From Bacteroidia bacterium (GTDB lineage: Bacteria; Bacteroidota; Bacteroidia; CAIKAF01), in assembly GCA_016742095.1 (NCBI GenBank), contig JACVCJ010000003.1:75250-139249 (forward strand): a stretch of 64,000 nucleotides of DNA. Direction: 5' to 3'. The position numbers and the translations under genes are program-made. This document shows, one piece after another, positions 1-64,000 of this stretch; the first letter of the stretch is position 1; every line of letters starts with the position of its first letter. Under the pieces are notes generated by a model. The model had not been told where the DNA came from and made no database searches. It was given only the letters and a program-made list of their open reading frames with translations.

Positions 1-1118
1 GTGCCGTAGCTGGCATTGGAAGCGATGCGCCGTCCGAATTCCGAGATGGTGGCGGTAACCACACGATCGCCCAGTCCCAATTGTTGCAGGTCGTTATGGA
101 AAGCCTGCACGGCCGAGGAAATATGATAGAGCAATGCGGCATGCGAACCCATGGTTGTATCGTTTTCCAATACCTGGTTGGCATGTGTATCGAATCCGCC
201 TATACGGCAGAGGAATATCTTGGTACGGCTGCCGCCGCTGAGCAGGCGGGACACGATCTTAAGCTGCGGGGCCAGGTGATTGCGGAGGGAGCCCTGCGGA
301 GCCAGGTGCGGGTAAATTTCGGGGTACACCACCGAAGAATTGTTCCCGGCCAGGTAGGTATCGCGCAGGCGCTGGGCGTACACATTGCCCTGCTGTTCCA
401 TTTCGGCGATGTATCGTAATTCGTCACCTGCGTAATTATCCGGGAAATTGTACAGCGGACCGGTACCCACACTATTGATGAGGTTGTAAAAGGCCACGGG
501 GTCCTGGATCCCCAGCGATACGGGAATTCCGTTGCCCTTATGGAATGCCAGCGAAAGGCCGGAACCGATCTCCAGGGCCAGCGGATCGGGCATGTCCGGA
601 CTGGGATAACCGGCCGGGTAATTCGGGTAATAATAATCGAGGTAGCGGCCCATCCAGCCGGAAGCGAGGTAATCGTCATAATTACCGCCCATGAACCAGA
701 TATCGCGGCTGCGGAAGTGCGAAGCGTTCAGGTTTTCGTAGGATACGTTCTGTACCAGGGCCATTTTCCCCTGGTCGTACAAAGCCTTAGCGCCCGTCAT
801 ATCGGTATGCAGACCCACTTTGCGCACATCTTCCAGCGAATTGTCGAGCGTAATGTATTTGCGGGCCCCGTTCTGCGGAATGGCAATATTGGGGCGCACA
901 TTGTAGTACATGCCGTAGTTGTTGACGGGGATCACGGTATTGAGTCCGTCGTTACCTCCGTGCAGCTGCACGATCACCAGCACGCGGTCGTTGAGCGAAG
1001 ACGCTGCCCAGGCCGAGAGCAGGTTGTTCACCGGGTTGGCAAATACAGGCATGCCGCCCAGTAAAAGCGGACCTGCCGATGCGGCCGATGTGGTACGTAA
1101 AAAATCTCTTCTCTTCAT
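1..1118 (-). CDS. DUF1501 family secreted protein, 3' end outside window
   Basis: This frame is open from an ATG at 1118 to the window edge, so only the first 372 codons are seen. The N-terminus carries a twin-arginine export motif (KRRDFLRTTS, residues 2-11) followed by a small-residue/hydrophobic stretch, so export by Tat is expected. The motif VQLHGGNDGLNT near residue 55 and the later FDTHANQV and ATISEFGRR segments are typical of DUF1501, a family with an alkaline-phosphatase/sulfatase-like fold and no settled function. The start lies 12 nt after the stop of a DUF1800 gene; these two families are habitually paired in Bacteroidota and Planctomycetota, and here they form one transcription unit. 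The true length cannot be judged. Confidence 0.93.
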   Translation of the reverse strand, partial: MKRRDFLRTTSAASAGPLLLGGMPVFANPVNNLLSAWAASSLNDRVLVIVQLHGGNDGLNTVIPVNNYGMYYNVRPNIAIPQNGARKYITLDNSLEDVRKVGLHTDMTGAKALYDQGKMALVQNVSYENLNASHFRSRDIWFMGGNYDDYLASGWMGRYLDYYYPNYPAGYPSPDMPDPLALEIGSGLSLAFHKGNGIPVSLGIQDPVAFYNLINSVGTGPLYNFPDNYAGDELRYIAEMEQQGNVYAQRLRDTYLAGNNSSVVYPEIYPHLAPQGSLRNHLAPQLKIVSRLLSGGSRTKIFLCRIGGFDTHANQVLENDTTMGSHAALLYHISSAVQAFHNDLQQLGLGDRVVTATISEFGRRIASNASYG

Positions 1119-1130
1119 CCGTAGCGTGTT

Positions 1131-2744
1131 TTAAATGATCTGGTATTCGGGGCTCTGCGTCATGGCGATAAAGAGACGTTCGAGCGGTACACGCACCGAA
1201 GTGTCGATACCGTTATTTACATAATCGTTCCATTCGGTCTGCCAGCCGGCCAGCGTCAGTGTATCGAGAAACACATCATCCCGGAAGAAAGCGCGGCGGG
1301 CCGCATCCGGGGTAACGGGGAACAGGAGTTCGATCAGTTCATCCAGCAGTATGTCCGGGTCCGCGGGGTTACTGATATTCACCTTTACCCAGTGTACAAA
1401 ATTGAAGTTGATGCCGGGAATACTGTCGCCCAGCAGCAACTCGAAGAATTTATAGCGTTCGGCCAGGTAATTGGGCGTTATCCAGCAGCGGTTGAACATC
1501 GGGAACTGGTAATAGGCCTCGTAACCGGCCACGTCGTAAGGCTGGTACATGTCCATACCCTGACGTCCGAACGAAGCGTGTATGGCCTCCAGGGCAGCGT
1601 GGAAGGTGGCATTGTCCGTAGCCTCGTCGGGCAGCGGGATATCGAAGGTATTGAGGGCATTCAGCACCACTTCGAGCGGCGATTTAATAATGGAACCATA
1701 TACGTCGTTCTGTGGAACGGCATCGTCCTCGTCGAAGAAATGTTCGCTGCAGAGCAGAGTTTTCAGCGTCGGCATCAGCAGGTAGCCTGAATTTTTAAAT
1801 TGCTGTGCCAGGGGCACGATGATATCGTTCTCGACCTCGGTCGTTATGTTATAGTATACAAAGAAACGGTACAACTTCCGGATGATGTACTGTGCCGCAT
1901 TGTCCTGGTTGAATACCATATCGATGAACTGGGTAAGCTCGTTCTGTGCCGAAGTTACCGAGTTGTCGGCGCTGGTAATGACCGTATTCTGGAACGATGC
2001 ACTGAAGTTCTTGCTGCCCAGGGTGTGCTGCTGCGCCGTGGTGCCGTTGCCGCGGAGTTTACCACAGGGCAGGCCTGTAACGGGATCGAGCGTGGCGTAG
2101 GCGGTCTCGTCGGTGGTCCAGCCGGTCAGCACGGCCGTAGCGCTCTGCACGTCCTGCTCGGTAAAGGTGGTGTAATTACCGGGACCGGCCGGGGCGCCCT
2201 TACCTACGGTGAACAGTTCGAAAAACTCCCGCGCAAAATTCTCCTGCGGGGCGCCGGACACATTGTACTTGCCGTCCAGGTTCGAGAGCATGGCATTATC
2301 GATGACCACGGCCCGGGCCAGGTCTTTGAAACTGCCAGTGGTATAATAGCGGTACAGGGCCAGCTGGTAATATACCGAATCGGTCCTGGGAACCCGTTCT
2401 ATGATGGTCGGAAAATGCGTGTGCAGGTGAAAAACAAGCCGTTCATGGATATTCGCACCCGAGTTTTTCAGCTGCGCCGTCCACCAGTGCAGCAGGTACT
2501 GCTGTAATTCGAAACCCTGGGAGAGCGGGGTACCTCCGATCCATGTAACAAGTGGTGATGACAAGGGCTCAAGCGGGGGAGTAACGGCAGGCGGCACCTG
2601 GAAAAGCAGGTCCACGGCATCGGAAGCCGTGAGATTTGCAAACTGCTGGCGCGTGGTTATATTATATCCGAAAACCGTACGCCGCAGCAGGTGCGATGCC
2701 CTCGTATTGCCCAATACTCCCGTAACCGGGTTCAATGAAGCCAT
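1131..2744 (-). CDS. DUF1800 domain-containing protein
   Basis: A 537-residue protein with the DUF1800 hallmark near its N-terminus (HLLRRTVFG, about residues 18-26) and the central motifs FAREFFELFTVG and AVLTGWT that recur through this family. DUF1800 proteins are about 450-600 residues, so it looks full length. No signal peptide is evident although partner DUF1501 proteins are exported. The biochemical role is not established. It is the first gene of a two-gene unit with the DUF1501 gene 12 nt downstream. Upstream at 2771-2778 there is a weak promoter-like TATATTTA on the minus strand but no convincing -33 element. Confidence 0.93.
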   Translation of the reverse strand: MASLNPVTGVLGNTRASHLLRRTVFGYNITTRQQFANLTASDAVDLLFQVPPAVTPPLEPLSSPLVTWIGGTPLSQGFELQQYLLHWWTAQLKNSGANIHERLVFHLHTHFPTIIERVPRTDSVYYQLALYRYYTTGSFKDLARAVVIDNAMLSNLDGKYNVSGAPQENFAREFFELFTVGKGAPAGPGNYTTFTEQDVQSATAVLTGWTTDETAYATLDPVTGLPCGKLRGNGTTAQQHTLGSKNFSASFQNTVITSADNSVTSAQNELTQFIDMVFNQDNAAQYIIRKLYRFFVYYNITTEVENDIIVPLAQQFKNSGYLLMPTLKTLLCSEHFFDEDDAVPQNDVYGSIIKSPLEVVLNALNTFDIPLPDEATDNATFHAALEAIHASFGRQGMDMYQPYDVAGYEAYYQFPMFNRCWITPNYLAERYKFFELLLGDSIPGINFNFVHWVKVNISNPADPDILLDELIELLFPVTPDAARRAFFRDDVFLDTLTLAGWQTEWNDYVNNGIDTSVRVPLERLFIAMTQSPEYQII

Positions 2745-2834
2745 AAGTGCATCTGGATTATGTACGGGTAAATATAGGAATTGCTTTGATACTCCGGACG
2801 ACGGCTGCCGATTTTTTAATACGGCAGCGGAAAG

Positions 2835-2861
2835 AATAAAAAAACCGGCACAAAGCCGGTT
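2835..2861 (-). terminator. Rho-independent terminator after the PKD-domain cargo gene
   Basis: Perfect stem AACCGGC/GCCGGTT (2843-2849 and 2855-2861) with a 5-nt loop. On the minus strand it is followed by a run of T. It lies about 120 nt past the stop at 2984. The rest of 2745-2983 holds no gene. Confidence 0.85.
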
Positions 2862-2983
2862 AATTCATTATGGACTTGAGAAAAAATACGAGGATCATAT
2901 CCTGTACAATAATTGGCCCTCTAATGTACAGCGTCTGCCGCGGGGGCGCATACACTTGTTAGTTACCGGCAAAGATGTTTAGT

Positions 2984-4321
2984 TTACGGGCGGCGTACCA
3001 CAAAACTGCGGCCGGCCGTAATACCCGGCCCTTCCAGGCGTATACGGTACAGGCCCGGGCTCAGCGCCGAAACGTCGAGCTGTATTCCGCCCGTTCCTTT
3101 TGCCGTGACAGGCACTGCCACCTGCCGTCCCGAAATATCGTACACCCGGATATGCAAACCGGCCGGTGCCGCATTATTCCCAAAGGAGATCGTAACAAAA
3201 CCCGAAGCCGGATTGGGGTACAGCGTTATTTCCTGTATATCCGTACCGGCAATACCCGCATCCCCGGCCACCGTTACCTGTGTGCACAGTGAATCGGCCC
3301 CGCAGCCGTTCTCCGCCCGCAGGCATACCTGGTAGCTGCCCGCAGCCGTATATACGTGTGTGGGCGATTCTGATGCGTCGCTGCTGCCGTCCCCGAAGGT
3401 CCAGTGCCAGCTGTCGGCCCCGGAAGAAAGATTGGTAAAGCTTACCCCGAAAGCCGTATTGGAATGTGTAAAACCGGCATCGGGCAAAGGACACAATACC
3501 TGTACCTCCGTACACACGGTATCGCTGCCGCAGCCGTCGAAGGCCACCAGGCAGATGGTATAGGTACCGGTATCCGTATAGGTATGGCTCGGGTTCTGCA
3601 GGACAGAAGTACTGCCGTCGCCAAAATCCCAGTACCAGGCAGTGGCCCCGGCCGACTGGTCCGTGCAGTTTACCGTAAGCAGGGAATCGTCTGTGCTGAA
3701 CCCGGCATTTACCGAAGCAATACAGGCATCGTAGCAAACCGTGATGCGGATGTGATCTATATACGAAGTTGTGGTGCTGCCGCAGGTATAATCGATATTG
3801 GCAAAAAAGAGCCCGAAGCCGCCGGAATTGATATCCGCCGGGGTCCAGGTGGTTCCCCAGAGGTCGGTACAGCTGCCGTAGGTAACATAGGTATCGGTAA
3901 AGGGCCAGGGCGTACCGATCTGCGCGCCGCTGCTGCCCGTTTCCACGCCGTTCTTCAGCAGGCGCAGCCCGTTGTCCTGGATATTGCTTCCCGGACTGGC
4001 ACGTTTTTCGATCTCTACAATGATACCGGTAATGGTGGCGGCCGCCGGGATGGAAAAACCAAAACTGTCCACCCGCAGGCAGGAACTGTTGGCATCGCAG
4101 CAGGCACAATGGTTTGCCACGGCATACACATTGTCGGATTTAAGCGTTTCCACGGATGGGGCCAGGTTCAGCGAACTGCCGTAAGAGAACGAACAGTTCC
4201 CGTTGGCCGAATGCCCCGGACTCAGCGGCCCCTGCTGGACCTGGGCCAGGAGCTCCGTACAGAAGAACATACAAAAAGCGGTGATGAGCGTACATGGACT
4301 GAACGTAGATATACCTCTCAT
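2984..4321 (-). CDS. T9SS type A cargo with two PKD domains
   Basis: A 445-residue exported protein. Residues 1-27 form a signal peptide ending in LLAQ. Residues about 45-200 are a Cys-containing beta-rich region of unknown type. Two PKD domains follow: WYWDFGDGS (about 205-275) and WHWTFGDGS (about 285-350), each with paired cysteines. The last 80 residues begin LYPNPASG and end in the short basic tail VVRRP, which is a type A T9SS sorting domain; such proteins cross the outer membrane by T9SS and are usually anchored on the surface. PKD domains usually mediate binding, but no ligand or enzyme domain can be seen. Single gene with its own terminator. Confidence 0.88.
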   Translation of the reverse strand: MRGISTFSPCTLITAFCMFFCTELLAQVQQGPLSPGHSANGNCSFSYGSSLNLAPSVETLKSDNVYAVANHCACCDANSSCLRVDSFGFSIPAAATITGIIVEIEKRASPGSNIQDNGLRLLKNGVETGSSGAQIGTPWPFTDTYVTYGSCTDLWGTTWTPADINSGGFGLFFANIDYTCGSTTTSYIDHIRITVCYDACIASVNAGFSTDDSLLTVNCTDQSAGATAWYWDFGDGSTSVLQNPSHTYTDTGTYTICLVAFDGCGSDTVCTEVQVLCPLPDAGFTHSNTAFGVSFTNLSSGADSWHWTFGDGSSDASESPTHVYTAAGSYQVCLRAENGCGADSLCTQVTVAGDAGIAGTDIQEITLYPNPASGFVTISFGNNAAPAGLHIRVYDISGRQVAVPVTAKGTGGIQLDVSALSPGLYRIRLEGPGITAGRSFVVRRP

Positions 4322-4383
4322 TTTGTGTAAGATATTGGTTAAGGAAATTCAAGATACTTAATTTTTTCGGCTTTTTGACGCTT

Positions 4384-4416
4384 TTTGTACTTCCCGCCGT
4401 GTAAATTTTATATTTG
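4384..4416 (+). promoter_or_regulatory. Bacteroidota-type promoter for the SDR/5-alpha-reductase pair
   Basis: TTTG at 4384-4387, a 21-nt spacer, then TATATTTG at 4409-4416, matching TTTG-N(17-23)-TAnnTTTG. The start codon is at 4435, giving a leader of about ten nucleotides. Confidence 0.65.
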
Positions 4417-4434
4417 TAATAGAAAACACCGTGT

Positions 4435-5433
4435 ATGGAGAATCCCATCGGCAAAGTAGCCATAACCGGAGCCGGCGGCCACATAGGAATGGCCATTATG
4501 GAGGAGCTGGACCGGCGGAAGATTGCCTATAAAGTACTTATCCGGAGCAATGAAGAATTTTTCCGGAAGAAAGGTACCGAATATGTAAAGGGCAGTATCA
4601 ACGACCCGCAGACCGCGGCCGGACTGCTCGAGGGCTGTGACGCCCTGATACACTGCGCCGCGCTCATCAGCATAAACGGCGACAGGGACGGACTGGTGCA
4701 CAAGACCAATGTGGAAGGGGTGCGTACCATTATGCAGGCCGCGCTGGACAAAAAACTGCGCCGGGTGCTGCATATTTCCAGCATACATGCCTACAATCCC
4801 TACCCGCGGCACGAAGCGCTGGACGAACAGCGCGACTTTGTAAGCGACCGGGCCTATGCCTACGACCGCAGCAAGCGCGACGGACAACGCCTCGTACAGG
4901 AATTCGTGGCCAAAGGACTGCCCGCCATCATCCTGAACCCCACCTCGGTGATCGGGCCGCCGGAACATAAACTTTCCCTGCAGGGCAAGGCTATCCGCGA
5001 TATATACCTGGGCCGTATCCCCGCTATTTTCCGGGGCGGTTTCGACTGGGTAGACGTACGCGACGTAGTTTCGGCCATCTGCAATGCACTGAATATGGGC
5101 AAAGTGGGTGAAAATTACCTGCTGAGCGGCTCTTACCATTCGCTGAAAGAAATTGTACAGATGGTAAGCGATATCAAGGGGCGGCGCATCCGCACGCTTA
5201 CCGTGCCCGTATGGACGGCCAAAGCCGGACTGCCTTTCGTGGCCCTGCAGTCGAAGATCAGCGGACGGGCACCGCTCTATACCATGGAATCCATCGAAAT
5301 TTTACAGCACAGCAATATGCGCATCAATAATAACAAGGCCCGCAAAGACCTGTTGTTCAACCCCAGACCCTGCCCCGAGACCCTGCGCGACCTGGTGGCC
5401 CACCTGAAAGAACTGGGCGAAATAAAAAACTAA
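4435..5433 (+). CDS. NAD(P)-dependent epimerase/dehydratase (extended SDR)
   Basis: A 332-residue extended short-chain dehydrogenase. The nucleotide-binding glycine motif TGAGGHIG is at about residues 10-17, and the catalytic YxxxK is seen as YDRSK near residue 143. The family resembles dihydroflavonol-4-reductase, 3-beta-hydroxysteroid dehydrogenase and hopanoid-associated sugar epimerase-like enzymes, so a substrate cannot be fixed from sequence. It is translated just ahead of a steroid 5-alpha-reductase-like gene with a 3-nt gap, which suggests the two act on the same lipid or steroid-like ring compound. A Bacteroidota promoter precedes it. Confidence 0.88.
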   Translation: MENPIGKVAITGAGGHIGMAIMEELDRRKIAYKVLIRSNEEFFRKKGTEYVKGSINDPQTAAGLLEGCDALIHCAALISINGDRDGLVHKTNVEGVRTIMQAALDKKLRRVLHISSIHAYNPYPRHEALDEQRDFVSDRAYAYDRSKRDGQRLVQEFVAKGLPAIILNPTSVIGPPEHKLSLQGKAIRDIYLGRIPAIFRGGFDWVDVRDVVSAICNALNMGKVGENYLLSGSYHSLKEIVQMVSDIKGRRIRTLTVPVWTAKAGLPFVALQSKISGRAPLYTMESIEILQHSNMRINNNKARKDLLFNPRPCPETLRDLVAHLKELGEIKN

Positions 5434-5436
5434 ATC

Positions 5437-6192
5437 ATGAGCAGTACACAATACTTTTACATCGCAGCCGCCTGGATCGGCATCGGCATCATTACCTTTT
5501 TCGTGCTTTTATGGAAGACCGCTCCCTACGGCCGGCACAGCCGCAGCGACTGGGGCCCGATGATCAGCAATAAACTGGGCTGGTTCTTCATGGAATTTTT
5601 TGTACTGGTGGTACTCTGGTCCTTCCTGCTTTATTTCAACACAGACTGGAATATTCCCGTTATCCTGATCGTAAGCTGCTTCAGTTTTCATTACATCAAC
5701 CGCAGCATTATTTTTCCGCTGCGCATAAAGACCAAAGGCAAAAAAATGCCGGTGGTGATCATGTTCTCGGCCATGGGTTTTAACCTGATGAACGGTTTCC
5801 TGATCGGTTATTTCCTCACGCATTTTGCCACCTATGACAACAGCTGGCTCCGCGATCCGCGTTTTATTGCCGGAATGCTGCTGTTTCTGGGCGGTATGTA
5901 CATCAACTGGAAAAGCGATACCATGCTTATTTCGCTGCGTAAACCGGGCGAAACGGGCTATACGATCCCGCGCGGCTTCCTGTTCAACAGCATTTCCTGT
6001 CCCAACCTGTTCGGTGAAATTATAGAATGGGGCGGTTTTGCGCTGCTTACCTGGAGCATGCCCGGACTGGCCTTTTTTGTATGGACCTTTGCCAACCTGG
6101 TGCCGAGAGCGCTCTCGCACCACAACTGGTATCTGCAGAAATTCCCCGACTATCCCGCTCAAAGAAAAGCGGTGCTGCCGGGCCTGTGGTAA
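5437..6192 (+). CDS. Steroid 5-alpha-reductase-like membrane protein
   Basis: A 251-residue polytopic membrane protein with about six hydrophobic segments. The N-terminal motif TAPYGRH (about residues 27-33) and the C-terminal block NLVPRALSHHNWYLQKFP are hallmarks of the 3-oxo-5-alpha-steroid 4-dehydrogenase (SRD5A) family, which reduces the C4-C5 double bond of 3-oxosteroids with NADPH. The length matches SRD5A1/2 enzymes. It follows the SDR gene by 3 nt and must be cotranscribed with it. Its stop codon directly abuts the stop of the convergent HmuY gene with no base between them. Related bacterial proteins may act on other lipids, so the substrate is open. Confidence 0.85.
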   Translation: MSSTQYFYIAAAWIGIGIITFFVLLWKTAPYGRHSRSDWGPMISNKLGWFFMEFFVLVVLWSFLLYFNTDWNIPVILIVSCFSFHYINRSIIFPLRIKTKGKKMPVVIMFSAMGFNLMNGFLIGYFLTHFATYDNSWLRDPRFIAGMLLFLGGMYINWKSDTMLISLRKPGETGYTIPRGFLFNSISCPNLFGEIIEWGGFALLTWSMPGLAFFVWTFANLVPRALSHHNWYLQKFPDYPAQRKAVLPGLW

Positions 6193-7194
6193 TTACAGTT
6201 TACTGATCTCGAACGTGGGATATCCTTTTTCACCCTGGGCATTTACAAAGCTCAGGAAGCGCATTTTGTAGTACTCGCCTTTACGGTCGCGCACCATATA
6301 CACGTAGGGTTCTATTTCGTAGGTCTGGGTATCGAAATTGAATTTCTTCCAGTTGTAGCCCATGGCGTTCAGGTGCGGGTTGAAAGTATAGGAGGCCAGG
6401 GTAGCCGAAGTTACCTGCTCAAAAGCGATATTGCCTGAATCCACCGCGGCTTCCATGTTGCCGTAGGCATTGAACAGGATGCCGTTCACGTTGTACCACT
6501 CAAAGTCGATGCCGTTGGCGTAATAGGCACGGTCGGTGTACTGGGTAAAGATCAGGTCGAAGGTATTGCGCATCGGCTCTATGTTCACGAATTTTCCGCC
6601 GTCCTTAAAGCTAAAGAACATAAAGTTGTAATCGCTGTTCTTGTGTACGCTGAAGGTCTTTACGCCGCTGCCGTTCAGTTCGGCCACCTCAAAGCTGTAA
6701 CTGTCGCTGCTGCTGTTCAGCATTTTTATCTTTTTATAACCAATAGGATTGGCCAGGGTGGTTACGCCCAGGTCCAGGATATGTACCTTATCGCGGTTGC
6801 TGCTGGACGATCTGATGTCCATGGCAATACCTTCGGCAAGTTCATAATCGTCGTAACGCCAGTCGCTTTCAACGGTCGGCACGGACGAAGCCAGGCTGAT
6901 ATCGGTATCCTGTGTGATGTATACCCGCATCTTTTTGGCGCTGTTGATCTTGGCATCCCAGTCGCCCGCTACCACGTTCGAAAAAGACAGGTCCCAGTTC
7001 TCACGGTGGTTCTCGCCTACAAAGGAATTCGTTTCCATGTCGTAGTACACCTGCATGGAATAATCACTTTTGGTGGCCGCCGTATTGGTAATACCTGTGA
7101 GCGGTTTGTAATCTACGGGTTTGTCTTCTTTAAAGCAGGAGCTGAAGAGCAGTACGCCCGAAGAGATCAGGATTATATTGCGGAATGCTTTCAT
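6193..7194 (-). CDS. HmuY-like heme-binding lipoprotein
   Basis: A 333-residue lipoprotein: residues 1-20 are a signal with lipobox LFSSC (Cys20). The C-terminal two thirds (about 150-333) match the HmuY fold family, with the stretches FMFFSFKDGG, FDLIFTQYTDR, MGYNWKKF and YYKMRFLSF. HmuY proteins of Porphyromonas bind heme at the cell surface and hand it to the TonB receptor HmuR. Here the gene overlaps the preceding TonB-receptor gene by 4 nt (ATGA), as expected for partners. A second HmuY-like protein is encoded at the head of the same operon. Some relatives bind ligands other than heme, so the ligand is inferred. Confidence 0.85.
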   Translation of the reverse strand: MKAFRNIILISSGVLLFSSCFKEDKPVDYKPLTGITNTAATKSDYSMQVYYDMETNSFVGENHRENWDLSFSNVVAGDWDAKINSAKKMRVYITQDTDISLASSVPTVESDWRYDDYELAEGIAMDIRSSSSNRDKVHILDLGVTTLANPIGYKKIKMLNSSSDSYSFEVAELNGSGVKTFSVHKNSDYNFMFFSFKDGGKFVNIEPMRNTFDLIFTQYTDRAYYANGIDFEWYNVNGILFNAYGNMEAAVDSGNIAFEQVTSATLASYTFNPHLNAMGYNWKKFNFDTQTYEIEPYVYMVRDRKGEYYKMRFLSFVNAQGEKGYPTFEISKL

Positions 7195-9425
7195 TTTGTA
7201 AATGTGTATTTAACCGATACGGCAAAGGTACGTCCGTAGCTCTGCGGAAGCGAACCCGTAGCTCCGCTGTGTACACCGGATGACTGGGAGCCCGACTGCA
7301 GTACATTGGTCACATTGAACAGGTTCTTGCCGTACACCCCGATCAGCAGGCTTTCTTTAAAGAAGCTTTTCTGCAGGCTGAGGTCCAGGGTATGAAAATC
7401 GTGCAGTTTGCCCTGGCGCACCGTATTTTCTCCGTCGGTATAGAAGAAAGGCGCGGCACCGGTGTATTTATAGAATGCCGAAGCGGTGAGTTTCCATTTG
7501 GGAACGGTATAGCTTACGTTCAGGCGGCCTTCGGGCGTAAACAGGAAACGGTCGGGATTATTGTCCGCACCCGGGATGGCCGTGTTGATGCCTACGTACG
7601 ATCCGCCGGCCTGTACGTTCAGGTTACGGTAACTGAAGGTAGACGTAAGATTGAGGCCCGTACTCTGGAAACGGCCAATGTTCACGTTCTGGTAAATAGG
7701 TTGTGCCCCGGGCGCAATGGAATCGGTATAGGCCAGGGTGATGCGGTCGCGGATATTGTTGTAGAATATGCTGGGTTCCAGCGTAAAGGCATAGCGCTTC
7801 TTGTTCATTTTAAAGGTGAGCATGAACAGGAAATTATCCGAGTTCTCGGCCTTCAGTTTCTCGTTACCGATGATGTAGTGGTTTACGTCGATGAACTCAA
7901 AATACAGCTCTTTGATGTCCGGCGCCCGGAAGCCGCGGCTCCAGGTAAAGCGCATGGTCACATATTTATGCGGCTTGTACATGGCGCTGAACGAGGGGAT
8001 CGGCGGGGCTTTGTAGCGCGTATTGTAGCCGTAGCGGAAACCCGGTTTCAGCGTAAGTTTGCCCCAGGCCGTGTATTCTGCCGAAGCGAACAGGGCATAA
8101 TCGCCTATGTTCTGCGTGGTATCTTTAATGCGCAGACCTTTACCCCAGTCGTGGCTCAGGTCGTAACCCACCTGTACGTTCAGTTTTTCTGAAGAGCTTA
8201 CATAGGTATAGATACCGCGGGACATGATCTGCTGAAACGCGTCGAAGGTACTGTCGGTAATACTGCGGTCCAGGGTCACCAGGTCTTTCAGCACCACATC
8301 GCGCTGGCGTACAAAACCGTTGTGGGCCAGGGTTACGTCCAGGTTGTGACGCTGTTTGATGGAACCCTGCAGGAAAACAGCATTGCTGTAACGCTGCGTG
8401 GTGTAATATTCGTCGAGTGCGGCCACGTTAAAGGGCGCAATGGGCTGGCCTTTGTTCTCCACTTTTTCGTGGAAATAATTGCCCTGGTAACGCAGAGTAA
8501 GCCCTTTAAAGGTGTAGGAATAGGAAAGTCCGCCAAAGACCTGGCGCTTGGGCTTCCACTGCAGGGTACGTCCGGTGAGGGTATCGGGGTTGAACCCGTC
8601 GAAGAAATAACGGCCGCCGTCGGCACGGAAGCTGTGTTTCTTTTTGCGGTAGCTTACAAAAGCATCGGCATTGTAGCGGCCCACGGTCTCGTAAAAGAGC
8701 GAAACGCCGGCCTGTACCTGATCTTTTTTCGGTTTTTTGGTAATTATGTTGATGATGCCACCCAGTGCATTGGTCCCGTATTGTACGGAGGCCGGGCCCT
8801 GGATCACTTCAATGCGTTCCACGTTCTGCATGTTGATCTGGCTCAGATCCACGTTCCCGTTCAGGCGGCCGATCACGGGTACGCCATCGATAAGGATCTT
8901 TACGTTTTCGCCGCCTACACCGCCCATGGTAAGCGATGAGCCCAGGATATTATCCTTGGAAAGGCGTATGTTCAGTTCGTTCGAAAGCACCTGGTCCAGG
9001 GAAACGGCGCCCTGCTGCTCGATACGTTTGGCGTCGATCACGGTCACTTTCTGCACCGAATTGTCCTGGCCCTGGGGCACAAAATTCGATGTAATGGTAA
9101 TGGGGTTCATGATGCCCGTGGCCGGATTCAGGCGCACGGTATTTTCTCCGGCCTGCAGCGTAATGCTCTGCTGGTATTTTTCAAAGGAAAGATGGCTGAT
9201 GGTCAGCTGTGCCGTTGTTCCCGGCTGAATGGCAATGGCGCACACCCCGTTCCCGTCGGTGGTACAGTAACTTTTGCGCTCATTCTGAACAAGGGTTACG
9301 TGCGCAGCAAAGACCGGAGATCCGTCCTGTGCACTCAACACCTTTAAAAGATTCTGGGCCGGAGCAGTTCCGACCCAGAAAATACCTGTAACACAATAAA
9401 CAATATAAAAAACTACGTTTTTCAC
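7191..9425 (-). CDS. TonB-dependent outer-membrane receptor, HmuR-like context
   Basis: A 744-residue TonB-dependent transporter. A signal peptide (about residues 1-24) is followed by a carboxypeptidase-regulatory-like beta domain (25-105), a plug domain (about 115-235, with ILIDGVPVIGRLNG and VERIEVIQGPASVQYGTNALGG), and a 22-strand beta-barrel to the C-terminus. Such receptors use TonB-ExbBD energy to import iron complexes, heme or cobalamin. Its place between two HmuY-like genes (5-nt gap upstream, 4-nt overlap downstream) points to heme or a related metal chelate. No TonB, ExbB or heme ABC genes are in the window. Confidence 0.92.
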   Translation of the reverse strand: MKNVVFYIVYCVTGIFWVGTAPAQNLLKVLSAQDGSPVFAAHVTLVQNERKSYCTTDGNGVCAIAIQPGTTAQLTISHLSFEKYQQSITLQAGENTVRLNPATGIMNPITITSNFVPQGQDNSVQKVTVIDAKRIEQQGAVSLDQVLSNELNIRLSKDNILGSSLTMGGVGGENVKILIDGVPVIGRLNGNVDLSQINMQNVERIEVIQGPASVQYGTNALGGIINIITKKPKKDQVQAGVSLFYETVGRYNADAFVSYRKKKHSFRADGGRYFFDGFNPDTLTGRTLQWKPKRQVFGGLSYSYTFKGLTLRYQGNYFHEKVENKGQPIAPFNVAALDEYYTTQRYSNAVFLQGSIKQRHNLDVTLAHNGFVRQRDVVLKDLVTLDRSITDSTFDAFQQIMSRGIYTYVSSSEKLNVQVGYDLSHDWGKGLRIKDTTQNIGDYALFASAEYTAWGKLTLKPGFRYGYNTRYKAPPIPSFSAMYKPHKYVTMRFTWSRGFRAPDIKELYFEFIDVNHYIIGNEKLKAENSDNFLFMLTFKMNKKRYAFTLEPSIFYNNIRDRITLAYTDSIAPGAQPIYQNVNIGRFQSTGLNLTSTFSYRNLNVQAGGSYVGINTAIPGADNNPDRFLFTPEGRLNVSYTVPKWKLTASAFYKYTGAAPFFYTDGENTVRQGKLHDFHTLDLSLQKSFFKESLLIGVYGKNLFNVTNVLQSGSQSSGVHSGATGSLPQSYGRTFAVSVKYTFTK

Positions 9426-9430
9426 TTTTC

Positions 9431-10717
9431 TTATTTACGGATCATCAGCTTTTCGGTTTTCACGGTAATACCGTCCGTAAGCTTCACTATATACATTCCG
9501 TTCGTAAGGTTGCTGAGGGGCAGCTGCCACTGGTTCATACCGGCGTTGGCTGCTTTGCTTTCGTTCAGTACGAGGCGGCCGCTCATATCCAGTACCTGCA
9601 GTTGCATTTTGGCGTTGTTCACCGAAGTGAATACGATCTGTGCGTTATCCGTAGCCGGGTTCGGGAACAGGGCCACAGCGGGGATGGTGCTGTTCGGCTC
9701 TTCTACCGATACGGTACCTACCTGGCGTTTTTCGAATTTGTATTTAGCACTGCCGGCACCTACAAATTTTGTAAAGCGCAGCTGCCAGATGTTACCCGGA
9801 ACGTCTTTGATAAAATAGCTCAGTGAATCGAACACAACCCACTGGAAGGTACTGTAATCAAGTTCTTTCCATTTATCACCCATTACGTTAATGTAATCGG
9901 CGCTCAGGGTATAATCCAGGTAGTCGGCATCGTCGGCAGGCAGACCTTCGGCTTTCACCAGTTCAATACCTTCGTTGGCAAGTACACCGGTTACGGCCAG
10001 ACCATAGTTCGGGCTCGCGGGGTCAGATTCTACGTAACGGGTAAACACCAGGTCGAAAGTGGTTTTATCCGGCTCGTCGTTTGTTGTCTGATCGGTAGCA
10101 AACGTATAATAAATAAAGTTTTTAGAGGTCAGACCCTGTTTAGAGATCGTTTTCGTCTGCTGGTTAGAACCATCCAGGTCTGCAACCCAGATCGTGTAGG
10201 CAGAAGTGGTAGCACCCAGGGAACGGATCCAGATACGTTTCCATACGCCTGCAGATGTTTTGAAAACAAATATTTTATTACCGATCACATCGTGTGTAGT
10301 GCTGTTGTATACACCCCAGCCATAGTTCGGGTGACCGGTGGCTCCGGTTTCGAAGGCTGAACCTGTCCAGGTCTCATCAGAATCGATGCAGGGCGTAAGG
10401 GTCGCTGTTGAACCTGTAGAGATACCGGTAGTATCAATGTTACCATACCATACACTGGTATCACCGCTGCATTTAAACAGCTGGGCACCGAACGCACCGT
10501 TAATACGGATAGACGCCGAATAAGGCGTACCTGTATAGAATTCCAGGTCACGTGTATTGAAGGTAACGGCTCCTACTTCGCCATTGGCCAGGCTGTAGAA
10601 TACTCTGTTTTTATAGTTGGGGGACGTACCGGTTGTTACAGAATCCTCAACCCAGGCCTGACCAAATAAACCATTCAGTGTTGCCAGAGCTGCAATCGAA
10701 AGTAGAACTTTTTTCAT
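9431..10717 (-). CDS. HmuY-like domain on a T9SS type A anchor
   Basis: A 428-residue exported protein: signal peptide 1-20 (ends LFGQ), HmuY-like region about 95-340, and a type A T9SS sorting domain about 350-428 (ALFPNPATDN ... LMIRK). The HmuY assignment comes from direct comparison with the lipoprotein two genes downstream: FIYYTFATDQ/FMFFSFKDGG, FDLVFTRY/FDLIFTQY, MGDKWKELDYS/MGYNWKKFNFD and WQLRFTKFVG/YKMRFLSFVN line up in the same order. It is the first gene of the operon, 5 nt before the TonB receptor. This suggests a T9SS-delivered surface heme-capture protein that supplements the lipoprotein; that role is inference. Confidence 0.85.
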   Translation of the reverse strand: MKKVLLSIAALATLNGLFGQAWVEDSVTTGTSPNYKNRVFYSLANGEVGAVTFNTRDLEFYTGTPYSASIRINGAFGAQLFKCSGDTSVWYGNIDTTGISTGSTATLTPCIDSDETWTGSAFETGATGHPNYGWGVYNSTTHDVIGNKIFVFKTSAGVWKRIWIRSLGATTSAYTIWVADLDGSNQQTKTISKQGLTSKNFIYYTFATDQTTNDEPDKTTFDLVFTRYVESDPASPNYGLAVTGVLANEGIELVKAEGLPADDADYLDYTLSADYINVMGDKWKELDYSTFQWVVFDSLSYFIKDVPGNIWQLRFTKFVGAGSAKYKFEKRQVGTVSVEEPNSTIPAVALFPNPATDNAQIVFTSVNNAKMQLQVLDMSGRLVLNESKAANAGMNQWQLPLSNLTNGMYIVKLTDGITVKTEKLMIRK

Positions 10718-10745
10718 TATATTAATCTTTAAATGTAAGACGTGG

Positions 10746-10776
10746 CAAAGGTATACCTGCTATATTGGCTCTGCAA
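10746..10776 (-). promoter_or_regulatory. Promoter of the HmuY/TonB operon
   Basis: On the minus strand a TTG at 10776-10774, a 20-nt spacer and TACCTTTG at 10753-10746 match the Bacteroidota housekeeping promoter. The ATG follows at 10717, leaving a leader of about 20 nt. Confidence 0.75.
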
Positions 10777-10785
10777 TGCTCACTT

Positions 10786-10814
10786 TTAGGTAAATTGGTA
10801 CCTAAGATTAGGTA
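10786..10814. promoter_or_regulatory. Putative metal-responsive operator (DtxR/IdeR-like palindrome)
   Basis: A perfect 7-6-7 inverted repeat TTAGGTA-N6-TACCTAA (10786-10805), followed 2 nt later by a third TTAGGTA copy (10808-10814). It lies about 10 nt upstream of the -33 element of the heme operon. The half-site TTAGGT and its inverse ACCTAA are those of DtxR/IdeR-family iron-dependent boxes, although the spacing here is one base longer than the classical 19-bp box. A role in iron control is inferred from the operon it precedes. Confidence 0.5.
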
Positions 10815-10837
10815 AGGCCTTTACCGCAATGAGGTAC

Positions 10838-10861
10838 AAAAAAAGAGCCCGGAGGCTCTTT
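10838..10861 (-). terminator. Terminator after the S74/T9SS gene
   Basis: Stem AAAGAGCC/GGCTCTTT (10842-10849, 10854-10861) with a 4-nt loop, followed on the minus strand by a T run. It lies about 27 nt past the stop at 10888. Confidence 0.88.
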
Positions 10862-10887
10862 CATCAGTACAATTCTGCAAACACGCA

Positions 10888-12417
10888 TTACCTGGAAACG
10901 ACCATCTTTTTCGTATCCACCAGTTTTCCATCTACGATCAATGAATATACGTAAATGTCTGCGCTGAGTTCTCCGGCACTTACGCTAACAATATGTTCTC
11001 CCGGGCCTGCCAGGGGAATTTCTTTGAGTTTTACGCCGGCAATGCTATACAAAATGATGCGTGCTTCCGCTATACCTTCCGGTAAAAGACAGCGAATACG
11101 CGTACTTTCCCCGAAAGGATTCGGTTCATTCTGGAAAAGCAGGGCTTTTACGTCCTGTTCTGCATCATGTGTTCGTCCTGCATCCATCAGCGCACGCACC
11201 TGTTCCTCCAGTTTTTCAATACGCAGTTGCTGCTGCTCAATAATGTCCTGTTGTTCTTTGATCCCTTCAGTGAGGTATGGAATAATACCTGTATAGCGCA
11301 GCGACAAATAGCCGTCATCCCCCGTACTCACCAGGTGTGGCAACACTTTCTGTACGTCTTGCGCAATAAAACCCGAATGCTCTTTGTCATCAAAACGGAA
11401 TGCTTCAAAGCCGTCCTTTTTAAACCGGTAGGTTACCCCCGAAAGGCGACGGATCACCGAAAGTGCACTTTCGATAGGTACAATATCCTGCTTAAAACGT
11501 TTATCAGATCCTTCCGTAAGCGTGGTAGAACAATAAATACTGCCGTATACCTGTAAATTATAGCCCAAACTTGGGGCGCCTCCCACACCGAAATTACTGT
11601 TTGTGTATATACCGGTGGTGGTATATGCATTCAACTCCTGGTTACTGTTGAACCGCAGGTAATTGATACCATGTACCCCGTTATTGTTCATCAGCAGGTT
11701 CGTGGTCGCGGTGTGGTTTCCCAGGTTGTCCTTAAAAGAAGCCAGACTTACAGTATTTCCGCCGGAGATACTGAGATTATTTCCGCTGAGAGTAAGGGTT
11801 TGCATCAGTGGCGCAAGACTTACCGCGTTACCGTCCGAAATAGAAAGATTCGTACCGCTGAAGCTTAGTGTCTGGTTCGAAAGAGCCGGCAACGCCTGTG
11901 AAGAAAGCAGGCCGTTGGCGTCGGTCACTACCATACGGTTGCCTGTACCCGCCAGGGAAGCAATGCGCGTATCTCCGTTCACATGCAGCTTTGCAGACGG
12001 GTTTTGTATGCCAACCCCTACTTTGCCGTCCATATTCAGCTTAAGTACGGATATTACCGGGCTCGAATAGGTGGTGCTCACAAAATTATCCTCACTCAGC
12101 GAATACGAAGAGCGGAAGTCCATTCCCGGAACATTTTCGGCTGAAGGCGACGTAAGCAGATTCGACACTACAGACACATCCCACAGGTTCGAAATAAGGC
12201 TTTCCTCGTTTACAAAACTCGGCTGAATATTATTAATTCTCATATACCTGATGGAGCCGTATGGGGCGCCGAACGCGGTGGCATTACGGAATTCGAGTTT
12301 CGCTGCCGTCGGACTGGCGGTCCCGATCCCGGCATTCCCCGTAGAAGGAAATGTATTCTGGGCAATGAGCGTTGCATGGGTGAAGAGCGTTCCTGCAATC
12401 AAAATGTGTATTTTCAT
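10888..12417 (-). CDS. Tail-fibre-like protein with S74 chaperone domain and T9SS type A signal
   Basis: A 509-residue protein from the ATG at 12417; an in-frame ATG ten codons upstream (12447) is possible, but MKIHILIAGTLFTHATLIAQ is the better signal peptide. Residues about 30-295 contain fibre-like repeats (LSGNNLSISGGNTVSLA and relatives). A peptidase-S74/intramolecular chaperone domain starts at the SDKRFKQDI motif (cleavage-type Ser codon at 11506-11508) and includes HSGFIAQDVQKVLP. A short coiled coil (EQQDIIEQQQLRIEKLEEQV) follows, then a type A sorting domain from LFQNEPNPFG to MVVSR. S74 domains trimerise phage fibres and then cut themselves off; whether this one still cuts is unknown. 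Monocistronic, with its own terminator. Confidence 0.85.
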   Translation of the reverse strand: MKIHILIAGTLFTHATLIAQNTFPSTGNAGIGTASPTAAKLEFRNATAFGAPYGSIRYMRINNIQPSFVNEESLISNLWDVSVVSNLLTSPSAENVPGMDFRSSYSLSEDNFVSTTYSSPVISVLKLNMDGKVGVGIQNPSAKLHVNGDTRIASLAGTGNRMVVTDANGLLSSQALPALSNQTLSFSGTNLSISDGNAVSLAPLMQTLTLSGNNLSISGGNTVSLASFKDNLGNHTATTNLLMNNNGVHGINYLRFNSNQELNAYTTTGIYTNSNFGVGGAPSLGYNLQVYGSIYCSTTLTEGSDKRFKQDIVPIESALSVIRRLSGVTYRFKKDGFEAFRFDDKEHSGFIAQDVQKVLPHLVSTGDDGYLSLRYTGIIPYLTEGIKEQQDIIEQQQLRIEKLEEQVRALMDAGRTHDAEQDVKALLFQNEPNPFGESTRIRCLLPEGIAEARIILYSIAGVKLKEIPLAGPGEHIVSVSAGELSADIYVYSLIVDGKLVDTKKMVVSR

Positions 12418-12553
12418 AAATATAGATATTACACGATCTTTCCGCAATGCGAAAGCAGAGAGCCCTGCTTTTTACGTCAGGGGTGCATACTATTTATGAA
12501 AGAGGGGCTATGGCAAACGGTCTTCTCCGCAGAAGAAAACAGAAGGGTAAATT

Positions 12554-12910
12554 TTAATAGATCGGAATAACCTCCGTGATCGTCTCGCCCGGTTTTACCT
12601 TTACGATACCCGAACCGATCTTGGTACCTTTGCTCACATCGCAGTTCAGCACCTGGTCAACCGGCACTTCCTCCAGTGTGGTATAATCTGCCTGATCGTA
12701 CAGGGCCAGACCGTTGTAGTCCGTGGTCAGCGTTTCATCCACGTCTTTCTGGTGCAGGTGTACCGTAGCATTGGGCACACGCAGCTTGGTAATACCGTCG
12801 ATCACAATGATACGCGCAATACCGTGACGGGGCTTTTTGTAGCACGAAGTGCTGGTAGCGGCAAATACAACGAGGACAGTGAGTGCAAGTAGTTTCAGAC
12901 TGCTTTTCAT
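12554..12910 (-). CDS. Small lipoprotein of unknown function
   Basis: From the ATG at 12910 the product is 118 residues, with a lipoprotein signal (ATSTSC, Cys23). This start is chosen over one 14 codons upstream because it begins the signal peptide directly. The remainder (ARIIVIDGITKLRVPNATVH and on) looks like one beta-sandwich domain similar to carboxypeptidase-regulatory or transthyretin-like folds. A TATATTTG element (minus strand, 12943-12936) suits a promoter just upstream. I do not recognise a specific family, and neighbours give no clue to function. Confidence 0.75.
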   Translation of the reverse strand: MKSSLKLLALTVLVVFAATSTSCYKKPRHGIARIIVIDGITKLRVPNATVHLHQKDVDETLTTDYNGLALYDQADYTTLEEVPVDQVLNCDVSKGTKIGSGIVKVKPGETITEVIPIY

Positions 12911-12987
12911 AACACGAATGCAAAAGTTATTTCTACAAATATAAATATTCATTTGTATTAACGAATATTAACCCTTAAAATTCACTG

Positions 12988-13107
12988 TTTTCGGGCGTGG
13001 GCAGCCCGCAGGCCCTGTTCATGCGCCCTCCCGGCTATACGCTCAGGCCCGTGCCGGGGCCTTCCGCTGCTATCCGGCACGCGGGATTGTTTCTCCGTAC
13101 CCATATC
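12988..13107. repeat. GC-rich noncoding element, probably a dispersed Bacteroidota intergenic repeat
   Basis: About 120 bp of GC-rich sequence between AT-rich flanks, running from TTTTCGGGCG to GGCACGCGGGATTG. It contains CCCGCAGGCCC and the TTCCGCTGCTATCC core followed by CACGCGGG. This pattern resembles the GC-rich intergenic repeats I recall from many Bacteroidota genomes (a stretch starting TCGGGCG and closing TTCCGCTnnnATCC...CACGCGGG). It has no coding support. Only one copy is seen in the window, so the repeat nature is recalled rather than shown. Confidence 0.45.
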
Positions 13108-13133
13108 CACCCCGGCTGCGCCCCCGAAACATT

Positions 13134-13166
13134 TTGGCCGTACCGTTCTGTATTTTTGTACTTTTG
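13134..13166 (+). promoter_or_regulatory. Promoter of pheS
   Basis: TTG at 13134-13136, a 22-nt spacer and TACTTTTG at 13159-13166. The last base of this element is the first base of a possible GTG start at 13166, which rules out that start and supports the ATG at 13187. Confidence 0.65.
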
Positions 13167-13186
13167 TGCGTCATTTTTCAATCTAT

Positions 13187-14179
13187 ATGCAGGATATCAT
13201 TCAACAGCTACAGGCCGAGGTCGATGCCTTTGTTATTTCGGATGCCGCCACCAGGGAAGCGTTCCGCCTTACATTCCTTTCTAAAAAAGGAAGCATCTCC
13301 GTGCTGTTCGATGATTTTAAAGCCCTGCCCCCCGATCAGAAACGCAGCCTGGGCGCCCCGCTGAACGTACTCAAGAAAAATGCCGAGGAAAAATGGAATT
13401 CGGCCGAATTCAGCCAGGCCAAAAGCAGCGCTTCTGATATAGACCTCTCCCGCCCTTCCGGCTTTATGCCCCCGGGCAGCATTCACCCGCTCAACCTGGT
13501 CAAACACGAACTCATCGGCGTTTTCCAGGGACTGGGTTTCGAGGTGGCCACCGGTCCGGAGATCGAGACCGACTGGCATAACTTTACCGCGCTCAATATG
13601 CCCGAAGATCACCCCGCCCGCGATATGCAGGACACCTTCTTCGTACAGACCGATCCGGCCATCGTGCTGCGCACGCATACTTCGCCCGTGCAGATCCGCA
13701 CCATGCTCAGCCAGAAGCCGCCCATACGCATTATTGCGCCGGGTCGCGTGTACCGCTGCGACAGCGATGCCACCCACTCCCCGATCTTCCACCAGATCGA
13801 AGGACTGTACATCGATAAAAAAGTAAGCTTTGCCGACCTTAAACAGGTGCTCTATTACTTTGTAAAAGAGATCTTCGGCGACGACGTAAATATCCGTTTC
13901 CGTCCCAGCTTCTTCCCCTTTACCGAGCCTTCGGCCGAAATGGACATCGAATGGGTAAAGAACGGCGAAAAGCGCTGGATGGAGATCCTGGGCTGCGGTA
14001 TGGTAGACCCTAATGTGCTCCTCCACTGTGGCATCGACCCGGAAGAATATACCGGTTTTGCCTTCGGACTGGGCGTAGAGCGTATCTGCATGCTCAAATA
14101 CGGCATCAGTGATATACGCCTGTTCCTGGAGAACGACCTGCGCTTCCTGCGCCAGTTCGCTACCGAAAAACTGGTTTAA
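13187..14179 (+). CDS. pheS: Phenylalanine--tRNA ligase alpha subunit
   Basis: A 330-residue protein matching bacterial PheS. It has an N-terminal coiled-coil tRNA-binding arm (about 1-85), then the class II catalytic core with HPLNLVKHELIGVFQGLGFE, DNFxxLNxPxxHPARDMQDTF-type sequence (HNFTALNMPEDHPARDMQDT), the motif 2 region GRVYRCDSDATHSPIFHQIEG, and motif 3 FGLGVERICMLKYGI. It charges tRNA-Phe with the beta subunit PheT, whose gene is not in the window. The ATG at 13187 is chosen because the earlier GTG overlaps the promoter. Its stop overlaps the stop of the convergent amidase gene by 4 nt, both reading from the palindrome TTAA. Confidence 0.97.
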   Translation: MQDIIQQLQAEVDAFVISDAATREAFRLTFLSKKGSISVLFDDFKALPPDQKRSLGAPLNVLKKNAEEKWNSAEFSQAKSSASDIDLSRPSGFMPPGSIHPLNLVKHELIGVFQGLGFEVATGPEIETDWHNFTALNMPEDHPARDMQDTFFVQTDPAIVLRTHTSPVQIRTMLSQKPPIRIIAPGRVYRCDSDATHSPIFHQIEGLYIDKKVSFADLKQVLYYFVKEIFGDDVNIRFRPSFFPFTEPSAEMDIEWVKNGEKRWMEILGCGMVDPNVLLHCGIDPEEYTGFAFGLGVERICMLKYGISDIRLFLENDLRFLRQFATEKLV

Positions 14180-14967
14180 CCCATATCTATACTAAAATTG
14201 TCGGCGTCCGCCGCAAAGGGAAATTTCTGCCGGAAGGTTTCCAGCTCCTGCCCGTCTAAAACGGCCTGTATCCAGGTTTCGCGAAACGCTCCGGCCTTTG
14301 CCAGGGGTTTGCCGAAAAAGTCCAGAACCACACTGTCGCCCGCGTGCAGTACATCACTGCCGTCCTTCCCTACCCGGTTCACTCCCGCTACATAAGCCTG
14401 GTTCTCTATGGCCCGGGCTATCAGCAGCTGTTTCCAGGCATAGTTGCGGCGTTCGGGCCAGCTGGCCACGTACAGCAGCAGATCGTAGTCCGCCTCAGAG
14501 GTCCGCCTCGAAAACACCGGGAACCTAAGGTCGTAACAGATCAGCGGCAGTATCCGCCAGCCCTTGTACTCTATGATGGTTTTAGAATTCCCGGCCGTAT
14601 AATGTTCATTTTCCTTCGCCAGGGAAAACAAATGCCGTTTGGAATAGGTCTGGCAGATGCCGTCGGGCTGTACCCAGTAAAAGCGGTTGAAGAAATCCTC
14701 GTCTTCCCGCGTGATAAAACTGCCACAGACCACTTTGCCATACTGACGCGCCCATTGCAGCATACGGTCATAGGTTTCGCCCACGGGTTCCTCGGCCAGG
14801 GCTTCGGCACTCATACTGAACCCCGTACTGAACATTTCGGGCAGCACCCACACATCGGCATCCTGCGGCGCGGCAGGCAGCCATTTGTCCTCTATATGGG
14901 CCAGTGTACGTAATTTATCCTCCCACACAGGGGCAAACTGTAAAAGAGCTATATTCAGATCCTGCAT
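14176..14967 (-). CDS. Nitrilase-family omega-amidase (YafV/NIT2-like)
   Basis: A 263-residue carbon-nitrogen hydrolase. The catalytic Glu-Lys-Cys triad is visible: Glu in PEMFSTGF (about residue 44), Lys in YSKRHLF (about 113) and Cys in LICYDLRFP (about 147). The sequence resembles YafV/NIT2 omega-amidases, which hydrolyse 2-oxoglutaramate (and 2-oxosuccinamate) to the keto acid and ammonia. It overlaps the upstream aminotransferase gene by 13 nt, so the two are translated together. That pairing matches the known glutamine transaminase-omega-amidase route, where the amidase removes the product of glutamine transamination. Confidence 0.93.
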   Translation of the reverse strand: MQDLNIALLQFAPVWEDKLRTLAHIEDKWLPAAPQDADVWVLPEMFSTGFSMSAEALAEEPVGETYDRMLQWARQYGKVVCGSFITREDEDFFNRFYWVQPDGICQTYSKRHLFSLAKENEHYTAGNSKTIIEYKGWRILPLICYDLRFPVFSRRTSEADYDLLLYVASWPERRNYAWKQLLIARAIENQAYVAGVNRVGKDGSDVLHAGDSVVLDFFGKPLAKAGAFRETWIQAVLDGQELETFRQKFPFAADADNFSIDMG

Positions 14968-16109
14968 AAGATATCCGCTGCTTTCTTAAGTGTATCATCA
15001 TTTTTGGCAAAGCAGAAACGCAGCATTTTTTCGTCCCGCTTGTCCGTGTAAAAAACCGAAAGGGGAATAGAGGCTATTTTATGTTCACGGGTCAGACGCA
15101 TGGCAAATTCCAGGTCGTTCTCCTCGCTTATTTTCTTGTAACAGATGTTCTGGAAATAGGTACCGCTCGAGGCTTTGGCCGTGAACCGCGAACCTTTCAC
15201 GGCCTGCAGGAACAGGTCGCGTTTGGCCTGGTAAAAGGCAGAAAGACCTTTCAGGTCGTCGTAGCGGGCCAGCATTTCGGAAAAGGCGTACTGCATGGGC
15301 GTATTCACGGCAAATACATTGTACTGGTGCACCTTGCGGAATTCGGCCGTAAGCGCCTCCGGGGCCAGTACATAACCTATTTTCCAGCCTGTGGTGTGGT
15401 ACGATTTACCGAAGGACGATACCACGAAACTGCGGCCGGCCAGTCCGGGAAAACGGGCCACGCTCTGGTGCTCGTAACCGTCGAACAGGATATGTTCGTA
15501 TACTTCATCGCTCAGCACAACGATGTCCGTTCCCAGCAGCAGTTTTTCCAGCTTCTGCATATCGGCGGCGTTCAGGATGCTGCCCGTGGGATTATGCGGC
15601 GTATTGATGATGAGCATTTTGGTGTTCTTGGTAATGAACTTGCGCACTACGTCCCAGGGCACCGAATAATCGGGCGCCGTAAGCGGAACGTGTTTACAGA
15701 TACCGCCCGCCAGTTCCACCGCCGGAGCATAGCAGTCGTAAGCCGGCTCCAGTATGATCACTTCGTCTTTGGGACGCACCACCGACAACACCGCGGTAAA
15801 AATGGCCTGCGTGGCGCCCGCCGTAACCGTGACCTCGGTTTCGGGGTTATAGGATGCGGAGTAGAACGTTTCGGTCTTGGCCGCAATACGCTCGCGCAGC
15901 AGCGGAAGGCCCGCCATGGGCGCGTATTGGTTGTGCCCCGCCTTCATGGCTTTCTTAACCTCGTTGAACAGAGCCGGGTCTGCTTCAAAATCCGGGAAAC
16001 CCTGCGACAGGTTCACAGCATTATGCTCCCGGGCCAGGGCCGACATAGTTGTAAATATCGTGGTCTTGATGGAAGGGAACTTGGTAGAGTGATGAATGGA
16101 AAGTTGCAT
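14955..16109 (-). CDS. Methionine/glutamine-type class I aminotransferase
   Basis: A 384-residue PLP aminotransferase of fold type I, close to YbdL and kynurenine/glutamine transaminase K enzymes. Seen: NLSQGFPDFEADP near residue 33, the cofactor segment NTPHNPTGS (about 168), SDEVYEHILFD (about 200) and the PLP lysine in SSFGKSYHTTGWKIGY (about 233). YbdL-type enzymes transaminate methionine, histidine and aromatic amino acids, and use 4-methylthio-2-oxobutyrate with glutamine in methionine salvage. The overlapping omega-amidase gene supports glutamine as amino donor. Upstream 16110-16275 contains the motif TAAGATTCGTTAAC (16183-16196) that recurs elsewhere in the window. Confidence 0.93.
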   Translation of the reverse strand: MQLSIHHSTKFPSIKTTIFTTMSALAREHNAVNLSQGFPDFEADPALFNEVKKAMKAGHNQYAPMAGLPLLRERIAAKTETFYSASYNPETEVTVTAGATQAIFTAVLSVVRPKDEVIILEPAYDCYAPAVELAGGICKHVPLTAPDYSVPWDVVRKFITKNTKMLIINTPHNPTGSILNAADMQKLEKLLLGTDIVVLSDEVYEHILFDGYEHQSVARFPGLAGRSFVVSSFGKSYHTTGWKIGYVLAPEALTAEFRKVHQYNVFAVNTPMQYAFSEMLARYDDLKGLSAFYQAKRDLFLQAVKGSRFTAKASSGTYFQNICYKKISEENDLEFAMRLTREHKIASIPLSVFYTDKRDEKMLRFCFAKNDDTLKKAADILCRI

Positions 16110-16216
16110 GAATTTGGGTATCTGTTCTACAAATTAACGTAAAACGGCCCCCTTTGGGTTCACACGTTAATAACTTTTATCCTAAGATTCGTTAACGCTC
16201 CGGCCCCTGTTTATGC

Positions 16217-16251
16217 AAAAAACGGACTCCCTGTATAATAGGAAGTCCGTT
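16217..16251 (-). terminator. Terminator after the 687-residue T9SS cargo
   Basis: Stem AACGGACT/AGTCCGTT (16221-16228, 16244-16251), with an extra CC/GG pair inside, followed on the minus strand by six T. It lies 24 nt past the stop at 16276. Confidence 0.85.
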
Positions 16252-16275
16252 CAGTGAGGCGGGAAAAAGTATCCC

Positions 16276-18339
16276 TTATTTTTTCACTACCACGCGCTGT
16301 GTGCGGGTAATATTATCGTGTGTAAAGCGCAGCATATAGATGCCTTCGGCGTAAGCGCCCATATCGTAGGTACGGGTAGCGTTTCCGGCAGAAGGATATA
16401 GCATTTCGCTGAAGAGAACGGCGCCGGTAAGGCTCAGCATTTCCACCCGGATCTCACTGGTATTGATACCTTCGAAAACTACGTTCAGCACACTGCTGGC
16501 CGGGTTCGGGAAAATACGGGCCAGGCCTTTGCTGCCGTCTGTATTCTCAACAGAGAAGGTCGTTACAAAGTTCACGGCATCGCTGTTCGAACAACCGTTG
16601 GCATCGGTAACGGTAACACTGTAGGTACCGCTGGTAGTAACGGTAATAGACTGTGTGGTGGCGCTGGTGTTCCACAGGTATGCAACAAAGCCGGCAGGAG
16701 CCGTAATGGTTGCAGAAGCGTTCGGGGTAGTGATATCGGCACCCAGGTTCACCACAGGAAGCGGGTGTACGGTAATATCGGCAACGGCAGAGCCGGTACA
16801 GCCGTTCACATCGGTATAGTTGTAGGTAACCGTTTGTGTGCCGGAAGCCGGGTCGAACTGGCCGCCGCTTACACCGGTGCCGCTATAGGTTCCGCCGGCA
16901 GGAGTTCCGCCTGTGATCGCAAAAGGAGCCGCATCGCTACATACGTCCGCAGGCGCTGTAAAGCTTACTGTTGGCGCTGTGTTCACGGTAATGCTGGCCA
17001 CTGCGTTGTTGCTGCAGCCATTGGCATCGGTATAGGTATAGGTAACCGACTGTGTGCCGGAAGCCGGATCGAACTGACCGCCGCTTACACCGGTGCCGCT
17101 ATAGGTACCGCCGGCAGGAGTTCCGCCTGTAATGGCAAAGGGAGTTCCGTTGGAGCAGGCAGCGGCCGGGGCTGTGAATCCTACAACCGGGGCCGTATTC
17201 ACGGTAATGGCAGCACTGGTGCTGTGTGAACAGCCGTACGGATCGGTATAGTCATACGTAATGGTCTGTGTGCCGGAAGCCGGATCGAACTGACCACCGC
17301 TTACACCGGTTCCGCTGTAGGTACCGCCGCCGGGCAGACCTTCCACCAGTGCGTAGGGAGCGTCGTTCGAACAAAGTGCGGGTAACCCGTTCAGTGAAGT
17401 AGGATTCGCCGGACAAACCGTAGTGATGCTGTAGGCACGAGAACCGGAGCAGCCACTGTTGTCGTTTACCGTCACTGTAAAGTTAAAAGTACCTGTTGCG
17501 GTAGGAGTTCCGGAAATAACGCCGGCAGCAGAAAGTGTAAGGCCCGGAGGCAGAGCGCCGGCTGTGATGGCATAGTTCGGTGCACCCAGGGCGCCGGTCT
17601 GTGAAAGGTTCTGGCTGTACAGCGAACCTGCCGTACCGTTGGGTACAGAAGCCGGACTCACGGTGAATGCAGGACATACATACGGTGTATATACTACGTT
17701 GTCGATACCGATATAGTCGGAATTGGTACCGGAAGGACCTGCACCCGTTACAAAATAACGGAAGGCGATACGTCCGGACGTAGGTGCCGGAAGACCGGAT
17801 ACCGTAATGGTGTACTGTGTCCATACAAAAGGATAGCCACCGGCCACCAGTGTGGGGTTCACACTCAGCAGCAGGGTGGTAAAATCGCCCACGTTGTTAC
17901 CGGCAGCGCCCACATTGGTACTGGCGCCATTGGTGCTCAGGCGCACTTCCAGGCGGTCGGGGTAATCCGTTCCACCCACCGGTGTAGCCGGTTTGCGGGT
18001 ATAGAACGTAAGCACGTCGCCATTGCGGAAGGTACGGTTGGGCGTAAGCAGCCAGGTGCTGATGATACCGGAACCACCCGTAGTGTTGTTAAAGTTGGCG
18101 CCAATATAAGCATTGGCCGCACCGTTATACGCGTCGAAAGGACCGCCGTTAGCTACACTCGTTCCCTGGAACCAGTTGGTGATACCCACGGGGGAACTGT
18201 TGTTCTGGAGGAACCAGCCATTACCTGCCAGCAGCGTAATGTCATCAAAGTTTTCGGTAAATGCCTGGCCACGTACGTGCGCAAAAGGCATACACAGCAT
18301 CGCAATGCCGGTTAAAGCAGAGTAAAAAAGGTTTTTCAT
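16276..18339 (-). CDS. T9SS type A adhesin-like protein (anchor J and Ig-like modules)
   Basis: A 687-residue exported protein. Signal peptide 1-25; choice-of-anchor J/jelly-roll domain about 26-215 (starts FTENFDDITLLAGNGWF); a putative Ig (He_PIG-like) domain about 217-305 with LPPGLTLSAAGVISGTPT; three 72-residue modules about 310-525, each with GGTYSGTGVSGGQFDPASGT; one further Ig-like module with YLWNTSATTQ; type A sorting domain about 605-687 ending RVVVKK. No enzyme domain is seen. The last 160 residues resemble those of the next two genes, so all three are paralogues in tandem. Adhesion or matrix binding is the likely role. Confidence 0.87.
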   Translation of the reverse strand: MKNLFYSALTGIAMLCMPFAHVRGQAFTENFDDITLLAGNGWFLQNNSSPVGITNWFQGTSVANGGPFDAYNGAANAYIGANFNNTTGGSGIISTWLLTPNRTFRNGDVLTFYTRKPATPVGGTDYPDRLEVRLSTNGASTNVGAAGNNVGDFTTLLLSVNPTLVAGGYPFVWTQYTITVSGLPAPTSGRIAFRYFVTGAGPSGTNSDYIGIDNVVYTPYVCPAFTVSPASVPNGTAGSLYSQNLSQTGALGAPNYAITAGALPPGLTLSAAGVISGTPTATGTFNFTVTVNDNSGCSGSRAYSITTVCPANPTSLNGLPALCSNDAPYALVEGLPGGGTYSGTGVSGGQFDPASGTQTITYDYTDPYGCSHSTSAAITVNTAPVVGFTAPAAACSNGTPFAITGGTPAGGTYSGTGVSGGQFDPASGTQSVTYTYTDANGCSNNAVASITVNTAPTVSFTAPADVCSDAAPFAITGGTPAGGTYSGTGVSGGQFDPASGTQTVTYNYTDVNGCTGSAVADITVHPLPVVNLGADITTPNASATITAPAGFVAYLWNTSATTQSITVTTSGTYSVTVTDANGCSNSDAVNFVTTFSVENTDGSKGLARIFPNPASSVLNVVFEGINTSEIRVEMLSLTGAVLFSEMLYPSAGNATRTYDMGAYAEGIYMLRFTHDNITRTQRVVVKK
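16764..17411 (-). repeat. Three tandem 216-bp coding repeats
   Basis: Units at 16764-16979, 16980-17195 and 17196-17411 within the 687-residue cargo gene. The same DNA block (beginning CCGCCGCTTACACC or a one-base variant on the plus strand) sits at 16862, 17078 and 17294. The repeat encodes a 72-residue Ig-like module. Confidence 0.85.
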
Positions 18340-18404
18340 AGGAAGTAAAGGAATTTGAGTTAGTTAAGTTGAGGTTTAAATAATTGTTAAGGTGCGGTAA
18401 AGAT

Positions 18405-18436
18405 ATAAAAAAAGGGGCTCCTCCGAGCCCCCCTTT
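18405..18436 (-). terminator. Terminator after the 1850-residue T9SS cargo
   Basis: Strong stem: AAAGGGGCTC (18411-18420) pairs with GAGCCCC...CTTT (18425-18436) around a CTCC loop, and a T run follows on the minus strand. It sits 23 nt after the stop at 18459 and just upstream of the 687-residue cargo gene. Confidence 0.85.
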
Positions 18437-18458
18437 CAAAATATTTTGTCATTAATGT

Positions 18459-21400
18459 TTATTTATTCAGCACGATACGTTGTGTATCCGACCGTCCGTC
18501 GTAGCTGATCCGCAGCATATACATACCTGCGGCAAATCCGCCCAGCTGGTAGGAGGCATTACTGTCCTTGCCCACATTGTACAGCATATCGCTCAGTACT
18601 ACCGCACCCGACATGCTTATGATATCAATACGTACCTCCGCCGCCTGGATATTCTCAAAGCGAACGTTCACAAGGTCCGTCGTAGGATTCGGGTACATGG
18701 TAATACGGCCCTGGCTGCCGTCGGCATTTTCTACAGAGAATGTAGTGATAAAGTTCAGGGCATCGCTGCCGCTGCAACCATTCGCATCCGTTACCGTTAC
18801 GCTGTAGGTGCCGCTGCTGCTCACAGTAATGGCCTGGGTAGTAGCGCCCGTATTCCACAGGTACGAAGCAAATCCGCCCGGCGCTGTGAGCACCTGTGAG
18901 GCATTGGTGGTACTGATATCGGCCCCCAGGTCCACTACCGGGTTGGCATGCACGGTTACCACAACGGTATCGCTGTTGCTGCACTGGTTGCCGTCCGTAC
19001 CGCTCACTATATAGGTAAGTGTTACGGCCGGTGTAAAGGCCACGCCATTGCTTACGCCGTTGTCCCAGGTATAGGAAACGGCGCCCGAGCCGCTCAGGGT
19101 CACCTGTGTTCCGGCACATACGGCCTGGTCGGCGCCCGCATTTACAGCCGGAAGTGCATGCACCGTTACCGTTACCGAATCGCTATTGCTGCACAGGTTG
19201 GCATCTGTTCCGGTTACAGTGTAGGTTGTGGTAGCTGTCGGCGGAAAGGAAACGCCGTCGCTCACGCCGTTATTCCAGGTATAGGAAACGGCGCCTGAGC
19301 CGCTCAGGGTAACCGGTGTACCGGCACATACGGCCTGATCGGCACCTGCATTTACCGCCGGAAGTGCATGTACCGTTACCGTCACCGAATCGCTATTGCT
19401 GCACAGGTTGGCATCTGTTCCGGTTACAGTGTAGGTTGTGGTAGCCGCGGGCGGAAAGGAAACGCCGTCGCTCACACCGTTATCCCAGGTATAGGAAACG
19501 GCACCCGAGCCGCTCAGTATAACCGGCATTCCGGCGCATACGGCCGTATCGGCACCTGCATTCACCACCGGAAGCGGGTTCACCGAAACCGTGGTCATGG
19601 CCGACGCCGAACAGTTGTATACATTGGTAGCGGTTACCGTATACATGGTAGCCGCCGAAGGATTATCCGATACGGTCGCTCCCGTGCCGCTGAAACCGTT
19701 GAAACCGCTCCAGCTGAACAGCGGAGCGCTGCTGCCGGAAAGCGTTACATTGTCCAGGGCCCAGTAATAACCCCACACGGCGGCATAACGGAAACGTATG
19801 TGCACGGCCGCCTGGTTCTCATACGCAGCACCCAGGTTGATGGTAGCCTGTACAAAACCGTTGGAGGCACCCTGCGTCGTGGTATAGGTAGTGAGGGTGC
19901 TCCAGGTGAGTCCACCGTCGGCAGAAGCCTGTACAACGGCGGTGTCGGCCGTGTTATAATCGCGGTAATAATGCCAGAAGGACAGCGTAAGGCCCGAAAT
20001 ACCGGTGGTATTGATGGCGGGTGAAGTAAACAGGGTAAGCGTGGTATTTCCGTTGCCCCCGGCGTCGCTGTTCGACATATAGAATTTTGAATTGTCGTTG
20101 CTGGCAAACGTAAGGCTGCTGTACACATACGGACTGGTCTGTACGCCCCAGGCAGTGTTCGCCGGAGTGGTGCCGCCGCTGCTGCTGTTGATCGTGGTCC
20201 AGCTGTTGCTGCCCTCGAAATTCTCATTCAGCAGGGTTACCGGTACCAGGTTACTGGTAGCAGACAGACTCGTGGATGATCCCAGGCAGACTGCCGATGA
20301 AGCCGCGCTTGCCGACAGGTTGTACACCGAAGGGTTCACCACTACGGAAACCGAACCCGAAGTTACGCAGCCGGTAATGGCGTCCGTAGCGCTTACGTTA
20401 TAGGTGGCCGTAGCCGAAGGCGTGGTCGTTACCGAAGCGCCGGAAGTTCCGCTCAGGTACGGACTGGCAGCCCAGGTATAACTGTAGCCTGCATTGCTGC
20501 TGGAAGCGCTGAGCGTGGTAGAACTTCCGTCACAGATGGGCGATTGTGCCGCCGATACCGAGATGGCCGGAGGCGTATCTACCCGGCCGATGACCATACT
20601 GCGTGGTGAAACGCAGCTTTTCTCCACCTGCCAGTTATAGAAATAATAATACGTAGTGGTGGTTCCGGAAATGTAGCCGGAGGTAATGGAACCTACCGTT
20701 GAAAGCGGGTAAGGGAAGCCTCCCACGGACGATTCACGTACCATGGCAGGCGAAGAAATGGCCAGTAAACGCATACCCGTTCCTACCGGTACGGGAAAAT
20801 TAAGGGGCAGGGTAAACGCAGTAGTTCCGGTTCCTGCAGGGATAGCCACCGTAGCGGACTGCAGAACGGTACCGCCGCTGGTTTGCAGCTGTACCACCAC
20901 ATTGCCGGCAGAACCCGCAGGATACACATCAACCGATAAAAGGGTAAATGAAGAGCTGGCGTCGAAAACCAGTCCGTAACTCGATGCCGTTGTGGATGAA
21001 GTTCCCGCCGGAGCCATACGGCCGCCGCTGAAGGAACCTATCACATTGCTGTTCTCCACAAAGAAAGTGTCGGTCACCGACAGGGCCGTTGTGTAATGGC
21101 TTCCCGTATATACCGGGTTGCCGCCTGTGGGAGCCGCATACCAGCGCAGGGTAGAACCGCCCGACGCATGCAGTTGTACCGTACCGGTGCCGCAGATCGT
21201 ATCTCCGATCGTAACAGGAGCCGCCGGGGCAGAGACCGTAACGTTTACCTGGTTGCTGGTATTTCCGCATACGGAAGCGCGGTAAAGGGTATTCACAGAG
21301 GGAGAAACCGTTACGGTGGCTGTTGTAGCACCGGAAACCGGGTTCCAGCTGCCGCCGCCGTCCGTAGAGCTCTGCCACTGGATGGTCCCGTTGTAGCCGC

Positions 21401-24011
21401 TCAGGCTCAGGTTACTGCTGGCGCCGGAACAGATAATAGTGTCCGACGCTGCCGCCGTACCCGGAGATACCAGTATGTTCTGGTTGGGCAGGGTATTGTT
21501 CACCAGGCTGCCGTCACCCGATACGTTTACCGAAGGGGCAAAGGTGTAAGTGCCTGTAGCGCTCATGTTCAGGGTGCCCAGCACTACGTCGAGCGATGCT
21601 CCTGAAGCCAGCGCTGAACCGCCGTTCAGACTGTTGTCCGAAAGGGTCAGCGTAAATGTCTGGGTAGCCGCTCCGCTCACGGTCACCGTAACGGTAGCCG
21701 GGTTACTGCTGAAACTGATGGCAGAGGGCGCTGCGTTTTTAATGCGCAGGGTTACATTGGGGTTGGCCGGCTGACATCCGCCGGAAACGGGTGAAACAAG
21801 CAGTTCTGCCGCCATATCGATACTGGCCGGAGGCGAGAACTGGTCCGCGCCCAGGTCAACAGGCGTGGTGCGTGCCTGGTTATCGATATCGTTGTTTACC
21901 CAGGGCGTAAGGGTCCCGTTGGCCAGTCCGGCTACGTTGGGAGAAGTAGTGTGCAGGTCCGTGGCAATATCGGTGAACTGTGGATTGGCCGATATGGAGT
22001 TTAGGTCGTTCGAGGCAGGCGTGGTGATACCGGCGTTAAAGGCGGCAATGTCCACCGCATCGGTACTGTTCAGCAGGGCTACATAACCATTGGTGGCATT
22101 GGCAATGTAATAGTTGTTATAATCCACTGCCGAAGGGCCCATCGACGTTGCCGAAGTGGTACGCACGCAGTAGTGCTTGGCCGTCCCTGTCTGTGCCGCC
22201 GTATAATTGGCCAGGATGTTATTGCGAATGTTCTGTGCCGCCGTGGAGCCGCCCAGTTCAATGCAGGTACTGCTGATGGTGGCCGGACCGCTTATACTTA
22301 CGCTGTTGAAGTCGATGTTGTAGGACGAACCTGCCCCACCCGAGCCGAGCAGGATCCCGCGTATCTGGCGTGTTGCGGAGGCGGTACCGGTATAGGCCGA
22401 TGTAAGGTCGGATATAAAGTTGTTGTAGGCGCGCAGCACCGCTGTGGTCGAAGAGGAAAGATTGTTCAGGTCCATGCCCGTTACGGCCGATGTACTGCTG
22501 GTGCTGGTGTTGCGCAGGCCCATAATGCGGTTGTGACTGATAACGGTGGTATCCAGGCAGGAATTCACCCAGATACCGCGGGTTACGGCCGCCGATGCTG
22601 TAATATTACGGATGGTACAGTGCGTAACTTTTACACCGGACTGGTTCAGTACCTGTATACCGTACGCAGCCGAAGTACCCGCACCGATGTCCCCGGCCGG
22701 AGTACCTGTATACGAAGCGCCGATGGTGGTAGTTCCGCCGCCCGTAACGCCGATCTCGTTGCCGGTTTCAATATAGGTACTGTTCCCGTTCAGGAAAATA
22801 CCGTTGAATGCATTGCTAACGCTTACATTATAGTATTTGTTGCGGCTGTTGGCCCCGGAAATATTGGTTGGTGCCACACCTCCGCCCGTAGTACCGGCTG
22901 TTTGCATAATACCGATGGATGAGGTATTACTGCGGTTCAGCGTTACGGCCGTGTTACGGATGATGTTGTTCGTGGCGCCGTTGGTGGCGTTCAGGTTGCG
23001 CAGCAGGTACCCGTACTCGACGTTTGAAACGGCCGAGGCATTGATGTCGATTCCGTCGAAAACGATGTAATCGGCCCCGGAAAGGATAATGCCGGCATCG
23101 GCAGAACCGCTGGTACCGTTGGGTGTGATCACCGGGTTAGCGCCTGCTCCCGATCTCTGGAAAGTGATGCCCGCCGTAGCCGTACCGCTTGCCGTAAGCG
23201 CAGGAGGCATCTCGGCAAAGGTCTGCCCTGCCGGAACGTTCAGTACTACGGGACCTGTAAAGCCGCAGCTGGTATTGTTCAGGGTATTGATGGCATCGGT
23301 AAAGCTGATGAAATTCGTTCCGCCTGTGGGCAGGGTATTGTTAATGCTGAACGTACCTCCCGCCGGGGGAATGCTTACCACAGGCGTTGCCGAGACCAGG
23401 TTTATGTTGTCGACGGCTGCCGGGGGATTGCTGCCGCCGCTGCCGTCGTTCTTCCAGGTGAAGATAAGACGCATGGTAACGGGTGCTGAACAGTTACCGA
23501 TCGCTGAAGCCGGAACATTGATGGTGGCCGTCTGTACCGTACCGAAGGTCCAGAAACGTCCCAGCTCTATGGCGGGAGCCGGCAGCGGTACGTTACCCAG
23601 CGATGTGGTGGAAGAGGCCGGGGTGTAGGAAGTGGGCGCCAGGTGTACCATCAGTGCGTCCCAGAAACCGGTTTCGCCCTGGGCAAACCAGTTGAACGAG
23701 AGGGTCACCTGTGTCTGTCCCGCCGGGAAGGTGATGTCCCGGTAGAAATGCACCACGGAAGGCGAAGTGTTGGTGTAAGCGTTGGCCGCACCCGAGTTGT
23801 TGGATATATAGGCCGAGTTCCCGGAGAAACCTGCGGGTACCGTTCCTATATACCATGCATTGGATGCCGCACCGTTGTCGAGGGTCCAGCCGTTGCCCGC
23901 AAAGCCGCCGGGCAATTCAAAGCCTCCTTCGGCCGAAGGATTGATGAGCGTAGTTTGTCCCCACGAGTATAAGGTACCCGTGAAGAGCAGCAGAGAGAGA
24001 ATTTTTTTCAT
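18459..24011 (-). CDS. Large T9SS type A protein with beta-helix and Ig-like repeats
   Basis: From the ATG at 24011 (chosen because MKKILSLLLFTGTLYSWGQ starts the signal peptide) the product is 1850 residues. In order: jelly-roll/anchor domain about 20-215; a right-handed parallel beta-helix region about 270-700 rich in NNIIRN- and NRIMGL-type turns; a CARDB-like domain about 720-845; Ig-like modules; a second anchor-type domain about 1280-1450; three 70-residue modules of the NAGADQAVCAGTPVTLSGSG type; a final Ig-like module; and a type A sorting domain (MYPNPTTDL ... RIVLNK). Beta-helices often bind or cleave polysaccharides, but no catalytic residues can be assigned. Single gene with its own terminator. 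Confidence 0.87.
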   Translation of the reverse strand: MKKILSLLLFTGTLYSWGQTTLINPSAEGGFELPGGFAGNGWTLDNGAASNAWYIGTVPAGFSGNSAYISNNSGAANAYTNTSPSVVHFYRDITFPAGQTQVTLSFNWFAQGETGFWDALMVHLAPTSYTPASSTTSLGNVPLPAPAIELGRFWTFGTVQTATINVPASAIGNCSAPVTMRLIFTWKNDGSGGSNPPAAVDNINLVSATPVVSIPPAGGTFSINNTLPTGGTNFISFTDAINTLNNTSCGFTGPVVLNVPAGQTFAEMPPALTASGTATAGITFQRSGAGANPVITPNGTSGSADAGIILSGADYIVFDGIDINASAVSNVEYGYLLRNLNATNGATNNIIRNTAVTLNRSNTSSIGIMQTAGTTGGGVAPTNISGANSRNKYYNVSVSNAFNGIFLNGNSTYIETGNEIGVTGGGTTTIGASYTGTPAGDIGAGTSAAYGIQVLNQSGVKVTHCTIRNITASAAVTRGIWVNSCLDTTVISHNRIMGLRNTSTSSTSAVTGMDLNNLSSSTTAVLRAYNNFISDLTSAYTGTASATRQIRGILLGSGGAGSSYNIDFNSVSISGPATISSTCIELGGSTAAQNIRNNILANYTAAQTGTAKHYCVRTTSATSMGPSAVDYNNYYIANATNGYVALLNSTDAVDIAAFNAGITTPASNDLNSISANPQFTDIATDLHTTSPNVAGLANGTLTPWVNNDIDNQARTTPVDLGADQFSPPASIDMAAELLVSPVSGGCQPANPNVTLRIKNAAPSAISFSSNPATVTVTVSGAATQTFTLTLSDNSLNGGSALASGASLDVVLGTLNMSATGTYTFAPSVNVSGDGSLVNNTLPNQNILVSPGTAAASDTIICSGASSNLSLSGYNGTIQWQSSTDGGGSWNPVSGATTATVTVSPSVNTLYRASVCGNTSNQVNVTVSAPAAPVTIGDTICGTGTVQLHASGGSTLRWYAAPTGGNPVYTGSHYTTALSVTDTFFVENSNVIGSFSGGRMAPAGTSSTTASSYGLVFDASSSFTLLSVDVYPAGSAGNVVVQLQTSGGTVLQSATVAIPAGTGTTAFTLPLNFPVPVGTGMRLLAISSPAMVRESSVGGFPYPLSTVGSITSGYISGTTTTYYYFYNWQVEKSCVSPRSMVIGRVDTPPAISVSAAQSPICDGSSTTLSASSSNAGYSYTWAASPYLSGTSGASVTTTPSATATYNVSATDAITGCVTSGSVSVVVNPSVYNLSASAASSAVCLGSSTSLSATSNLVPVTLLNENFEGSNSWTTINSSSGGTTPANTAWGVQTSPYVYSSLTFASNDNSKFYMSNSDAGGNGNTTLTLFTSPAINTTGISGLTLSFWHYYRDYNTADTAVVQASADGGLTWSTLTTYTTTQGASNGFVQATINLGAAYENQAAVHIRFRYAAVWGYYWALDNVTLSGSSAPLFSWSGFNGFSGTGATVSDNPSAATMYTVTATNVYNCSASAMTTVSVNPLPVVNAGADTAVCAGMPVILSGSGAVSYTWDNGVSDGVSFPPAATTTYTVTGTDANLCSNSDSVTVTVHALPAVNAGADQAVCAGTPVTLSGSGAVSYTWNNGVSDGVSFPPTATTTYTVTGTDANLCSNSDSVTVTVHALPAVNAGADQAVCAGTQVTLSGSGAVSYTWDNGVSNGVAFTPAVTLTYIVSGTDGNQCSNSDTVVVTVHANPVVDLGADISTTNASQVLTAPGGFASYLWNTGATTQAITVSSSGTYSVTVTDANGCSGSDALNFITTFSVENADGSQGRITMYPNPTTDLVNVRFENIQAAEVRIDIISMSGAVVLSDMLYNVGKDSNASYQLGGFAAGMYMLRISYDGRSDTQRIVLNK
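18941..19570 (-). repeat. Three tandem 210-bp coding repeats
   Basis: Units 18941-19150, 19151-19360 and 19361-19570. The second and third differ at 19 of 210 positions by hand count, many of them silent. Each encodes a 70-residue Ig-like module. The same 210-bp period recurs in the next gene at 24643-25272. Confidence 0.9.
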
Positions 24012-24102
24012 GTAATGTTGAGTTAACAAAAACTTAACTGCAAAATTCAGGCCAATAATCTTAAAAAATACTATGCCTGTAAAAAATTGATCGTTCCCTA
24101 CA

Positions 24103-24138
24103 AAAACAAAAAAGGCAGCCCCTTGCCGGAGCTGCCTT
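24103..24138 (-). terminator. Terminator after the 2263-residue T9SS cargo
   Basis: Stem AAGGCAGC/GCTGCCTT (24112-24119, 24131-24138) with an 11-nt loop, followed on the minus strand by a T-rich run. It lies 23 nt past the stop at 24161. Confidence 0.85.
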
Positions 24139-24160
24139 CCTATAATGCATTTGTGTTGTA

Positions 24161-27100
24161 TTACCTGTTCACCACAATTCTGCGAACGGTGGTCTGTTCA
24201 CCGGCAGTGAGACGCACCATGTAAATACCTTCGGCATAGGCGCCCAGGTTCAGTACATGTGTGGCAGCTCCACCGCTGGTATACACCACTTCACGGGCCA
24301 GTACGGCACCCGAAACCGAAAGGATCTCGAGTTGTACTTCCGCCGCATTGATCCCTTCCATACGTACGTTCAGCACATCATTGGTCGGGTTCGGGAACAT
24401 ATTCACCAGGCCTTTGGTACCATCGCTGTTCTCTACAGAGAACGTGGTAATGAATACCAGGGTATCTGCATCTTTACAGCCGTTGGCATCGGTAACCTGT
24501 ACACTGTAGGTGCCCGAAGTCGTCACCGTAATGGTCTGCGTAACGTCACCCGTGTTCCACAGGTAAGAAGCAAAACCGGCCGGCGCTGTAAGCACCTGTG
24601 AAGCGTTGGTGGTTGTAATGTCCGCACCGAGGTTTACAACCGGGTTGGCGTTTACCGTAACGGTTACGTTGTCGGTATTGCTGCACTGGTTGGTATCGGT
24701 ACCGGTTACGGTATAGGTAGTGGTAACGGTCGGTGTAAAGGCCACACCGTCGTTTACGCCGTTATTCCAGCTGTAGTTACCGGCGCCTGATCCGCTCAGG
24801 GTAACGGCCGTTCCGGCACAGATAGCCGTATCGGCACCGGCAGAAACTACCGGAAGTGCGTATACGGTAACCACAACAGAGTCGCTGTTGCTGCACTGGC
24901 TGGCATCCGTACCGCTTACCGTATAGGTAGTGGTAACGGTCGGTGTAAAGGCCACACCGTCATTTACGCCGTTATTCCAGTTGTAGTTGACCGCTCCGGA
25001 ACCGTTCAGTGTAAGTGCAGTTCCTGCACATACGGCCGTATCGGCACCGGCAGAAACTACCGGCAGCGGATTTACGGTAACCGTTATCTGGTCTGTATTC
25101 TGGCAGTTGCCTGCACCTGTACCCGTAACCGTATAGGTAGTGGTAACCGTTGGTGTAAAGGCTACGCCGTTGCTCACACTGTTATCCCATCCGTAGCTGT
25201 TGGCTCCTGAACCCGAAAGGGTGATCTGGGAACCGGCACAGATCGAGGTGTCGTTTCCGGCAAATACCGCAGGAAGCGGGTTCACCGTAACGGTAACGTT
25301 CTGCGGCTGTGAGGTACATCCGTTACCTGTACGGGTTACCGTATAGGTTTGTGTACTTGTACCGTTAAAGTATACACTGCCTGCATGGGCACCGGAAACA
25401 TAGGCTGTGGTAGCCGAAGCGTCCGTGTACAGGTCAGAAGCCGGTGACCATACCACCATATCCGAAGCCGCTGTGCCGAAACGGATATTGTTGCGGCTGC
25501 TGTAGCTGAAGCTGATGGCCGAGGTAGTATCTATCGTAGCGGCTGTAAGGTTATCGTTACGGTAGAAGATGGTACTCTGGAACGGTGTGGTACTATAATA
25601 CGCACGGTTATACGGAGATCCTGAACCGCCGTTATTATTCGAATAGTTGATCTCAACCACTACGTTATCGGTACCGTTCCATACGAACGGAGTGCTGAAC
25701 GTAAGGTTGTTGGCGCCTACTACCGGGGTATAGTTCGCGGCCGGACGCACCGTGGTGAGACCGCCTACCCAGGTACTGAGCGCTGTGTTATTGGTCGGAC
25801 CCATTTTCACCCGCAGGTTCTGAAGGGCATACGTTCCGGCAACCTGTGAAAGGTCAATGGACAGTCCGGTGATCGGTCCCGCAGGTACGCCCATCGCCTG
25901 TAATTCCGAAGCCAGGAACAGCATCTGCTGACGGGTCCCGCCATAATAGCTCTGCATCGGGTTGGGGCCGAGTGTAGAGCCTGTAGAGTTAGCCGCAGAC
26001 TGGGCAGTGCCCGTACCTGAAGGTGTGGAATATACCGGGGGCAGTGCGCCTACACTCATTTGTGTAGGTGCAGCACCGATACAGATCGAAGGAGCGGCCG
26101 GAGTAACCACAGGGGTCTGCGGCAGCGGGGTTACATTTACCTGGACACTGTCGATAGCTACGCAGCCGGCATTGGTACCACCGCTTGTATCGGTAGCCGT
26201 AACCGTGTAGTAACGGGTAGCTGCAGGACTCACGCTCTGTGAAGCACCGTGCAGGTTGCCCGGGTTCCATACGTATGAGTAACCGGTATTCGGACTGGTA
26301 ACGCCCACCGTAGTGGAAGTACCGGCACAAATGGTCGGAGTGGTCACGTTCAGCGCAATGGCCGGAGCCGTTGTCACTGTAGCCGTTACCGGTGTTCTGG
26401 CGCTTACGCAGGTCTTTTCAACAGACCAGTCGTAGAAGAAGTAGAACGTACCGGTGGTAGTTCCGCCCCATTCGCTGGAAGTAAGCGAGATCGGAGAACC
26501 CGGGGTCGTGTACGGGAAAGAACTTACCGATTCGCGGTGCAGACCGCTGCTCATACCGGTGTATGACTGTACGATCATTTTATAACCTGTACCTGCGCTC
26601 GGGATATAGATGTTCATCGGGATGATCACCTTGGTGCCGATCTGGGCCGAAGTAAACGTATAAGTTACGGTTCCGAATACCGTCGGGGTCGTCATCGAGT
26701 TCTGGACCGCAATGGTAACGGTACCTGCATTACCCGGGTATACGGCAACCGAGTTGATGCGGCAGGGAGCCGTGGCATTAAAGGTAATACCCCAGTCGGT
26801 AGTGATATAGTAGCTGAGCGTAGCTGTATTATTGGCCGGGCCAACGTTCACGCTGGCACCGGAAGTCTGTGTTTCCGCATAATACGTGGTAGTGGCAGAG
26901 ATCGCCGGAGTGGTAAAGCTGTTACCTGTTCCGATCGGGTTGCCACCTGTAGCGGCACTGTACCAGAATACGTTGCTGGCCGAAGCCGGCGTGGCGCCCA
27001 GTGTTACGGGACCGATACCACAGCGTGAACCCGGCGTTGTGCTGCTGAAAGCAACCGGCTGGCACGGTGTGGTAAAGTTGAACGGACCGGCCCATGAGCT

Positions 27101-30100
27101 TGAATCGCCTCCGCAATTGGCCTGTACATAATATGAATAAGCCGTTTCCGGGGTAAGACCGCCGAGCAGGAAGGGGTTAGACGGTGCCGGTACCAGTGTT
27201 CCCGCACCCTGTGTAAAGCCTGCGGGGCCATACTCAATGTTCCAGGCCGTAGCCATACCGTTTTCAGTCCAGCTCAGTTTGGCTGCTCCCGGGGCAATGC
27301 TGTCCACGGCAAGAGCTGAAGGCTGCAGACAGGCCGCAACGGTAATATTGATGTTATCGATGGCTGCAGGTGGCTGTGTACCGCTGCCGCCGTCGTTCCT
27401 CCACTCGAATACCAGGCGGAAGGGAACGTTCGAGTAGGCTGGCGGAATTACAAAATTCGCTGTCTGATAGGCAGTTACATCCTGCAGGTTGCCGCCCAGT
27501 CGAACGATGCCGGCAGGAGCATTACCCGCGGCAACGAGCTGTGTGCCTGCAACCGGTACGTAGCTTGTCGGAACAAGCCATACGCGCAGGTAATCGTAAT
27601 CGTTCTCACCGTCGTTCTTCCAGTCGAAAGACAGGTTGATCGCCGGGAAACCGGCCGGGGTAAGAATGTCGCGATACAGGTGAGATACGGCACTGGTACC
27701 CGTGCTGTAAGCATTGGCAACGCCGTTGTTGTTCGAAACATAGGCACCTTGCGTACCACCGTTCGAAGTAGCCGTACCTACCGCCCAGTAGTTTACCTGG
27801 CCGGCCTGTGTGATCTGCCAGTTGTCCGGACCCGATTCAAAATCCTGTGTATACGGGAATGAAGTAACCGGTACCTGTGAGGTACCAAAGGCAAACGGAC
27901 CTACCCACATACTCTGTTCCGCACCGCAGGCAGCCTGTACATAGTACGTATAAACAGTGGCCGGGGTCAGACCGCCCAGTATGTACGGGTTGGTGGTAAC
28001 GCCGTTCACAAAGGTTCCGGAACCCAGTGCAAAGCCCGGAGCGCCATACTGGATATTCCAGGTAGTAGCGGTCCCGTTCTCTGTCCAGCTCAGTTTTACG
28101 GAGTTGGCAGTAGCGCTGTCCGCTGCGAGTGCGCTCGGAGGCAGGCAGGAAGAAGCTGTGATCACAACGTTGTCGATGGCTGAAGGCGGTTGTGTACCTG
28201 AACCGCCGTCGTTCGTCCACTCAAATACGATACGGAACGTCTGTCCGGCATAAGCCGCCGGGATCGTGTACATGGCATTCTGATAGGTGGTCACGTCCTG
28301 CAGGTTGGCACTCAGCATTACACGGCCCGCAGGAGCATTGCCCTGGGTCGTGATGGCCGTACCCGCCGTTGGAGTATATGTAATGGGCACCAGCCATACG
28401 CGCAGGTAGTCGTAGTTGTTCTCGCCATCGCCTTTCCAGTCGAATGCCAGGTTAATGGCCGACATACCTGCCGGTACCTGTACATCGCGGAACAGGTGCG
28501 ATACAGAGGTCGATCCTGTGCTGTAGGCATTGGTAACACCATTGTCATTCGAAATATAGGCACCCTGGGTACCTCCGTTGGAAGTAGCCGTACCTGTCGC
28601 CCATTTATTGGTCTGGCCGTTCTGTACGGTTTCCCAGTTGGTAAAACCGGTTTCAAAACCGAATGAATACGGGAAGGTAGTTACGGGAACCTGGCGTGTG
28701 GTAAAGGTAAAAGGACCTACCCATACGCTGCTGGAACCACCGCCGCAATCGGCCTGTACATAATAGGAATAGGCCGTAGTAGGGTTAAGACCGTTCAGTG
28801 TGTACGGGTGCGACGTTACACCGCTGATCAGTGTTCCGCTGCCCTGTGTAAAGCCGCTCTGGCCCCACTCAATGTTCCAGAGTGTTTCTGAGCCGCCGGC
28901 CACCCAGTCCAGTTTTGCACTGCCCGATCCGATCGAATCCACAGCCAGTGACTGGGGTTGCGGACAGGCAGGAACGATATTGATCGCTACGTTGTCAACG
29001 AACAGGTCGTTATCTCCGTTGCTGCCGATGGTACTTTCTCCGTAGAAACCGAATTTTACCACACCGGTATACGCGGCCAGGTTAATAATTACGTGCTGAC
29101 CGGTATTGCTGATCGGCGTGGCGCTGGTCCAGGTGCGCAGTGCGTTTGTCGAAGACCAGGTAGTGCCGTTATCGGTAGAGATAACTACTACAAATTTATC
29201 GTCCGGGCCCATGGTACCGGTACTCGTAACCCCATAACCCGTAAAGGCCAGATCGAATTCCAGCTGTCTGTCGTTGGTGGCTCCCAGGTCATAGCTTGGC
29301 GTAATGAGCCAGTCTTTCACACTGGTACCATAGATATTCAGACGGGCCGCCAGGTTTACCGGGTTGGTCACATTCCTGTAATCGTCAGATACCCATGCCG
29401 TAGACGTAGTAAGCGTAGTGGTAGTGCCCAGCAGACCGTTTGAACGCGTCCAGCAGGCGGGCGGGAACGTACCGAAGCCTTCCGTAAATACAGTAGGCGT
29501 AGCATTTATACCACACGTTGTGTTAAAGTTTGAAACAGATGAATAAGCACTTGAGCAACCATTATCGGCTTTCACACGATAATAGTATGTTGTAGAGTGC
29601 GACAGACCCGTGATGGCCTGGCTCAGTGTCGGATGTGCTATCGTAAAAGGGGAACCGCTGATCTGCGTAGCGAAGGTATTACTGGTAGATACCTCCAGGG
29701 TATACGTTACCGGTGAAGCACCGCCGCCGAAGGCAGAACCCCAGCCCAGTGTGGCATCCGTAGTTGTAATAGCCGCAGAAGTAAGCGAACCCGGTGCACT
29801 TACACAGGTAGTGGCTGCCAGGGTAAGCGGCGAAGTGGTATTGTATAAAGGCCCACCGCTGCACGCGCTGTTGTATCCGAAAACATAATAGGTATAGTTT
29901 GTATTGGCGGTAAGACTTGCGCTGTTAAAGGTAGTATTCGGACCCACATATACGATAGTGCCACCCAGACCTGCGCCTGTGGTGTACGTAGTTCCGTTCA
30001 CGGGATTGGTGGGAGCCGCACCGGTAGTACGTACCACCAGGTAACGGTCAACCGCAGGAGACGCCGCGGTGAAAGAACCGGCTATAGATGTTGCAGCCGG

Positions 30101-30952
30101 CGTAAGTACCAGCGCTGTAGGCTGTGAAGTTGGAGCCACGCAGGGCGGAGGTACATTCCAGCTGAAGGTAAGACCCGATGCCGGAATAACGGTAGAAGTG
30201 AAAGAGATCGTACTGCTGCTGCTCGTTCCGGCGGTGGTAGAAGCCCAGCTGGTGGTAGAAGTACGGTTGTTGTAGTCTGCATTGGTGCTTCCTCTTAAGC
30301 CTGCTTCGGCAGAGTAAGAGGTCGTAGGCGCCGTAAAGCTGCCGTAGATAATGTCTACGCGGTTGCTGGTCTCGTTCAGTACGATCTGGAAATTGATAAG
30401 GCCCTGGTTACCGCCCGAATTGTAGCGTTTGTAACCCGACCATTGTACGATCAGCTGACGGTTCGGCGCCGTGCCCGTACTCAGGTAGCTGAGTTCCGAA
30501 CCCGTAACAGCGATCATATCCGTGTTGAAACCGGAGATCAGGTTGGCAAAACCGGTAGTAGTGGAAGTCCCGATCGCATCCGTATTGGAGTTCCCGATCG
30601 AGAAGGTACCCGTACCCAGTACGATATAACCATTGGTTGCAACGGCAAATTTATCGTAACTTACATTGTTGTACGTAAAGTTGAACCCGATGGGGAAACC
30701 TGTGTTCGAAACCGGACCCGCCGCTCCCGTGGTGCTGTTGTTAAACACCTGGTCGTCATTGGCCGTTGTTCCTAAAACCGTTCCACCGGTAATGGGCGTA
30801 TATGTGCCGCTGCTCTGCACAAACCCGTAGTTAGCTACCTGCGCTCGTAAACCTGGTATGGTCAGGAGGGCAAACAGCATCAGAAGAGGGAATAGTTTCT
30901 TCCCTTTGCCACTCCCCGGCGGGAGCGGAGATAGAGGTGAAAATCTTTTCAT
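24161..30952 (-). CDS. Very large T9SS type A protein with FN3 and anchor-domain tandem repeats
   Basis: A 2263-residue exported protein, the largest in the window. A long basic N-region precedes the signal peptide core (LFPLLMLFALLTIPGLRAQ, to about residue 38). It then has a beta-rich N-domain (about 40-280), two fibronectin-III-like domains (about 290-485), an anchor J domain (about 490-665), alternating FN3 and anchor-domain pairs with GGTQGAYISNDNGVTNAYSTG-like sequence (to about 1220), Ig-like modules, three 70-residue Ig-like modules and a type A sorting domain (MFPNPTNDV ... IVVNR). No catalytic domain was found. Shared modules show it is a paralogue of the two genes downstream. Surface adhesion is the probable role. 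Confidence 0.87.
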   Translation of the reverse strand: MKRFSPLSPLPPGSGKGKKLFPLLMLFALLTIPGLRAQVANYGFVQSSGTYTPITGGTVLGTTANDDQVFNNSTTGAAGPVSNTGFPIGFNFTYNNVSYDKFAVATNGYIVLGTGTFSIGNSNTDAIGTSTTTGFANLISGFNTDMIAVTGSELSYLSTGTAPNRQLIVQWSGYKRYNSGGNQGLINFQIVLNETSNRVDIIYGSFTAPTTSYSAEAGLRGSTNADYNNRTSTTSWASTTAGTSSSSTISFTSTVIPASGLTFSWNVPPPCVAPTSQPTALVLTPAATSIAGSFTAASPAVDRYLVVRTTGAAPTNPVNGTTYTTGAGLGGTIVYVGPNTTFNSASLTANTNYTYYVFGYNSACSGGPLYNTTSPLTLAATTCVSAPGSLTSAAITTTDATLGWGSAFGGGASPVTYTLEVSTSNTFATQISGSPFTIAHPTLSQAITGLSHSTTYYYRVKADNGCSSAYSSVSNFNTTCGINATPTVFTEGFGTFPPACWTRSNGLLGTTTTLTTSTAWVSDDYRNVTNPVNLAARLNIYGTSVKDWLITPSYDLGATNDRQLEFDLAFTGYGVTSTGTMGPDDKFVVVISTDNGTTWSSTNALRTWTSATPISNTGQHVIINLAAYTGVVKFGFYGESTIGSNGDNDLFVDNVAINIVPACPQPQSLAVDSIGSGSAKLDWVAGGSETLWNIEWGQSGFTQGSGTLISGVTSHPYTLNGLNPTTAYSYYVQADCGGGSSSVWVGPFTFTTRQVPVTTFPYSFGFETGFTNWETVQNGQTNKWATGTATSNGGTQGAYISNDNGVTNAYSTGSTSVSHLFRDVQVPAGMSAINLAFDWKGDGENNYDYLRVWLVPITYTPTAGTAITTQGNAPAGRVMLSANLQDVTTYQNAMYTIPAAYAGQTFRIVFEWTNDGGSGTQPPSAIDNVVITASSCLPPSALAADSATANSVKLSWTENGTATTWNIQYGAPGFALGSGTFVNGVTTNPYILGGLTPATVYTYYVQAACGAEQSMWVGPFAFGTSQVPVTSFPYTQDFESGPDNWQITQAGQVNYWAVGTATSNGGTQGAYVSNNNGVANAYSTGTSAVSHLYRDILTPAGFPAINLSFDWKNDGENDYDYLRVWLVPTSYVPVAGTQLVAAGNAPAGIVRLGGNLQDVTAYQTANFVIPPAYSNVPFRLVFEWRNDGGSGTQPPAAIDNINITVAACLQPSALAVDSIAPGAAKLSWTENGMATAWNIEYGPAGFTQGAGTLVPAPSNPFLLGGLTPETAYSYYVQANCGGDSSSWAGPFNFTTPCQPVAFSSTTPGSRCGIGPVTLGATPASASNVFWYSAATGGNPIGTGNSFTTPAISATTTYYAETQTSGASVNVGPANNTATLSYYITTDWGITFNATAPCRINSVAVYPGNAGTVTIAVQNSMTTPTVFGTVTYTFTSAQIGTKVIIPMNIYIPSAGTGYKMIVQSYTGMSSGLHRESVSSFPYTTPGSPISLTSSEWGGTTTGTFYFFYDWSVEKTCVSARTPVTATVTTAPAIALNVTTPTICAGTSTTVGVTSPNTGYSYVWNPGNLHGASQSVSPAATRYYTVTATDTSGGTNAGCVAIDSVQVNVTPLPQTPVVTPAAPSICIGAAPTQMSVGALPPVYSTPSGTGTAQSAANSTGSTLGPNPMQSYYGGTRQQMLFLASELQAMGVPAGPITGLSIDLSQVAGTYALQNLRVKMGPTNNTALSTWVGGLTTVRPAANYTPVVGANNLTFSTPFVWNGTDNVVVEINYSNNNGGSGSPYNRAYYSTTPFQSTIFYRNDNLTAATIDTTSAISFSYSSRNNIRFGTAASDMVVWSPASDLYTDASATTAYVSGAHAGSVYFNGTSTQTYTVTRTGNGCTSQPQNVTVTVNPLPAVFAGNDTSICAGSQITLSGSGANSYGWDNSVSNGVAFTPTVTTTYTVTGTGAGNCQNTDQITVTVNPLPVVSAGADTAVCAGTALTLNGSGAVNYNWNNGVNDGVAFTPTVTTTYTVSGTDASQCSNSDSVVVTVYALPVVSAGADTAICAGTAVTLSGSGAGNYSWNNGVNDGVAFTPTVTTTYTVTGTDTNQCSNTDNVTVTVNANPVVNLGADITTTNASQVLTAPAGFASYLWNTGDVTQTITVTTSGTYSVQVTDANGCKDADTLVFITTFSVENSDGTKGLVNMFPNPTNDVLNVRMEGINAAEVQLEILSVSGAVLAREVVYTSGGAATHVLNLGAYAEGIYMVRLTAGEQTTVRRIVVNR
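24643..25272 (-). repeat. Three tandem 210-bp coding repeats, same module as 18941-19570
   Basis: Period 210 bp, with matching anchor points near 24643, 24853, 25063 and 25273. They encode the modules beginning SAGADTAVCAGTALTL and variants. Consecutive units share long runs on inspection, for example the GTAACGGTCGGTGTAAAGGC block. Confidence 0.85.
27355..28986 (-). repeat. Two tandem copies of an ~816-bp FN3 plus anchor-domain unit
   Basis: The block TCGATGGCTG (T or G variants at its edge) recurs at 27355 and 28171, 816 bp apart, and a third, less similar anchor point lies near 28993. Each unit encodes one fibronectin-III domain plus one anchor J domain (272 residues). Boundaries are approximate. 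Confidence 0.75.
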
Positions 30953-30995
30953 GATCTGTCCTGTAAGATAAGTATGTTAAACAAGTTGTATAGGT

Positions 30996-31031
30996 GGCTT
31001 TTGCCGGGTACGTTACCTCCCGACAAAAGCC
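30996..31031. promoter_or_regulatory. Imperfect 36-bp inverted repeat just downstream of a promoter
   Basis: GGCTTTTG (30996-31003) pairs with CAAAAGCC (31024-31031), and the pairing continues inward as CCGGG/CCCGA with one mismatch. It begins 2 nt after the TATGTTTG promoter element, so the predicted transcript start falls inside its distal arm. It lacks a T run, so it is not a terminator. Operator or 5' leader structure are both possible. The remainder of 30953-31237 is AT-rich with no gene. Confidence 0.5.
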
Positions 31032-31033
31032 CA

Positions 31034-31064
31034 CAAACATATTTCATTCACGATGTATTGGCAA
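31034..31064 (-). promoter_or_regulatory. Promoter of the 2263-residue cargo gene
   Basis: Minus-strand TTG (31064-31062), a 20-nt spacer, TATGTTTG (31041-31034). The ATG is at 30952, giving a leader of about 75 nt, longer than for other genes here. Confidence 0.7.
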
Positions 31065-31237
31065 AAAATTAACAATTATCCCCGGTGTAAATTCGTCTAA
31101 TAAATATAAACTATACATGGGATACAGGCGGGAGACCCTGCGTCATCCCGCTCCTTGAAAAAGTCTTCTGAAAGAGAATTATATACTGATATTCAAATAA
31201 ATAAAAATATAAAAAGTCTCTAAAAATACAGATGAAA

Positions 31238-34200
31238 CTACTGAACTATGGTGATACTTCCTTCCTTTTTGGACTCGCCGTAAAGCAGTACATAAAAGTA
31301 AACCCCGGGTGCAAGCTGTGCCCCGTTGCTTCCTTTTCCGTTAAAAGGTGCACTGCCCTTCGTCTGCAGGTATACCGGGTTGCCCCAGCGGTTAAACACC
31401 TTGAACTCATACTCTCCGCAGTCGCCCAGTAACTGGTCCAGGTCAATAAGGTCATTCACACCGTCGCCGTTCGGGGTAATAATGTTCGGTACCCCGTCCG
31501 GGATCGTCAGCGATGATTTTTCAATCTCTACGTCCTGTTCTTCCGTTACCGTACAGCCATAACTGGTCTGCACGGAAAAGGTTACATGGTAATTTCCTGA
31601 CTGGGCATAGGCATGTGTTACCGTATCTCCGCTGCCGTTACCGCCGTCACCGAAATCCCAGCTGTACGAACTGATGAGTGAATCCGGAGCCACGTTGCCA
31701 TAGAACGTTGCCTCCTGCAGACATTCGGCCTGGTACGTGAACGAAGCCTGCGGAACGGCATGTACCGTAACCTGTTTGGTAATGCTGTCGGCACAGACCG
31801 TACCGGAATTCTGTACCACCAGGGTCACCGGGTATGTGCCCGGACCGGCAAAAGCCAGGGATACATCGCTGCCGGTATCGGTATTGCCGCCGGATATCCA
31901 GAGGAATGCGGGGCCATTGCCGCCGCTGCCCGTCCAGCTGTGTTGTTCGTGGAATACGATATGCTGACCGTCGCAGAAATCTTCAAAGCTAAAGTCGGCC
32001 ACCGGCACGTCGTTCAGCACAAAACTGAAGATGGCCGTATCTGCACAGTTGTTACTGCTTACGGCTACCACATACCCGTTTATGGTGGCGGGCAGGGTTA
32101 CGCCGAACGTATGTGTAAGGTTTTGACCGCTGCCTATGGCATTCGGACTGTACCAGTCAATAGACGAGATGGTCGCTGGCGCCGCTACCGTAGCCAGGGC
32201 ATTCAGTGTGGCCGTACTGCCGCAATAGCTCTGTGCAGCATTGTAGATCACCGCAGGCGAAGGGGCTATCTGCACCTGCAGGGTAGACGTAGCCGAAGTA
32301 CAGCCGCCTACCACTACATAACAGCTGTAATTGCCGGCATCCGCGGCACCGGCATTGCCGATGGCCGGGTTCTGTACACCCGATGACCAGGCTCCGGGGC
32401 CCGACCAGAAATAAGCAGTATTGGCCGTAGTGACCGCATTCAGCTGCAGGGTGGCACCTTCACAGACCGGACTGTTCGACGATATCGACGGTGCCGAAGG
32501 CGGATTCACCACCGTAACCTGCGTGCTTGCCGTAGCGCTCGTACAACCGCTTACCGTTATGTACAGGTTGTATGTACCGGCATTGCCTGCCACGGCCGAA
32601 GGAATGACCGGGTTCTGCAGCGTGGAGGTAAAGCTCTGCGGGCCGCTCCAGCTATAGGTAGCTCCGGCCGTAGTGTTCGACGTAAAGGAAATGGGCTGAC
32701 CCAGGCACACCGGCGTGTTCGATGAAATAACCGGCGTAGCGGGAATGGCGTTTACCGTTACCGCATACGTAGCCGTGGCCGATGTACAGCCGTTCTGCAC
32801 CACATATACACTGTAATTGCCAGCCGCAGCAGCCGTAACCGAAGGCACGGAGGGGTTCTGTACGCCCGAACTGAAACTGTTGGGACCGCTCCACACAAAG
32901 GTGCCGGTACCCGTAGACGTCAGGTTCAGGGTCTGTCCCTCACACAGCGGACTATTACCGCCCGCAACCGGGGTGGCCGGGGTCGGATTCACCACTACGG
33001 CCTGCGTTACCGCAGCCGAAGTACAGCCCGCCGCTGTGATCACCAGGGAATAAGTACCCGCTTCCGCAGCCGTGGCCGAGGGAATGTTCACGATCTGCCC
33101 GGTACCGGAAAAGCCGTTCGGACCGCTCCATACATAGGTTACAAACGGAAAGACCGTAGCCGTAAGTGTAATGGTCTGCCCCGTACATACCGGGCTGTTG
33201 GTCGTAAAGGCCGGGGTTACCGGCGGATTGATCACGTTTATGGTCACCGTGGCCGCAGCCGATGAACAGCCGTTCTGCACGATCACCAGGTTATAGGCTC
33301 CGCCGTCAGCCAAAGTGGCCGATGCGATCGTAGGATTCTGCAAAGTAGAACTGAAACCGTTGGGTCCGCTCCAGGCATAGGAACCGGAAGTCGGCGAAGT
33401 GGTGGACAGGTTGATGGCGCTGCCCACACATACCGGGCTGTTACCGCTGGCTGTGGGTGCGGCAGGTAACGAATGTACCACCGCATTATAGGTAACCGTA
33501 GCGGATGTGCAGCCGTTTTCTACAATATACAGGGAATACAGACCGGAGTCCGCAACCGTGGCCGGATTGATGACCGGGTTCTGGGTACCGGAACTGAAAC
33601 TGTTGGGACCGCTCCATACGTACGTGGCCGTACCGCTGCCCGTACCCGTAAGATTAAGCGCCTGACCCGCACATACCGGTGCGTTACCACCGGCAACCGG
33701 AGCAGCCGGTATGGGATTCACCGTAACGTTCACCGTGGCTGTGGCCGAGGTACAGGTGCCCGCTACCACGTACAGGCTGTATGTACCGGCATCCGCTGCC
33801 GTAGCCGGGTTAATGACCGGGTTCTGGATAGTGGAACTGAAACCGTTCGGGCCGCTCCAGTTGTAATTGACACCCGCCACCGAAGTCCCCGTCAGGTTGA
33901 TCGGCTGACCCGCGCATACCGGGCTGTTGCTGCCCGCCACAGGCGCCGCCGGGGGATCGGTGACCGTAACTGAATAGGTCGCCACCGCCGAAGTACAGCC
34001 GGAAACCACCACTTCGAGCGTGTAGTTTCCGCTGTTGGCCGGGGTAACAGATGGCAGAGAGGGATTCTGAAGACCGGAAGTAAAGGCTCCCGGACCGTTC
34101 CATATATACGAGGCCCCCGCAACCGAAGTGCCCAGGTTTAGCGTATTGCCCGTACAAAGCGGGCTGTTGCCCGTTATAACCGGTGTGGCCGGTGTAGGGT

Positions 34201-36277
34201 TTATCACAACGTTCTGTGTGCTTACGGCCGAGGTACAGCCGCTTACCACCACCGAAAGGTTGTAGTTGCCCGAACCCGCAACGGTTATACCGCTGATGGA
34301 CGGGTTCTGGGTCGTGGAGCTGAAACCGTTCGGGCCGCTCCATATATAGGCCGAACCGGCAGAAGCCGTGTTCAGGTTCAGCGTCTGCCCCTCGCAGAGC
34401 GGCGCATTATGCGTAAAGGATGGTGCTGCCGGCTGTGGATTTACCACAACGTTTACCGTGGCTGTGGCCGACGTACAGCCCGAAGCCACCGTGTACAGCG
34501 AATAGGTGCCGGAACCGGCCGCCGTAATACTGCCGATCGACGGGTTCTGCGCCGAAGATGTGAATCCGTTCGGACCGCTCCATACATATGTTACACCCGT
34601 GGCCGTTGTGCCGAGGCTGAGCGTTTGTCCCGCACAAACCGGGCTGTTGCTCGTAAGGGTCGGCGCTGCCGGCTGCGGTGTTACGTTAACCGTTACATTG
34701 GCCGTAGCCGTCTGTGAACAGGCATCGGTCATGGTAAGCGTATAGGTCGTGGACGAGGAAGGACTTACTGTTACCGGCGAACCGTTGATATTGCCCGGGT
34801 TCCAGGTATAGGTATAGGGTGGTACACCCCAGGTACCACTGGCGCTGAGTGTTGCCGAAGATCCCTGGCAGATGGTGGTACTGCCCGAACCGTTCACCGA
34901 AGCCGAAACCACGGCCACCGTCTGCCCCACCAGGGTAATGGTCCAGGGAGAGGCCGCTCCGATACAGGCATTGCTGCAGCCCGCCGCATTGCTGTAACAG
35001 CGGTAAAAACGCATGGTAAAAGGCAGGTTCTGCGGCGTACACGAAGGCGCCGGCATACAGGAAGCCACATCCGGGAACATGGAAATATTGCTGCCCGTAC
35101 AGGTTCCCGCACCGATACCGTTACAGAACCAGTAATAACCGGCCTGGTTCGGACTGGCGCAGGCGCCGGTGGTAAAGGTCACCGCACCGTCCCAGAGCCA
35201 GCAGCTGCCGGCAGCTACGTAATTAAATGACCATAAGGCATCTACAATGGTGGCATTGGCCGGGGTGGGTACCGAAAGATTATATGAACAATAATTCACA
35301 AAACAGGTCGCGCTGTAGGCTGAACCCGTTATAGAGCCCTGTGCCAGTGTATTGGACGAGTTTACCAGCGGGTCTACCGTATAGGGATATACCAGTTGTT
35401 CGCTTTGGAGCACTTCCAGCGGAAGAATGATATCGAGTGTATTGCCGTTGCGGGCATAGCGGAAACTCTGTACGCCGTTGTTCCGCGAAGGATGGTTGTC
35501 GTAACCGATACAGGACGATATATTGAACGCTTCGCCGCCCGAAGCCGTTTCTACCAGGAGCCCGTCTTCGTGTTCTTTCAGGCGCAGGCCGGCACTCAGC
35601 ATGATCTCATCGCGGATGATGAGCTCCCCGGAGGTCTGTGACGGACGGTTCCGCAGTACAAAATTCGTCTTCAGTCCGCCCAGTATCGCGCGTATCTCCA
35701 TATCCACGCCGGGCCACACGTCCATAATGCGCACCCCGTCATCGCCTGCGGTGTAGCGGCTGAAATCGGCGCGGCCCAGCGACCGCACCCCGCTCTCCGT
35801 TTTCCAGAGCAGTTCGGGGCGGTTATTGTAGCGGATCTCTCCGGCCGGATTTTTAATGGTGCTGTTACCCGCATTCAGGTCGATCTTTACCGGCGCATGC
35901 TGGTCGGGTGCACCATAGACCCCGGCCGTTAAGGGCTTCAGGCGTCCGTCCACCGGGATCCAGCGCCCCGAAGCATCTTTCAGGTGCAGCGGCGAATAGC
36001 CCGACTGGCTGTATACCTTGCCGGCATTCTTTCCCGTACCTTTGAACGAACGGGTGAATTCCGTACGGGCTGCCAGGTCCTCCGTACATTCGGTACAGGG
36101 CGCGTTATACGGCAGGGCATCCGGGCCGAAACGGCCCGTGGTGCTGAATGTAGTGTAATTAATGGGCTGCGGGGACATTCCCTCCGCCGCTTTCTGGCCT
36201 TGTGCCGCCAGGGTAAGGTATAAAACAAAGGTCAGGCTGCCGCAAAAGCGCAGCAGACCCGGGCTGTGGTGTAGCAT
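31238..36277 (-). CDS. T9SS type B cargo with ten Ig-like repeats
   Basis: A 1679-residue protein with a signal peptide ending near residue 28 (LTLAAQGQ). Residues about 60-320 form an N-terminal beta domain found in gliding-associated proteins (YSPLHLKDASGRWIPVDG). After a Cys-rich segment and one PKD/SprB-like unit come ten tandem Ig-like modules of about 80 residues (about 530-1340), each with an SPVCxGQ start, a WSGPNGFSS core and a GCTSA close. Two PKD-type regions follow (SYSWDFGDGG). The C-terminus (NIITPNGDGVNDLIDL ... YGESKKEGSITIVQ) is the gliding motility-associated, type B T9SS signal. Proteins of this kind are surface adhesins of gliding or surface-attached Bacteroidota. Confidence 0.9.
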   Translation of the reverse strand: MLHHSPGLLRFCGSLTFVLYLTLAAQGQKAAEGMSPQPINYTTFSTTGRFGPDALPYNAPCTECTEDLAARTEFTRSFKGTGKNAGKVYSQSGYSPLHLKDASGRWIPVDGRLKPLTAGVYGAPDQHAPVKIDLNAGNSTIKNPAGEIRYNNRPELLWKTESGVRSLGRADFSRYTAGDDGVRIMDVWPGVDMEIRAILGGLKTNFVLRNRPSQTSGELIIRDEIMLSAGLRLKEHEDGLLVETASGGEAFNISSCIGYDNHPSRNNGVQSFRYARNGNTLDIILPLEVLQSEQLVYPYTVDPLVNSSNTLAQGSITGSAYSATCFVNYCSYNLSVPTPANATIVDALWSFNYVAAGSCWLWDGAVTFTTGACASPNQAGYYWFCNGIGAGTCTGSNISMFPDVASCMPAPSCTPQNLPFTMRFYRCYSNAAGCSNACIGAASPWTITLVGQTVAVVSASVNGSGSTTICQGSSATLSASGTWGVPPYTYTWNPGNINGSPVTVSPSSSTTYTLTMTDACSQTATANVTVNVTPQPAAPTLTSNSPVCAGQTLSLGTTATGVTYVWSGPNGFTSSAQNPSIGSITAAGSGTYSLYTVASGCTSATATVNVVVNPQPAAPSFTHNAPLCEGQTLNLNTASAGSAYIWSGPNGFSSTTQNPSISGITVAGSGNYNLSVVVSGCTSAVSTQNVVINPTPATPVITGNSPLCTGNTLNLGTSVAGASYIWNGPGAFTSGLQNPSLPSVTPANSGNYTLEVVVSGCTSAVATYSVTVTDPPAAPVAGSNSPVCAGQPINLTGTSVAGVNYNWSGPNGFSSTIQNPVINPATAADAGTYSLYVVAGTCTSATATVNVTVNPIPAAPVAGGNAPVCAGQALNLTGTGSGTATYVWSGPNSFSSGTQNPVINPATVADSGLYSLYIVENGCTSATVTYNAVVHSLPAAPTASGNSPVCVGSAINLSTTSPTSGSYAWSGPNGFSSTLQNPTIASATLADGGAYNLVIVQNGCSSAAATVTINVINPPVTPAFTTNSPVCTGQTITLTATVFPFVTYVWSGPNGFSGTGQIVNIPSATAAEAGTYSLVITAAGCTSAAVTQAVVVNPTPATPVAGGNSPLCEGQTLNLTSTGTGTFVWSGPNSFSSGVQNPSVPSVTAAAAGNYSVYVVQNGCTSATATYAVTVNAIPATPVISSNTPVCLGQPISFTSNTTAGATYSWSGPQSFTSTLQNPVIPSAVAGNAGTYNLYITVSGCTSATASTQVTVVNPPSAPSISSNSPVCEGATLQLNAVTTANTAYFWSGPGAWSSGVQNPAIGNAGAADAGNYSCYVVVGGCTSATSTLQVQIAPSPAVIYNAAQSYCGSTATLNALATVAAPATISSIDWYSPNAIGSGQNLTHTFGVTLPATINGYVVAVSSNNCADTAIFSFVLNDVPVADFSFEDFCDGQHIVFHEQHSWTGSGGNGPAFLWISGGNTDTGSDVSLAFAGPGTYPVTLVVQNSGTVCADSITKQVTVHAVPQASFTYQAECLQEATFYGNVAPDSLISSYSWDFGDGGNGSGDTVTHAYAQSGNYHVTFSVQTSYGCTVTEEQDVEIEKSSLTIPDGVPNIITPNGDGVNDLIDLDQLLGDCGEYEFKVFNRWGNPVYLQTKGSAPFNGKGSNGAQLAPGVYFYVLLYGESKKEGSITIVQ
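32265..34690 (-). repeat. Ten tandem ~243-bp coding repeats
   Basis: Ten units averaging about 242 bp encode the Ig-like modules of the type B cargo. All ten keep exactly two cysteines, one after SP/NAP/NTP near the start and one in G(T)CTSA/GCSSA near the end. Outer boundaries are approximate. Confidence 0.85.
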
Positions 36278-36304
36278 ACAGGTTACTCAGTTAGTTAGGA
36301 TAAA

Positions 36305-36334
36305 CAAAGCTAATAATTTAAGATTCATTAACAA
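36305..36334 (-). promoter_or_regulatory. Promoter of the type B cargo gene
   Basis: Minus-strand TTG (36334-36332), a 19-nt spacer, TAGCTTTG (36312-36305). The ATG is at 36277. The spacer contains TAATGAATCTTA, part of a motif seen in two other intergenic regions. Confidence 0.7.
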
Positions 36335-36354
36335 CTTTTTTCGACCAATTTGTC

Positions 36355-36391
36355 AAAAAATAAAAACCCGGAGCCTGTTACTCCGGGTTTT
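36355..36391 (-). terminator. Terminator after prc
   Basis: Stem AAAACCCGGAG/CTCCGGGTTTT (36363-36373, 36381-36391) with a 7-nt loop, followed by a T-rich run on the minus strand. It lies 27 nt past the stop at 36418. Confidence 0.9.
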
Positions 36392-36417
36392 AACCTGTAT
36401 GTTCTACCCTACCTTTC

Positions 36418-38427
36418 CTATCTGGAAAGGGTCATCATGTCTTTCAGTATCTGGCAGGCCTCTTCCAGCATAAAGTCTTTGTCTCCCTCCCCGTTATGAG
36501 CCGGAGAAACTTTTTTCAGCATTTCTTCGCGCAGTTTATCCTTCTCTTTATCTGCATCCCGCTCTTTTTTAAGCACTTCTTCGTTCAGGCTTACGCGGGT
36601 CTCCTGTTTTTTGCGGCTGAATTCGGCAATATCTTCCAGCAGGTACTTGTAGTGCAGGTTGTCGCTCATACGGCTGTCGTGCAGTTTCTGCAGCTGTGGT
36701 ATGGCCGCTTTTACGGCCGGGTTGCCGGTAAACATCACCCCGCGGATCTGGTCCCAGGGCAGTGCATATTTCTCTGAGCTCTCGCCGTACTCTTCGGCCG
36801 GGAAAGGCGAAGGGAACCTGATATCCGGCTCTACACCCCTGTGCTGTGTGGAACTGCCGGTAATACGGTAAAATTTGGCCAGGGTAAGCTTCAGCTGGCC
36901 CAGTTTGCCCTGTTCACGCGGCAGCAGGCGGTTCAGGTCCATCAGGTTCTGTACCGTACCTTTACCGTACGACTGTGATCCGGCTATGATACCGCGGCCG
37001 TAGTCCTGCATGGCTCCCGCAAAAATTTCGGAGGCCGAAGCACTGAAACGGTCTATCATTACCAGCAGCGGGCCTTCCCAGCGGATACCGGCCTCGTCGA
37101 ACTTAATGTCCGTTTGTCCGTCGGCATCGCGCACCTGTACCACGGGACCGCGGTCTATGAACAGGCCGCTCAGTTCCACGGCTTCGATCAGCGATCCGCC
37201 GCCGTTACCGCGCAGGTCCATCACCACGCCTTTTACCTTCTGCTTTTTAAAATCGTCCAGTATCTTGCCCACATCGCTGGTGGTACTGCGGTAGTCTTTT
37301 TCGCCGCGCTGGTAGGCTTCAAAATCGAAATAGAAGGAAGGCACCTTGATCACCCCGATCTTTGTCTTACCCAGGCTATGTATCTCGCCTTTGGCGGACT
37401 GTTCTTCCAGTTTCACCTTTTCGCGCACCAGGCTTACCGTTTTGGTCTGCCCGTCGCCCGAACCGGCCGGAATGATCTCGAGGCGTACCACGGTACCTTT
37501 GGCTCCGCGGATCTTGGCCACCACATCGTCGATACGCCAGCCCAGGATATCTTCCATTTCACCGTCGCCCTGGCCTACGGCCACGATCCGGTCGTTCTTC
37601 ATCAGCTGTTTGCTTTTATCGGCCGGACCGCCTTTTACCAGTTCTACAATTTTGGTGTATTCGCCTTCGGTACTCAGCGTGGCGCCGATCCCCTCGAGCG
37701 AGTTGCTCATATTGATCTTGAACGACTCGGCCGTACGCGGCGAAAAATAGCTGCTGTGCGGGTCCACGATCTCGGTAAGGGCGTTCATGTACAGCTGGAA
37801 CACGTCTTCGCTGTTCTGTTTACGCATGGCATCACTCAGGTTCCGGTAGCGTTTTTCTACTGTTTCCTCCGATTTTTCTGCTTCCTTACCGGCCAGTTTC
37901 AGGTTCAGTACATCGTATTTCACGCGTTTCCGCCAGTAATCGTCCTGCTGGTTCAGTGAGCTGAAGTAAGGGGCTTTTTCCCGGTCGTACTCCAGGTATT
38001 CGTCCTGTGTAAAATCGAAGGCCTTCTGGTCGATGCCCAGCACGAAATTAATGCGCTCTAACATCCTCTTACGCAGCAGGTTAAAGGCGTCGTAAGCAAA
38101 CTGGACATCCCCCGATTTCAGTTTATCGTCGAGTTGCAGGCGCAGTTTGCTGAAACCGTCCACATCCGACTGCAGGAAGTACACCTTCTGCGGATCGAGC
38201 ATTTCCAGGTAGGCATCAAAAAGGTGTGCCGAGAGGGAATCGTCGATAGCGGGTTCTTTATAATGATAAAAGCGCAGGGCGTTGGCAACTTCCTGTCCCA
38301 CACGTCCGTGCTGCTCTTCAGGAGCCAGGTCGGGCACCGGGTCCACGCTCTTTTCCTGCGAAAAAAGGCCCGTGACCGTAGCTGCACAGAATACGAAATA
38401 GAAGATCAATATGCGTTTAGAAACCAT
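36418..38427 (-). CDS. prc: Carboxy-terminal processing protease (tail-specific protease, S41A)
   Basis: A 669-residue periplasmic serine protease, close to the size of E. coli Prc (about 680). Signal peptide 1-23; N-terminal helical domain to about 230; PDZ domain about 235-325 (SLEGIGATLSTEGEYTKIVELVKGGPADKS); S41 catalytic core about 340-530 with GVVMDLRGNGGGSL, the nucleophile region FSASASEIFAGAMQDYG and the lysine in SYGKGTVQ; C-terminal DUF3340-type tail rich in charged residues. It trims or degrades periplasmic and lipoprotein substrates. Monocistronic. No clear -7 element was found upstream. Confidence 0.95.
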   Translation of the reverse strand: MVSKRILIFYFVFCAATVTGLFSQEKSVDPVPDLAPEEQHGRVGQEVANALRFYHYKEPAIDDSLSAHLFDAYLEMLDPQKVYFLQSDVDGFSKLRLQLDDKLKSGDVQFAYDAFNLLRKRMLERINFVLGIDQKAFDFTQDEYLEYDREKAPYFSSLNQQDDYWRKRVKYDVLNLKLAGKEAEKSEETVEKRYRNLSDAMRKQNSEDVFQLYMNALTEIVDPHSSYFSPRTAESFKINMSNSLEGIGATLSTEGEYTKIVELVKGGPADKSKQLMKNDRIVAVGQGDGEMEDILGWRIDDVVAKIRGAKGTVVRLEIIPAGSGDGQTKTVSLVREKVKLEEQSAKGEIHSLGKTKIGVIKVPSFYFDFEAYQRGEKDYRSTTSDVGKILDDFKKQKVKGVVMDLRGNGGGSLIEAVELSGLFIDRGPVVQVRDADGQTDIKFDEAGIRWEGPLLVMIDRFSASASEIFAGAMQDYGRGIIAGSQSYGKGTVQNLMDLNRLLPREQGKLGQLKLTLAKFYRITGSSTQHRGVEPDIRFPSPFPAEEYGESSEKYALPWDQIRGVMFTGNPAVKAAIPQLQKLHDSRMSDNLHYKYLLEDIAEFSRKKQETRVSLNEEVLKKERDADKEKDKLREEMLKKVSPAHNGEGDKDFMLEEACQILKDMMTLSR

Positions 38428-38694
38428 AACTTATTTGTTCGGTTAATTATAACGTAAATGAACAAAAAAAGTACCGCTTTTAATAAAACTTTAGGATAAT
38501 AACGCTGCCGGGGAAGACCAATGCTTTAATAGCAGCGAGAAATGAGTGAAGGGTATAGAGTGGCGCAGGGCGTTACCCGAAAAAACAACAGGCCAACGAT
38601 CTCAAAAAAACAGCCTGTAAATTGAACAGAAACCCCGGGGCGCACACCCGATGCCGACCCGTGTCAGCCAACGGACCCTTAAAATCCATAGAAA

Positions 38695-39378
38695 CTATGG
38701 CTGGCTGAGTTTATATATATTCTTTCTCGTTAGTAAGAACATCCCGGTTACAAAAAATGTCCAGACGGTCACAAGGATCGGCGAACCTGCTATCCAGGAG
38801 GTAGCAAAAATCCCTTTTTCGAGTAAGGTATTCATCACACCCAAAACTACCAGCAGGTCCATAACAACAGGTGCTATCAAAAATAACAAAAACCATCCGG
38901 CCTTCCATTTGTTTGTTATCAGGGTATAAGACCTCCACAGAGGAATTATTGTAATGGCAATAATGATTAGCAGTCCGGCCGTCCAGGCTAAAGTCCGGTC
39001 CTTCAATAACAGATGTAAGCCCCAGACCTCATCGCCGCCTCCCATAGCCGCCGTTACTATTCTTGCGAAAGGAATATTGGCAAAAATGAGGGAAAAACCC
39101 ATTGCTTTTTGTTCATTGGTCTTATCCCGTCCAATGAAGACCGTGCCCAACCCGATCATTATATATGTAAATACCGGGCCGGCAAATGTCGCAATGACAG
39201 ATATCGGTTTTTGTTCTGAACATCCTTCACATAACTCCCATACATTAAAATCCCGTTGTCCCCAGCAACCGCAGATAAGCCGCCCGACAGATGTGTGAAC
39301 GATCTCGTGGGCTTCGTGCATTGTAAAGGTCAGGGCTAAAAAGGTAAGTACAAAAGGTGCTGATAGTTTTAATTTCAT
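38695..39378 (-). CDS. Polytopic membrane protein with HExxH motif, M50-like
   Basis: A 227-residue protein with about six hydrophobic segments. The first segment ends in MHEAHEIVHTSVG, containing a zinc-protease HExxH (HEIVH, about residues 25-29). A cysteine cluster (CGCWG ... CEGC) follows, then AGPVFTY at the start of the next segment, which resembles the second motif of M50 intramembrane proteases. A third M50 motif is not clear, so protease activity is a suggestion. It lies in an AT-richer patch with an AraC-type gene 90 nt upstream on the same strand, and that pairing may mean the regulator controls it. Family not firmly recognised. Confidence 0.7.
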   Translation of the reverse strand: MKLKLSAPFVLTFLALTFTMHEAHEIVHTSVGRLICGCWGQRDFNVWELCEGCSEQKPISVIATFAGPVFTYIMIGLGTVFIGRDKTNEQKAMGFSLIFANIPFARIVTAAMGGGDEVWGLHLLLKDRTLAWTAGLLIIIAITIIPLWRSYTLITNKWKAGWFLLFLIAPVVMDLLVVLGVMNTLLEKGIFATSWIAGSPILVTVWTFFVTGMFLLTRKNIYKLSQP

Positions 39379-39468
39379 ACTTTTTACCTGCTGATAAGAT
39401 CTGCGTAACTTTTCGCGCAGGCAAAGCTACTTACGCCTTTATTCGCAAAATTGTACAAATGGGAACTC

Positions 39469-40272
39469 TCAGATAAAAAGCCAGACATTTCCTTTTTCGG
39501 TATCTACATTTTTGAAAAAGAAACCCGGATTTATGTTTGTCAGTTTTTTAAAGTCTTTTATAAAATGGGCCTGGTCGTAAAAAAGACTGTTGTGAGAAAG
39601 CTGGGTCAGGTTCTTCGCTTTTTTTGCTTCATTCAGTGCCGTTCTGAAACGATATATTTTACGATATTCCGAAGGTGTTTTGCCCACCTTTTTTAAAAAT
39701 AATTTATTGATGTATCGTCTTGACAAATTATGTTTTTCAGCAATTTCCTCCATTTTCAGGTCTGCTTCAATATCGGATACTATTTGTTCAATTACAGCTG
39801 TATCTTTCTTTATAAATTTTGAGAGCCAATAGCCTTCCAGTAGTTCGATCTGTTGTTCGCGATATGCTGTCCGGAATATCTCCTGCATTGCCTCTTTAAA
39901 ATCAGGGAAGGGGTTAAAGTCTTCCATTTTATTTTGTTTGGGAATGCCGGTATTACCAAGGAAATGATCTATTCCAAGAGGTTTGAAATAAATAGTGATC
40001 TCATTCACGCTACGTTCATAAAATACTTCGATGGGTTCGGTATAACGGGTTACCAGGTCTGCGGTTATATTTTCTTTAGCCGTGCCTGAAATAATTATTT
40101 TATTGTTCTCAAATTCAACTTCGGCATTCTGATTTATGGAAAGAATGCTGAAGTTATTGGGGAAAGTATAATACGTAACAGGACCCGAATTTTTGTCTTC
40201 CGAAATGAAATAATATCCTTCGATATATTTTTGCAGTATTTCGTTTTTCGGTTTGTAAAAATCTAACTTCAT
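39469..40272 (-). CDS. AraC-family transcriptional regulator
   Basis: A 267-residue regulator from the ATG at 40272. Residues about 1-145 are a DUF6597-like sensing domain (YIEGYYFISED), and residues about 170-255 hold two helix-turn-helix motifs (MEEIAEKHNLSRRYINKLF and YDQAHFIKDFKKLTNINPGFF). An in-frame ATG 14 codons upstream could add residues, but the homology begins here. The start codon lies in a 14-bp tandem duplication. The gene is AT-rich (one 60-nt line, 39541-39600, counts 20 G+C) compared with its neighbours (40561-40620 counts 31), which suggests horizontal acquisition. Likely target: the membrane protein gene downstream. Confidence 0.88.
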   Translation of the reverse strand: MKLDFYKPKNEILQKYIEGYYFISEDKNSGPVTYYTFPNNFSILSINQNAEVEFENNKIIISGTAKENITADLVTRYTEPIEVFYERSVNEITIYFKPLGIDHFLGNTGIPKQNKMEDFNPFPDFKEAMQEIFRTAYREQQIELLEGYWLSKFIKKDTAVIEQIVSDIEADLKMEEIAEKHNLSRRYINKLFLKKVGKTPSEYRKIYRFRTALNEAKKAKNLTQLSHNSLFYDQAHFIKDFKKLTNINPGFFFKNVDTEKGNVWLFI

Positions 40273-40294
40273 TTTTCGACCTTCATTTTTCGAC
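40267..40294. repeat. Perfect 14-bp tandem duplication over the AraC gene start
   Basis: CTTCATTTTTCGAC occurs twice in a row (40267-40280, 40281-40294). On the minus strand each copy contains ATG in different frames. The upstream ATG (40286) opens a five-codon frame whose TGA overlaps the downstream ATG of the regulator as ATGA. Confidence 0.95.
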
Positions 40295-40457
40295 ATCGCT
40301 TGAAATGGGGTCACAGGTAGCGGGAAACACAGGGGCGAAGTGGCGAACGGACCGGACGAAAGGTCCGTGTTTGCCGAAATCTGAGGTCTTCCAAACCGAT
40401 ATGAGTTTGTGAATATGTCAGGCCCGCTGTACCCCTGGTCTGGTCCAAATACCCGGA

Positions 40458-41426
40458 CTAATAATGTTTTCCTTCAATAAGGTACTGCTTCACGTACTTT
40501 TCCACGCCTTCTTCCAGGCTGTGGAAAGGCCGGTTGTATTCCGTGGCCTTCAGTTTGGCAGTTTCGGCTTCGGTAAAATACTGGTAACTGTCGCGGATGT
40601 CCTCCGGGGTATCGATGAACTCGATCTGTGGTTCGCGGTCCATGGCCTTAAATACGGCATGCACCAGGTCCAGGAAGCTACGCGCCTCTCCCGTGCCCAT
40701 GTTCAGCAGTCCCGCCTGGGGCTGACATTTATAGGCAAACCAGATGTATTCGGCAATATCGTCTACAAAAATAAAATCGCGTTTCTGTTCACCGTCCTTA
40801 TATCCTTCTTTATGTGAGCGGAAAAGACGCATCTTACCCGTTTCGCGGATCTGGTTAAAGGCGTGGAACACCACGGAGGCCATGCGTCCCTTGTGGTATT
40901 CGTTGGGGCCGTATACATTAAAGAACTTGAGGCCCAGCCAGTAGGGCGGGGTTTCGGTCTGTTCCAGCGCCCAGCGGTCAAAGTCGTTCTTGGACCTTCC
41001 GTAGGGGTTCAGCGGCTGCAACTCTGCGGGCAGGGTATGGTCGTCATACCCTTTGCTGCCGTCGCCGTAGGTGGCTGCCGAAGAAGCATAGATCAGGGCT
41101 ACGTTATTTTCCGCACAGTATTGCCATACTTTCTGAGAGTACTGCACATTGAGCTCGTCAAAGATCTGTGTGTTCTGCTCCGTAGTATCGGTGCGGGCAC
41201 CCAGGTGAATGAACGCATCTATCTTACCCTGGTATTCCAGGCTGCGCAGGGTTTCAAAGAGCATGGTACGGTCTACCCTTGCCAGGGCGTCTATGGCAGC
41301 AAAATTGGCAATTTTGTTCTCCTGCGTAAAATCGTCCACCAGAACCAGGTCGGTGATGCCGTAACTGTTCAGTTTCCTGGCCACATAACTGCCTATAAAT
41401 CCCGCTGCGCCCGTCAGTACTATCAT
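40458..41426 (-). CDS. hldD: ADP-L-glycero-D-manno-heptose-6-epimerase
   Basis: A 322-residue extended SDR that converts ADP-D-glycero- to ADP-L-glycero-D-manno-heptose for the lipopolysaccharide inner core. Seen: NAD(P)-binding TGAAGFIGSYV at residues 5-15, the ITDLVLVDDFT acidic region, the active-site segment YASSAATYGDGSKGY, the catalytic YGRSK (about residue 140) and the family motif LNMGTGEARSFLDL (about 240). Length fits RfaD/HldD (about 310-330). A CGAAGGTA element upstream (41449-41456) is a one-mismatch match to the reverse complement of a -7 box. The other heptose genes are not in the window. Confidence 0.93.
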   Translation of the reverse strand: MIVLTGAAGFIGSYVARKLNSYGITDLVLVDDFTQENKIANFAAIDALARVDRTMLFETLRSLEYQGKIDAFIHLGARTDTTEQNTQIFDELNVQYSQKVWQYCAENNVALIYASSAATYGDGSKGYDDHTLPAELQPLNPYGRSKNDFDRWALEQTETPPYWLGLKFFNVYGPNEYHKGRMASVVFHAFNQIRETGKMRLFRSHKEGYKDGEQKRDFIFVDDIAEYIWFAYKCQPQAGLLNMGTGEARSFLDLVHAVFKAMDREPQIEFIDTPEDIRDSYQYFTEAETAKLKATEYNRPFHSLEEGVEKYVKQYLIEGKHY

Positions 41427-41472
41427 TTCTCTTAAGAATTAACGGCAACGAAGGTACAAAACAGTCTAAAAC

Positions 41473-41510
41473 AAAAAAAGAGGCTTGCCGGGTAATTGGC
41501 AAACCCCTTT
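41473..41510 (-). terminator. Terminator after pth
   Basis: Minus-strand stem with core TTTGCC/GGCAAG and outer AAAG/CTTT pairs, two mismatches, then a run of seven T (complement of 41473-41479). It is 60 nt past the pth stop. Confidence 0.75.
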
Positions 41511-41569
41511 CACTACTAAACCAACCCCGGTCTGTTTTTCGCAAAACACGGCGGGGCGGGTGGCAGTTC

Positions 41570-42133
41570 TCAGCCGTTGAAAGCGTTCATCGTATTCTGA
41601 AGGCCGCTGAGTACGAACGATTCGATCATGTTCACCGCGCGGTCTATACCCAGGCGTACATCCGGTTCTTCTTCGGGCTTCCATTTGCCCAGTACAAAAT
41701 CGGCCTGACGTCCCTTTGCAAAGTCGCTTCCTATACCAAAACGCAGGCGGGGATAATTTATTGTATTTAAAATTTCGTTAATGCTTTTGAGGCCGTTATG
41801 GCCCCCGTCGCTGCCTTTGGGTTTCAGGCGCAGTTTGGCCAGGGGCAGGGCCAGGTCGTCGGTGATCACCAGTATATTGTCCGGCTGAATTTTATGGGCA
41901 TCGGCATGGTATTTTACCGCTTTGCCGCTCAGGTTCATATAGGTGGTGGGCTTAATGCAGTAGAGCGTATGCCCTTTGATCCTAAAGGCGGTGGTATAGG
42001 CCAGGCGACCCATTTCCCAGGCCGGGGCGGCGTGTTTGCGGACCAGTTCGTCCGCTACGTCAAATCCTATATTGTGGCGGGTAAAGGCATATTCGGAGCC
42101 GATATTCCCGAGTCCGGCGATCAGAAAATTCAT
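41570..42133 (-). CDS. pth: Peptidyl-tRNA hydrolase
   Basis: From the ATG at 42133 the product is 187 residues, the usual Pth length; a longer open frame upstream crosses the rplY terminator and is rejected. It begins MNFLIAGLGNIGSEYAFTRHNIGF, holding the catalytic histidine (His in TRHN) and the conserved N-terminal Asn region, and continues with KPTTYMNLSGKAV and the D/D region LVITDDLALPLAKLRLKPKGSDGGHNGLKSI. It releases tRNA from stalled peptidyl-tRNAs. It follows rplY and prs in the conserved order, but a strong terminator lies between rplY and pth. Confidence 0.95.
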   Translation of the reverse strand: MNFLIAGLGNIGSEYAFTRHNIGFDVADELVRKHAAPAWEMGRLAYTTAFRIKGHTLYCIKPTTYMNLSGKAVKYHADAHKIQPDNILVITDDLALPLAKLRLKPKGSDGGHNGLKSINEILNTINYPRLRFGIGSDFAKGRQADFVLGKWKPEEEPDVRLGIDRAVNMIESFVLSGLQNTMNAFNG

Positions 42134-42171
42134 AGTGCAAATTTGTAAAATTAGCCCGACATAGAGGGACA

Positions 42172-42199
42172 AAAAAAATCCCCCGGAAAAACCGGGGGA
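42172..42199 (-). terminator. Terminator between rplY and pth
   Basis: Stem TCCCCCGG/CCGGGGGA (42179-42186, 42192-42199) with a 5-nt loop and eight T on the minus strand. It lies 26 nt past the rplY stop, so pth needs its own promoter or read-through. Confidence 0.92.
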
Positions 42200-42224
42200 C
42201 TGCATAATAAAGTAGAAAGATCGT

Positions 42225-42815
42225 TTATTTTTTCTTTCCGCCGGCATCTGCAGCAGCGTTCTCCTGGCGTGAAGCACGGGTAGCGGCTACGGTGCAGATC
42301 ACGTTATCGGGAGCATCGAGGAACTCAACGCCTTCGATCTTCACCTGTTTAACGCGGAAGGTCTGACCGATGTTCACGTCTGTGATATCCACATCGATAA
42401 AGTCGGGCAGGTTGTTGGCCATACCTTTAACCTTCAGCTTACGCATGATGGTCTTCAGTTTACCACCGGCACGTACACCTGCCGAGTTACCGAAGGTACG
42501 TACGGGCAGGGAAACTTTTACGGGTTTGTCCTCGGTCACCTCGATGAAGTCAACGTGGTTCGTACGATCGGTGATCGGGTTGAACTGGGCGTCCTGAACG
42601 ATGGCACGAACAGTTTTGCCGCCTGCTTCAATTTCAGCAATTAATACTTCAGGCGTATACAATAAGCTGTTCACTTCGCGCTCGTCCACGCTCAGGTGTA
42701 ACACCTCATTGCCGCCATAGACAACCACAGGCACACGGCCTGCTCTGCGCAGATCAACGGCATCTTTTCTACCGATCTGCGATCTTACTTCGGCTTTGAT
42801 TTGTACTGATTTCAT
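42225..42815 (-). CDS. rplY: 50S ribosomal protein L25/Ctc
   Basis: A 196-residue long-form L25 (CTC/TL5 type). The N-terminal L25 domain (about 1-95) has GRKDAVDLRRAGRVPVVVYGG and binds 5S rRNA; the C-terminal beta domain (about 96-185) includes VKGMANNLPDFIDVDITDVNIG; a lysine-rich tail (GGKKK) closes it. It sits 26 nt downstream of prs, the normal arrangement in Bacteroidota, so the two are likely cotranscribed. Confidence 0.95.
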   Translation of the reverse strand: MKSVQIKAEVRSQIGRKDAVDLRRAGRVPVVVYGGNEVLHLSVDEREVNSLLYTPEVLIAEIEAGGKTVRAIVQDAQFNPITDRTNHVDFIEVTEDKPVKVSLPVRTFGNSAGVRAGGKLKTIMRKLKVKGMANNLPDFIDVDITDVNIGQTFRVKQVKIEGVEFLDAPDNVICTVAATRASRQENAAADAGGKKK

Positions 42816-42841
42816 TCTATGAAAATTAAAAAAATTACAAT

Positions 42842-43774
42842 TTAAAATATAAACTGGGAGCTGATGGATTCGTCCTGCAGCATCAGTTTAATGGTTTTAC
42901 TGAATACACTGGCACAGGACAGCACTTTTATCTTGCTGCTTTCCTGTTTCAGCGGAATGGTGTCGGTCACTACCAGTTCGGCCAGGCTGCTTTTTTCAAT
43001 TTTAGCATAGGCATCGCCGGAGAGTACAGGGTGTGTGCAGATGGCGCGCACGCTCAGGGCTCCGCGTTCCATCATCAGGTCGGCCGCCTTGCAGAGGGTA
43101 CCGCCGGTATCGATCATGTCGTCCACCAGGATAATGTTCTTGCCGGCCACGTCGCCGATCACGGTCATACTTTCGATCTCGTTGGCCTTTTTACGCACCT
43201 TGTAGCACATGGCCATTTCGCAGTTGAGGTATTTCGAATAGGCATTGGCGCGTTTGGAACCCCCGATATCCGGAGCGGCCACGGTCATATTTTCGAGATT
43301 AAGGCTCTTAATATAGGGTGCAAAGATCGAAGACCCGAACAGGTGGTCCACCGGGTAATCGAAAAAGCCCTGGATCTGGTCGGCATGCAGGTCCATGGTC
43401 ATAATGCGGGTGGCGCCGGCTGCGGAAAGCAGGTTGGCTACCAGTTTGGCCCCTATGGAAACGCGGGGTTTGTCTTTACGGTCCTGGCGGGCATACCCGA
43501 AGTACGGGATCACGGCTACGATCTGACGGGCCGAGGCACGCTTGGCGGCGTCGATGATCATGAGCAGCTCCATCAGGTTCTCGGCAGGCGGGAAGGTACT
43601 CTGTATCACGAAAACATCGCATCCGCGGATACTCTCCTCGAATGAGGGTTGTATTTCGCCGTCGCTGAACTGCGAAATTTTGATCTGACCCAAAGCCACA
43701 CCAAATTCGCTGGCGACTTTTTCAGCCAGGTAAAGGGAGGCTGACCCGGAAAAGATTTTTGCTTCTGCCGACAT
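42842..43774 (-). CDS. prs: Ribose-phosphate pyrophosphokinase (PRPP synthetase)
   Basis: A 310-residue class I PRPP synthetase, making PRPP from ribose-5-phosphate and ATP for nucleotide, His and Trp synthesis. Seen: FSGSASLYLAEKVASEFG, the ATP/allosteric region RQDRKDKPRVSIGAKLVANLL, the signature MDLHADQIQGFFDYPVDHL (about 130-150) and the PRPP loop IILVDDMIDTGGTLCKAADLM (about 215-235). A TACCTTTG -7 element is present on the minus strand at 43805-43798 with no clear -33 partner. A LacI-type palindrome lies further upstream. Confidence 0.97.
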   Translation of the reverse strand: MSAEAKIFSGSASLYLAEKVASEFGVALGQIKISQFSDGEIQPSFEESIRGCDVFVIQSTFPPAENLMELLMIIDAAKRASARQIVAVIPYFGYARQDRKDKPRVSIGAKLVANLLSAAGATRIMTMDLHADQIQGFFDYPVDHLFGSSIFAPYIKSLNLENMTVAAPDIGGSKRANAYSKYLNCEMAMCYKVRKKANEIESMTVIGDVAGKNIILVDDMIDTGGTLCKAADLMMERGALSVRAICTHPVLSGDAYAKIEKSSLAELVVTDTIPLKQESSKIKVLSCASVFSKTIKLMLQDESISSQFIF

Positions 43775-43878
43775 AAAAACCCTTGCTTAAGAGGGTGCAA
43801 AGGTAATGAAATAAATATGTAAACGAAAGTCTGCGGGAAAAAATAGGGCGATCCGGGCCGCAGTCTATGATACAGGCC

Positions 43879-43892
43879 TGTAAACGTTTACG
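43879..43892. promoter_or_regulatory. LacI-type palindrome upstream of prs
   Basis: GTAAACGTTTAC (43880-43891) is a perfect 12-bp palindrome with the central AAACGTTT typical of LacI-family operators. It lies about 105 nt upstream of prs and about 440 nt from the next gene start. Function is not shown. Confidence 0.3.
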
Positions 43893-43997
43893 GGAAAAGG
43901 CGGAATGCCGCTCTCTTTCCGGGTCGTATCCGGACAGGTTGTCGGGTGTATTTCCCGGGGCAATGAGCCATTCCGGGCATTTCCGCCTGTCCGTTTC

Positions 43998-44441
43998 TTA
44001 TGCCCCCGGTTCATCTGCCTGAAGCGTCTGCGGTCTTTTACGTTCCTCGGCCAGGAAGGTGTTCCAGGTACGGCCCAGCAGGTATATCACAAAAAACAGG
44101 ACCAGCCAGGGGTCTTTTTCCCAGCCGGCGTACAATACGGCACCCAGTCCCAGGAGAGCCGCTACGTCCAGCAGCCTGCGCGCAGCATGCAGGAAGGGCA
44201 GCATTTTTGCCGGGATACGTGTATACAGGGCATTTCCCAGTTTCCCGAGTTGTTTCCGGAACCACAGGCCTGTGAGCGTCAGCAATACAAAACCCAGCCC
44301 CAGCCAGAGCAGGAGCCGCTCGGCGCCGTTGTGCATCCAGGCCTCTGCCAGGAAACGGACGCCCAGGAAAAGCAATACCAGGAGCAATGCCGGGTACAGC
44401 AGCTTCTTCCAGGTGTAGAACAAAAATTCGCGGCGTTGCAT
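43998..44441 (-). CDS. Small membrane protein of unknown function
   Basis: A 147-residue protein with four likely transmembrane helices (about 15-30, 42-58, 90-105, 110-125) and a charged C-terminal tail. I recognise no family. It is last in a run of three same-strand genes (45789 to 43998) whose gaps are 31 and 57 nt, so cotranscription is likely. Start ATG at 44441 gives MQRREFLFYTWKK, a basic N-terminus that suits a cytoplasmic start. Confidence 0.7.
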   Translation of the reverse strand: MQRREFLFYTWKKLLYPALLLVLLFLGVRFLAEAWMHNGAERLLLWLGLGFVLLTLTGLWFRKQLGKLGNALYTRIPAKMLPFLHAARRLLDVAALLGLGAVLYAGWEKDPWLVLFFVIYLLGRTWNTFLAEERKRPQTLQADEPGA

Positions 44442-44472
44442 ACACCGTAAATATACACAAAAAAACAGATCT

Positions 44473-45135
44473 CTACTCTTTAAGCATTTCCAAACGGTCT
44501 GCCAGGATCTTTTGTCCCATAGCCCCGTCCGTACCGCTTTTGCGCAGCAGTATCTTCAGTAATTTTTCCGGGATGGCCTTCCCTTCTGCCTGAAGCAATA
44601 CCCGGGTGCCATAAAAGGATCGCTGCTGCAGCAATAACCCGAGATCCGGGCTAAAGTACAGGTATCCCGTGCGGCTTCTGGCATGTCCGTGCCGGGAACT
44701 GCAGAACGGATCGTAACAGGTATATTCCGGGATGCCGTAAACAACATAGGAACGGCCTGCACAGCGATACCGTCTTTTCTTTGCCAGAGGACGTTTCCAG
44801 CCCTCTCCCCGCAGGTATATGTTCTTTTCGAGTTGCTGCCACAAGGTGGAATCGGACATGTTCCGGGCCAGCTCTTTCCGGTAGCCGGACGACAGCGGTT
44901 CCCGGTAATATTCATCGTATGCGCTGCCGGTACCATTCATCCGCAGTTTCAATGTATGCGCGCCCCGCGTTATCCCTACCGTGTCATACCGCATGAATTC
45001 TGTATGCAGAGTGTCCATACGCTTGCTGTAGCACGCATAATACGCATTATACAGGCAAGTTTCCTGGGCGTTCAGCTGCAGGAACATGCTTGCCAGTGCT
45101 ACAAGAAGGAAAAAGGGTGTCGGGTGTTTTCTCAT
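44473..45135 (-). CDS. Secreted hypothetical protein
   Basis: A 220-residue protein with a signal peptide (residues 1-23, ending LQLNAQ). The mature part has about six cysteines, mostly in CLYNAYYACYSK and CAGRSYVVYGIPEYTCYDPFC, which suggests disulfides in the periplasm or outside. The C-terminal segment FLGTRVLLQAEGKAIPEKL-type sequence is helical. No known family was recognised. Placed between a membrane protein and a beta-helix protein on the same strand. Confidence 0.65.
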   Translation of the reverse strand: MRKHPTPFFLLVALASMFLQLNAQETCLYNAYYACYSKRMDTLHTEFMRYDTVGITRGAHTLKLRMNGTGSAYDEYYREPLSSGYRKELARNMSDSTLWQQLEKNIYLRGEGWKRPLAKKRRYRCAGRSYVVYGIPEYTCYDPFCSSRHGHARSRTGYLYFSPDLGLLLQQRSFYGTRVLLQAEGKAIPEKLLKILLRKSGTDGAMGQKILADRLEMLKE

Positions 45136-45192
45136 ACCCGGTAATACACACGTCTGTACGCCGGGTTCAGTCGTAAGTCAGAAAAAACGGTG

Positions 45193-45789
45193 TCAGACCC
45201 TGCGGAACTGTGTGCCGCCCCCGGCAATGTAATGAATGATGCGCGGCAGGTCGGGGTTCCCGTCGCGAAGAAGCTGCGGTACCAGGTCTTCGCGGTCGAG
45301 GTTCGGTTCCAGGCGGCCGTTCTCATCTTCCACCGAATGGAAAGAATACAGGTCCTGCACGTGGATACGGCCACGGGCCACGATATGATGCCCGTTATCG
45401 AGAATGGTGCGGGCGCTGATATTTCCGCCGGCGCTGAGGGAATAATCACAGAGCGAATCGCCCAGAATGGTCTGCTCCACGTTTACATTGCCCGTTACGT
45501 GCATACTGCCCATATTGATGAGGTTACGGCAGCTGAGGTTGCCCAGCACGATGAGCAGGGAACTGTCCACTTTTTCGCAGTCTTCGAGCGTACCGCCGAT
45601 ATCGAGGTCGCCCTTTACAATAATAATATCCGCCCCTACCTTCAGTTCCGGCAGCTGTACATTGTTTTCGTATACAAATATGCTGCCGCCCGTTTCGTCG
45701 AAGGCATCCAGCTCGCCGATCACATCTTCGGCCGCTCCCGCACTGCGGATAAGCTCCGCTGCCTGATCAAGATCGTATTCTCTTACCAT
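45193..45789 (-). CDS. Bactofilin/beta-helix-like protein
   Basis: A 198-residue cytoplasmic-looking protein. Residues about 45-150 contain short repeats in which hydrophobic and glycine/asparagine positions alternate (IIIVKGDLDIGGTLEDCE, LLIVLGNLSCRNLINMG, HVTGNVNVEQTILGD, LSAGGNISARTI), as in bactofilins and polymer-forming right-handed beta-helices. The N-terminus is acidic and the C-terminus RIIHYIAGGGTQFRRV is basic. A filament or scaffold role is inferred, and it could instead be a stand-alone beta-helix of an unnamed family. A 10-bp inverted repeat lies just upstream. Confidence 0.7.
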   Translation of the reverse strand: MVREYDLDQAAELIRSAGAAEDVIGELDAFDETGGSIFVYENNVQLPELKVGADIIIVKGDLDIGGTLEDCEKVDSSLLIVLGNLSCRNLINMGSMHVTGNVNVEQTILGDSLCDYSLSAGGNISARTILDNGHHIVARGRIHVQDLYSFHSVEDENGRLEPNLDREDLVPQLLRDGNPDLPRIIHYIAGGGTQFRRV

Positions 45790-45821
45790 TTCCGTCCCGT
45801 TTTATAACTATACCAAATTCA

Positions 45822-45866
45822 TGTATATACGTTTATCGCTTATGAGAGGACATTTTCGTATATACA
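45822..45866. promoter_or_regulatory. 10-bp inverted repeat upstream of the beta-helix gene
   Basis: TGTATATACG (45822-45831) and CGTATATACA (45857-45866) form perfect 10-bp arms around 25 nt. They begin 33 nt upstream of the ATG at 45789, next to a TGAATTTG (-7-like, one mismatch) on the minus strand. It could be a regulator binding site. The rest of 45790-46041 shows no gene. Confidence 0.4.
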
Positions 45867-46041
45867 GCAGGAACAGAATTATAAAAGTCCGGGTTTTATT
45901 CCTGATCGTCCGACTTCCTTACTTTTAGTCTGACTGTATCTTTTCAATTCCGTTCCCGGCGGTCCAAAGATAAAAATTAGCCGGGTTGCTCCGCTGTTAA
46001 ATGAATCTTAAACCTTTGTGCATTGTCTGTAAACGTCTGTT

Positions 46042-47916
46042 TCAGCGGCCGGTATATATCTGTTTCAGCACAAATTCCATCTGTGTATCGCGGTTCTGCA
46101 GGAAATCTTCCGGGGTCTGGTGCAGGGTTATGTCCGGCAGTACCCCGCGGCCCGGCGGCTGTGATGCCAGCGGCGGAGCGTCCTGGGTTACGTGCACCAC
46201 CGAAAAGCGGGTGTGAATGCCCGATGCCGGCAGACGGTATTCCACCGGGATATGCCCGTTATGGCCGTAATAGCCGCCTACGGTCTCCTCCCCGATCAAC
46301 AGCGCATGGCTGTACCCGCGCAGCAGGGAGGCGAAATGCGAGGCCGCCGAGGCTACATCGGCATTCATAAGCAGGTACACCTTACCGGTATATCTGTTGG
46401 GATCGGGCTGCCAGAGCGGGTTCGTAGAGGGGTCCTGGAAATACCTGCCCCCGGGCCCCGGAATATAACGCTCCCGGAAAAAGGCGTTCAGTGAGCGCTG
46501 TTCATAGCGGCGGCCCTTTGCCGAGCCGGCTTCCCAGGCATAATACCGCGGCATGGGCACTTTACGGAAAATGATATAAGCTTCCGTATTTTCCCGGAAA
46601 CTGTGCGGACTCAGGTACGTGAACACCTTTTCGTAGGTAGGGTCGTTCCCCCCGGGATTATTTCGTATATCGATGATCAGGTGCGGCACCTTTCGTTCGT
46701 TCAGCAGGCTGAAAACGCTGTCGAGAAAGCTACAGAACACGGCATAGGCCGGATCTTCGGCATTGGAGGCCATATCAAAGCGCCGGAAACTGAGTACTCC
46801 GGCAGAATCGCCCTCCATACGGAAACCGTAAGCCGGCTGCATACGCGGGTCCAGCAGATCGTCGAGCGGTTTAGAGTGTCTTTTCGCGTAAACGGCCGCA
46901 TGCTCCGCCGCCGAAACGGAAGCTACATCCAGCTGCCGGACCTCCACAGAGCCTGGAACGGAATAACGGATGCGGAACGTATCACAGAGCCCATGTTCAA
47001 AAGCATACAGCCAGCCAAAAGAACGGTTTACGGCCGATGCGTTCTTCTGTGTGAGGGTATAGCCGTCTCCCGGGAAATATTTATAAAAGGAGTGCACCAG
47101 CAGGGTGTCGGCCAGTCCGTTCACAGAATGGACGCGCGCGCCCACGGGAATGCTAACGCTATCGCTGTTCACATATATTTTACCCGCCACATATTTAAGG
47201 CTGAAGGGGAAATACCCTTTATGGCGGCTCGTATAGGTACTGCCGTGCTGAGGCAGGGCGGTGCTGTTGTGGCAGCTGCCTTCAAGATCGGTGAGTTCCA
47301 GCAGTATCCTGTAGAATGCAGACAACGGCAGCGGCTCACGAATGGCCTTGTAGGCTTTTGCATAAAGGGCGTCGGTCTCTGCTTTTGTACGGTAGCGGTA
47401 CAGCCCGGAATTGGCCTTTTCGCGTATCTGTCGGAAAATGCGCAGGTCTTTTTTCATCTCTGAAGGCTGCAATACCGGCATTACACCCACCGTATTGGCT
47501 GGTTCCGGGGCCGACTCAAAAGCCAGTGTGAAGCGGCCGCGAGGGGTATTGCCTTCTGCCTGCAGGGGTCGTATACGCAGTATAAACGTGCGCGGTGCCT
47601 TTACGTTAAATTCCATGGTCTCCGGTCCGAAAGGCCCGTTGGGCGCATCCTGGTGCAGCAATTCCTCTCCTTTTTCCGAAAGCAGGTGCAGTTCTATATC
47701 GATACCGATCTGTTCGGCACGTACGTAGTAGACCTTGCCCGGCAGGGCACGCAGTACAAAGCGTTTTTCAGCGCCTTCCCGCAGGGCATAGGTTTTCTGT
47801 TTCCCTTCACGCAGCGTGTCCTGGGCTTTTAGTGCAAATGGAAGAAGTAAAAGTGAAAATATAGCTGTTAAAAGCCGGAATACCTGTTTTTTAAGCCGGA
47901 ATGGAATCATAGACAT
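46042..47916 (-). CDS. S41 family peptidase, periplasmic
   Basis: A 624-residue exported protein. Signal peptide about 1-32; an N-terminal pre-peptidase-like beta domain (about 35-140, VYYVRAEQIGIDIELHLLS); a linker and a PDZ-like region; the S41 core about 355-600 with VLSFRRFDM, HLIIDIRNNPGGND and the nucleophile region ADVASAASHFASLL (Ser in ASAAS). It differs from Prc by lacking a clear SYGKG motif, so catalysis is likely but of the interphotoreceptor-retinol-binding/C-terminal protease-like type. Substrate unknown. Monocistronic by spacing. A GTTAAAT-N6-TTAAC element lies 60-75 nt upstream. Confidence 0.85.
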   Translation of the reverse strand: MSMIPFRLKKQVFRLLTAIFSLLLLPFALKAQDTLREGKQKTYALREGAEKRFVLRALPGKVYYVRAEQIGIDIELHLLSEKGEELLHQDAPNGPFGPETMEFNVKAPRTFILRIRPLQAEGNTPRGRFTLAFESAPEPANTVGVMPVLQPSEMKKDLRIFRQIREKANSGLYRYRTKAETDALYAKAYKAIREPLPLSAFYRILLELTDLEGSCHNSTALPQHGSTYTSRHKGYFPFSLKYVAGKIYVNSDSVSIPVGARVHSVNGLADTLLVHSFYKYFPGDGYTLTQKNASAVNRSFGWLYAFEHGLCDTFRIRYSVPGSVEVRQLDVASVSAAEHAAVYAKRHSKPLDDLLDPRMQPAYGFRMEGDSAGVLSFRRFDMASNAEDPAYAVFCSFLDSVFSLLNERKVPHLIIDIRNNPGGNDPTYEKVFTYLSPHSFRENTEAYIIFRKVPMPRYYAWEAGSAKGRRYEQRSLNAFFRERYIPGPGGRYFQDPSTNPLWQPDPNRYTGKVYLLMNADVASAASHFASLLRGYSHALLIGEETVGGYYGHNGHIPVEYRLPASGIHTRFSVVHVTQDAPPLASQPPGRGVLPDITLHQTPEDFLQNRDTQMEFVLKQIYTGR

Positions 47917-48133
47917 GCGTGTATTAGCCTGTCAAAAGTAATTTCTATGCCTATACAAAACTGCAGACAGGCCGTTAAATATACCTTAACGGATCGTTAC
48001 AGTCTACGCGGTAACTGCCGGAGCACAATGAACCCGTTACCTATTTTTTGTATAATCATTATGAAGGTTTAATCCGTCCTTTTTTTCGGCCGGTATTTTT
48101 CCGTGACCTCTTTTGCACAGGCTTCTTCCCGTG

Positions 48134-48526
48134 TCATTTTTTCTTCTTTTCTGTTTTGGACAGCATCAGGGCTTCGGCCCCGGCACAGCGCTGCTCAATA
48201 ATTTTTACAATAAGAGCCTCGGGAAGTTCTTTAGCAACGGAAAACTGCAGTGTCCCTTTTCCCGCACGGTAGGGCCCCAGCTCATTCTGAAAAGCCTCTC
48301 CGCCTTCATGGGGTGCAGGATAGATACTTACGTGTTTTTTGTACCCGGCAAAATAGAGCAGGTAGGTATTTTGCCAGCGAAAGCAGGGAATGGCATAGCT
48401 GATGGTCTCTTCCGCAGCGGGCAGGGTCTGACGGACCAACGCGCGTATGCGGCGCAGGTAAGCCTGTGCTTCTGCCGGCGCAGCGGCTATATAGGCATCG
48501 ATGTTCTCAGGTTTGGGAGCGGACAT
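48134..48526 (-). CDS. DUF1801 domain protein (YdhG-like)
   Basis: A 130-residue protein matching DUF1801: IDAYIAAAPAEAQAYLRRIRALVRQTLPAAEETISYAIPCFRW-type start, YFAGYKKHVSIYP, then GKGTLQF near the end. The fold resembles frataxin/YdhG; function is not established, although iron chaperone roles have been proposed for some members. Lysine-rich C-terminus. It follows the next gene upstream by 33 nt and probably shares its transcript. Confidence 0.85.
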   Translation of the reverse strand: MSAPKPENIDAYIAAAPAEAQAYLRRIRALVRQTLPAAEETISYAIPCFRWQNTYLLYFAGYKKHVSIYPAPHEGGEAFQNELGPYRAGKGTLQFSVAKELPEALIVKIIEQRCAGAEALMLSKTEKKKK

Positions 48527-48559
48527 ATTTTTTCGGTTAACTCTCTATCCGGATTAAAA

Positions 48560-49039
48560 TTAGATAAAATTCCCGTCCGCGGATGCCTTTAGTTTTACAG
48601 ACATTTCGGCTCCATACGCAATGAGAGCATCGTGATCAGTGATATGCAGCATCCATTCGTATTTTCTGCAAACAAGCCAGGCATGATCAAACGGTACCCG
48701 GCTCAATATCAGGCATACGGCGGATGCCCTGCCTTCGTATACCCAGAATTTATTGCGTTCCTTCTGTGTTTCATTCAGAAGCAGCCATGCTTTTTCTTCT
48801 GCCGGAATGAGCTTCGGAAGCAGTTCTTCGGGAGGAACCGGCGGATCAGGCCAGGCCGCATCCGGCTTTGTTTTGTTAAAAAAGGTCTGACGGACCTTTC
48901 CCAGCACCTGTTCATGATCGCCGTGCACAGGAAGCATCCGGAGATCGTCCGGGGAAATACCGCCGGCTTCTGCCGCCTGCCTTACGGCCACACGCAGACC
49001 GTTCCAGTCTCTCCGCAGAAGTGCTCTTGGTTTGGACAT
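48560..49039 (-). CDS. Hypothetical protein (possibly DUF6756-like)
   Basis: A 159-residue soluble protein. The middle (AWLLLNETQKERNKFWVYEGRASAV) resembles small DUF6756/SMI1-like proteins, which carry KFWVYEG-type segments, but I am not sure of the family. There is no signal peptide or membrane segment. It lies 4 nt downstream of the barrel-protein gene and 33 nt upstream of the DUF1801 gene, so the three form one unit. Confidence 0.65.
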   Translation of the reverse strand: MSKPRALLRRDWNGLRVAVRQAAEAGGISPDDLRMLPVHGDHEQVLGKVRQTFFNKTKPDAAWPDPPVPPEELLPKLIPAEEKAWLLLNETQKERNKFWVYEGRASAVCLILSRVPFDHAWLVCRKYEWMLHITDHDALIAYGAEMSVKLKASADGNFI

Positions 49040-49043
49040 AGGT

Positions 49044-49613
49044 TTATTTGAACGCGATCATCGTACGCAGGATGAACGGCGAGCTGTAGATACTTACGCC
49101 CGATCTCCATTTGGCGTTGTACAGCAGGTACAGGTCAACCCATACGGATTGCCTTGCGGTAAGGTACTGCCGGTAACCCAGGCCCGCATTTACACTGTGT
49201 TCGAAACTGCGCGATTTGATGCCGGCCGTTCCGTCGGTCCACACACGCGGGTAGTTCATGGCCTCGTATTCCAGGTGCAGCATGGCCCCGCGGAAAAAAA
49301 GCAGCTGGTTGAAATAGCGGAAACCGAGCAGGTTCGATTTCTGTCCGAAATTATTGGTGTAAATATAGGGAATACCGATGCCCACATTGTAGATCCTGGT
49401 GACCTGGTAACCCACTACCGGCGCCACACTGAAAAAAACGGGCTGTGAAAAGGTAAGGGCGATGGAACCGCCGTAAAATACCTTTTTCTCGGAGACTTTG
49501 GGAGGCTGCCCGTAGTTGTAATCGTCCGTATCATCGTCCAGGTATCGCTGTCCCATGGCGGCAGAGGAGAAAAAAGCGATGAATACTATGTAAAAAACGG
49601 CCCTGGCCTTCAT
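49044..49613 (-). CDS. Outer-membrane beta-barrel-like protein
   Basis: A 189-residue exported protein with a signal peptide (about 1-21, ending AAMGQ), an acidic linker (DDDTDDYNYGQ), and alternating strands to a C-terminal ILRTMIAFK, a typical barrel ending. About eight strands are plausible. No ligand or named family can be given. It is the first gene of a three-gene unit and lies divergent to the DUF2723 gene. Confidence 0.7.
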   Translation of the reverse strand: MKARAVFYIVFIAFFSSAAMGQRYLDDDTDDYNYGQPPKVSEKKVFYGGSIALTFSQPVFFSVAPVVGYQVTRIYNVGIGIPYIYTNNFGQKSNLLGFRYFNQLLFFRGAMLHLEYEAMNYPRVWTDGTAGIKSRSFEHSVNAGLGYRQYLTARQSVWVDLYLLYNAKWRSGVSIYSSPFILRTMIAFK

Positions 49614-49744
49614 AAACGTGAAGATCTCTTTAGTGATTTGTGCTTTAACATAACGTTTACACGCTTATCTTGTTGCATGTATCGTTCTTTTTCAAAATAT
49701 TTCTACTTTCGCAAAGAACAAAATTAGAAAAATTCTGCACGCAC

Positions 49745-52700
49745 ATGAATAATTATCGTGTAATGAACAATTTAGGCGGCTGGCTTGTATTTGTAGCGGC
49801 ATTTGTCACTTATTTCCTTACCATGGAACCGACTTCCAGCTTTTGGGACTGCGGTGAATTTATTGCCTCTTCGTTTAAACTGCAGGTGGGTCACCCGCCG
49901 GGAGCACCCCTCTTCCTGATGCTGGGCCGCCTGTTTTCCCTGATGGCCGGCAATGATCTTACCCAGGTCGGCTTCTGGATCAACATGGTTTCGGTAGTTT
50001 CGAGTGCGCTCACCATCGCGTTCCTGTTCTGGACCATCACCATACTGGCACGTAAGATCCTTACACGCAATGCAGATGCTGCAGCAGAACTTTCTTTCCC
50101 GCAGAAACTGATCATCTGGTGCTCCGGTCTCATCGGTGCCCTGGCCTACACGTTCAGCGACACCTTCTGGTTCAGTGCCGTGGAAGCCGAGGTATACGCC
50201 ACTTCATCGCTGTTCACCGCCGTGGTTTTCTGGGCCATGCTGCGCTGGGACGAAGAAGCCGACAAGCCGCATGCCGACCGCTGGCTGGTGCTCATCGCCT
50301 ACCTCATGGGTCTTTCCATCGGCGTGCACCTGCTGAACCTGCTTACCATTCCGGCCCTGGCCTTTATCTACTATTTCCGCCGCTACAAGACCACTACCAT
50401 GGGTATCGTGGCCACGTTGTTCATCGGCGTATTTTTCCTGTATTTTATCCAGTACGGCATTATCCCGGGTTATGTGCGCGGGGCGGCCGCTTTTGAGAAC
50501 CTCTTCGTAAACTCGTTCCATATGCCGGTATTCTCTGGTCTGGCCATCTTTACGCTGTTCGTGTTCGGGGCCATTACCCTGGGACTGCTCATGGCGCGTA
50601 AGCCCAATATCCCGCTGCTGGTATATCTACTCAGTACCTTCATCTTCTGGTTCTTTATGTCCGGAAGCTGGTTCATCAGCCTTGCCTTCGTGGTCATTTA
50701 CATTATCGCCTACTACTCGGTGGGTAAAAATAAGTTCCACGCTTTTGTACTGGCCTGTACAGGCATTATCCCGGGCATCATCGTATGGCAGGGCATTATG
50801 AAAGACAAGACCAACGACCGTTTTGCAGGTATTCACAACGTGAACTCCACCATGAACTTCCTGCTGATGTCGTTTGCGGTGCTGATCCTCGGCTTCTCCT
50901 CGTATGCCATGATCATTATCCGTTCCAACGCCAATACGCCGATGGACGAAAACAACCCGGCCGACATGTACTCGCTGCTTTCGTACCTCAACCGCGAGCA
51001 GTACGGCAGTCAGCCCCTGTTCTACGGTCCGTACTACAACGCCACGCTCGATAACAAACAGAGCTATAAGGACAAAGGCCCTATCATTGTACTGGCTTAT
51101 TCCATCTACGACAATACGGGCAAACGCGTTACCTATTTCTCCGACAATATCGAGGCCCAGGCCTACCTGAAAAAAGAAGCGGGTAAAAACCTGAGCCTGA
51201 AGACCGAATACATAGAGGTTGACCGCAAACGCGAGCCGAACTATGCCAGGGGAGAGACCATCTTCCCGCGGATGTGGAGCGGTCAGGACCCGCGCCACGT
51301 ACAGGGTTACAAAATGTGGGGCAATATCAAGGGTGAGCCTGATTTTGTAGAGAACCTCACGTTCTTCTTCCGCTACCACGTAAACCACATGTATATCCGC
51401 TATTTCCTGTGGAACTTTGCCGGACGCCAGGACGACGAACAAAATGCCGATGGCACACCGCTGCACGGTAACTGGCAGAGCGGTATCGGTTTTGTAGACA
51501 ATATCTTTACCGGCGCCAAAAGCAGCAACCTGCCCGACGAAGCCAAAGACAACAAGGGACGGAACCATTATTACTTCCTGCCCCTGCTGCTGGGACTGGC
51601 CGGAGCCGCGTTCCACTACAAGAAGGACGCGCGCAATTTCCTGATCGTAGGCATGCTGTTCTTCCTGACCGGTCTGGCCATTGTGATCTACCTGAACCAG
51701 GTGCCTTTCCAGCCGCGCGAACGCGACTATGCCTATGCGGGCTCGTTCTATGCCTTCTGTATCTGGATAGGCCTGGGCGTGCTGGCACTCTATACCTGGC
51801 TCGAAAGCAGGGCCGCGTCCATCAGCAAACCCATGCTGGCAGGCGGCGTTACCGTTGTAAGTTTAATAGCCGTACCGGTACTGCTGGCGGCCGAAAACTG
51901 GGACGACCACGACCGCAAACAGCGTTTCACCGCTTCCAATTTTGCTTATAACTACCTGAACTCCTGCGAAAAAGACGCCGTTCTTTTCACCAACGGAGAT
52001 AACGATACCTTCCCGCTGTGGTACCTGCAGGAAGTAGAGAACGTACGTACCGACATCCGCGTGGTGAACCTGTCGCTGCTGAACACCGACTGGTACATCG
52101 ACCAGATGAAGCGCGCCGCCTACGACGGGAAAGCCGTGGAATTTGACATGCGCCAGGACCAGTACCGTGCCGGACTGCGCGAGCAGGTGATCATGGACAA
52201 GGAAAATCCGAATTATTACACCCTGCAGCAGCACTTCGACTGGATCCTGCGTGAAGACGGCAGGAACCAGATGGACCTGGGCGGCGGTACCAAACTGTTC
52301 TACCTGCGTTCGAACAAATTCGTGATCCCGATCGACAGCGCCAAGGTGGCCACCAACGGTTCCGTACCTAAAGGCAAAGAAGGCCGTATCCTGAAAGAGA
52401 TCCGCTTCGAGATCAAACGTTCGTACATCATGAAGAGCGATCTGATGATCCTGAACCTGCTGAAAAACTTCAACTGGGACCGTCCGGTTTACTTTGCCGT
52501 AACCATCGGGCAGGATTTCCTGGGCCTGGAAGACTACTTCCAGCTGGAAGGTCTGGCTTACCGCCTGGTACCGTACAGAGCCAATGCCACCAAGCCGGAT
52601 ATCGGGGAGATCAACAGCGAGCGTATGTACAACAACATGATGACGCAGTTCAAGTGGGGCAACATGGAAAAACCGGAGACCTACCTGGACGAGACCAACC

Positions 52701-53143
52701 GCAACATGATCTACAACATGCGTAACAATTTCGCCCGCCTGGCCAACCAGCTCATCCGCGAGGGCAGAAAAGACCGCGCCGTGGAAGTGCTGGACAAAGC
52801 GGCCGAACTGATGCCGGACAACAAGATCCCGTACAACGAGTACAACATCTATATGGTGGACGCTTACATCGAGGCCGGCGCCTACGAAAAAGCGGCTGCT
52901 ATGCTGGGCCGTATGCGCGAGCGTGTGGAGCAGGATATCAATTACTTTAACCAGTTCACCGGCAACCAGGCCAAGTCCATCTCCTACGATAAAGACCGTG
53001 CCATGGGCAAACTGGACGTGTACGATCAGCTGCAGCGTAAGCTTACCCTGATGCAGGGCTCCAAGAGCAACCCGATGCCGGTCGACGGTTCAAAAGCTTC
53101 GATACAGCCCGACAGCATGCAGGCTGCCGATACCGGACGTTAA
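49745..53143 (+). CDS. DUF2723 GT-C membrane protein (O-mannosyltransferase-like)
   Basis: A 1132-residue polytopic protein from the ATG at 49745, chosen because MNNYRVMNNLGGWLVF opens the family homology; a longer frame upstream lacks it. The first luminal loop has FWDCGEFIASSFKLQVGHPP (about residues 38-57), the GT-C-type acidic motif of the DUF2723/TMEM260 family. About 11-13 membrane helices occupy 10-390 and 600-715, and a C-terminal soluble part (about 715-1132) ends in TPR-like helices. TMEM260 O-mannosylates proteins in animals; Bacteroidota homologues are candidates for periplasmic protein glycosylation, which is inference here. Terminator follows. Confidence 0.9.
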   Translation: MNNYRVMNNLGGWLVFVAAFVTYFLTMEPTSSFWDCGEFIASSFKLQVGHPPGAPLFLMLGRLFSLMAGNDLTQVGFWINMVSVVSSALTIAFLFWTITILARKILTRNADAAAELSFPQKLIIWCSGLIGALAYTFSDTFWFSAVEAEVYATSSLFTAVVFWAMLRWDEEADKPHADRWLVLIAYLMGLSIGVHLLNLLTIPALAFIYYFRRYKTTTMGIVATLFIGVFFLYFIQYGIIPGYVRGAAAFENLFVNSFHMPVFSGLAIFTLFVFGAITLGLLMARKPNIPLLVYLLSTFIFWFFMSGSWFISLAFVVIYIIAYYSVGKNKFHAFVLACTGIIPGIIVWQGIMKDKTNDRFAGIHNVNSTMNFLLMSFAVLILGFSSYAMIIIRSNANTPMDENNPADMYSLLSYLNREQYGSQPLFYGPYYNATLDNKQSYKDKGPIIVLAYSIYDNTGKRVTYFSDNIEAQAYLKKEAGKNLSLKTEYIEVDRKREPNYARGETIFPRMWSGQDPRHVQGYKMWGNIKGEPDFVENLTFFFRYHVNHMYIRYFLWNFAGRQDDEQNADGTPLHGNWQSGIGFVDNIFTGAKSSNLPDEAKDNKGRNHYYFLPLLLGLAGAAFHYKKDARNFLIVGMLFFLTGLAIVIYLNQVPFQPRERDYAYAGSFYAFCIWIGLGVLALYTWLESRAASISKPMLAGGVTVVSLIAVPVLLAAENWDDHDRKQRFTASNFAYNYLNSCEKDAVLFTNGDNDTFPLWYLQEVENVRTDIRVVNLSLLNTDWYIDQMKRAAYDGKAVEFDMRQDQYRAGLREQVIMDKENPNYYTLQQHFDWILREDGRNQMDLGGGTKLFYLRSNKFVIPIDSAKVATNGSVPKGKEGRILKEIRFEIKRSYIMKSDLMILNLLKNFNWDRPVYFAVTIGQDFLGLEDYFQLEGLAYRLVPYRANATKPDIGEINSERMYNNMMTQFKWGNMEKPETYLDETNRNMIYNMRNNFARLANQLIREGRKDRAVEVLDKAAELMPDNKIPYNEYNIYMVDAYIEAGAYEKAAAMLGRMRERVEQDINYFNQFTGNQAKSISYDKDRAMGKLDVYDQLQRKLTLMQGSKSNPMPVDGSKASIQPDSMQAADTGR

Positions 53144-53167
53144 GAACGGTATCCCTACATATTTTGC

Positions 53168-53200
53168 AAACCTCCGGCGTACGTTCCGGAGGTTTTTTTT
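53168..53200 (+). terminator. Terminator after the DUF2723 gene
   Basis: Stem AACCTCCGG/CCGGAGGTT (53169-53177, 53186-53194) with an 8-nt loop and nine T. It lies 25 nt past the stop. Confidence 0.93.
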
Positions 53201-53329
53201 TGCGCTGTGAAATCCGTACGAACTTCGTTTACGTATGTATACATATAACGTGATCAACACAGGACCACCCGCTGCATATACAGCCGTTGCGGGACTGTAT
53301 TTAACGGGTATATTTCTCCCTACATAAAG

Positions 53330-53362
53330 AAAGGGTTGCCCTCAAGTGCAAGGCAACCCTTT
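53330..53362 (-). terminator. Terminator after the DUF3667 gene
   Basis: Perfect 11-bp stem AAAGGGTTGCC/GGCAACCCTTT (53330-53340, 53352-53362). On the minus strand it is followed by CTTTATG, a weak T tract. It lies about 28 nt past the stop at 53390 in a convergent intergenic region that holds no gene. Confidence 0.75.
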
Positions 53363-53389
53363 TCTGTTATTTTAATGCGGTAATATCTT

Positions 53390-54346
53390 TTATGCAGAAG
53401 CAAAAAGCTGTTCCCGGTACTCCACGATAAAGACCAGTATCATTTCCACCAGGAAGAGGAAAAGCGTCATAACGGTGAGCAAAACAAATTTCAGGGCCGT
53501 TATACCGTAGCCCTGACCGTAGAAGTTACGCAGAGAAAGATAGGCATATACCATAGCGGCCATAAAAAGCAGGAATTCCAGCCAGGGCAAAATAAGGTCT
53601 CCGGCCGCTTCGGGCAGCACCCAGTCACAAAAACGCACCAGCAGGAAGGCCACACAGATCATCAGGAAATTAAAGGAATACAGGTACAGTGAAAATACCA
53701 GGTGGTCCCAGAGAAAGATCTTACGGCGGATGTACAGCAGCTTCAGGATAAGGGCAAAACCCGGCAGCGAGAACCAGAGCATATACTGCAGGTCTTTTTC
53801 GTAACGGCTGATGAAGTCTTTTACATCGTTTGCCCCGTTAAAGGTAACATTGCCTCTGCCCTCTTTGCCGGCAAGGGCCGCTTTTACACTGTCGGGGCTG
53901 AGGGCCAGGGCATTACCCGTCTGCACTTTCAGAGTAGGATCGGCTTTGCCCAGTTCCTGCCGGAGGCGCAGGGAATCGGCCGCAACGGCTCTCATCTGTT
54001 CTTCGCCCGTCTCCACTACTTCGCGCGCGGAGCTGAAAATAACGGCGGCCACAAAGAAAAAAAGGAACGAAGTGAACAGGTAGGCCCTTACGGCATCGTA
54101 ATGTTTGGTGCGGTGGCCGGACACGAATTCCCTGGCCAGGAAACCGGGTTTAAATACCAGGCCGTACAACGAGGAAAAGAACTTGCCGTCCACATTCACA
54201 ATATTGTTCACAAAGTGCCAGGGAACCTCCCAGAAGGGACGGCGCGGCTGTACGTTCTCCTGCCCACAGGCATGGCAATAACGTCCGTAAAGGTCGGTGC
54301 CGCAGTTCAGGCAGACTTTTTCGTTTCTTTCTTTCAGAGAAGACAT
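53390..54346 (-). CDS. DUF3667 membrane protein with zinc ribbon
   Basis: A 318-residue protein typical of DUF3667. A short zinc ribbon (CLNCGTDLYGRYCHACGQ, residues 12-29) is followed by FWEVPWHFVNNIVNVDGKFF, and then four to five membrane helices (about 90-110, 200-215, 225-250, 260-300). The loop between about 110 and 185 is polar. Function unknown; the family is common in Bacteroidota. A TATATTTG -7 element (54373-54366, minus strand) precedes it, without a clear -33 box. Own terminator downstream. Confidence 0.9.
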   Translation of the reverse strand: MSSLKERNEKVCLNCGTDLYGRYCHACGQENVQPRRPFWEVPWHFVNNIVNVDGKFFSSLYGLVFKPGFLAREFVSGHRTKHYDAVRAYLFTSFLFFFVAAVIFSSAREVVETGEEQMRAVAADSLRLRQELGKADPTLKVQTGNALALSPDSVKAALAGKEGRGNVTFNGANDVKDFISRYEKDLQYMLWFSLPGFALILKLLYIRRKIFLWDHLVFSLYLYSFNFLMICVAFLLVRFCDWVLPEAAGDLILPWLEFLLFMAAMVYAYLSLRNFYGQGYGITALKFVLLTVMTLFLFLVEMILVFIVEYREQLFASA

Positions 54347-54404
54347 AGGAATTGAGATAGTGAAGCAAATATATAAAAGCAGGCGTCCCTATCGTAACTG
54401 CACC

Positions 54405-54436
54405 CAACAAAAAAGGGAAGCCCTAAAGCTTCCCTT
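54405..54436 (-). terminator. Terminator after the SprB-repeat T9SS cargo
   Basis: Stem AAGGGAAGC/GCTTCCCTT (54413-54421, 54428-54436) with a 6-nt loop and a T run on the minus strand, 25 nt past the stop at 54461. Confidence 0.88.
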
Positions 54437-54460
54437 CTCCTGTTAAAAAAGATGGTTCTG

Positions 54461-56893
54461 TTATTTGATCACCAGCTTACGCATGAACACCTGTTCGCCG
54501 GCAGTAAAACGCAGCAGGTAGTTACCCGGCGCTACGTTTGTGATATGTACGGACGTATTGTTGAAGCTGTTGTTGATGACGTGGTTGGACACGCTGATCA
54601 CTTTACCGTTCATATCCATTACTTCCAGCACTACTTCGCCGGAGTAATTAATGTCGGAAGTTACATAGAACTGTCCGTTGCTCGGGTTCGGGAATACGTT
54701 CAGTTTGTCGCTGTCCTCTGTTTCGGCAAGGCCTGAAGCGGCAGCCACTGTTACGGTAGCCGTTTGTGTACAGCCGTTGTTGTCGGTTACGGTCACGGTG
54801 TAGTTACCCGGAGCCAGGCCATTGGCCGTAGCACCTGTACCGCCGGCAGGAGACCAGGCGTAGGTATAGGGGGCCGTACCGCCGCTTGCGCTAACGGTAG
54901 CTGTACCGTCGTTACAGCCGGAGCAGGTCTCCGAAGTGGCCGTAGCCGTAGCTGTGATCTCGGCAGGTTCTGCAATGGTCACCGGACCAGCGTTCAGGAT
55001 ACATCCGTTGGCATCGGTAACCACTACGGAATAGGTACCCGCAGCTGCGTTGATGGTAGCGGTCGTGCCGCCGCCGTTGGTCCACTGGTAGGTATAACCC
55101 GGAGTTCCGCCGCTCACCTGTACGGTAGCTGTACCATTGCCGCCGTGGCACTGTGCATCGGTAGCATTGATGGACGTAAGTGTGGGTCCGTTCACGTTAT
55201 TGATGGTATAGCTGCGCACCTGTGTGCACGCCAGGTCGGTATTGGTAACGGTAACCGTGTAGGTTCCGGGAGCCAGACCTGTAATATTGGCGGTGTTTTG
55301 TCCGCTGTTCCACTGGTAGGTATAGTTACCGGCCGGAGAAACGGCTATGCTGATGCTTCCGTCTGAAATACCGCAACCGGCATCACTTACCACGGTAGCC
55401 GCAGAGTCGATCAGGGCGGCAGGACATACATCGATAAAGCGGGGATTCAGTACATACGACTTGCGGAAGTTGGCGCCGAAAGCCTCGTTATTGGCCCAGG
55501 TAGGCTGGGGGTTCGTAGGCCAGTCAACCCAGGTACGGCCCAGGGTAAAGATCTCGTCGGTAAGGCCCAGGGCCAGTGTAGAGTCGAACTCGATGGCGGT
55601 AACCGCATAACGGCCGGGGGTAAGGGTAACCGGTCCTCCGTGCATAGGCAGCATGTAATAGGCCGCCGCGGTAGAAGGATACAGCAGTGTATCGGTTGTA
55701 GCAATGATCTGGTTAGGTATACCGGCGGCCATGTTCCAGATGGCAATACCCATACGGCGGCCTGTATAACCCTCTGTAACGTACATTCCGATAGAGTCTA
55801 CGCGGCCGGTGTTCACCACCAGGAAATCCTGTCCCAGGTAACCGCCGTTACCGGCGCCGATACCCAGGGCACCGTTTACGGTATTGGTGTTACGGGCATA
55901 AGGCTCTTCAGAGATCACTACGGTACGGGTAAGCGTATCGTTCGCGTTCTGCTGATCTGTTTCGGTAGCCGAACTGAACAGTTTAACGGTATATACTTCG
56001 GCATTGGCCGGAGGTGTCCATGAAGGAATGGTGAATGAGCTCTGGGCACCGGCGTTTACCGTCACCGCAGCCGAAGAAGCATTATGTACAACGGCATTGG
56101 CACTATTACGTACTTCTACGTTCAGACGCACATTGGTCATGGCCTGTGAACCGTTGTTACGGATATCGGCGGCAAAGACCAGGGGTTGTGTCTGTCTTTT
56201 GGGGATCATGGTATACTCGGTGGGCAGTGTCAGGTTACGTACCTCGGCATCGTAGTTGAGCATTACTTCCACGGTTACGTCGTCGATGAGCTGAATGAAC
56301 ATATCGTTGGACGTATTGCGGAAACCGATGTAGACCGACTGACCCGCATACGCATTCAGCGGAGCGCTTTGTGCCGTCCAGGCAGCGGGACTGGTGGTTG
56401 TGGAAAAGATCACCGTAGAGTTGGTGATCTGGTTACCGATGGTACCGGTACCGCCTGTGGGAGTTGTAGGAGCGACCATTACGCGCACCTCATAGGCTTC
56501 CAGGTACAAAGGGTCATAGGATACCGCGTTCCAGCGCAGGACCGCGTTTGCAGGCAGCGGCCCGATGAGCGGGGTCCAGGCCCAGTCGTTGGCCTGACCG
56601 GCAGGACCATACCAGGAGTTACCGAACATGGCGGAGTCGGCCACGTTGAACTTAAAGTCCTCCCGACGCTCCCAGGCATCGTTCACATAGGCAGTGGCAG
56701 CATTCGGAGTACGGTTGTCCACGTTACGCAGGAGCCAGCCCGCAGGGAACGTGTATGTACCGGCGCCTCCGGCTGTAGGACCGCCTACGCCGTCGAAGTC
56801 TTCCTGGAAAATGATCTGAGAGAAGGATACGCTGCTGGTTGTCAGGGCCAACACTGCCGCAACACCCAGCGTTTTAAGTAAACTTTTTTTCAT
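54461..56893 (-). CDS. T9SS type A cargo with anchor J domain and SprB repeats
   Basis: An 810-residue exported protein: signal peptide 1-25; choice-of-anchor J/jelly-roll domain about 27-215 (FQEDFDGVGGP, WERREDFKF, DWAWTPLIG); CARDB-like domain about 215-330 (VRLNVEVRNSANAVVHN); a beta region to about 490; three SprB-type repeats (about 495-735) with ATDAQCHGGNGTATVQVSGGTPGYTYQW as the clearest; type A sorting domain about 745-810 (VFPNPSNGQ ... RKLVIK). SprB repeats are named after a mobile adhesin of gliding Flavobacterium. No enzyme domain. Monocistronic; not one of the 16-31 kb paralogues by C-terminal sequence. Confidence 0.88.
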   Translation of the reverse strand: MKKSLLKTLGVAAVLALTTSSVSFSQIIFQEDFDGVGGPTAGGAGTYTFPAGWLLRNVDNRTPNAATAYVNDAWERREDFKFNVADSAMFGNSWYGPAGQANDWAWTPLIGPLPANAVLRWNAVSYDPLYLEAYEVRVMVAPTTPTGGTGTIGNQITNSTVIFSTTTSPAAWTAQSAPLNAYAGQSVYIGFRNTSNDMFIQLIDDVTVEVMLNYDAEVRNLTLPTEYTMIPKRQTQPLVFAADIRNNGSQAMTNVRLNVEVRNSANAVVHNASSAAVTVNAGAQSSFTIPSWTPPANAEVYTVKLFSSATETDQQNANDTLTRTVVISEEPYARNTNTVNGALGIGAGNGGYLGQDFLVVNTGRVDSIGMYVTEGYTGRRMGIAIWNMAAGIPNQIIATTDTLLYPSTAAAYYMLPMHGGPVTLTPGRYAVTAIEFDSTLALGLTDEIFTLGRTWVDWPTNPQPTWANNEAFGANFRKSYVLNPRFIDVCPAALIDSAATVVSDAGCGISDGSISIAVSPAGNYTYQWNSGQNTANITGLAPGTYTVTVTNTDLACTQVRSYTINNVNGPTLTSINATDAQCHGGNGTATVQVSGGTPGYTYQWTNGGGTTATINAAAGTYSVVVTDANGCILNAGPVTIAEPAEITATATATSETCSGCNDGTATVSASGGTAPYTYAWSPAGGTGATANGLAPGNYTVTVTDNNGCTQTATVTVAAASGLAETEDSDKLNVFPNPSNGQFYVTSDINYSGEVVLEVMDMNGKVISVSNHVINNSFNNTSVHITNVAPGNYLLRFTAGEQVFMRKLVIK

Positions 56894-56981
56894 AGTTAAT
56901 CATTTGGTTTTCGTCTGCAATATACGGCCAAAATCGCCAAATAGGCCCGCGGTAGTCGAAAATATCCGCCTCCGTACACGC

Positions 56982-57007
56982 AAAAAGGCCGTAAACAATA
57001 CGGCCTT
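56982..57007 (-). terminator. Terminator after glnN
   Basis: Stem AAGGCCGTA/TACGGCCTT (56985-56993, 56999-57007) with a 5-nt loop and a T run on the minus strand, 22 nt past the stop. Confidence 0.9.
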
Positions 57008-57029
57008 CTGCATTCTATACAAAGCTATT

Positions 57030-59210
57030 TTAGCGCACGAACAGCAGCTCGCGGTATTTCGGAAGCGGCCAGTCCTCATCGTCAACCAGCAGTTCCAGTT
57101 TGTCTACATGGTAACGGATCTGTTCAAAATGCTTCTCTTTTACTTCATTGCAGTATTCAAAGGCACGTTTGCGCTCGTCTTCGATCACATTGGCGCGTTT
57201 GCGGGCCTCCGTCATTTCTTCCACCAGGATGCGGATCTTATTGATGTGTTCAGTCATTTCGCGCACCATTTCGCTCACGGTTTCATCCTTAATGCCCAGT
57301 TCCTTTTTCATTTTCAGGTTCTTGAGCAGTTCGTTCTGGTACTTGATGGCCGCCGGGATCACGTGGTTCAGCGCCAGGTCGCCGATGATACGGCTTTCGA
57401 TCTGCACCTTCATGATGTATTCTTCCAGCATGATCACGTGGCGGGCGCTTACCTCGCGCTCCGTATATACACCCTGGTTAATGAACACTTTGGTGAGTTT
57501 TTTATTCGTAAGCGCTTCCAGGGCCTCCGGCGTGGTCTTGTTGTTGCTGAGGCCGCGTTTTTTGGCCTCTTTCACCCACTCTTCGCTGTAGTTATCGCCT
57601 TCGAAAATAATGTTCTTGCTTTCTTTCAGGATCTTACGCAGCACTTCTACAATGGCGACTTCTTTCTTTTTGCCTTTGTTCAGCAGTACGTTCACTTCGG
57701 CCATAAAATCCTGCAGCTGCTGGGCCATGGCGGTATTCAGCACGGTCATGGGACGGGCGCAGTTGGCGGTGGAACCTACGGCGCGCAGCTCGAACTTATT
57801 GCCCGTGAAGGCAAAGGGACTCGTACGGTTACGGTCGGTATTGTCCAGGATGATCTCCGGTATTTTATTGATACCCAGCTTCATATACACATTGTCGCCT
57901 TTGTCCAGCTGTACGTTGCCGCTTTTTTCCAGATCGCCCAGTACTTTGTTCATCTGGGTACCCACGAACACCGAAATAATGGCCGGCGGAGCCTCGTTGG
58001 CGCCCAGGCGGTAGTCGTTCGAGGCCGAAGCGATGGACACGCGGATCAGGTCGGCGTATTTGTGTACGGCAGCAATGGTATTGATAAAGAACGTAAGGAA
58101 CTGCAGGTTGTCCTTCGGTTTTTTGGCGGGAGCCAGCAGGTTGCGGCCCGTATTGGTGATCAGGGCCCAGTTGTTGTGCTTACCGCTTCCGTTCACACCG
58201 GCAAAAGGCTTCTCATGGAACAACACCTCAAAATCGTGACGTGAAGCAATGCGCTCCATCACGTCCATAAGCAGCATATTGTGGTCGCTGGCCAGGTTGG
58301 CTTCCTCGTACTGCGGGGCCACCTCGAACTGTCCGGGAGCCACCTCGTTGTGACGGGTACGCACCGGGATACCCAGCTTGAGACATTCGGTTTCGAAATC
58401 GACCATGAAAGCGGTCACGCGGCGCGGAATAGAACCGAAATAGTGGTCGTGCAGCTGCTGACCGCGGGCCGGAGAATGTCCGAACACCGTTTTACCCAGC
58501 ATCACCAGGTCGGGACGGGCACGGAACAGGGCCTTGTCTACCAGGAAATATTCCTGCTCGGCACCCAGGGAAGCCGTTACGCGGGTCACGTCCTTATCGA
58601 ACAGCTGACACACTTCCACGGCGGCTTTGTCCACGGCGTTCAGCGCTTTCAGCAGGGGCGCCTTATGGTCGAGGGCATCGCCCGTATAGGAAACGAAAAT
58701 GGTGGGGATACACAGGGTCTTAGTACCGGCAATTTCGTAGATAAAGGCCGGTGAAGAGGCATCCCAGGCACTGTAGCCGCGGGCCTCGAACGTGGTACGG
58801 ATACCGCCGCTGGGGAACGAAGAGGCATCGGGCTCCTGCTGTACGAGGGCGCTGCCTTTGAAACGTTCCACGGGCGTACTGCCGCTGAGTTCAAAGAACG
58901 AATCGTGCTTTTCGGCCGTACTGCCGCGCAGGGGATGGAACCAGTGCGTATAGTGCGTAACGCCCTTCTGCATGGCCCAGGTCTTCATGGCCGTAGCTAC
59001 CGCATCCGCCGTTTCGTGACTGATCTTTTCGTTGGTACCGATGCTGGCCTCCAGGTTTTCCCAGGCCTCGGTAGAAAGACTCAGCTTCAGTTTATCGAGG
59101 CTGAACACGTTATCACCATAATAATCGGTGATGTTGTTGGACGGACGGGTCACTTCCCGCATCTTCCTGGAATGAACCCTGCTTAATGCGTCGAAACGTT
59201 GTTTTGACAT
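57030..59210 (-). CDS. glnN: Glutamine synthetase type III
   Basis: A 726-residue GSIII, the form common in Bacteroidota (about 700-730 residues, much longer than GSI). Seen: VTRPSNNITDYYGDNVFSLDKL near the start; THWFHPLRGSTAEKHDSF; metal and substrate residues in SLGAEQEYFLVD and GQFEVAPQYEEANLASDHN; the ATP/glutamate region NGSGKHNNWAL; RLGANEAPPAI; and NRTSPFAFTGNKFELRAVGS. It forms glutamine from glutamate, ammonia and ATP. Single gene. Upstream 59211-59448 is strongly AT-rich, with a TACTTTTG -7 element at 59250-59243 and an 11-bp direct repeat. Confidence 0.96.
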   Translation of the reverse strand: MSKQRFDALSRVHSRKMREVTRPSNNITDYYGDNVFSLDKLKLSLSTEAWENLEASIGTNEKISHETADAVATAMKTWAMQKGVTHYTHWFHPLRGSTAEKHDSFFELSGSTPVERFKGSALVQQEPDASSFPSGGIRTTFEARGYSAWDASSPAFIYEIAGTKTLCIPTIFVSYTGDALDHKAPLLKALNAVDKAAVEVCQLFDKDVTRVTASLGAEQEYFLVDKALFRARPDLVMLGKTVFGHSPARGQQLHDHYFGSIPRRVTAFMVDFETECLKLGIPVRTRHNEVAPGQFEVAPQYEEANLASDHNMLLMDVMERIASRHDFEVLFHEKPFAGVNGSGKHNNWALITNTGRNLLAPAKKPKDNLQFLTFFINTIAAVHKYADLIRVSIASASNDYRLGANEAPPAIISVFVGTQMNKVLGDLEKSGNVQLDKGDNVYMKLGINKIPEIILDNTDRNRTSPFAFTGNKFELRAVGSTANCARPMTVLNTAMAQQLQDFMAEVNVLLNKGKKKEVAIVEVLRKILKESKNIIFEGDNYSEEWVKEAKKRGLSNNKTTPEALEALTNKKLTKVFINQGVYTEREVSARHVIMLEEYIMKVQIESRIIGDLALNHVIPAAIKYQNELLKNLKMKKELGIKDETVSEMVREMTEHINKIRILVEEMTEARKRANVIEDERKRAFEYCNEVKEKHFEQIRYHVDKLELLVDDEDWPLPKYRELLFVR

Positions 59211-59224
59211 AAAAATAAATTTTG

Positions 59225-59300
59225 AGGTGTATTTTTGAGGTACAAAAGTAGAAAAAGTATTAGAATCTGAAAAAATGAGTTTAAATTTTAAGGTGTATTT
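59225..59300. repeat. 11-bp direct repeat upstream of glnN
   Basis: AGGTGTATTTT occurs at 59225-59235 and 59290-59300 (AAAATACACCT on the glnN strand). Both lie in the AT-rich divergent region with no gene. They may be regulator sites for nitrogen control; nothing else supports this. Confidence 0.4.
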
Positions 59301-59411
59301 TCAAAAAAGTATAAAAAATCGGGAAAGTTAGTTTAAAAATGAAGGCAGAAGGATTCCCGCCGTCCCATTTGTTATTTTATTATTAATCGGACTTTGCGTA
59401 TAGGGCCTCTA

Positions 59412-59441
59412 TTTGAAATTTTAGATATTTAATTACCTTTG
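59412..59441 (+). promoter_or_regulatory. Promoter of the DUF6340 lipoprotein gene
   Basis: TTTG at 59412-59415, an 18-nt spacer, TACCTTTG at 59434-59441. The ATG is at 59449, so the transcript would begin at or within a base or two of the start codon. Confidence 0.65.
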
Positions 59442-59448
59442 ATTCATT

Positions 59449-60504
59449 ATGAACGTAAACGGTTTTATAAAGGCAGCGGCGGGTATGATGATCGTATTAT
59501 CGACTGCCTGCGCCGTTAAAAAAACCGTGGTGGTCGACATCCTGAAACCGGCCCGCGAAACCTTCCCTTCCTATACCCATGTGGCCATTACCGACCGCAG
59601 CAAGCTCGACTCCCTGTCGTTCAACACGGTATACCCGTCCAACCTGCTCACGTCCCGTTTCCGGGCCATTCCCAACTTCCTGGGCAGCGATGTGCTGAGT
59701 TCTTTTTACGACGGTATGGAAAATTTTCAGCGGGTACGCCTGAGCGAGATCAATCCCCTGCCCATCGTTCCGCGTGGTAAAGATTATAAGGCCCCGGCCC
59801 TGGATACGCTTACCCTGAAAAGGATCGCTTCAGAAAATCCGTCGCTGGATGCCCTGCTTACCCTGGACGGACTGAAGTACGAAATTTATACCGACGGTAA
59901 CGTATACCGTGATCAGCTGCTGCTTTCCAGCGGTAAAGCGATCGATATTCCTATCTTTTCATCTGAATATTCTTATAAAGTGCTCACGTTCTGGCGCCTG
60001 TACGATCTTAAAACGCGCAGTGTGGTCATGGAACGGGCGTTCAGCGAGGAACTGCCTTTTTATTACGACGGCTACAGCATGTACGACAATAAGGGATACG
60101 GCAACAATGAACAGGGCTGGCAACGGGCCGCCGCCTATACCGGGCTGCGTTTTGCGGCTACCTACATTCCCAGCTGGGAAGCCCAGGAACGCTACCTGTT
60201 CCCCGGCGATACCCAGCAACTGCTGGAAGCGTCTGACGATGCCGAACTGGGACGCTGGCTCGACGCCGCCGAAAAATGGGAACTGTACAAAAACCAGCAC
60301 CGCCTCAGCAAAGGCAATAAGGCTAAGGTGAACTACAACCTGGCCGTAGCCTACGAAGTACTGGGCAAGGTAACCTATGCACGCGAACTGTGCGAAGAGT
60401 CCTATGCCCTTACCAATAAGAAGTTCTACCTCGATTATGCCCGCAAACTGAAGATCCGCGAGGCCGACATCGAACTGCTCGATAAACAGTTCACCGGGCA
60501 GTAA
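59449..60504 (+). CDS. DUF6340 family lipoprotein
   Basis: A 351-residue lipoprotein with lipobox STAC (Cys21). The body has the DUF6340 pattern (LKPARETFPSYTHVAITDRSK, then RLYDLKTRSVVMERAFSEEL and WQRAAAYTGLRFAATYIPSWEAQERYLF). The last ~100 residues are helical and TPR-like (DAAEKWELYKNQHRLS, KAKVNYNLAVAYEVLGKV). Function unknown; relatives are envelope lipoproteins of Bacteroidota. It ends 21 nt before the convergent ridA gene. Confidence 0.85.
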   Translation: MNVNGFIKAAAGMMIVLSTACAVKKTVVVDILKPARETFPSYTHVAITDRSKLDSLSFNTVYPSNLLTSRFRAIPNFLGSDVLSSFYDGMENFQRVRLSEINPLPIVPRGKDYKAPALDTLTLKRIASENPSLDALLTLDGLKYEIYTDGNVYRDQLLLSSGKAIDIPIFSSEYSYKVLTFWRLYDLKTRSVVMERAFSEELPFYYDGYSMYDNKGYGNNEQGWQRAAAYTGLRFAATYIPSWEAQERYLFPGDTQQLLEASDDAELGRWLDAAEKWELYKNQHRLSKGNKAKVNYNLAVAYEVLGKVTYARELCEESYALTNKKFYLDYARKLKIREADIELLDKQFTGQ

Positions 60505-60525
60505 TTTCCTCTTTTATGTGATCGT

Positions 60526-60903
60526 TCAACCGTTGTAGGCCACTCCCGATATCTCTACGCGGGCACCGGCAGGCAGAGCGGCCACCTGTACCGTTTCGCG
60601 GGCGGGAAAATCACTGCTGAAATACGCGGCATATATTTTGTTCACTTCGGCAAAGTCCTTCATGTCCGTAAGGAAAATGCTGGTCTTTACCAGGTGTTCA
60701 AAGCCCAGACCGGCATCCTGCAGCACGGTACGCATATTTTCGAGTACCTGGCGGGTTTCCGCTTCGATGGAGCTTTGTTCCAGGCTGCCGTCCGCTTTGA
60801 GGGCAATGGCGCCGGAAAGATATACGAAGTTCCCGGCCTGTACGGCGCGGCTGTATGGACCTATGGGTGCGGGCGCGCTTTTCGATGTGATCACTTTTTT
60901 CAT
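60526..60903 (-). CDS. ridA: RidA-family enamine/imine deaminase
   Basis: A 125-residue RidA with the start APIGPYSRAVQAGNFVYLSG and the catalytic arginine in PAGARVEISGVA near the end, so it belongs to the active RidA subfamily. It hydrolyses reactive 2-aminoacrylate and related enamines produced by PLP enzymes, protecting the latter. It lies 81 nt downstream of hppD, but a strong terminator lies between them, so it is probably transcribed separately or by read-through. Confidence 0.95.
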   Translation of the reverse strand: MKKVITSKSAPAPIGPYSRAVQAGNFVYLSGAIALKADGSLEQSSIEAETRQVLENMRTVLQDAGLGFEHLVKTSIFLTDMKDFAEVNKIYAAYFSSDFPARETVQVAALPAGARVEISGVAYNG

Positions 60904-60933
60904 GCTTGCTGCGTTTAGAAGTTCAAAAGTAAA

Positions 60934-60963
60934 ATAAAAAAGCCCGGAACGATCATTCCGGGC
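60934..60963 (-). terminator. Terminator after hppD
   Basis: Stem GCCCGGAA/TTCCGGGC (60942-60949, 60956-60963) with a 6-nt loop, then TTTTTTATTTT on the minus strand. Confidence 0.9.
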
Positions 60964-60984
60964 CTGTGTATTGTGGAGCCATGC

Positions 60985-62130
60985 TTACAGGGTACCTCTG
61001 CGGGCCTGTTCGCGCTCAATAGATTCGAAAAGCGCCTTGAAATTCCCTTTTCCGAAGGATTTGGCACCCTTGCGCTGAATGATCTCGATGAATACCGTCG
61101 GGCGGTCTACGATCGGTTTCGTGAACAGCTGCAGCAAATACCCTTCATCGTCGCGGTCAACCAGGATATTCAGCCTTTTCAGGATGCTCAGTTCCTCGTC
61201 GATGTTTCCTACGCGGGCCGTAAGGTCTTCGTAATAGGTATCGGGCACTTCCAGGAATTCCACCCCGCGTTTGCGCAGGTCGGTCACCGTTTCAATAATA
61301 TCGTTGGTGGCCAGGGCCAGGTGCTGTACACCGGCGCCGTGGTAAAAGTCGATGTATTCTTCGATCTGTGATTTTTTCTTGCCTTCGGCCGGTTCGTTGA
61401 TCGGGAATTTCACAAAGCCGCTGCCGTTGCTCATTACCTTACTCATCAGGGCCGTATAATCGGTGCTGATGTCTTTATCGTCGAAGGAGATCAGCTGGGC
61501 AAAACCCATTACATCGCTGTAAAAGGTACACCATTTGCTCATCTGGCCCCAGTCTACGTTACCCACCATGTGGTCGATATACTGCAGACCGCTGCTTTCG
61601 GGATTGTACGATGTGCTCATGGCTTTGTAACCCGGCAGGAAAGCGCCTTTGTACTTCGTACGTTCCACGAAAATGTGCACGGTATCGCCGTAGGTATGAA
61701 TACCGGAACGTACCACTTCGCCGTCCTCGTCCGTTTCCACAACGGGCTCCAGGTACGGTTTGGCGCCACGGGCCACGGTCTCTTCAAAGGCCTTGCGGGC
61801 ATCGTCTACCCAGAGGGCCACTACTTTTACGCCGTCGCCGTGCAGGGAAATGTGTTTCCACAGCTCACTCTCCGGGGTCAGGGGCGCGGTAAGTACCAGG
61901 CGGATCTTACCCTGCTGCAGTACATAGGAAACGCGGTCTTTTACGCCTGTTTCCAGTCCGGCATAGGCCAGGTCCTGGAAACCGAACGCCGTTTTAAAGT
62001 AATAGGCGGCCTTTTTGGCATCGCCCACGTACATTTCCACATAGTCGGTGCCTTTCAGCGGCAGAAAGTCCTGCGCTTCGGGAACTACTTTTTTATAGGT
62101 GTGATCCAGTACATTGATATCTGCATCCAT
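60985..62130 (-). CDS. hppD: 4-Hydroxyphenylpyruvate dioxygenase
   Basis: A 381-residue Fe(II) dioxygenase converting 4-hydroxyphenylpyruvate to homogentisate in tyrosine breakdown. Two glyoxalase-fold halves are visible. Iron ligands: His in LQYIDHMVGNV (about 185), His in GAGVQHLALATND (about 265) and Glu in PTVFIEIIQRKG (about 345). The C-terminal FGKGNFKALFESIEREQ is the family gate helix. It lies 55 nt downstream of hmgA and has its own promoter overlapping the hmgA end. Confidence 0.97.
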   Translation of the reverse strand: MDADINVLDHTYKKVVPEAQDFLPLKGTDYVEMYVGDAKKAAYYFKTAFGFQDLAYAGLETGVKDRVSYVLQQGKIRLVLTAPLTPESELWKHISLHGDGVKVVALWVDDARKAFEETVARGAKPYLEPVVETDEDGEVVRSGIHTYGDTVHIFVERTKYKGAFLPGYKAMSTSYNPESSGLQYIDHMVGNVDWGQMSKWCTFYSDVMGFAQLISFDDKDISTDYTALMSKVMSNGSGFVKFPINEPAEGKKKSQIEEYIDFYHGAGVQHLALATNDIIETVTDLRKRGVEFLEVPDTYYEDLTARVGNIDEELSILKRLNILVDRDDEGYLLQLFTKPIVDRPTVFIEIIQRKGAKSFGKGNFKALFESIEREQARRGTL

Positions 62131-62164
62131 AATCGTTAAATATTTTAATAGTTAATTTTCTTTA

Positions 62165-62194
62165 CAAATTTATTAAAGAAATCTATTATTCCAA
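62165..62194 (-). promoter_or_regulatory. Promoter of hppD within the end of hmgA
   Basis: Minus-strand TTG (62194-62192), a 19-nt spacer and TAAATTTG (62172-62165). The -33 box lies in the last codons of hmgA. Confidence 0.55.
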
Positions 62195-63343
62195 CCATGA
62201 ATTCACATAGGTCGGATCTTCGATACCGAGAGCGTCTTTTGTAACCTGCAGCGGACGGAAGGTGTCGATCATCACGGCCAACTCATTGGTCTCGGTCTTG
62301 CCGATGGAGCGTTCCGTGGCGCCGGGCTGTGGACCATGCGGTACACCGCCGGGGTGCAGGGTGATCATCCCTTTTTCCACGTCGTTGCGGCTCATAAAGT
62401 CGCCGTCTACGTAGTACAGTACTTCGTCGCTGTCGATATTGCTGTGATTGTACGGCGCCGGGATACTGAGCGGATGCCAGTCGTACAGGCGCGGGCAGAA
62501 GGAGCACACCACGAACTTATCGGTCTCGAAGGTCTGGTGTACCGGGGGTGGCTGGTGTACGCGGCCCACGAGCGGTTCAAAATTGTGTATGCTGAAGCCG
62601 TAGGGATAGTTGTACCCATCCCAGCCGATCACGTCGAAGGGATGCGTGGCATAGGTAATGGAGTGCAGCAGGTCCTGCTTTTTCACTTTTACCACAAAAT
62701 CGCCCTTTTCGTCGTGCGTTTCCAGCTGCTGCGGCAGTTTATAATCGCGCTCGCAGAAGGGGGAATGTTCCATCAGCTGACCGAACCAGTTGCGGTAGCG
62801 TTTAGGCGTATAGATCGGGGTAAAGGACTCCACGATCAGCAGGCGGTTGTCTTCCGTATCAAAATGCATCTGGTAGATCATACCGCGGGGTATCAGCAGG
62901 TAATCGCCGTATTCGAAGGGAATATTGCCCACCAGCGTTTTCAGCGTGCCCGTGCCTTTGTGTACGAAGATCAGCTCATCGGCATCGGCATTTTTGTAAA
63001 AATAGTCCGTCATGCTTTTGCGCGGTGCGGCCAGCGAAATATAGCAGTCGCTGTTCACCAGCTGGTAGCGGCGGGCTTCCAGGAAATCGTCGGCCGGCTG
63101 TGTACGGAAGCCCAGCAGACGACGGGGAATGATGTTCTTTTCCACCGCCACTTCGGGTTTCATGTTCACGGGTTCGGCCACGCCGCGGACCTGTGTGGGG
63201 CGGTGCACATGGTACAGCAGGGAAGCCATACCCGAAAAACCTTCCGTTCCGAACAGCTGTTCATAGTACAGACCGCCGTCGGGCTTACGGAACTGTGTGT
63301 GTCTCTTGGGCGGGAACGCCCCCAGTTTATGATATATCGGCAT
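62186..63343 (-). CDS. hmgA: Homogentisate 1,2-dioxygenase
   Basis: From the ATG at 63343 the product is 385 residues, the size of the short bacterial form; a 50-codon upstream extension crosses the promoter and is rejected. It opens the homogentisate ring to maleylacetoacetate. Visible: YDWHPLSIPAPYNHSN, the metal Glu in DSDEVLYYVDG and the metal His in TLHPGGVPHGPQPG, plus the earlier cupin-like IPFEYGDYLLIPRG. It precedes hppD, forming a tyrosine-breakdown pair. The next enzymes (maleylacetoacetate isomerase, fumarylacetoacetase) are not in the window. Confidence 0.96.
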   Translation of the reverse strand: MPIYHKLGAFPPKRHTQFRKPDGGLYYEQLFGTEGFSGMASLLYHVHRPTQVRGVAEPVNMKPEVAVEKNIIPRRLLGFRTQPADDFLEARRYQLVNSDCYISLAAPRKSMTDYFYKNADADELIFVHKGTGTLKTLVGNIPFEYGDYLLIPRGMIYQMHFDTEDNRLLIVESFTPIYTPKRYRNWFGQLMEHSPFCERDYKLPQQLETHDEKGDFVVKVKKQDLLHSITYATHPFDVIGWDGYNYPYGFSIHNFEPLVGRVHQPPPVHQTFETDKFVVCSFCPRLYDWHPLSIPAPYNHSNIDSDEVLYYVDGDFMSRNDVEKGMITLHPGGVPHGPQPGATERSIGKTETNELAVMIDTFRPLQVTKDALGIEDPTYVNSWLE

Positions 63344-63366
63344 ACTTTTACAATAAATAGGTATTA

Positions 63367-63393
63367 CAAAGGTAGCTAATTGGAATGTAACAA
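63367..63393 (-). promoter_or_regulatory. Promoter of hmgA
   Basis: TACCTTTG at 63374-63367 on the minus strand, with a TTG at 63393-63391. The spacer of 16 nt is slightly short, so the -33 assignment is uncertain. Confidence 0.5.
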
Positions 63394-63534
63394 AATACTG
63401 ACAAAAATCAGGCTTGCCAAAAAAGAAAAATCCGGGCTCTGAAAAATTCTTGCGGGAGTGTAAATTAATTTGCTGAAAACTTGGCTTTTTCAAAATTATT
63501 TGTGCAACTTGCAGCTGTTAATTATTTTTTCATT

Positions 63535-63783
63535 ATGGCTCTTTATGTAGGAAACTTGCCCTGGCGTATGCGCGACAACGACTTGGCAGACGTATTCTCG
63601 GAATACGGACCGGTAGTGTCGGCTAAGATCGTTATCGACAACAAGACCCGCAGAAGTAAAGGTTTTGGATTCGTGGAACTTAGCGACGAAGGAAACGAGG
63701 ATGCTGCCATCGCAGGCCTCGACGGAAAAGAAACTCAAGGTCGTCAGCTCCGTGTGAGCAAGGCTATGGGCGGCAAAAAATAA
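63535..63783 (+). CDS. RNA-binding protein with one RRM
   Basis: From the ATG at 63535 the product is 82 residues: RNP2 (LYVGNLPW, residues 3-10), RNP1 (KGFGFVEL, about 42-49) and a GGKK tail, that is, a single RNA recognition motif like the small Rbp/cold-shock RRM proteins of cyanobacteria and Bacteroidota. An in-frame start 18 codons upstream is rejected because its added residues lie outside the domain. It probably acts as an RNA chaperone. A very strong terminator follows. Confidence 0.93.
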   Translation: MALYVGNLPWRMRDNDLADVFSEYGPVVSAKIVIDNKTRRSKGFGFVELSDEGNEDAAIAGLDGKETQGRQLRVSKAMGGKK

Positions 63784-63834
63784 AATTACGGGCTAACCCT
63801 AATTTTCAGTAACCGTCTTTTCTGAACCTTATTT

Positions 63835-63868
63835 AAGCTGTCTCGCTGCAAAGCGGGACAGCTTTTTT
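63835..63868 (+). terminator. Strong terminator after the RRM gene
   Basis: A 13-bp stem (AAGCTGTCTCGCT with AGCGGGACAGCTT, 63835-63847 and 63852-63864; one G-T wobble) closed by a GCAA tetraloop and followed by six T. Confidence 0.95.
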
Positions 63869-63891
63869 CGTTAGGGGCGGCCCGCATTTTC

Positions 63892-64000
63892 TCAGGACGA
63901 ACGATAGTCCGTTTCGTGGTACGTTTTTACATGCGGTCCCAGGAAGAGACGGGCATACATGCGTATCAGCGAAATGCCGCCGAAAATAAAGCCGAGCGCA
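63892..64000 (-). CDS. C-terminal end of a membrane protein, start outside window
   Basis: The last 35 complete codons read into a TGA at 63894-63892. The visible end (ALGFIFGGISLIRMYARLFL then GPHVKTYHETDYRSS) is one hydrophobic segment followed by a polar tail. Too little is present to name a family. Confidence 0.6.
   Translation of the reverse strand, partial: ALGFIFGGISLIRMYARLFLGPHVKTYHETDYRSS

Follow-up and report, generated by a model that had tools for sequence, protein, structure and literature searches.

A Bacteroidia operon encoding paired tandem HmuY-like proteins, one with a T9SS sorting domain, and its probable role in heme uptake

The 64,000-nucleotide stretch of Bacteroidia bacterium contig JACVCJ010000003.1 analysed here (the window) carries an operon of three tightly packed genes on the minus strand (10717-6193) that encodes, in this order, an HmuY-like protein with a T9SS tail (gene 1, HYT), a TonB-dependent receptor, and an HmuY-like lipoprotein (gene 3, HYL). 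We consider it rather probable that this operon serves heme uptake, with HYT exported by the T9SS and the receptor loaded by HYL, and that the family of the host depends on imported heme. The original prediction of a TonB receptor lying between two HmuY-like genes, of which the lipoprotein gene closes the operon, was borne out for all three open reading frames and their positions.

Operon layout and tandem HmuY-like domains

The operon and its upstream region comprise the following features:
6193..7194, minus strand: HYL, a lipoprotein of 333 aa with two predicted tandem HmuY-like domains (PF14064, 63 bits)
7120..7137, minus strand: lipid-anchor Cys20 of HYL and the adjoining FKEDK, in agreement with the C-X-K-(D/E)2-X signal for export of surface lipoproteins
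7191..9425, minus strand: TonB-dependent receptor of 744 aa with an N-terminal carboxypeptidase-regulatory-like domain (PF07715, PF00593, PF13620)
7827..7931, minus strand: FRAP-His-NxxL heme-receptor box FRAPDIKELYFEFIDVNHYIIGNEKL in the receptor
9431..10717, minus strand: HYT, 428 aa, with a signal peptide, two predicted tandem HmuY-like domains and a type A T9SS sorting domain, found in 16/16 family genomes
9434..9670, minus strand: type A T9SS sorting domain of HYT, residues 350-428 (PF18962, Por_Secre_tail, 58.9 bits, cut-off 27; TIGR04183, 53.7 bits, cut-off 23)
9713..10222, minus strand: second HmuY-like domain of HYT, residues ~166-335, the part aligned with HYL by BLASTP
10223..10657, minus strand: first HmuY-like domain of HYT, residues ~21-165
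10746..10776, minus strand: putative Bacteroidota-type promoter, TTG, 20 bases and TACCTTTG, read from the sequence against the known pattern
10799..10814, minus strand: promoter palindrome TACCTAATCTTAGGTA, a probable regulator site identified from family HYT promoters and genome-wide counts
10838..10861, minus strand: terminator-like hairpin between the operon and the upstream gene, with the inverted repeat AAAGAGCC..GGCTCTTT followed by a T-run

The HYT and receptor genes are separated by 5 nt, and the receptor stop codon overlaps the HYL start codon in an ATGA. The known promoter pattern of Bacteroidota is TTTG/TAnnTTTG. Since a terminator-like hairpin and a promoter both lie ahead of HYT, the operon probably starts at this gene. 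The gene upstream of the operon (10888-12447, minus strand) encodes a product with a chaperone-of-endosialidase (Peptidase_S74) domain, a domain type that is frequent in phage tail proteins.

HYT and HYL align at 30% over 174 aa (BLASTP, E 2e-15), and their family profiles are collinear over 282 columns (profile-profile alignment, E 5e-34), confirming that the first gene encodes an HmuY-like protein with a type A T9SS tail that is related to the lipoprotein. HYL matches Pfam HmuY (PF14064) well above the cut-off of 27 bits and is the sole match in the host genome. HYT of the window gave no match in the PF14064 scan at this cut-off, and HYT orthologs reached Pfam HmuY scores of 49 and 52 bits while also matching Por_Secre_tail above its cut-off.

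The bodies of HYT and HYL are each well above the size of a classic HmuY. When the halves of each protein were compared as profiles, those of HYT matched each other with 94% probability (E 1e-7) and those of HYL with 95% (E 6.5e-8), against 2.8% (E 0.016) and 0.2% (E 0.27) for the respective reversed controls. Between the two proteins the halves correspond in order (N-N, E 6e-19; C-C, E 7e-40), and some relatives are matched by Pfam HmuY in two separate stretches. Because the halves align and double Pfam matches occur, HYT and HYL each appear to consist of two HmuY-like domains in tandem, so that the operon would encode four; this predicted architecture goes beyond what the original prediction had noticed. 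Neither protein has the single domain of about 200 aa found in the solved HmuY members, and both are best described, from their sequences, as HmuY relatives of different architecture. A classic locus of the same class (L251) encodes a single-domain HmuY of 222 aa, a receptor and a large chelatase-like gene product. HYT also has a conserved motif of its own, NYGWGxYN, and a longer first domain. A literature search of incomplete coverage found no account of double-HmuY proteins.

Structural claims are kept modest because the AlphaFold models are weak, with a mean pLDDT of 70 for HYT and 57 for HYL, both built from eight-sequence alignments only. HmuY-family structures head both fold-search lists at marginal E-values. 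In the fold check proposed with the original prediction, the eight best PDB matches all belonged to the HmuY family, at E-values of 0.0025 to 0.07, an outcome that favours the HmuY fold but falls short of proof. A PDB sequence search with HYT returned nothing above chance, and a search with the HYT profile returned only 8b6a (E 0.0014). In the HmuY members studied, heme is held by an axial ligand pair, either His/His or Met/Met, which varies among members. The HYT and HYL alignments lack an invariant His or Met pair, and their most conserved ligand candidates are His142 of HYT (83%) and Met89 of HYL (80%).

Predicted export and the case for heme as ligand

With a signal peptide (judged by eye), the PF18962/TIGR04183 sorting domain and a T9SS in the host genome (SprA, 2377 bits), HYT has the features of a type A cargo of this system. 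The lipid-anchor Cys of HYL is conserved in all 46 aligned HYL sequences; the rule for the C-X-K-(D/E)2-X export signal of surface lipoproteins was established in other Bacteroidota (PMC5080379). HYT and HYL are both predicted to lie outside the outer membrane, because the former has a T9SS domain and the latter a surface lipoprotein signal. Type A cargo of the T9SS can be either released or anchored (reviewed in PMC10202324), and sequence alone does not decide between the two for HYT.

A His flanked by a FRAP and an NxxL box is a mark of heme/hemoglobin receptors (PMC6449446, PMC9331221). This box, with its His, was found in 43 of the 50 receptors encoded near HYT or HYL. The receptor of the window scores 110 bits with the heme receptor model TIGR01785, below the cut-off of 317, and a close 106 bits, along its length, with a B12 receptor model whose cut-off is 600; it reaches the cut-off of no specific NCBIfam receptor model. 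As the box is present and the TIGR01785 cut-off is not attained, we regard the receptor as working in the manner of a heme receptor and do not file it in the NCBIfam heme receptor family.

Genes for a heme ABC transporter, in some cases accompanied by a HemS-type hmuS, occur at five orthologous loci (L129, L148, L152-L154), and the host genome encodes an ABC-type hmuTUV together with a HemS-type hmuS on another contig. Ferrochelatase (PF00762), the one pathway gene covered by this search, was matched in none of the 16 family genomes as against 8 of 14 control genomes; the genomes are mostly draft assemblies. The family genomes nevertheless encode many heme proteins. Given this lack of a ferrochelatase match, dependence of the family on imported heme is probable, and the gene content suggests that the whole family may be heme auxotrophic. 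HfpY of F. psychrophilum, a member of the HmuY family, binds heme (PMC9331221). On the basis of the receptor box, the orthologous loci, hmuTUV-hmuS, the missing ferrochelatase, the promoter palindrome described below and the HfpY precedent, the ligand is likely heme.

Two further observations concern gene neighbourhoods. Nine orthologous loci (L128, L132, L134, L136, L139, L142, L143, L145, L146) contain genes for a CbiX-type chelatase and/or PepSY-TM proteins, and the CbiX-type chelatase encoded in HYT operons of other families is lipoprotein-like; the recurrence of these genes possibly reflects removal of iron from heme outside the cytoplasm. In one genome, the receptor and HYL genes are separated by an insertion of FeoA and FeoB genes (L256, 9808-12163).

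Distribution, age and promoter palindrome

The order HYT, receptor, HYL is found in all 16 genomes of the host's family. In one of them, HYT is divided between two reading frames near a contig end (L038, 17-1290), reflecting a frameshift or an assembly error. Relatives of the HYT body were detected in 104 of 295 sampled Bacteroidia genomes and in 38 of 395 genomes of a wider phylum sample. Outside the family, all three genes (HYT, receptor and HYL) are present together at 28 of 38 HYT loci, a figure to be read with the fact that these loci were chosen from strong matches and the sampling favoured such matches; L130, L135 and L158 were left out of the locus tallies. Some genomes carry HYT without the receptor or HYL (L024, L025, L150, L151).

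In a tree of 107 proteins, all 52 HYT sequences fall on one side of a single branch (SH-aLRT 99), and the HYT of every genome is closer to other HYTs than to its own HYL. A recent duplication inside the host operon was rejected on this ground, HYT from 52 loci forming one clade. The formulation "duplicated within one operon" is accurate as a description and fails as an account of a recent or local event, and the idea of a local move onto a T9SS anchor was not upheld, the fusion being old and common to the phylum-wide HYT clade. As HYT forms one clade, the duplication must be old and the acquisition of the T9SS domain ancient; most simply, a tandem duplication would have come first and the split into HYT and HYL next, both before the families diverged. 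A unique fusion was likewise rejected, given the relatives among Bacteroidia and one published T9SS-tailed HmuY. The expectation that no such examples had been described therefore did not hold for the T9SS-tailed HmuY, which is widespread and already published for F. columnare (PMC9618737); the tandem pairing, however, is apparently new.

The promoter palindrome was found as TACCTAnnnnTAGGTA with at most one mismatch in 12 of 14 family HYT promoters (shuffles, 0.0). As for the other two family promoters, the site of L035 was found in the genome-wide search, and HYT of L038 lies at a contig end. Counts over 16 genomes gave 42 occurrences of the pattern and 10 of a control pattern, 14 of the 42 coming from one genome and partly from a repeat array. 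The pattern precedes c-type cytochrome operons resembling alternative complex III in the host genome and four others, a PD40 lipoprotein gene in several genomes and a heme oxygenase gene in two, and a version with two mismatches accompanies hmuTUVS of the host genome. The genes so linked may represent a possible heme regulon of the host's family. The sites noted in this connection, besides that of the window, lie at L183 (2725), L184 (5280), L199, L204, L208, L209, L211 and L212. Outside the family, TTTAGAATnATTCTAAA is present in 13 of 38 HYT promoters (at most two mismatches; 0.02 expected) and is probably an iron-regulator box.

The two inverted heptamers of the palindrome lie two bases apart, an arrangement that we take to be like that of NarL sites, and for this reason our guess is that its regulator is of the GerE/LuxR type. 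Seven loci, belonging to six families, have a gene for a GerE/LuxR-type regulator directly upstream of HYT, and in two family genomes a related gene lies beside hmuS:
L029, 12377-13033: regulator upstream of HYT
L032, 6673-7383: regulator upstream of HYT
L134, 14053-14691: regulator upstream of HYT
L139, 12593-13267: regulator upstream of HYT
L142, 4581-5228: regulator upstream of HYT
L144, 11852-12490: regulator upstream of HYT
L145, 11981-12700: regulator upstream of HYT
L172, 7281-7925: related regulator beside hmuS
L173, 9174-9827: related regulator beside hmuS
In the L029 and L144 regulators, the receiver domain is absent or weak in the Pfam scan.

Proposed mechanism, alternatives and known systems

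In the mechanism that we propose, HYT would leave the cytoplasm through Sec and cross the outer membrane by way of the T9SS. Whether displayed at the cell surface or shed from it, the protein would then capture heme there or beyond with its two HmuY-like domains. The surface lipoprotein HYL, with the same two-domain body, would sit at the TonB receptor, take over the heme and load the receptor, which would import it via TonB; its transfer into the cytoplasm would then fall to the HmuTUV ABC transporter and HmuS, whose genes lie elsewhere in the genome. Capture of heme by a T9SS-exported and a lipid-anchored HmuY-like protein around a TonB receptor, as originally envisaged, finds good support in conservation, gene neighbours, the receptor motif, the promoter site and the missing ferrochelatase, while heme binding by HYT or HYL, surface display of HYT and the hand-over between them are parts that we infer. 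The uptake part of the mechanism is fairly well supported, and the order of hand-over is our inference. Counted against this explanation are the lack of an invariant ligand pair, the TIGR01785 score and its near equality with the B12 receptor score, the genomes with HYT only, the weak AlphaFold models and the F. columnare phenotype given below. A broader proposal, that these operons form a phylum-wide heme uptake class in which paired double-HmuY proteins pass heme in two steps, constitute the main supply in the family that appears to lack ferrochelatase and share a regulator with genes for cytochrome c and heme oxygenase, is advanced tentatively, and we think it somewhat more apt to fail than to hold.

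Other readings differ in the part played by HYT. Its sorting domain might be cut off, so that HYT would act as a released, diffusible hemophore returning heme to the receptor or to HYL. Release is one of the two fates of type A cargo (PMC10202324), the F. columnare HmuY reportedly leaves the cell through the T9SS (PMC9618737), and some genomes have HYT without HYL at the locus; the pairing with HYL in every family genome suits a local relay, but would also suit a hemophore with its docking protein. We take release seriously while leaning against it. It is unlikely, in our view, that HYT binds no heme and is instead a T9SS-displayed adaptor for hemoproteins or for receptor docking, leaving HYL alone to handle heme: the failure of the window HYT to match Pfam HmuY, its lack of an invariant ligand pair, the NYGWGxYN motif and the longer first domain would fit such a role, yet its orthologs exceed the Pfam HmuY cut-off of 27 bits and, in every member of the family, the operon that HYT heads is linked to heme.

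Very improbable is a ligand other than heme, such as cobalamin, a porphyrin precursor or another tetrapyrrole or metal chelate. The match of the receptor to the B12 receptor model along its length and the CbiX-type chelatase genes at several orthologous loci point that way, but the B12 cut-off lies far above the receptor score, and the FRAP-His-NxxL box, the HemS-type hmuS and FeoAB genes at orthologous loci, the same promoter site at heme oxygenase and cytochrome c genes, and the missing ferrochelatase all argue for heme.

Among the closest known systems is the F. columnare HmuY (C6N29_01035), which like HYT joins an HmuY domain and a Por_Secre_tail in one protein and is reported to be secreted by the T9SS; its deletion caused no growth or virulence defect (PMC9618737). 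It differs, in a comparison made by description only, in being a single gene with neither a lipoprotein twin nor tandem domains reported. Porphyromonas gingivalis HmuY-HmuR likewise places an HmuY-family lipoprotein beside a TonB heme receptor, but its HmuY has a single domain of ~200 aa, the operon lacks a T9SS-tailed paralog and a CobN-type hmuS follows. Similarly, Flavobacterium psychrophilum HfpY-HfpR combines an HmuY-family hemophore, shown to bind heme 1:1, with a TonB receptor, although no T9SS-tailed twin is reported and the receptor comes first, then a small membrane protein and then HfpY (PMC9331221). The window operon is also not an Hmu operon (hmuYRSTUV), in which a CobN-type hmuS and hmuTUV follow hmuY and hmuR, as it consists of the receptor and two HmuY relatives only.

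A T9SS-secreted HmuY is thus already known from Flavobacterium columnare. What appears to be new is the double-HmuY architecture, its constant association with a lipoprotein twin across the phylum and the shared palindrome, together with the universal presence of the operon in a family whose genomes gave no ferrochelatase match and the resulting link to probable heme auxotrophy. Most work on HmuY hemophores has dealt with host-associated anaerobes and with pathogens of fish; the present case concerns largely uncultured Bacteroidota, in which a two-domain HmuY with a T9SS-exported twin emerges as a constant feature. Should HYT relay heme to HYL and the receptor, the operon would be a hemophore cascade whose members are paralogs sharing one fold. 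The constant presence of the operon in the family would be explained by the apparent lack of ferrochelatase, which would also predict a need for heme from neighbours.

A further parallel lies in the hmu operon of Porphyromonas endodontalis, which is headed by a T9SS type A gene, POREN0001_0445, of unknown function and beta-barrel-like prediction (PMC11208336). Here too a T9SS type A gene comes first, ahead of hmuY and hmuR, but its product has not been recognised as HmuY-like and hmuSTUV with CobN lies downstream, the comparison again being by description only. Its homologs PG0495 of P. gingivalis and PIOMA14_RS06105 of P. intermedia are T9SS proteins induced 87- and 104-fold, respectively, in low iron (PMC10434189). 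These T9SS proteins, strongly regulated by iron and found in Porphyromonas and Prevotella, are candidates for the same system and may be unrecognised equivalents of HYT.
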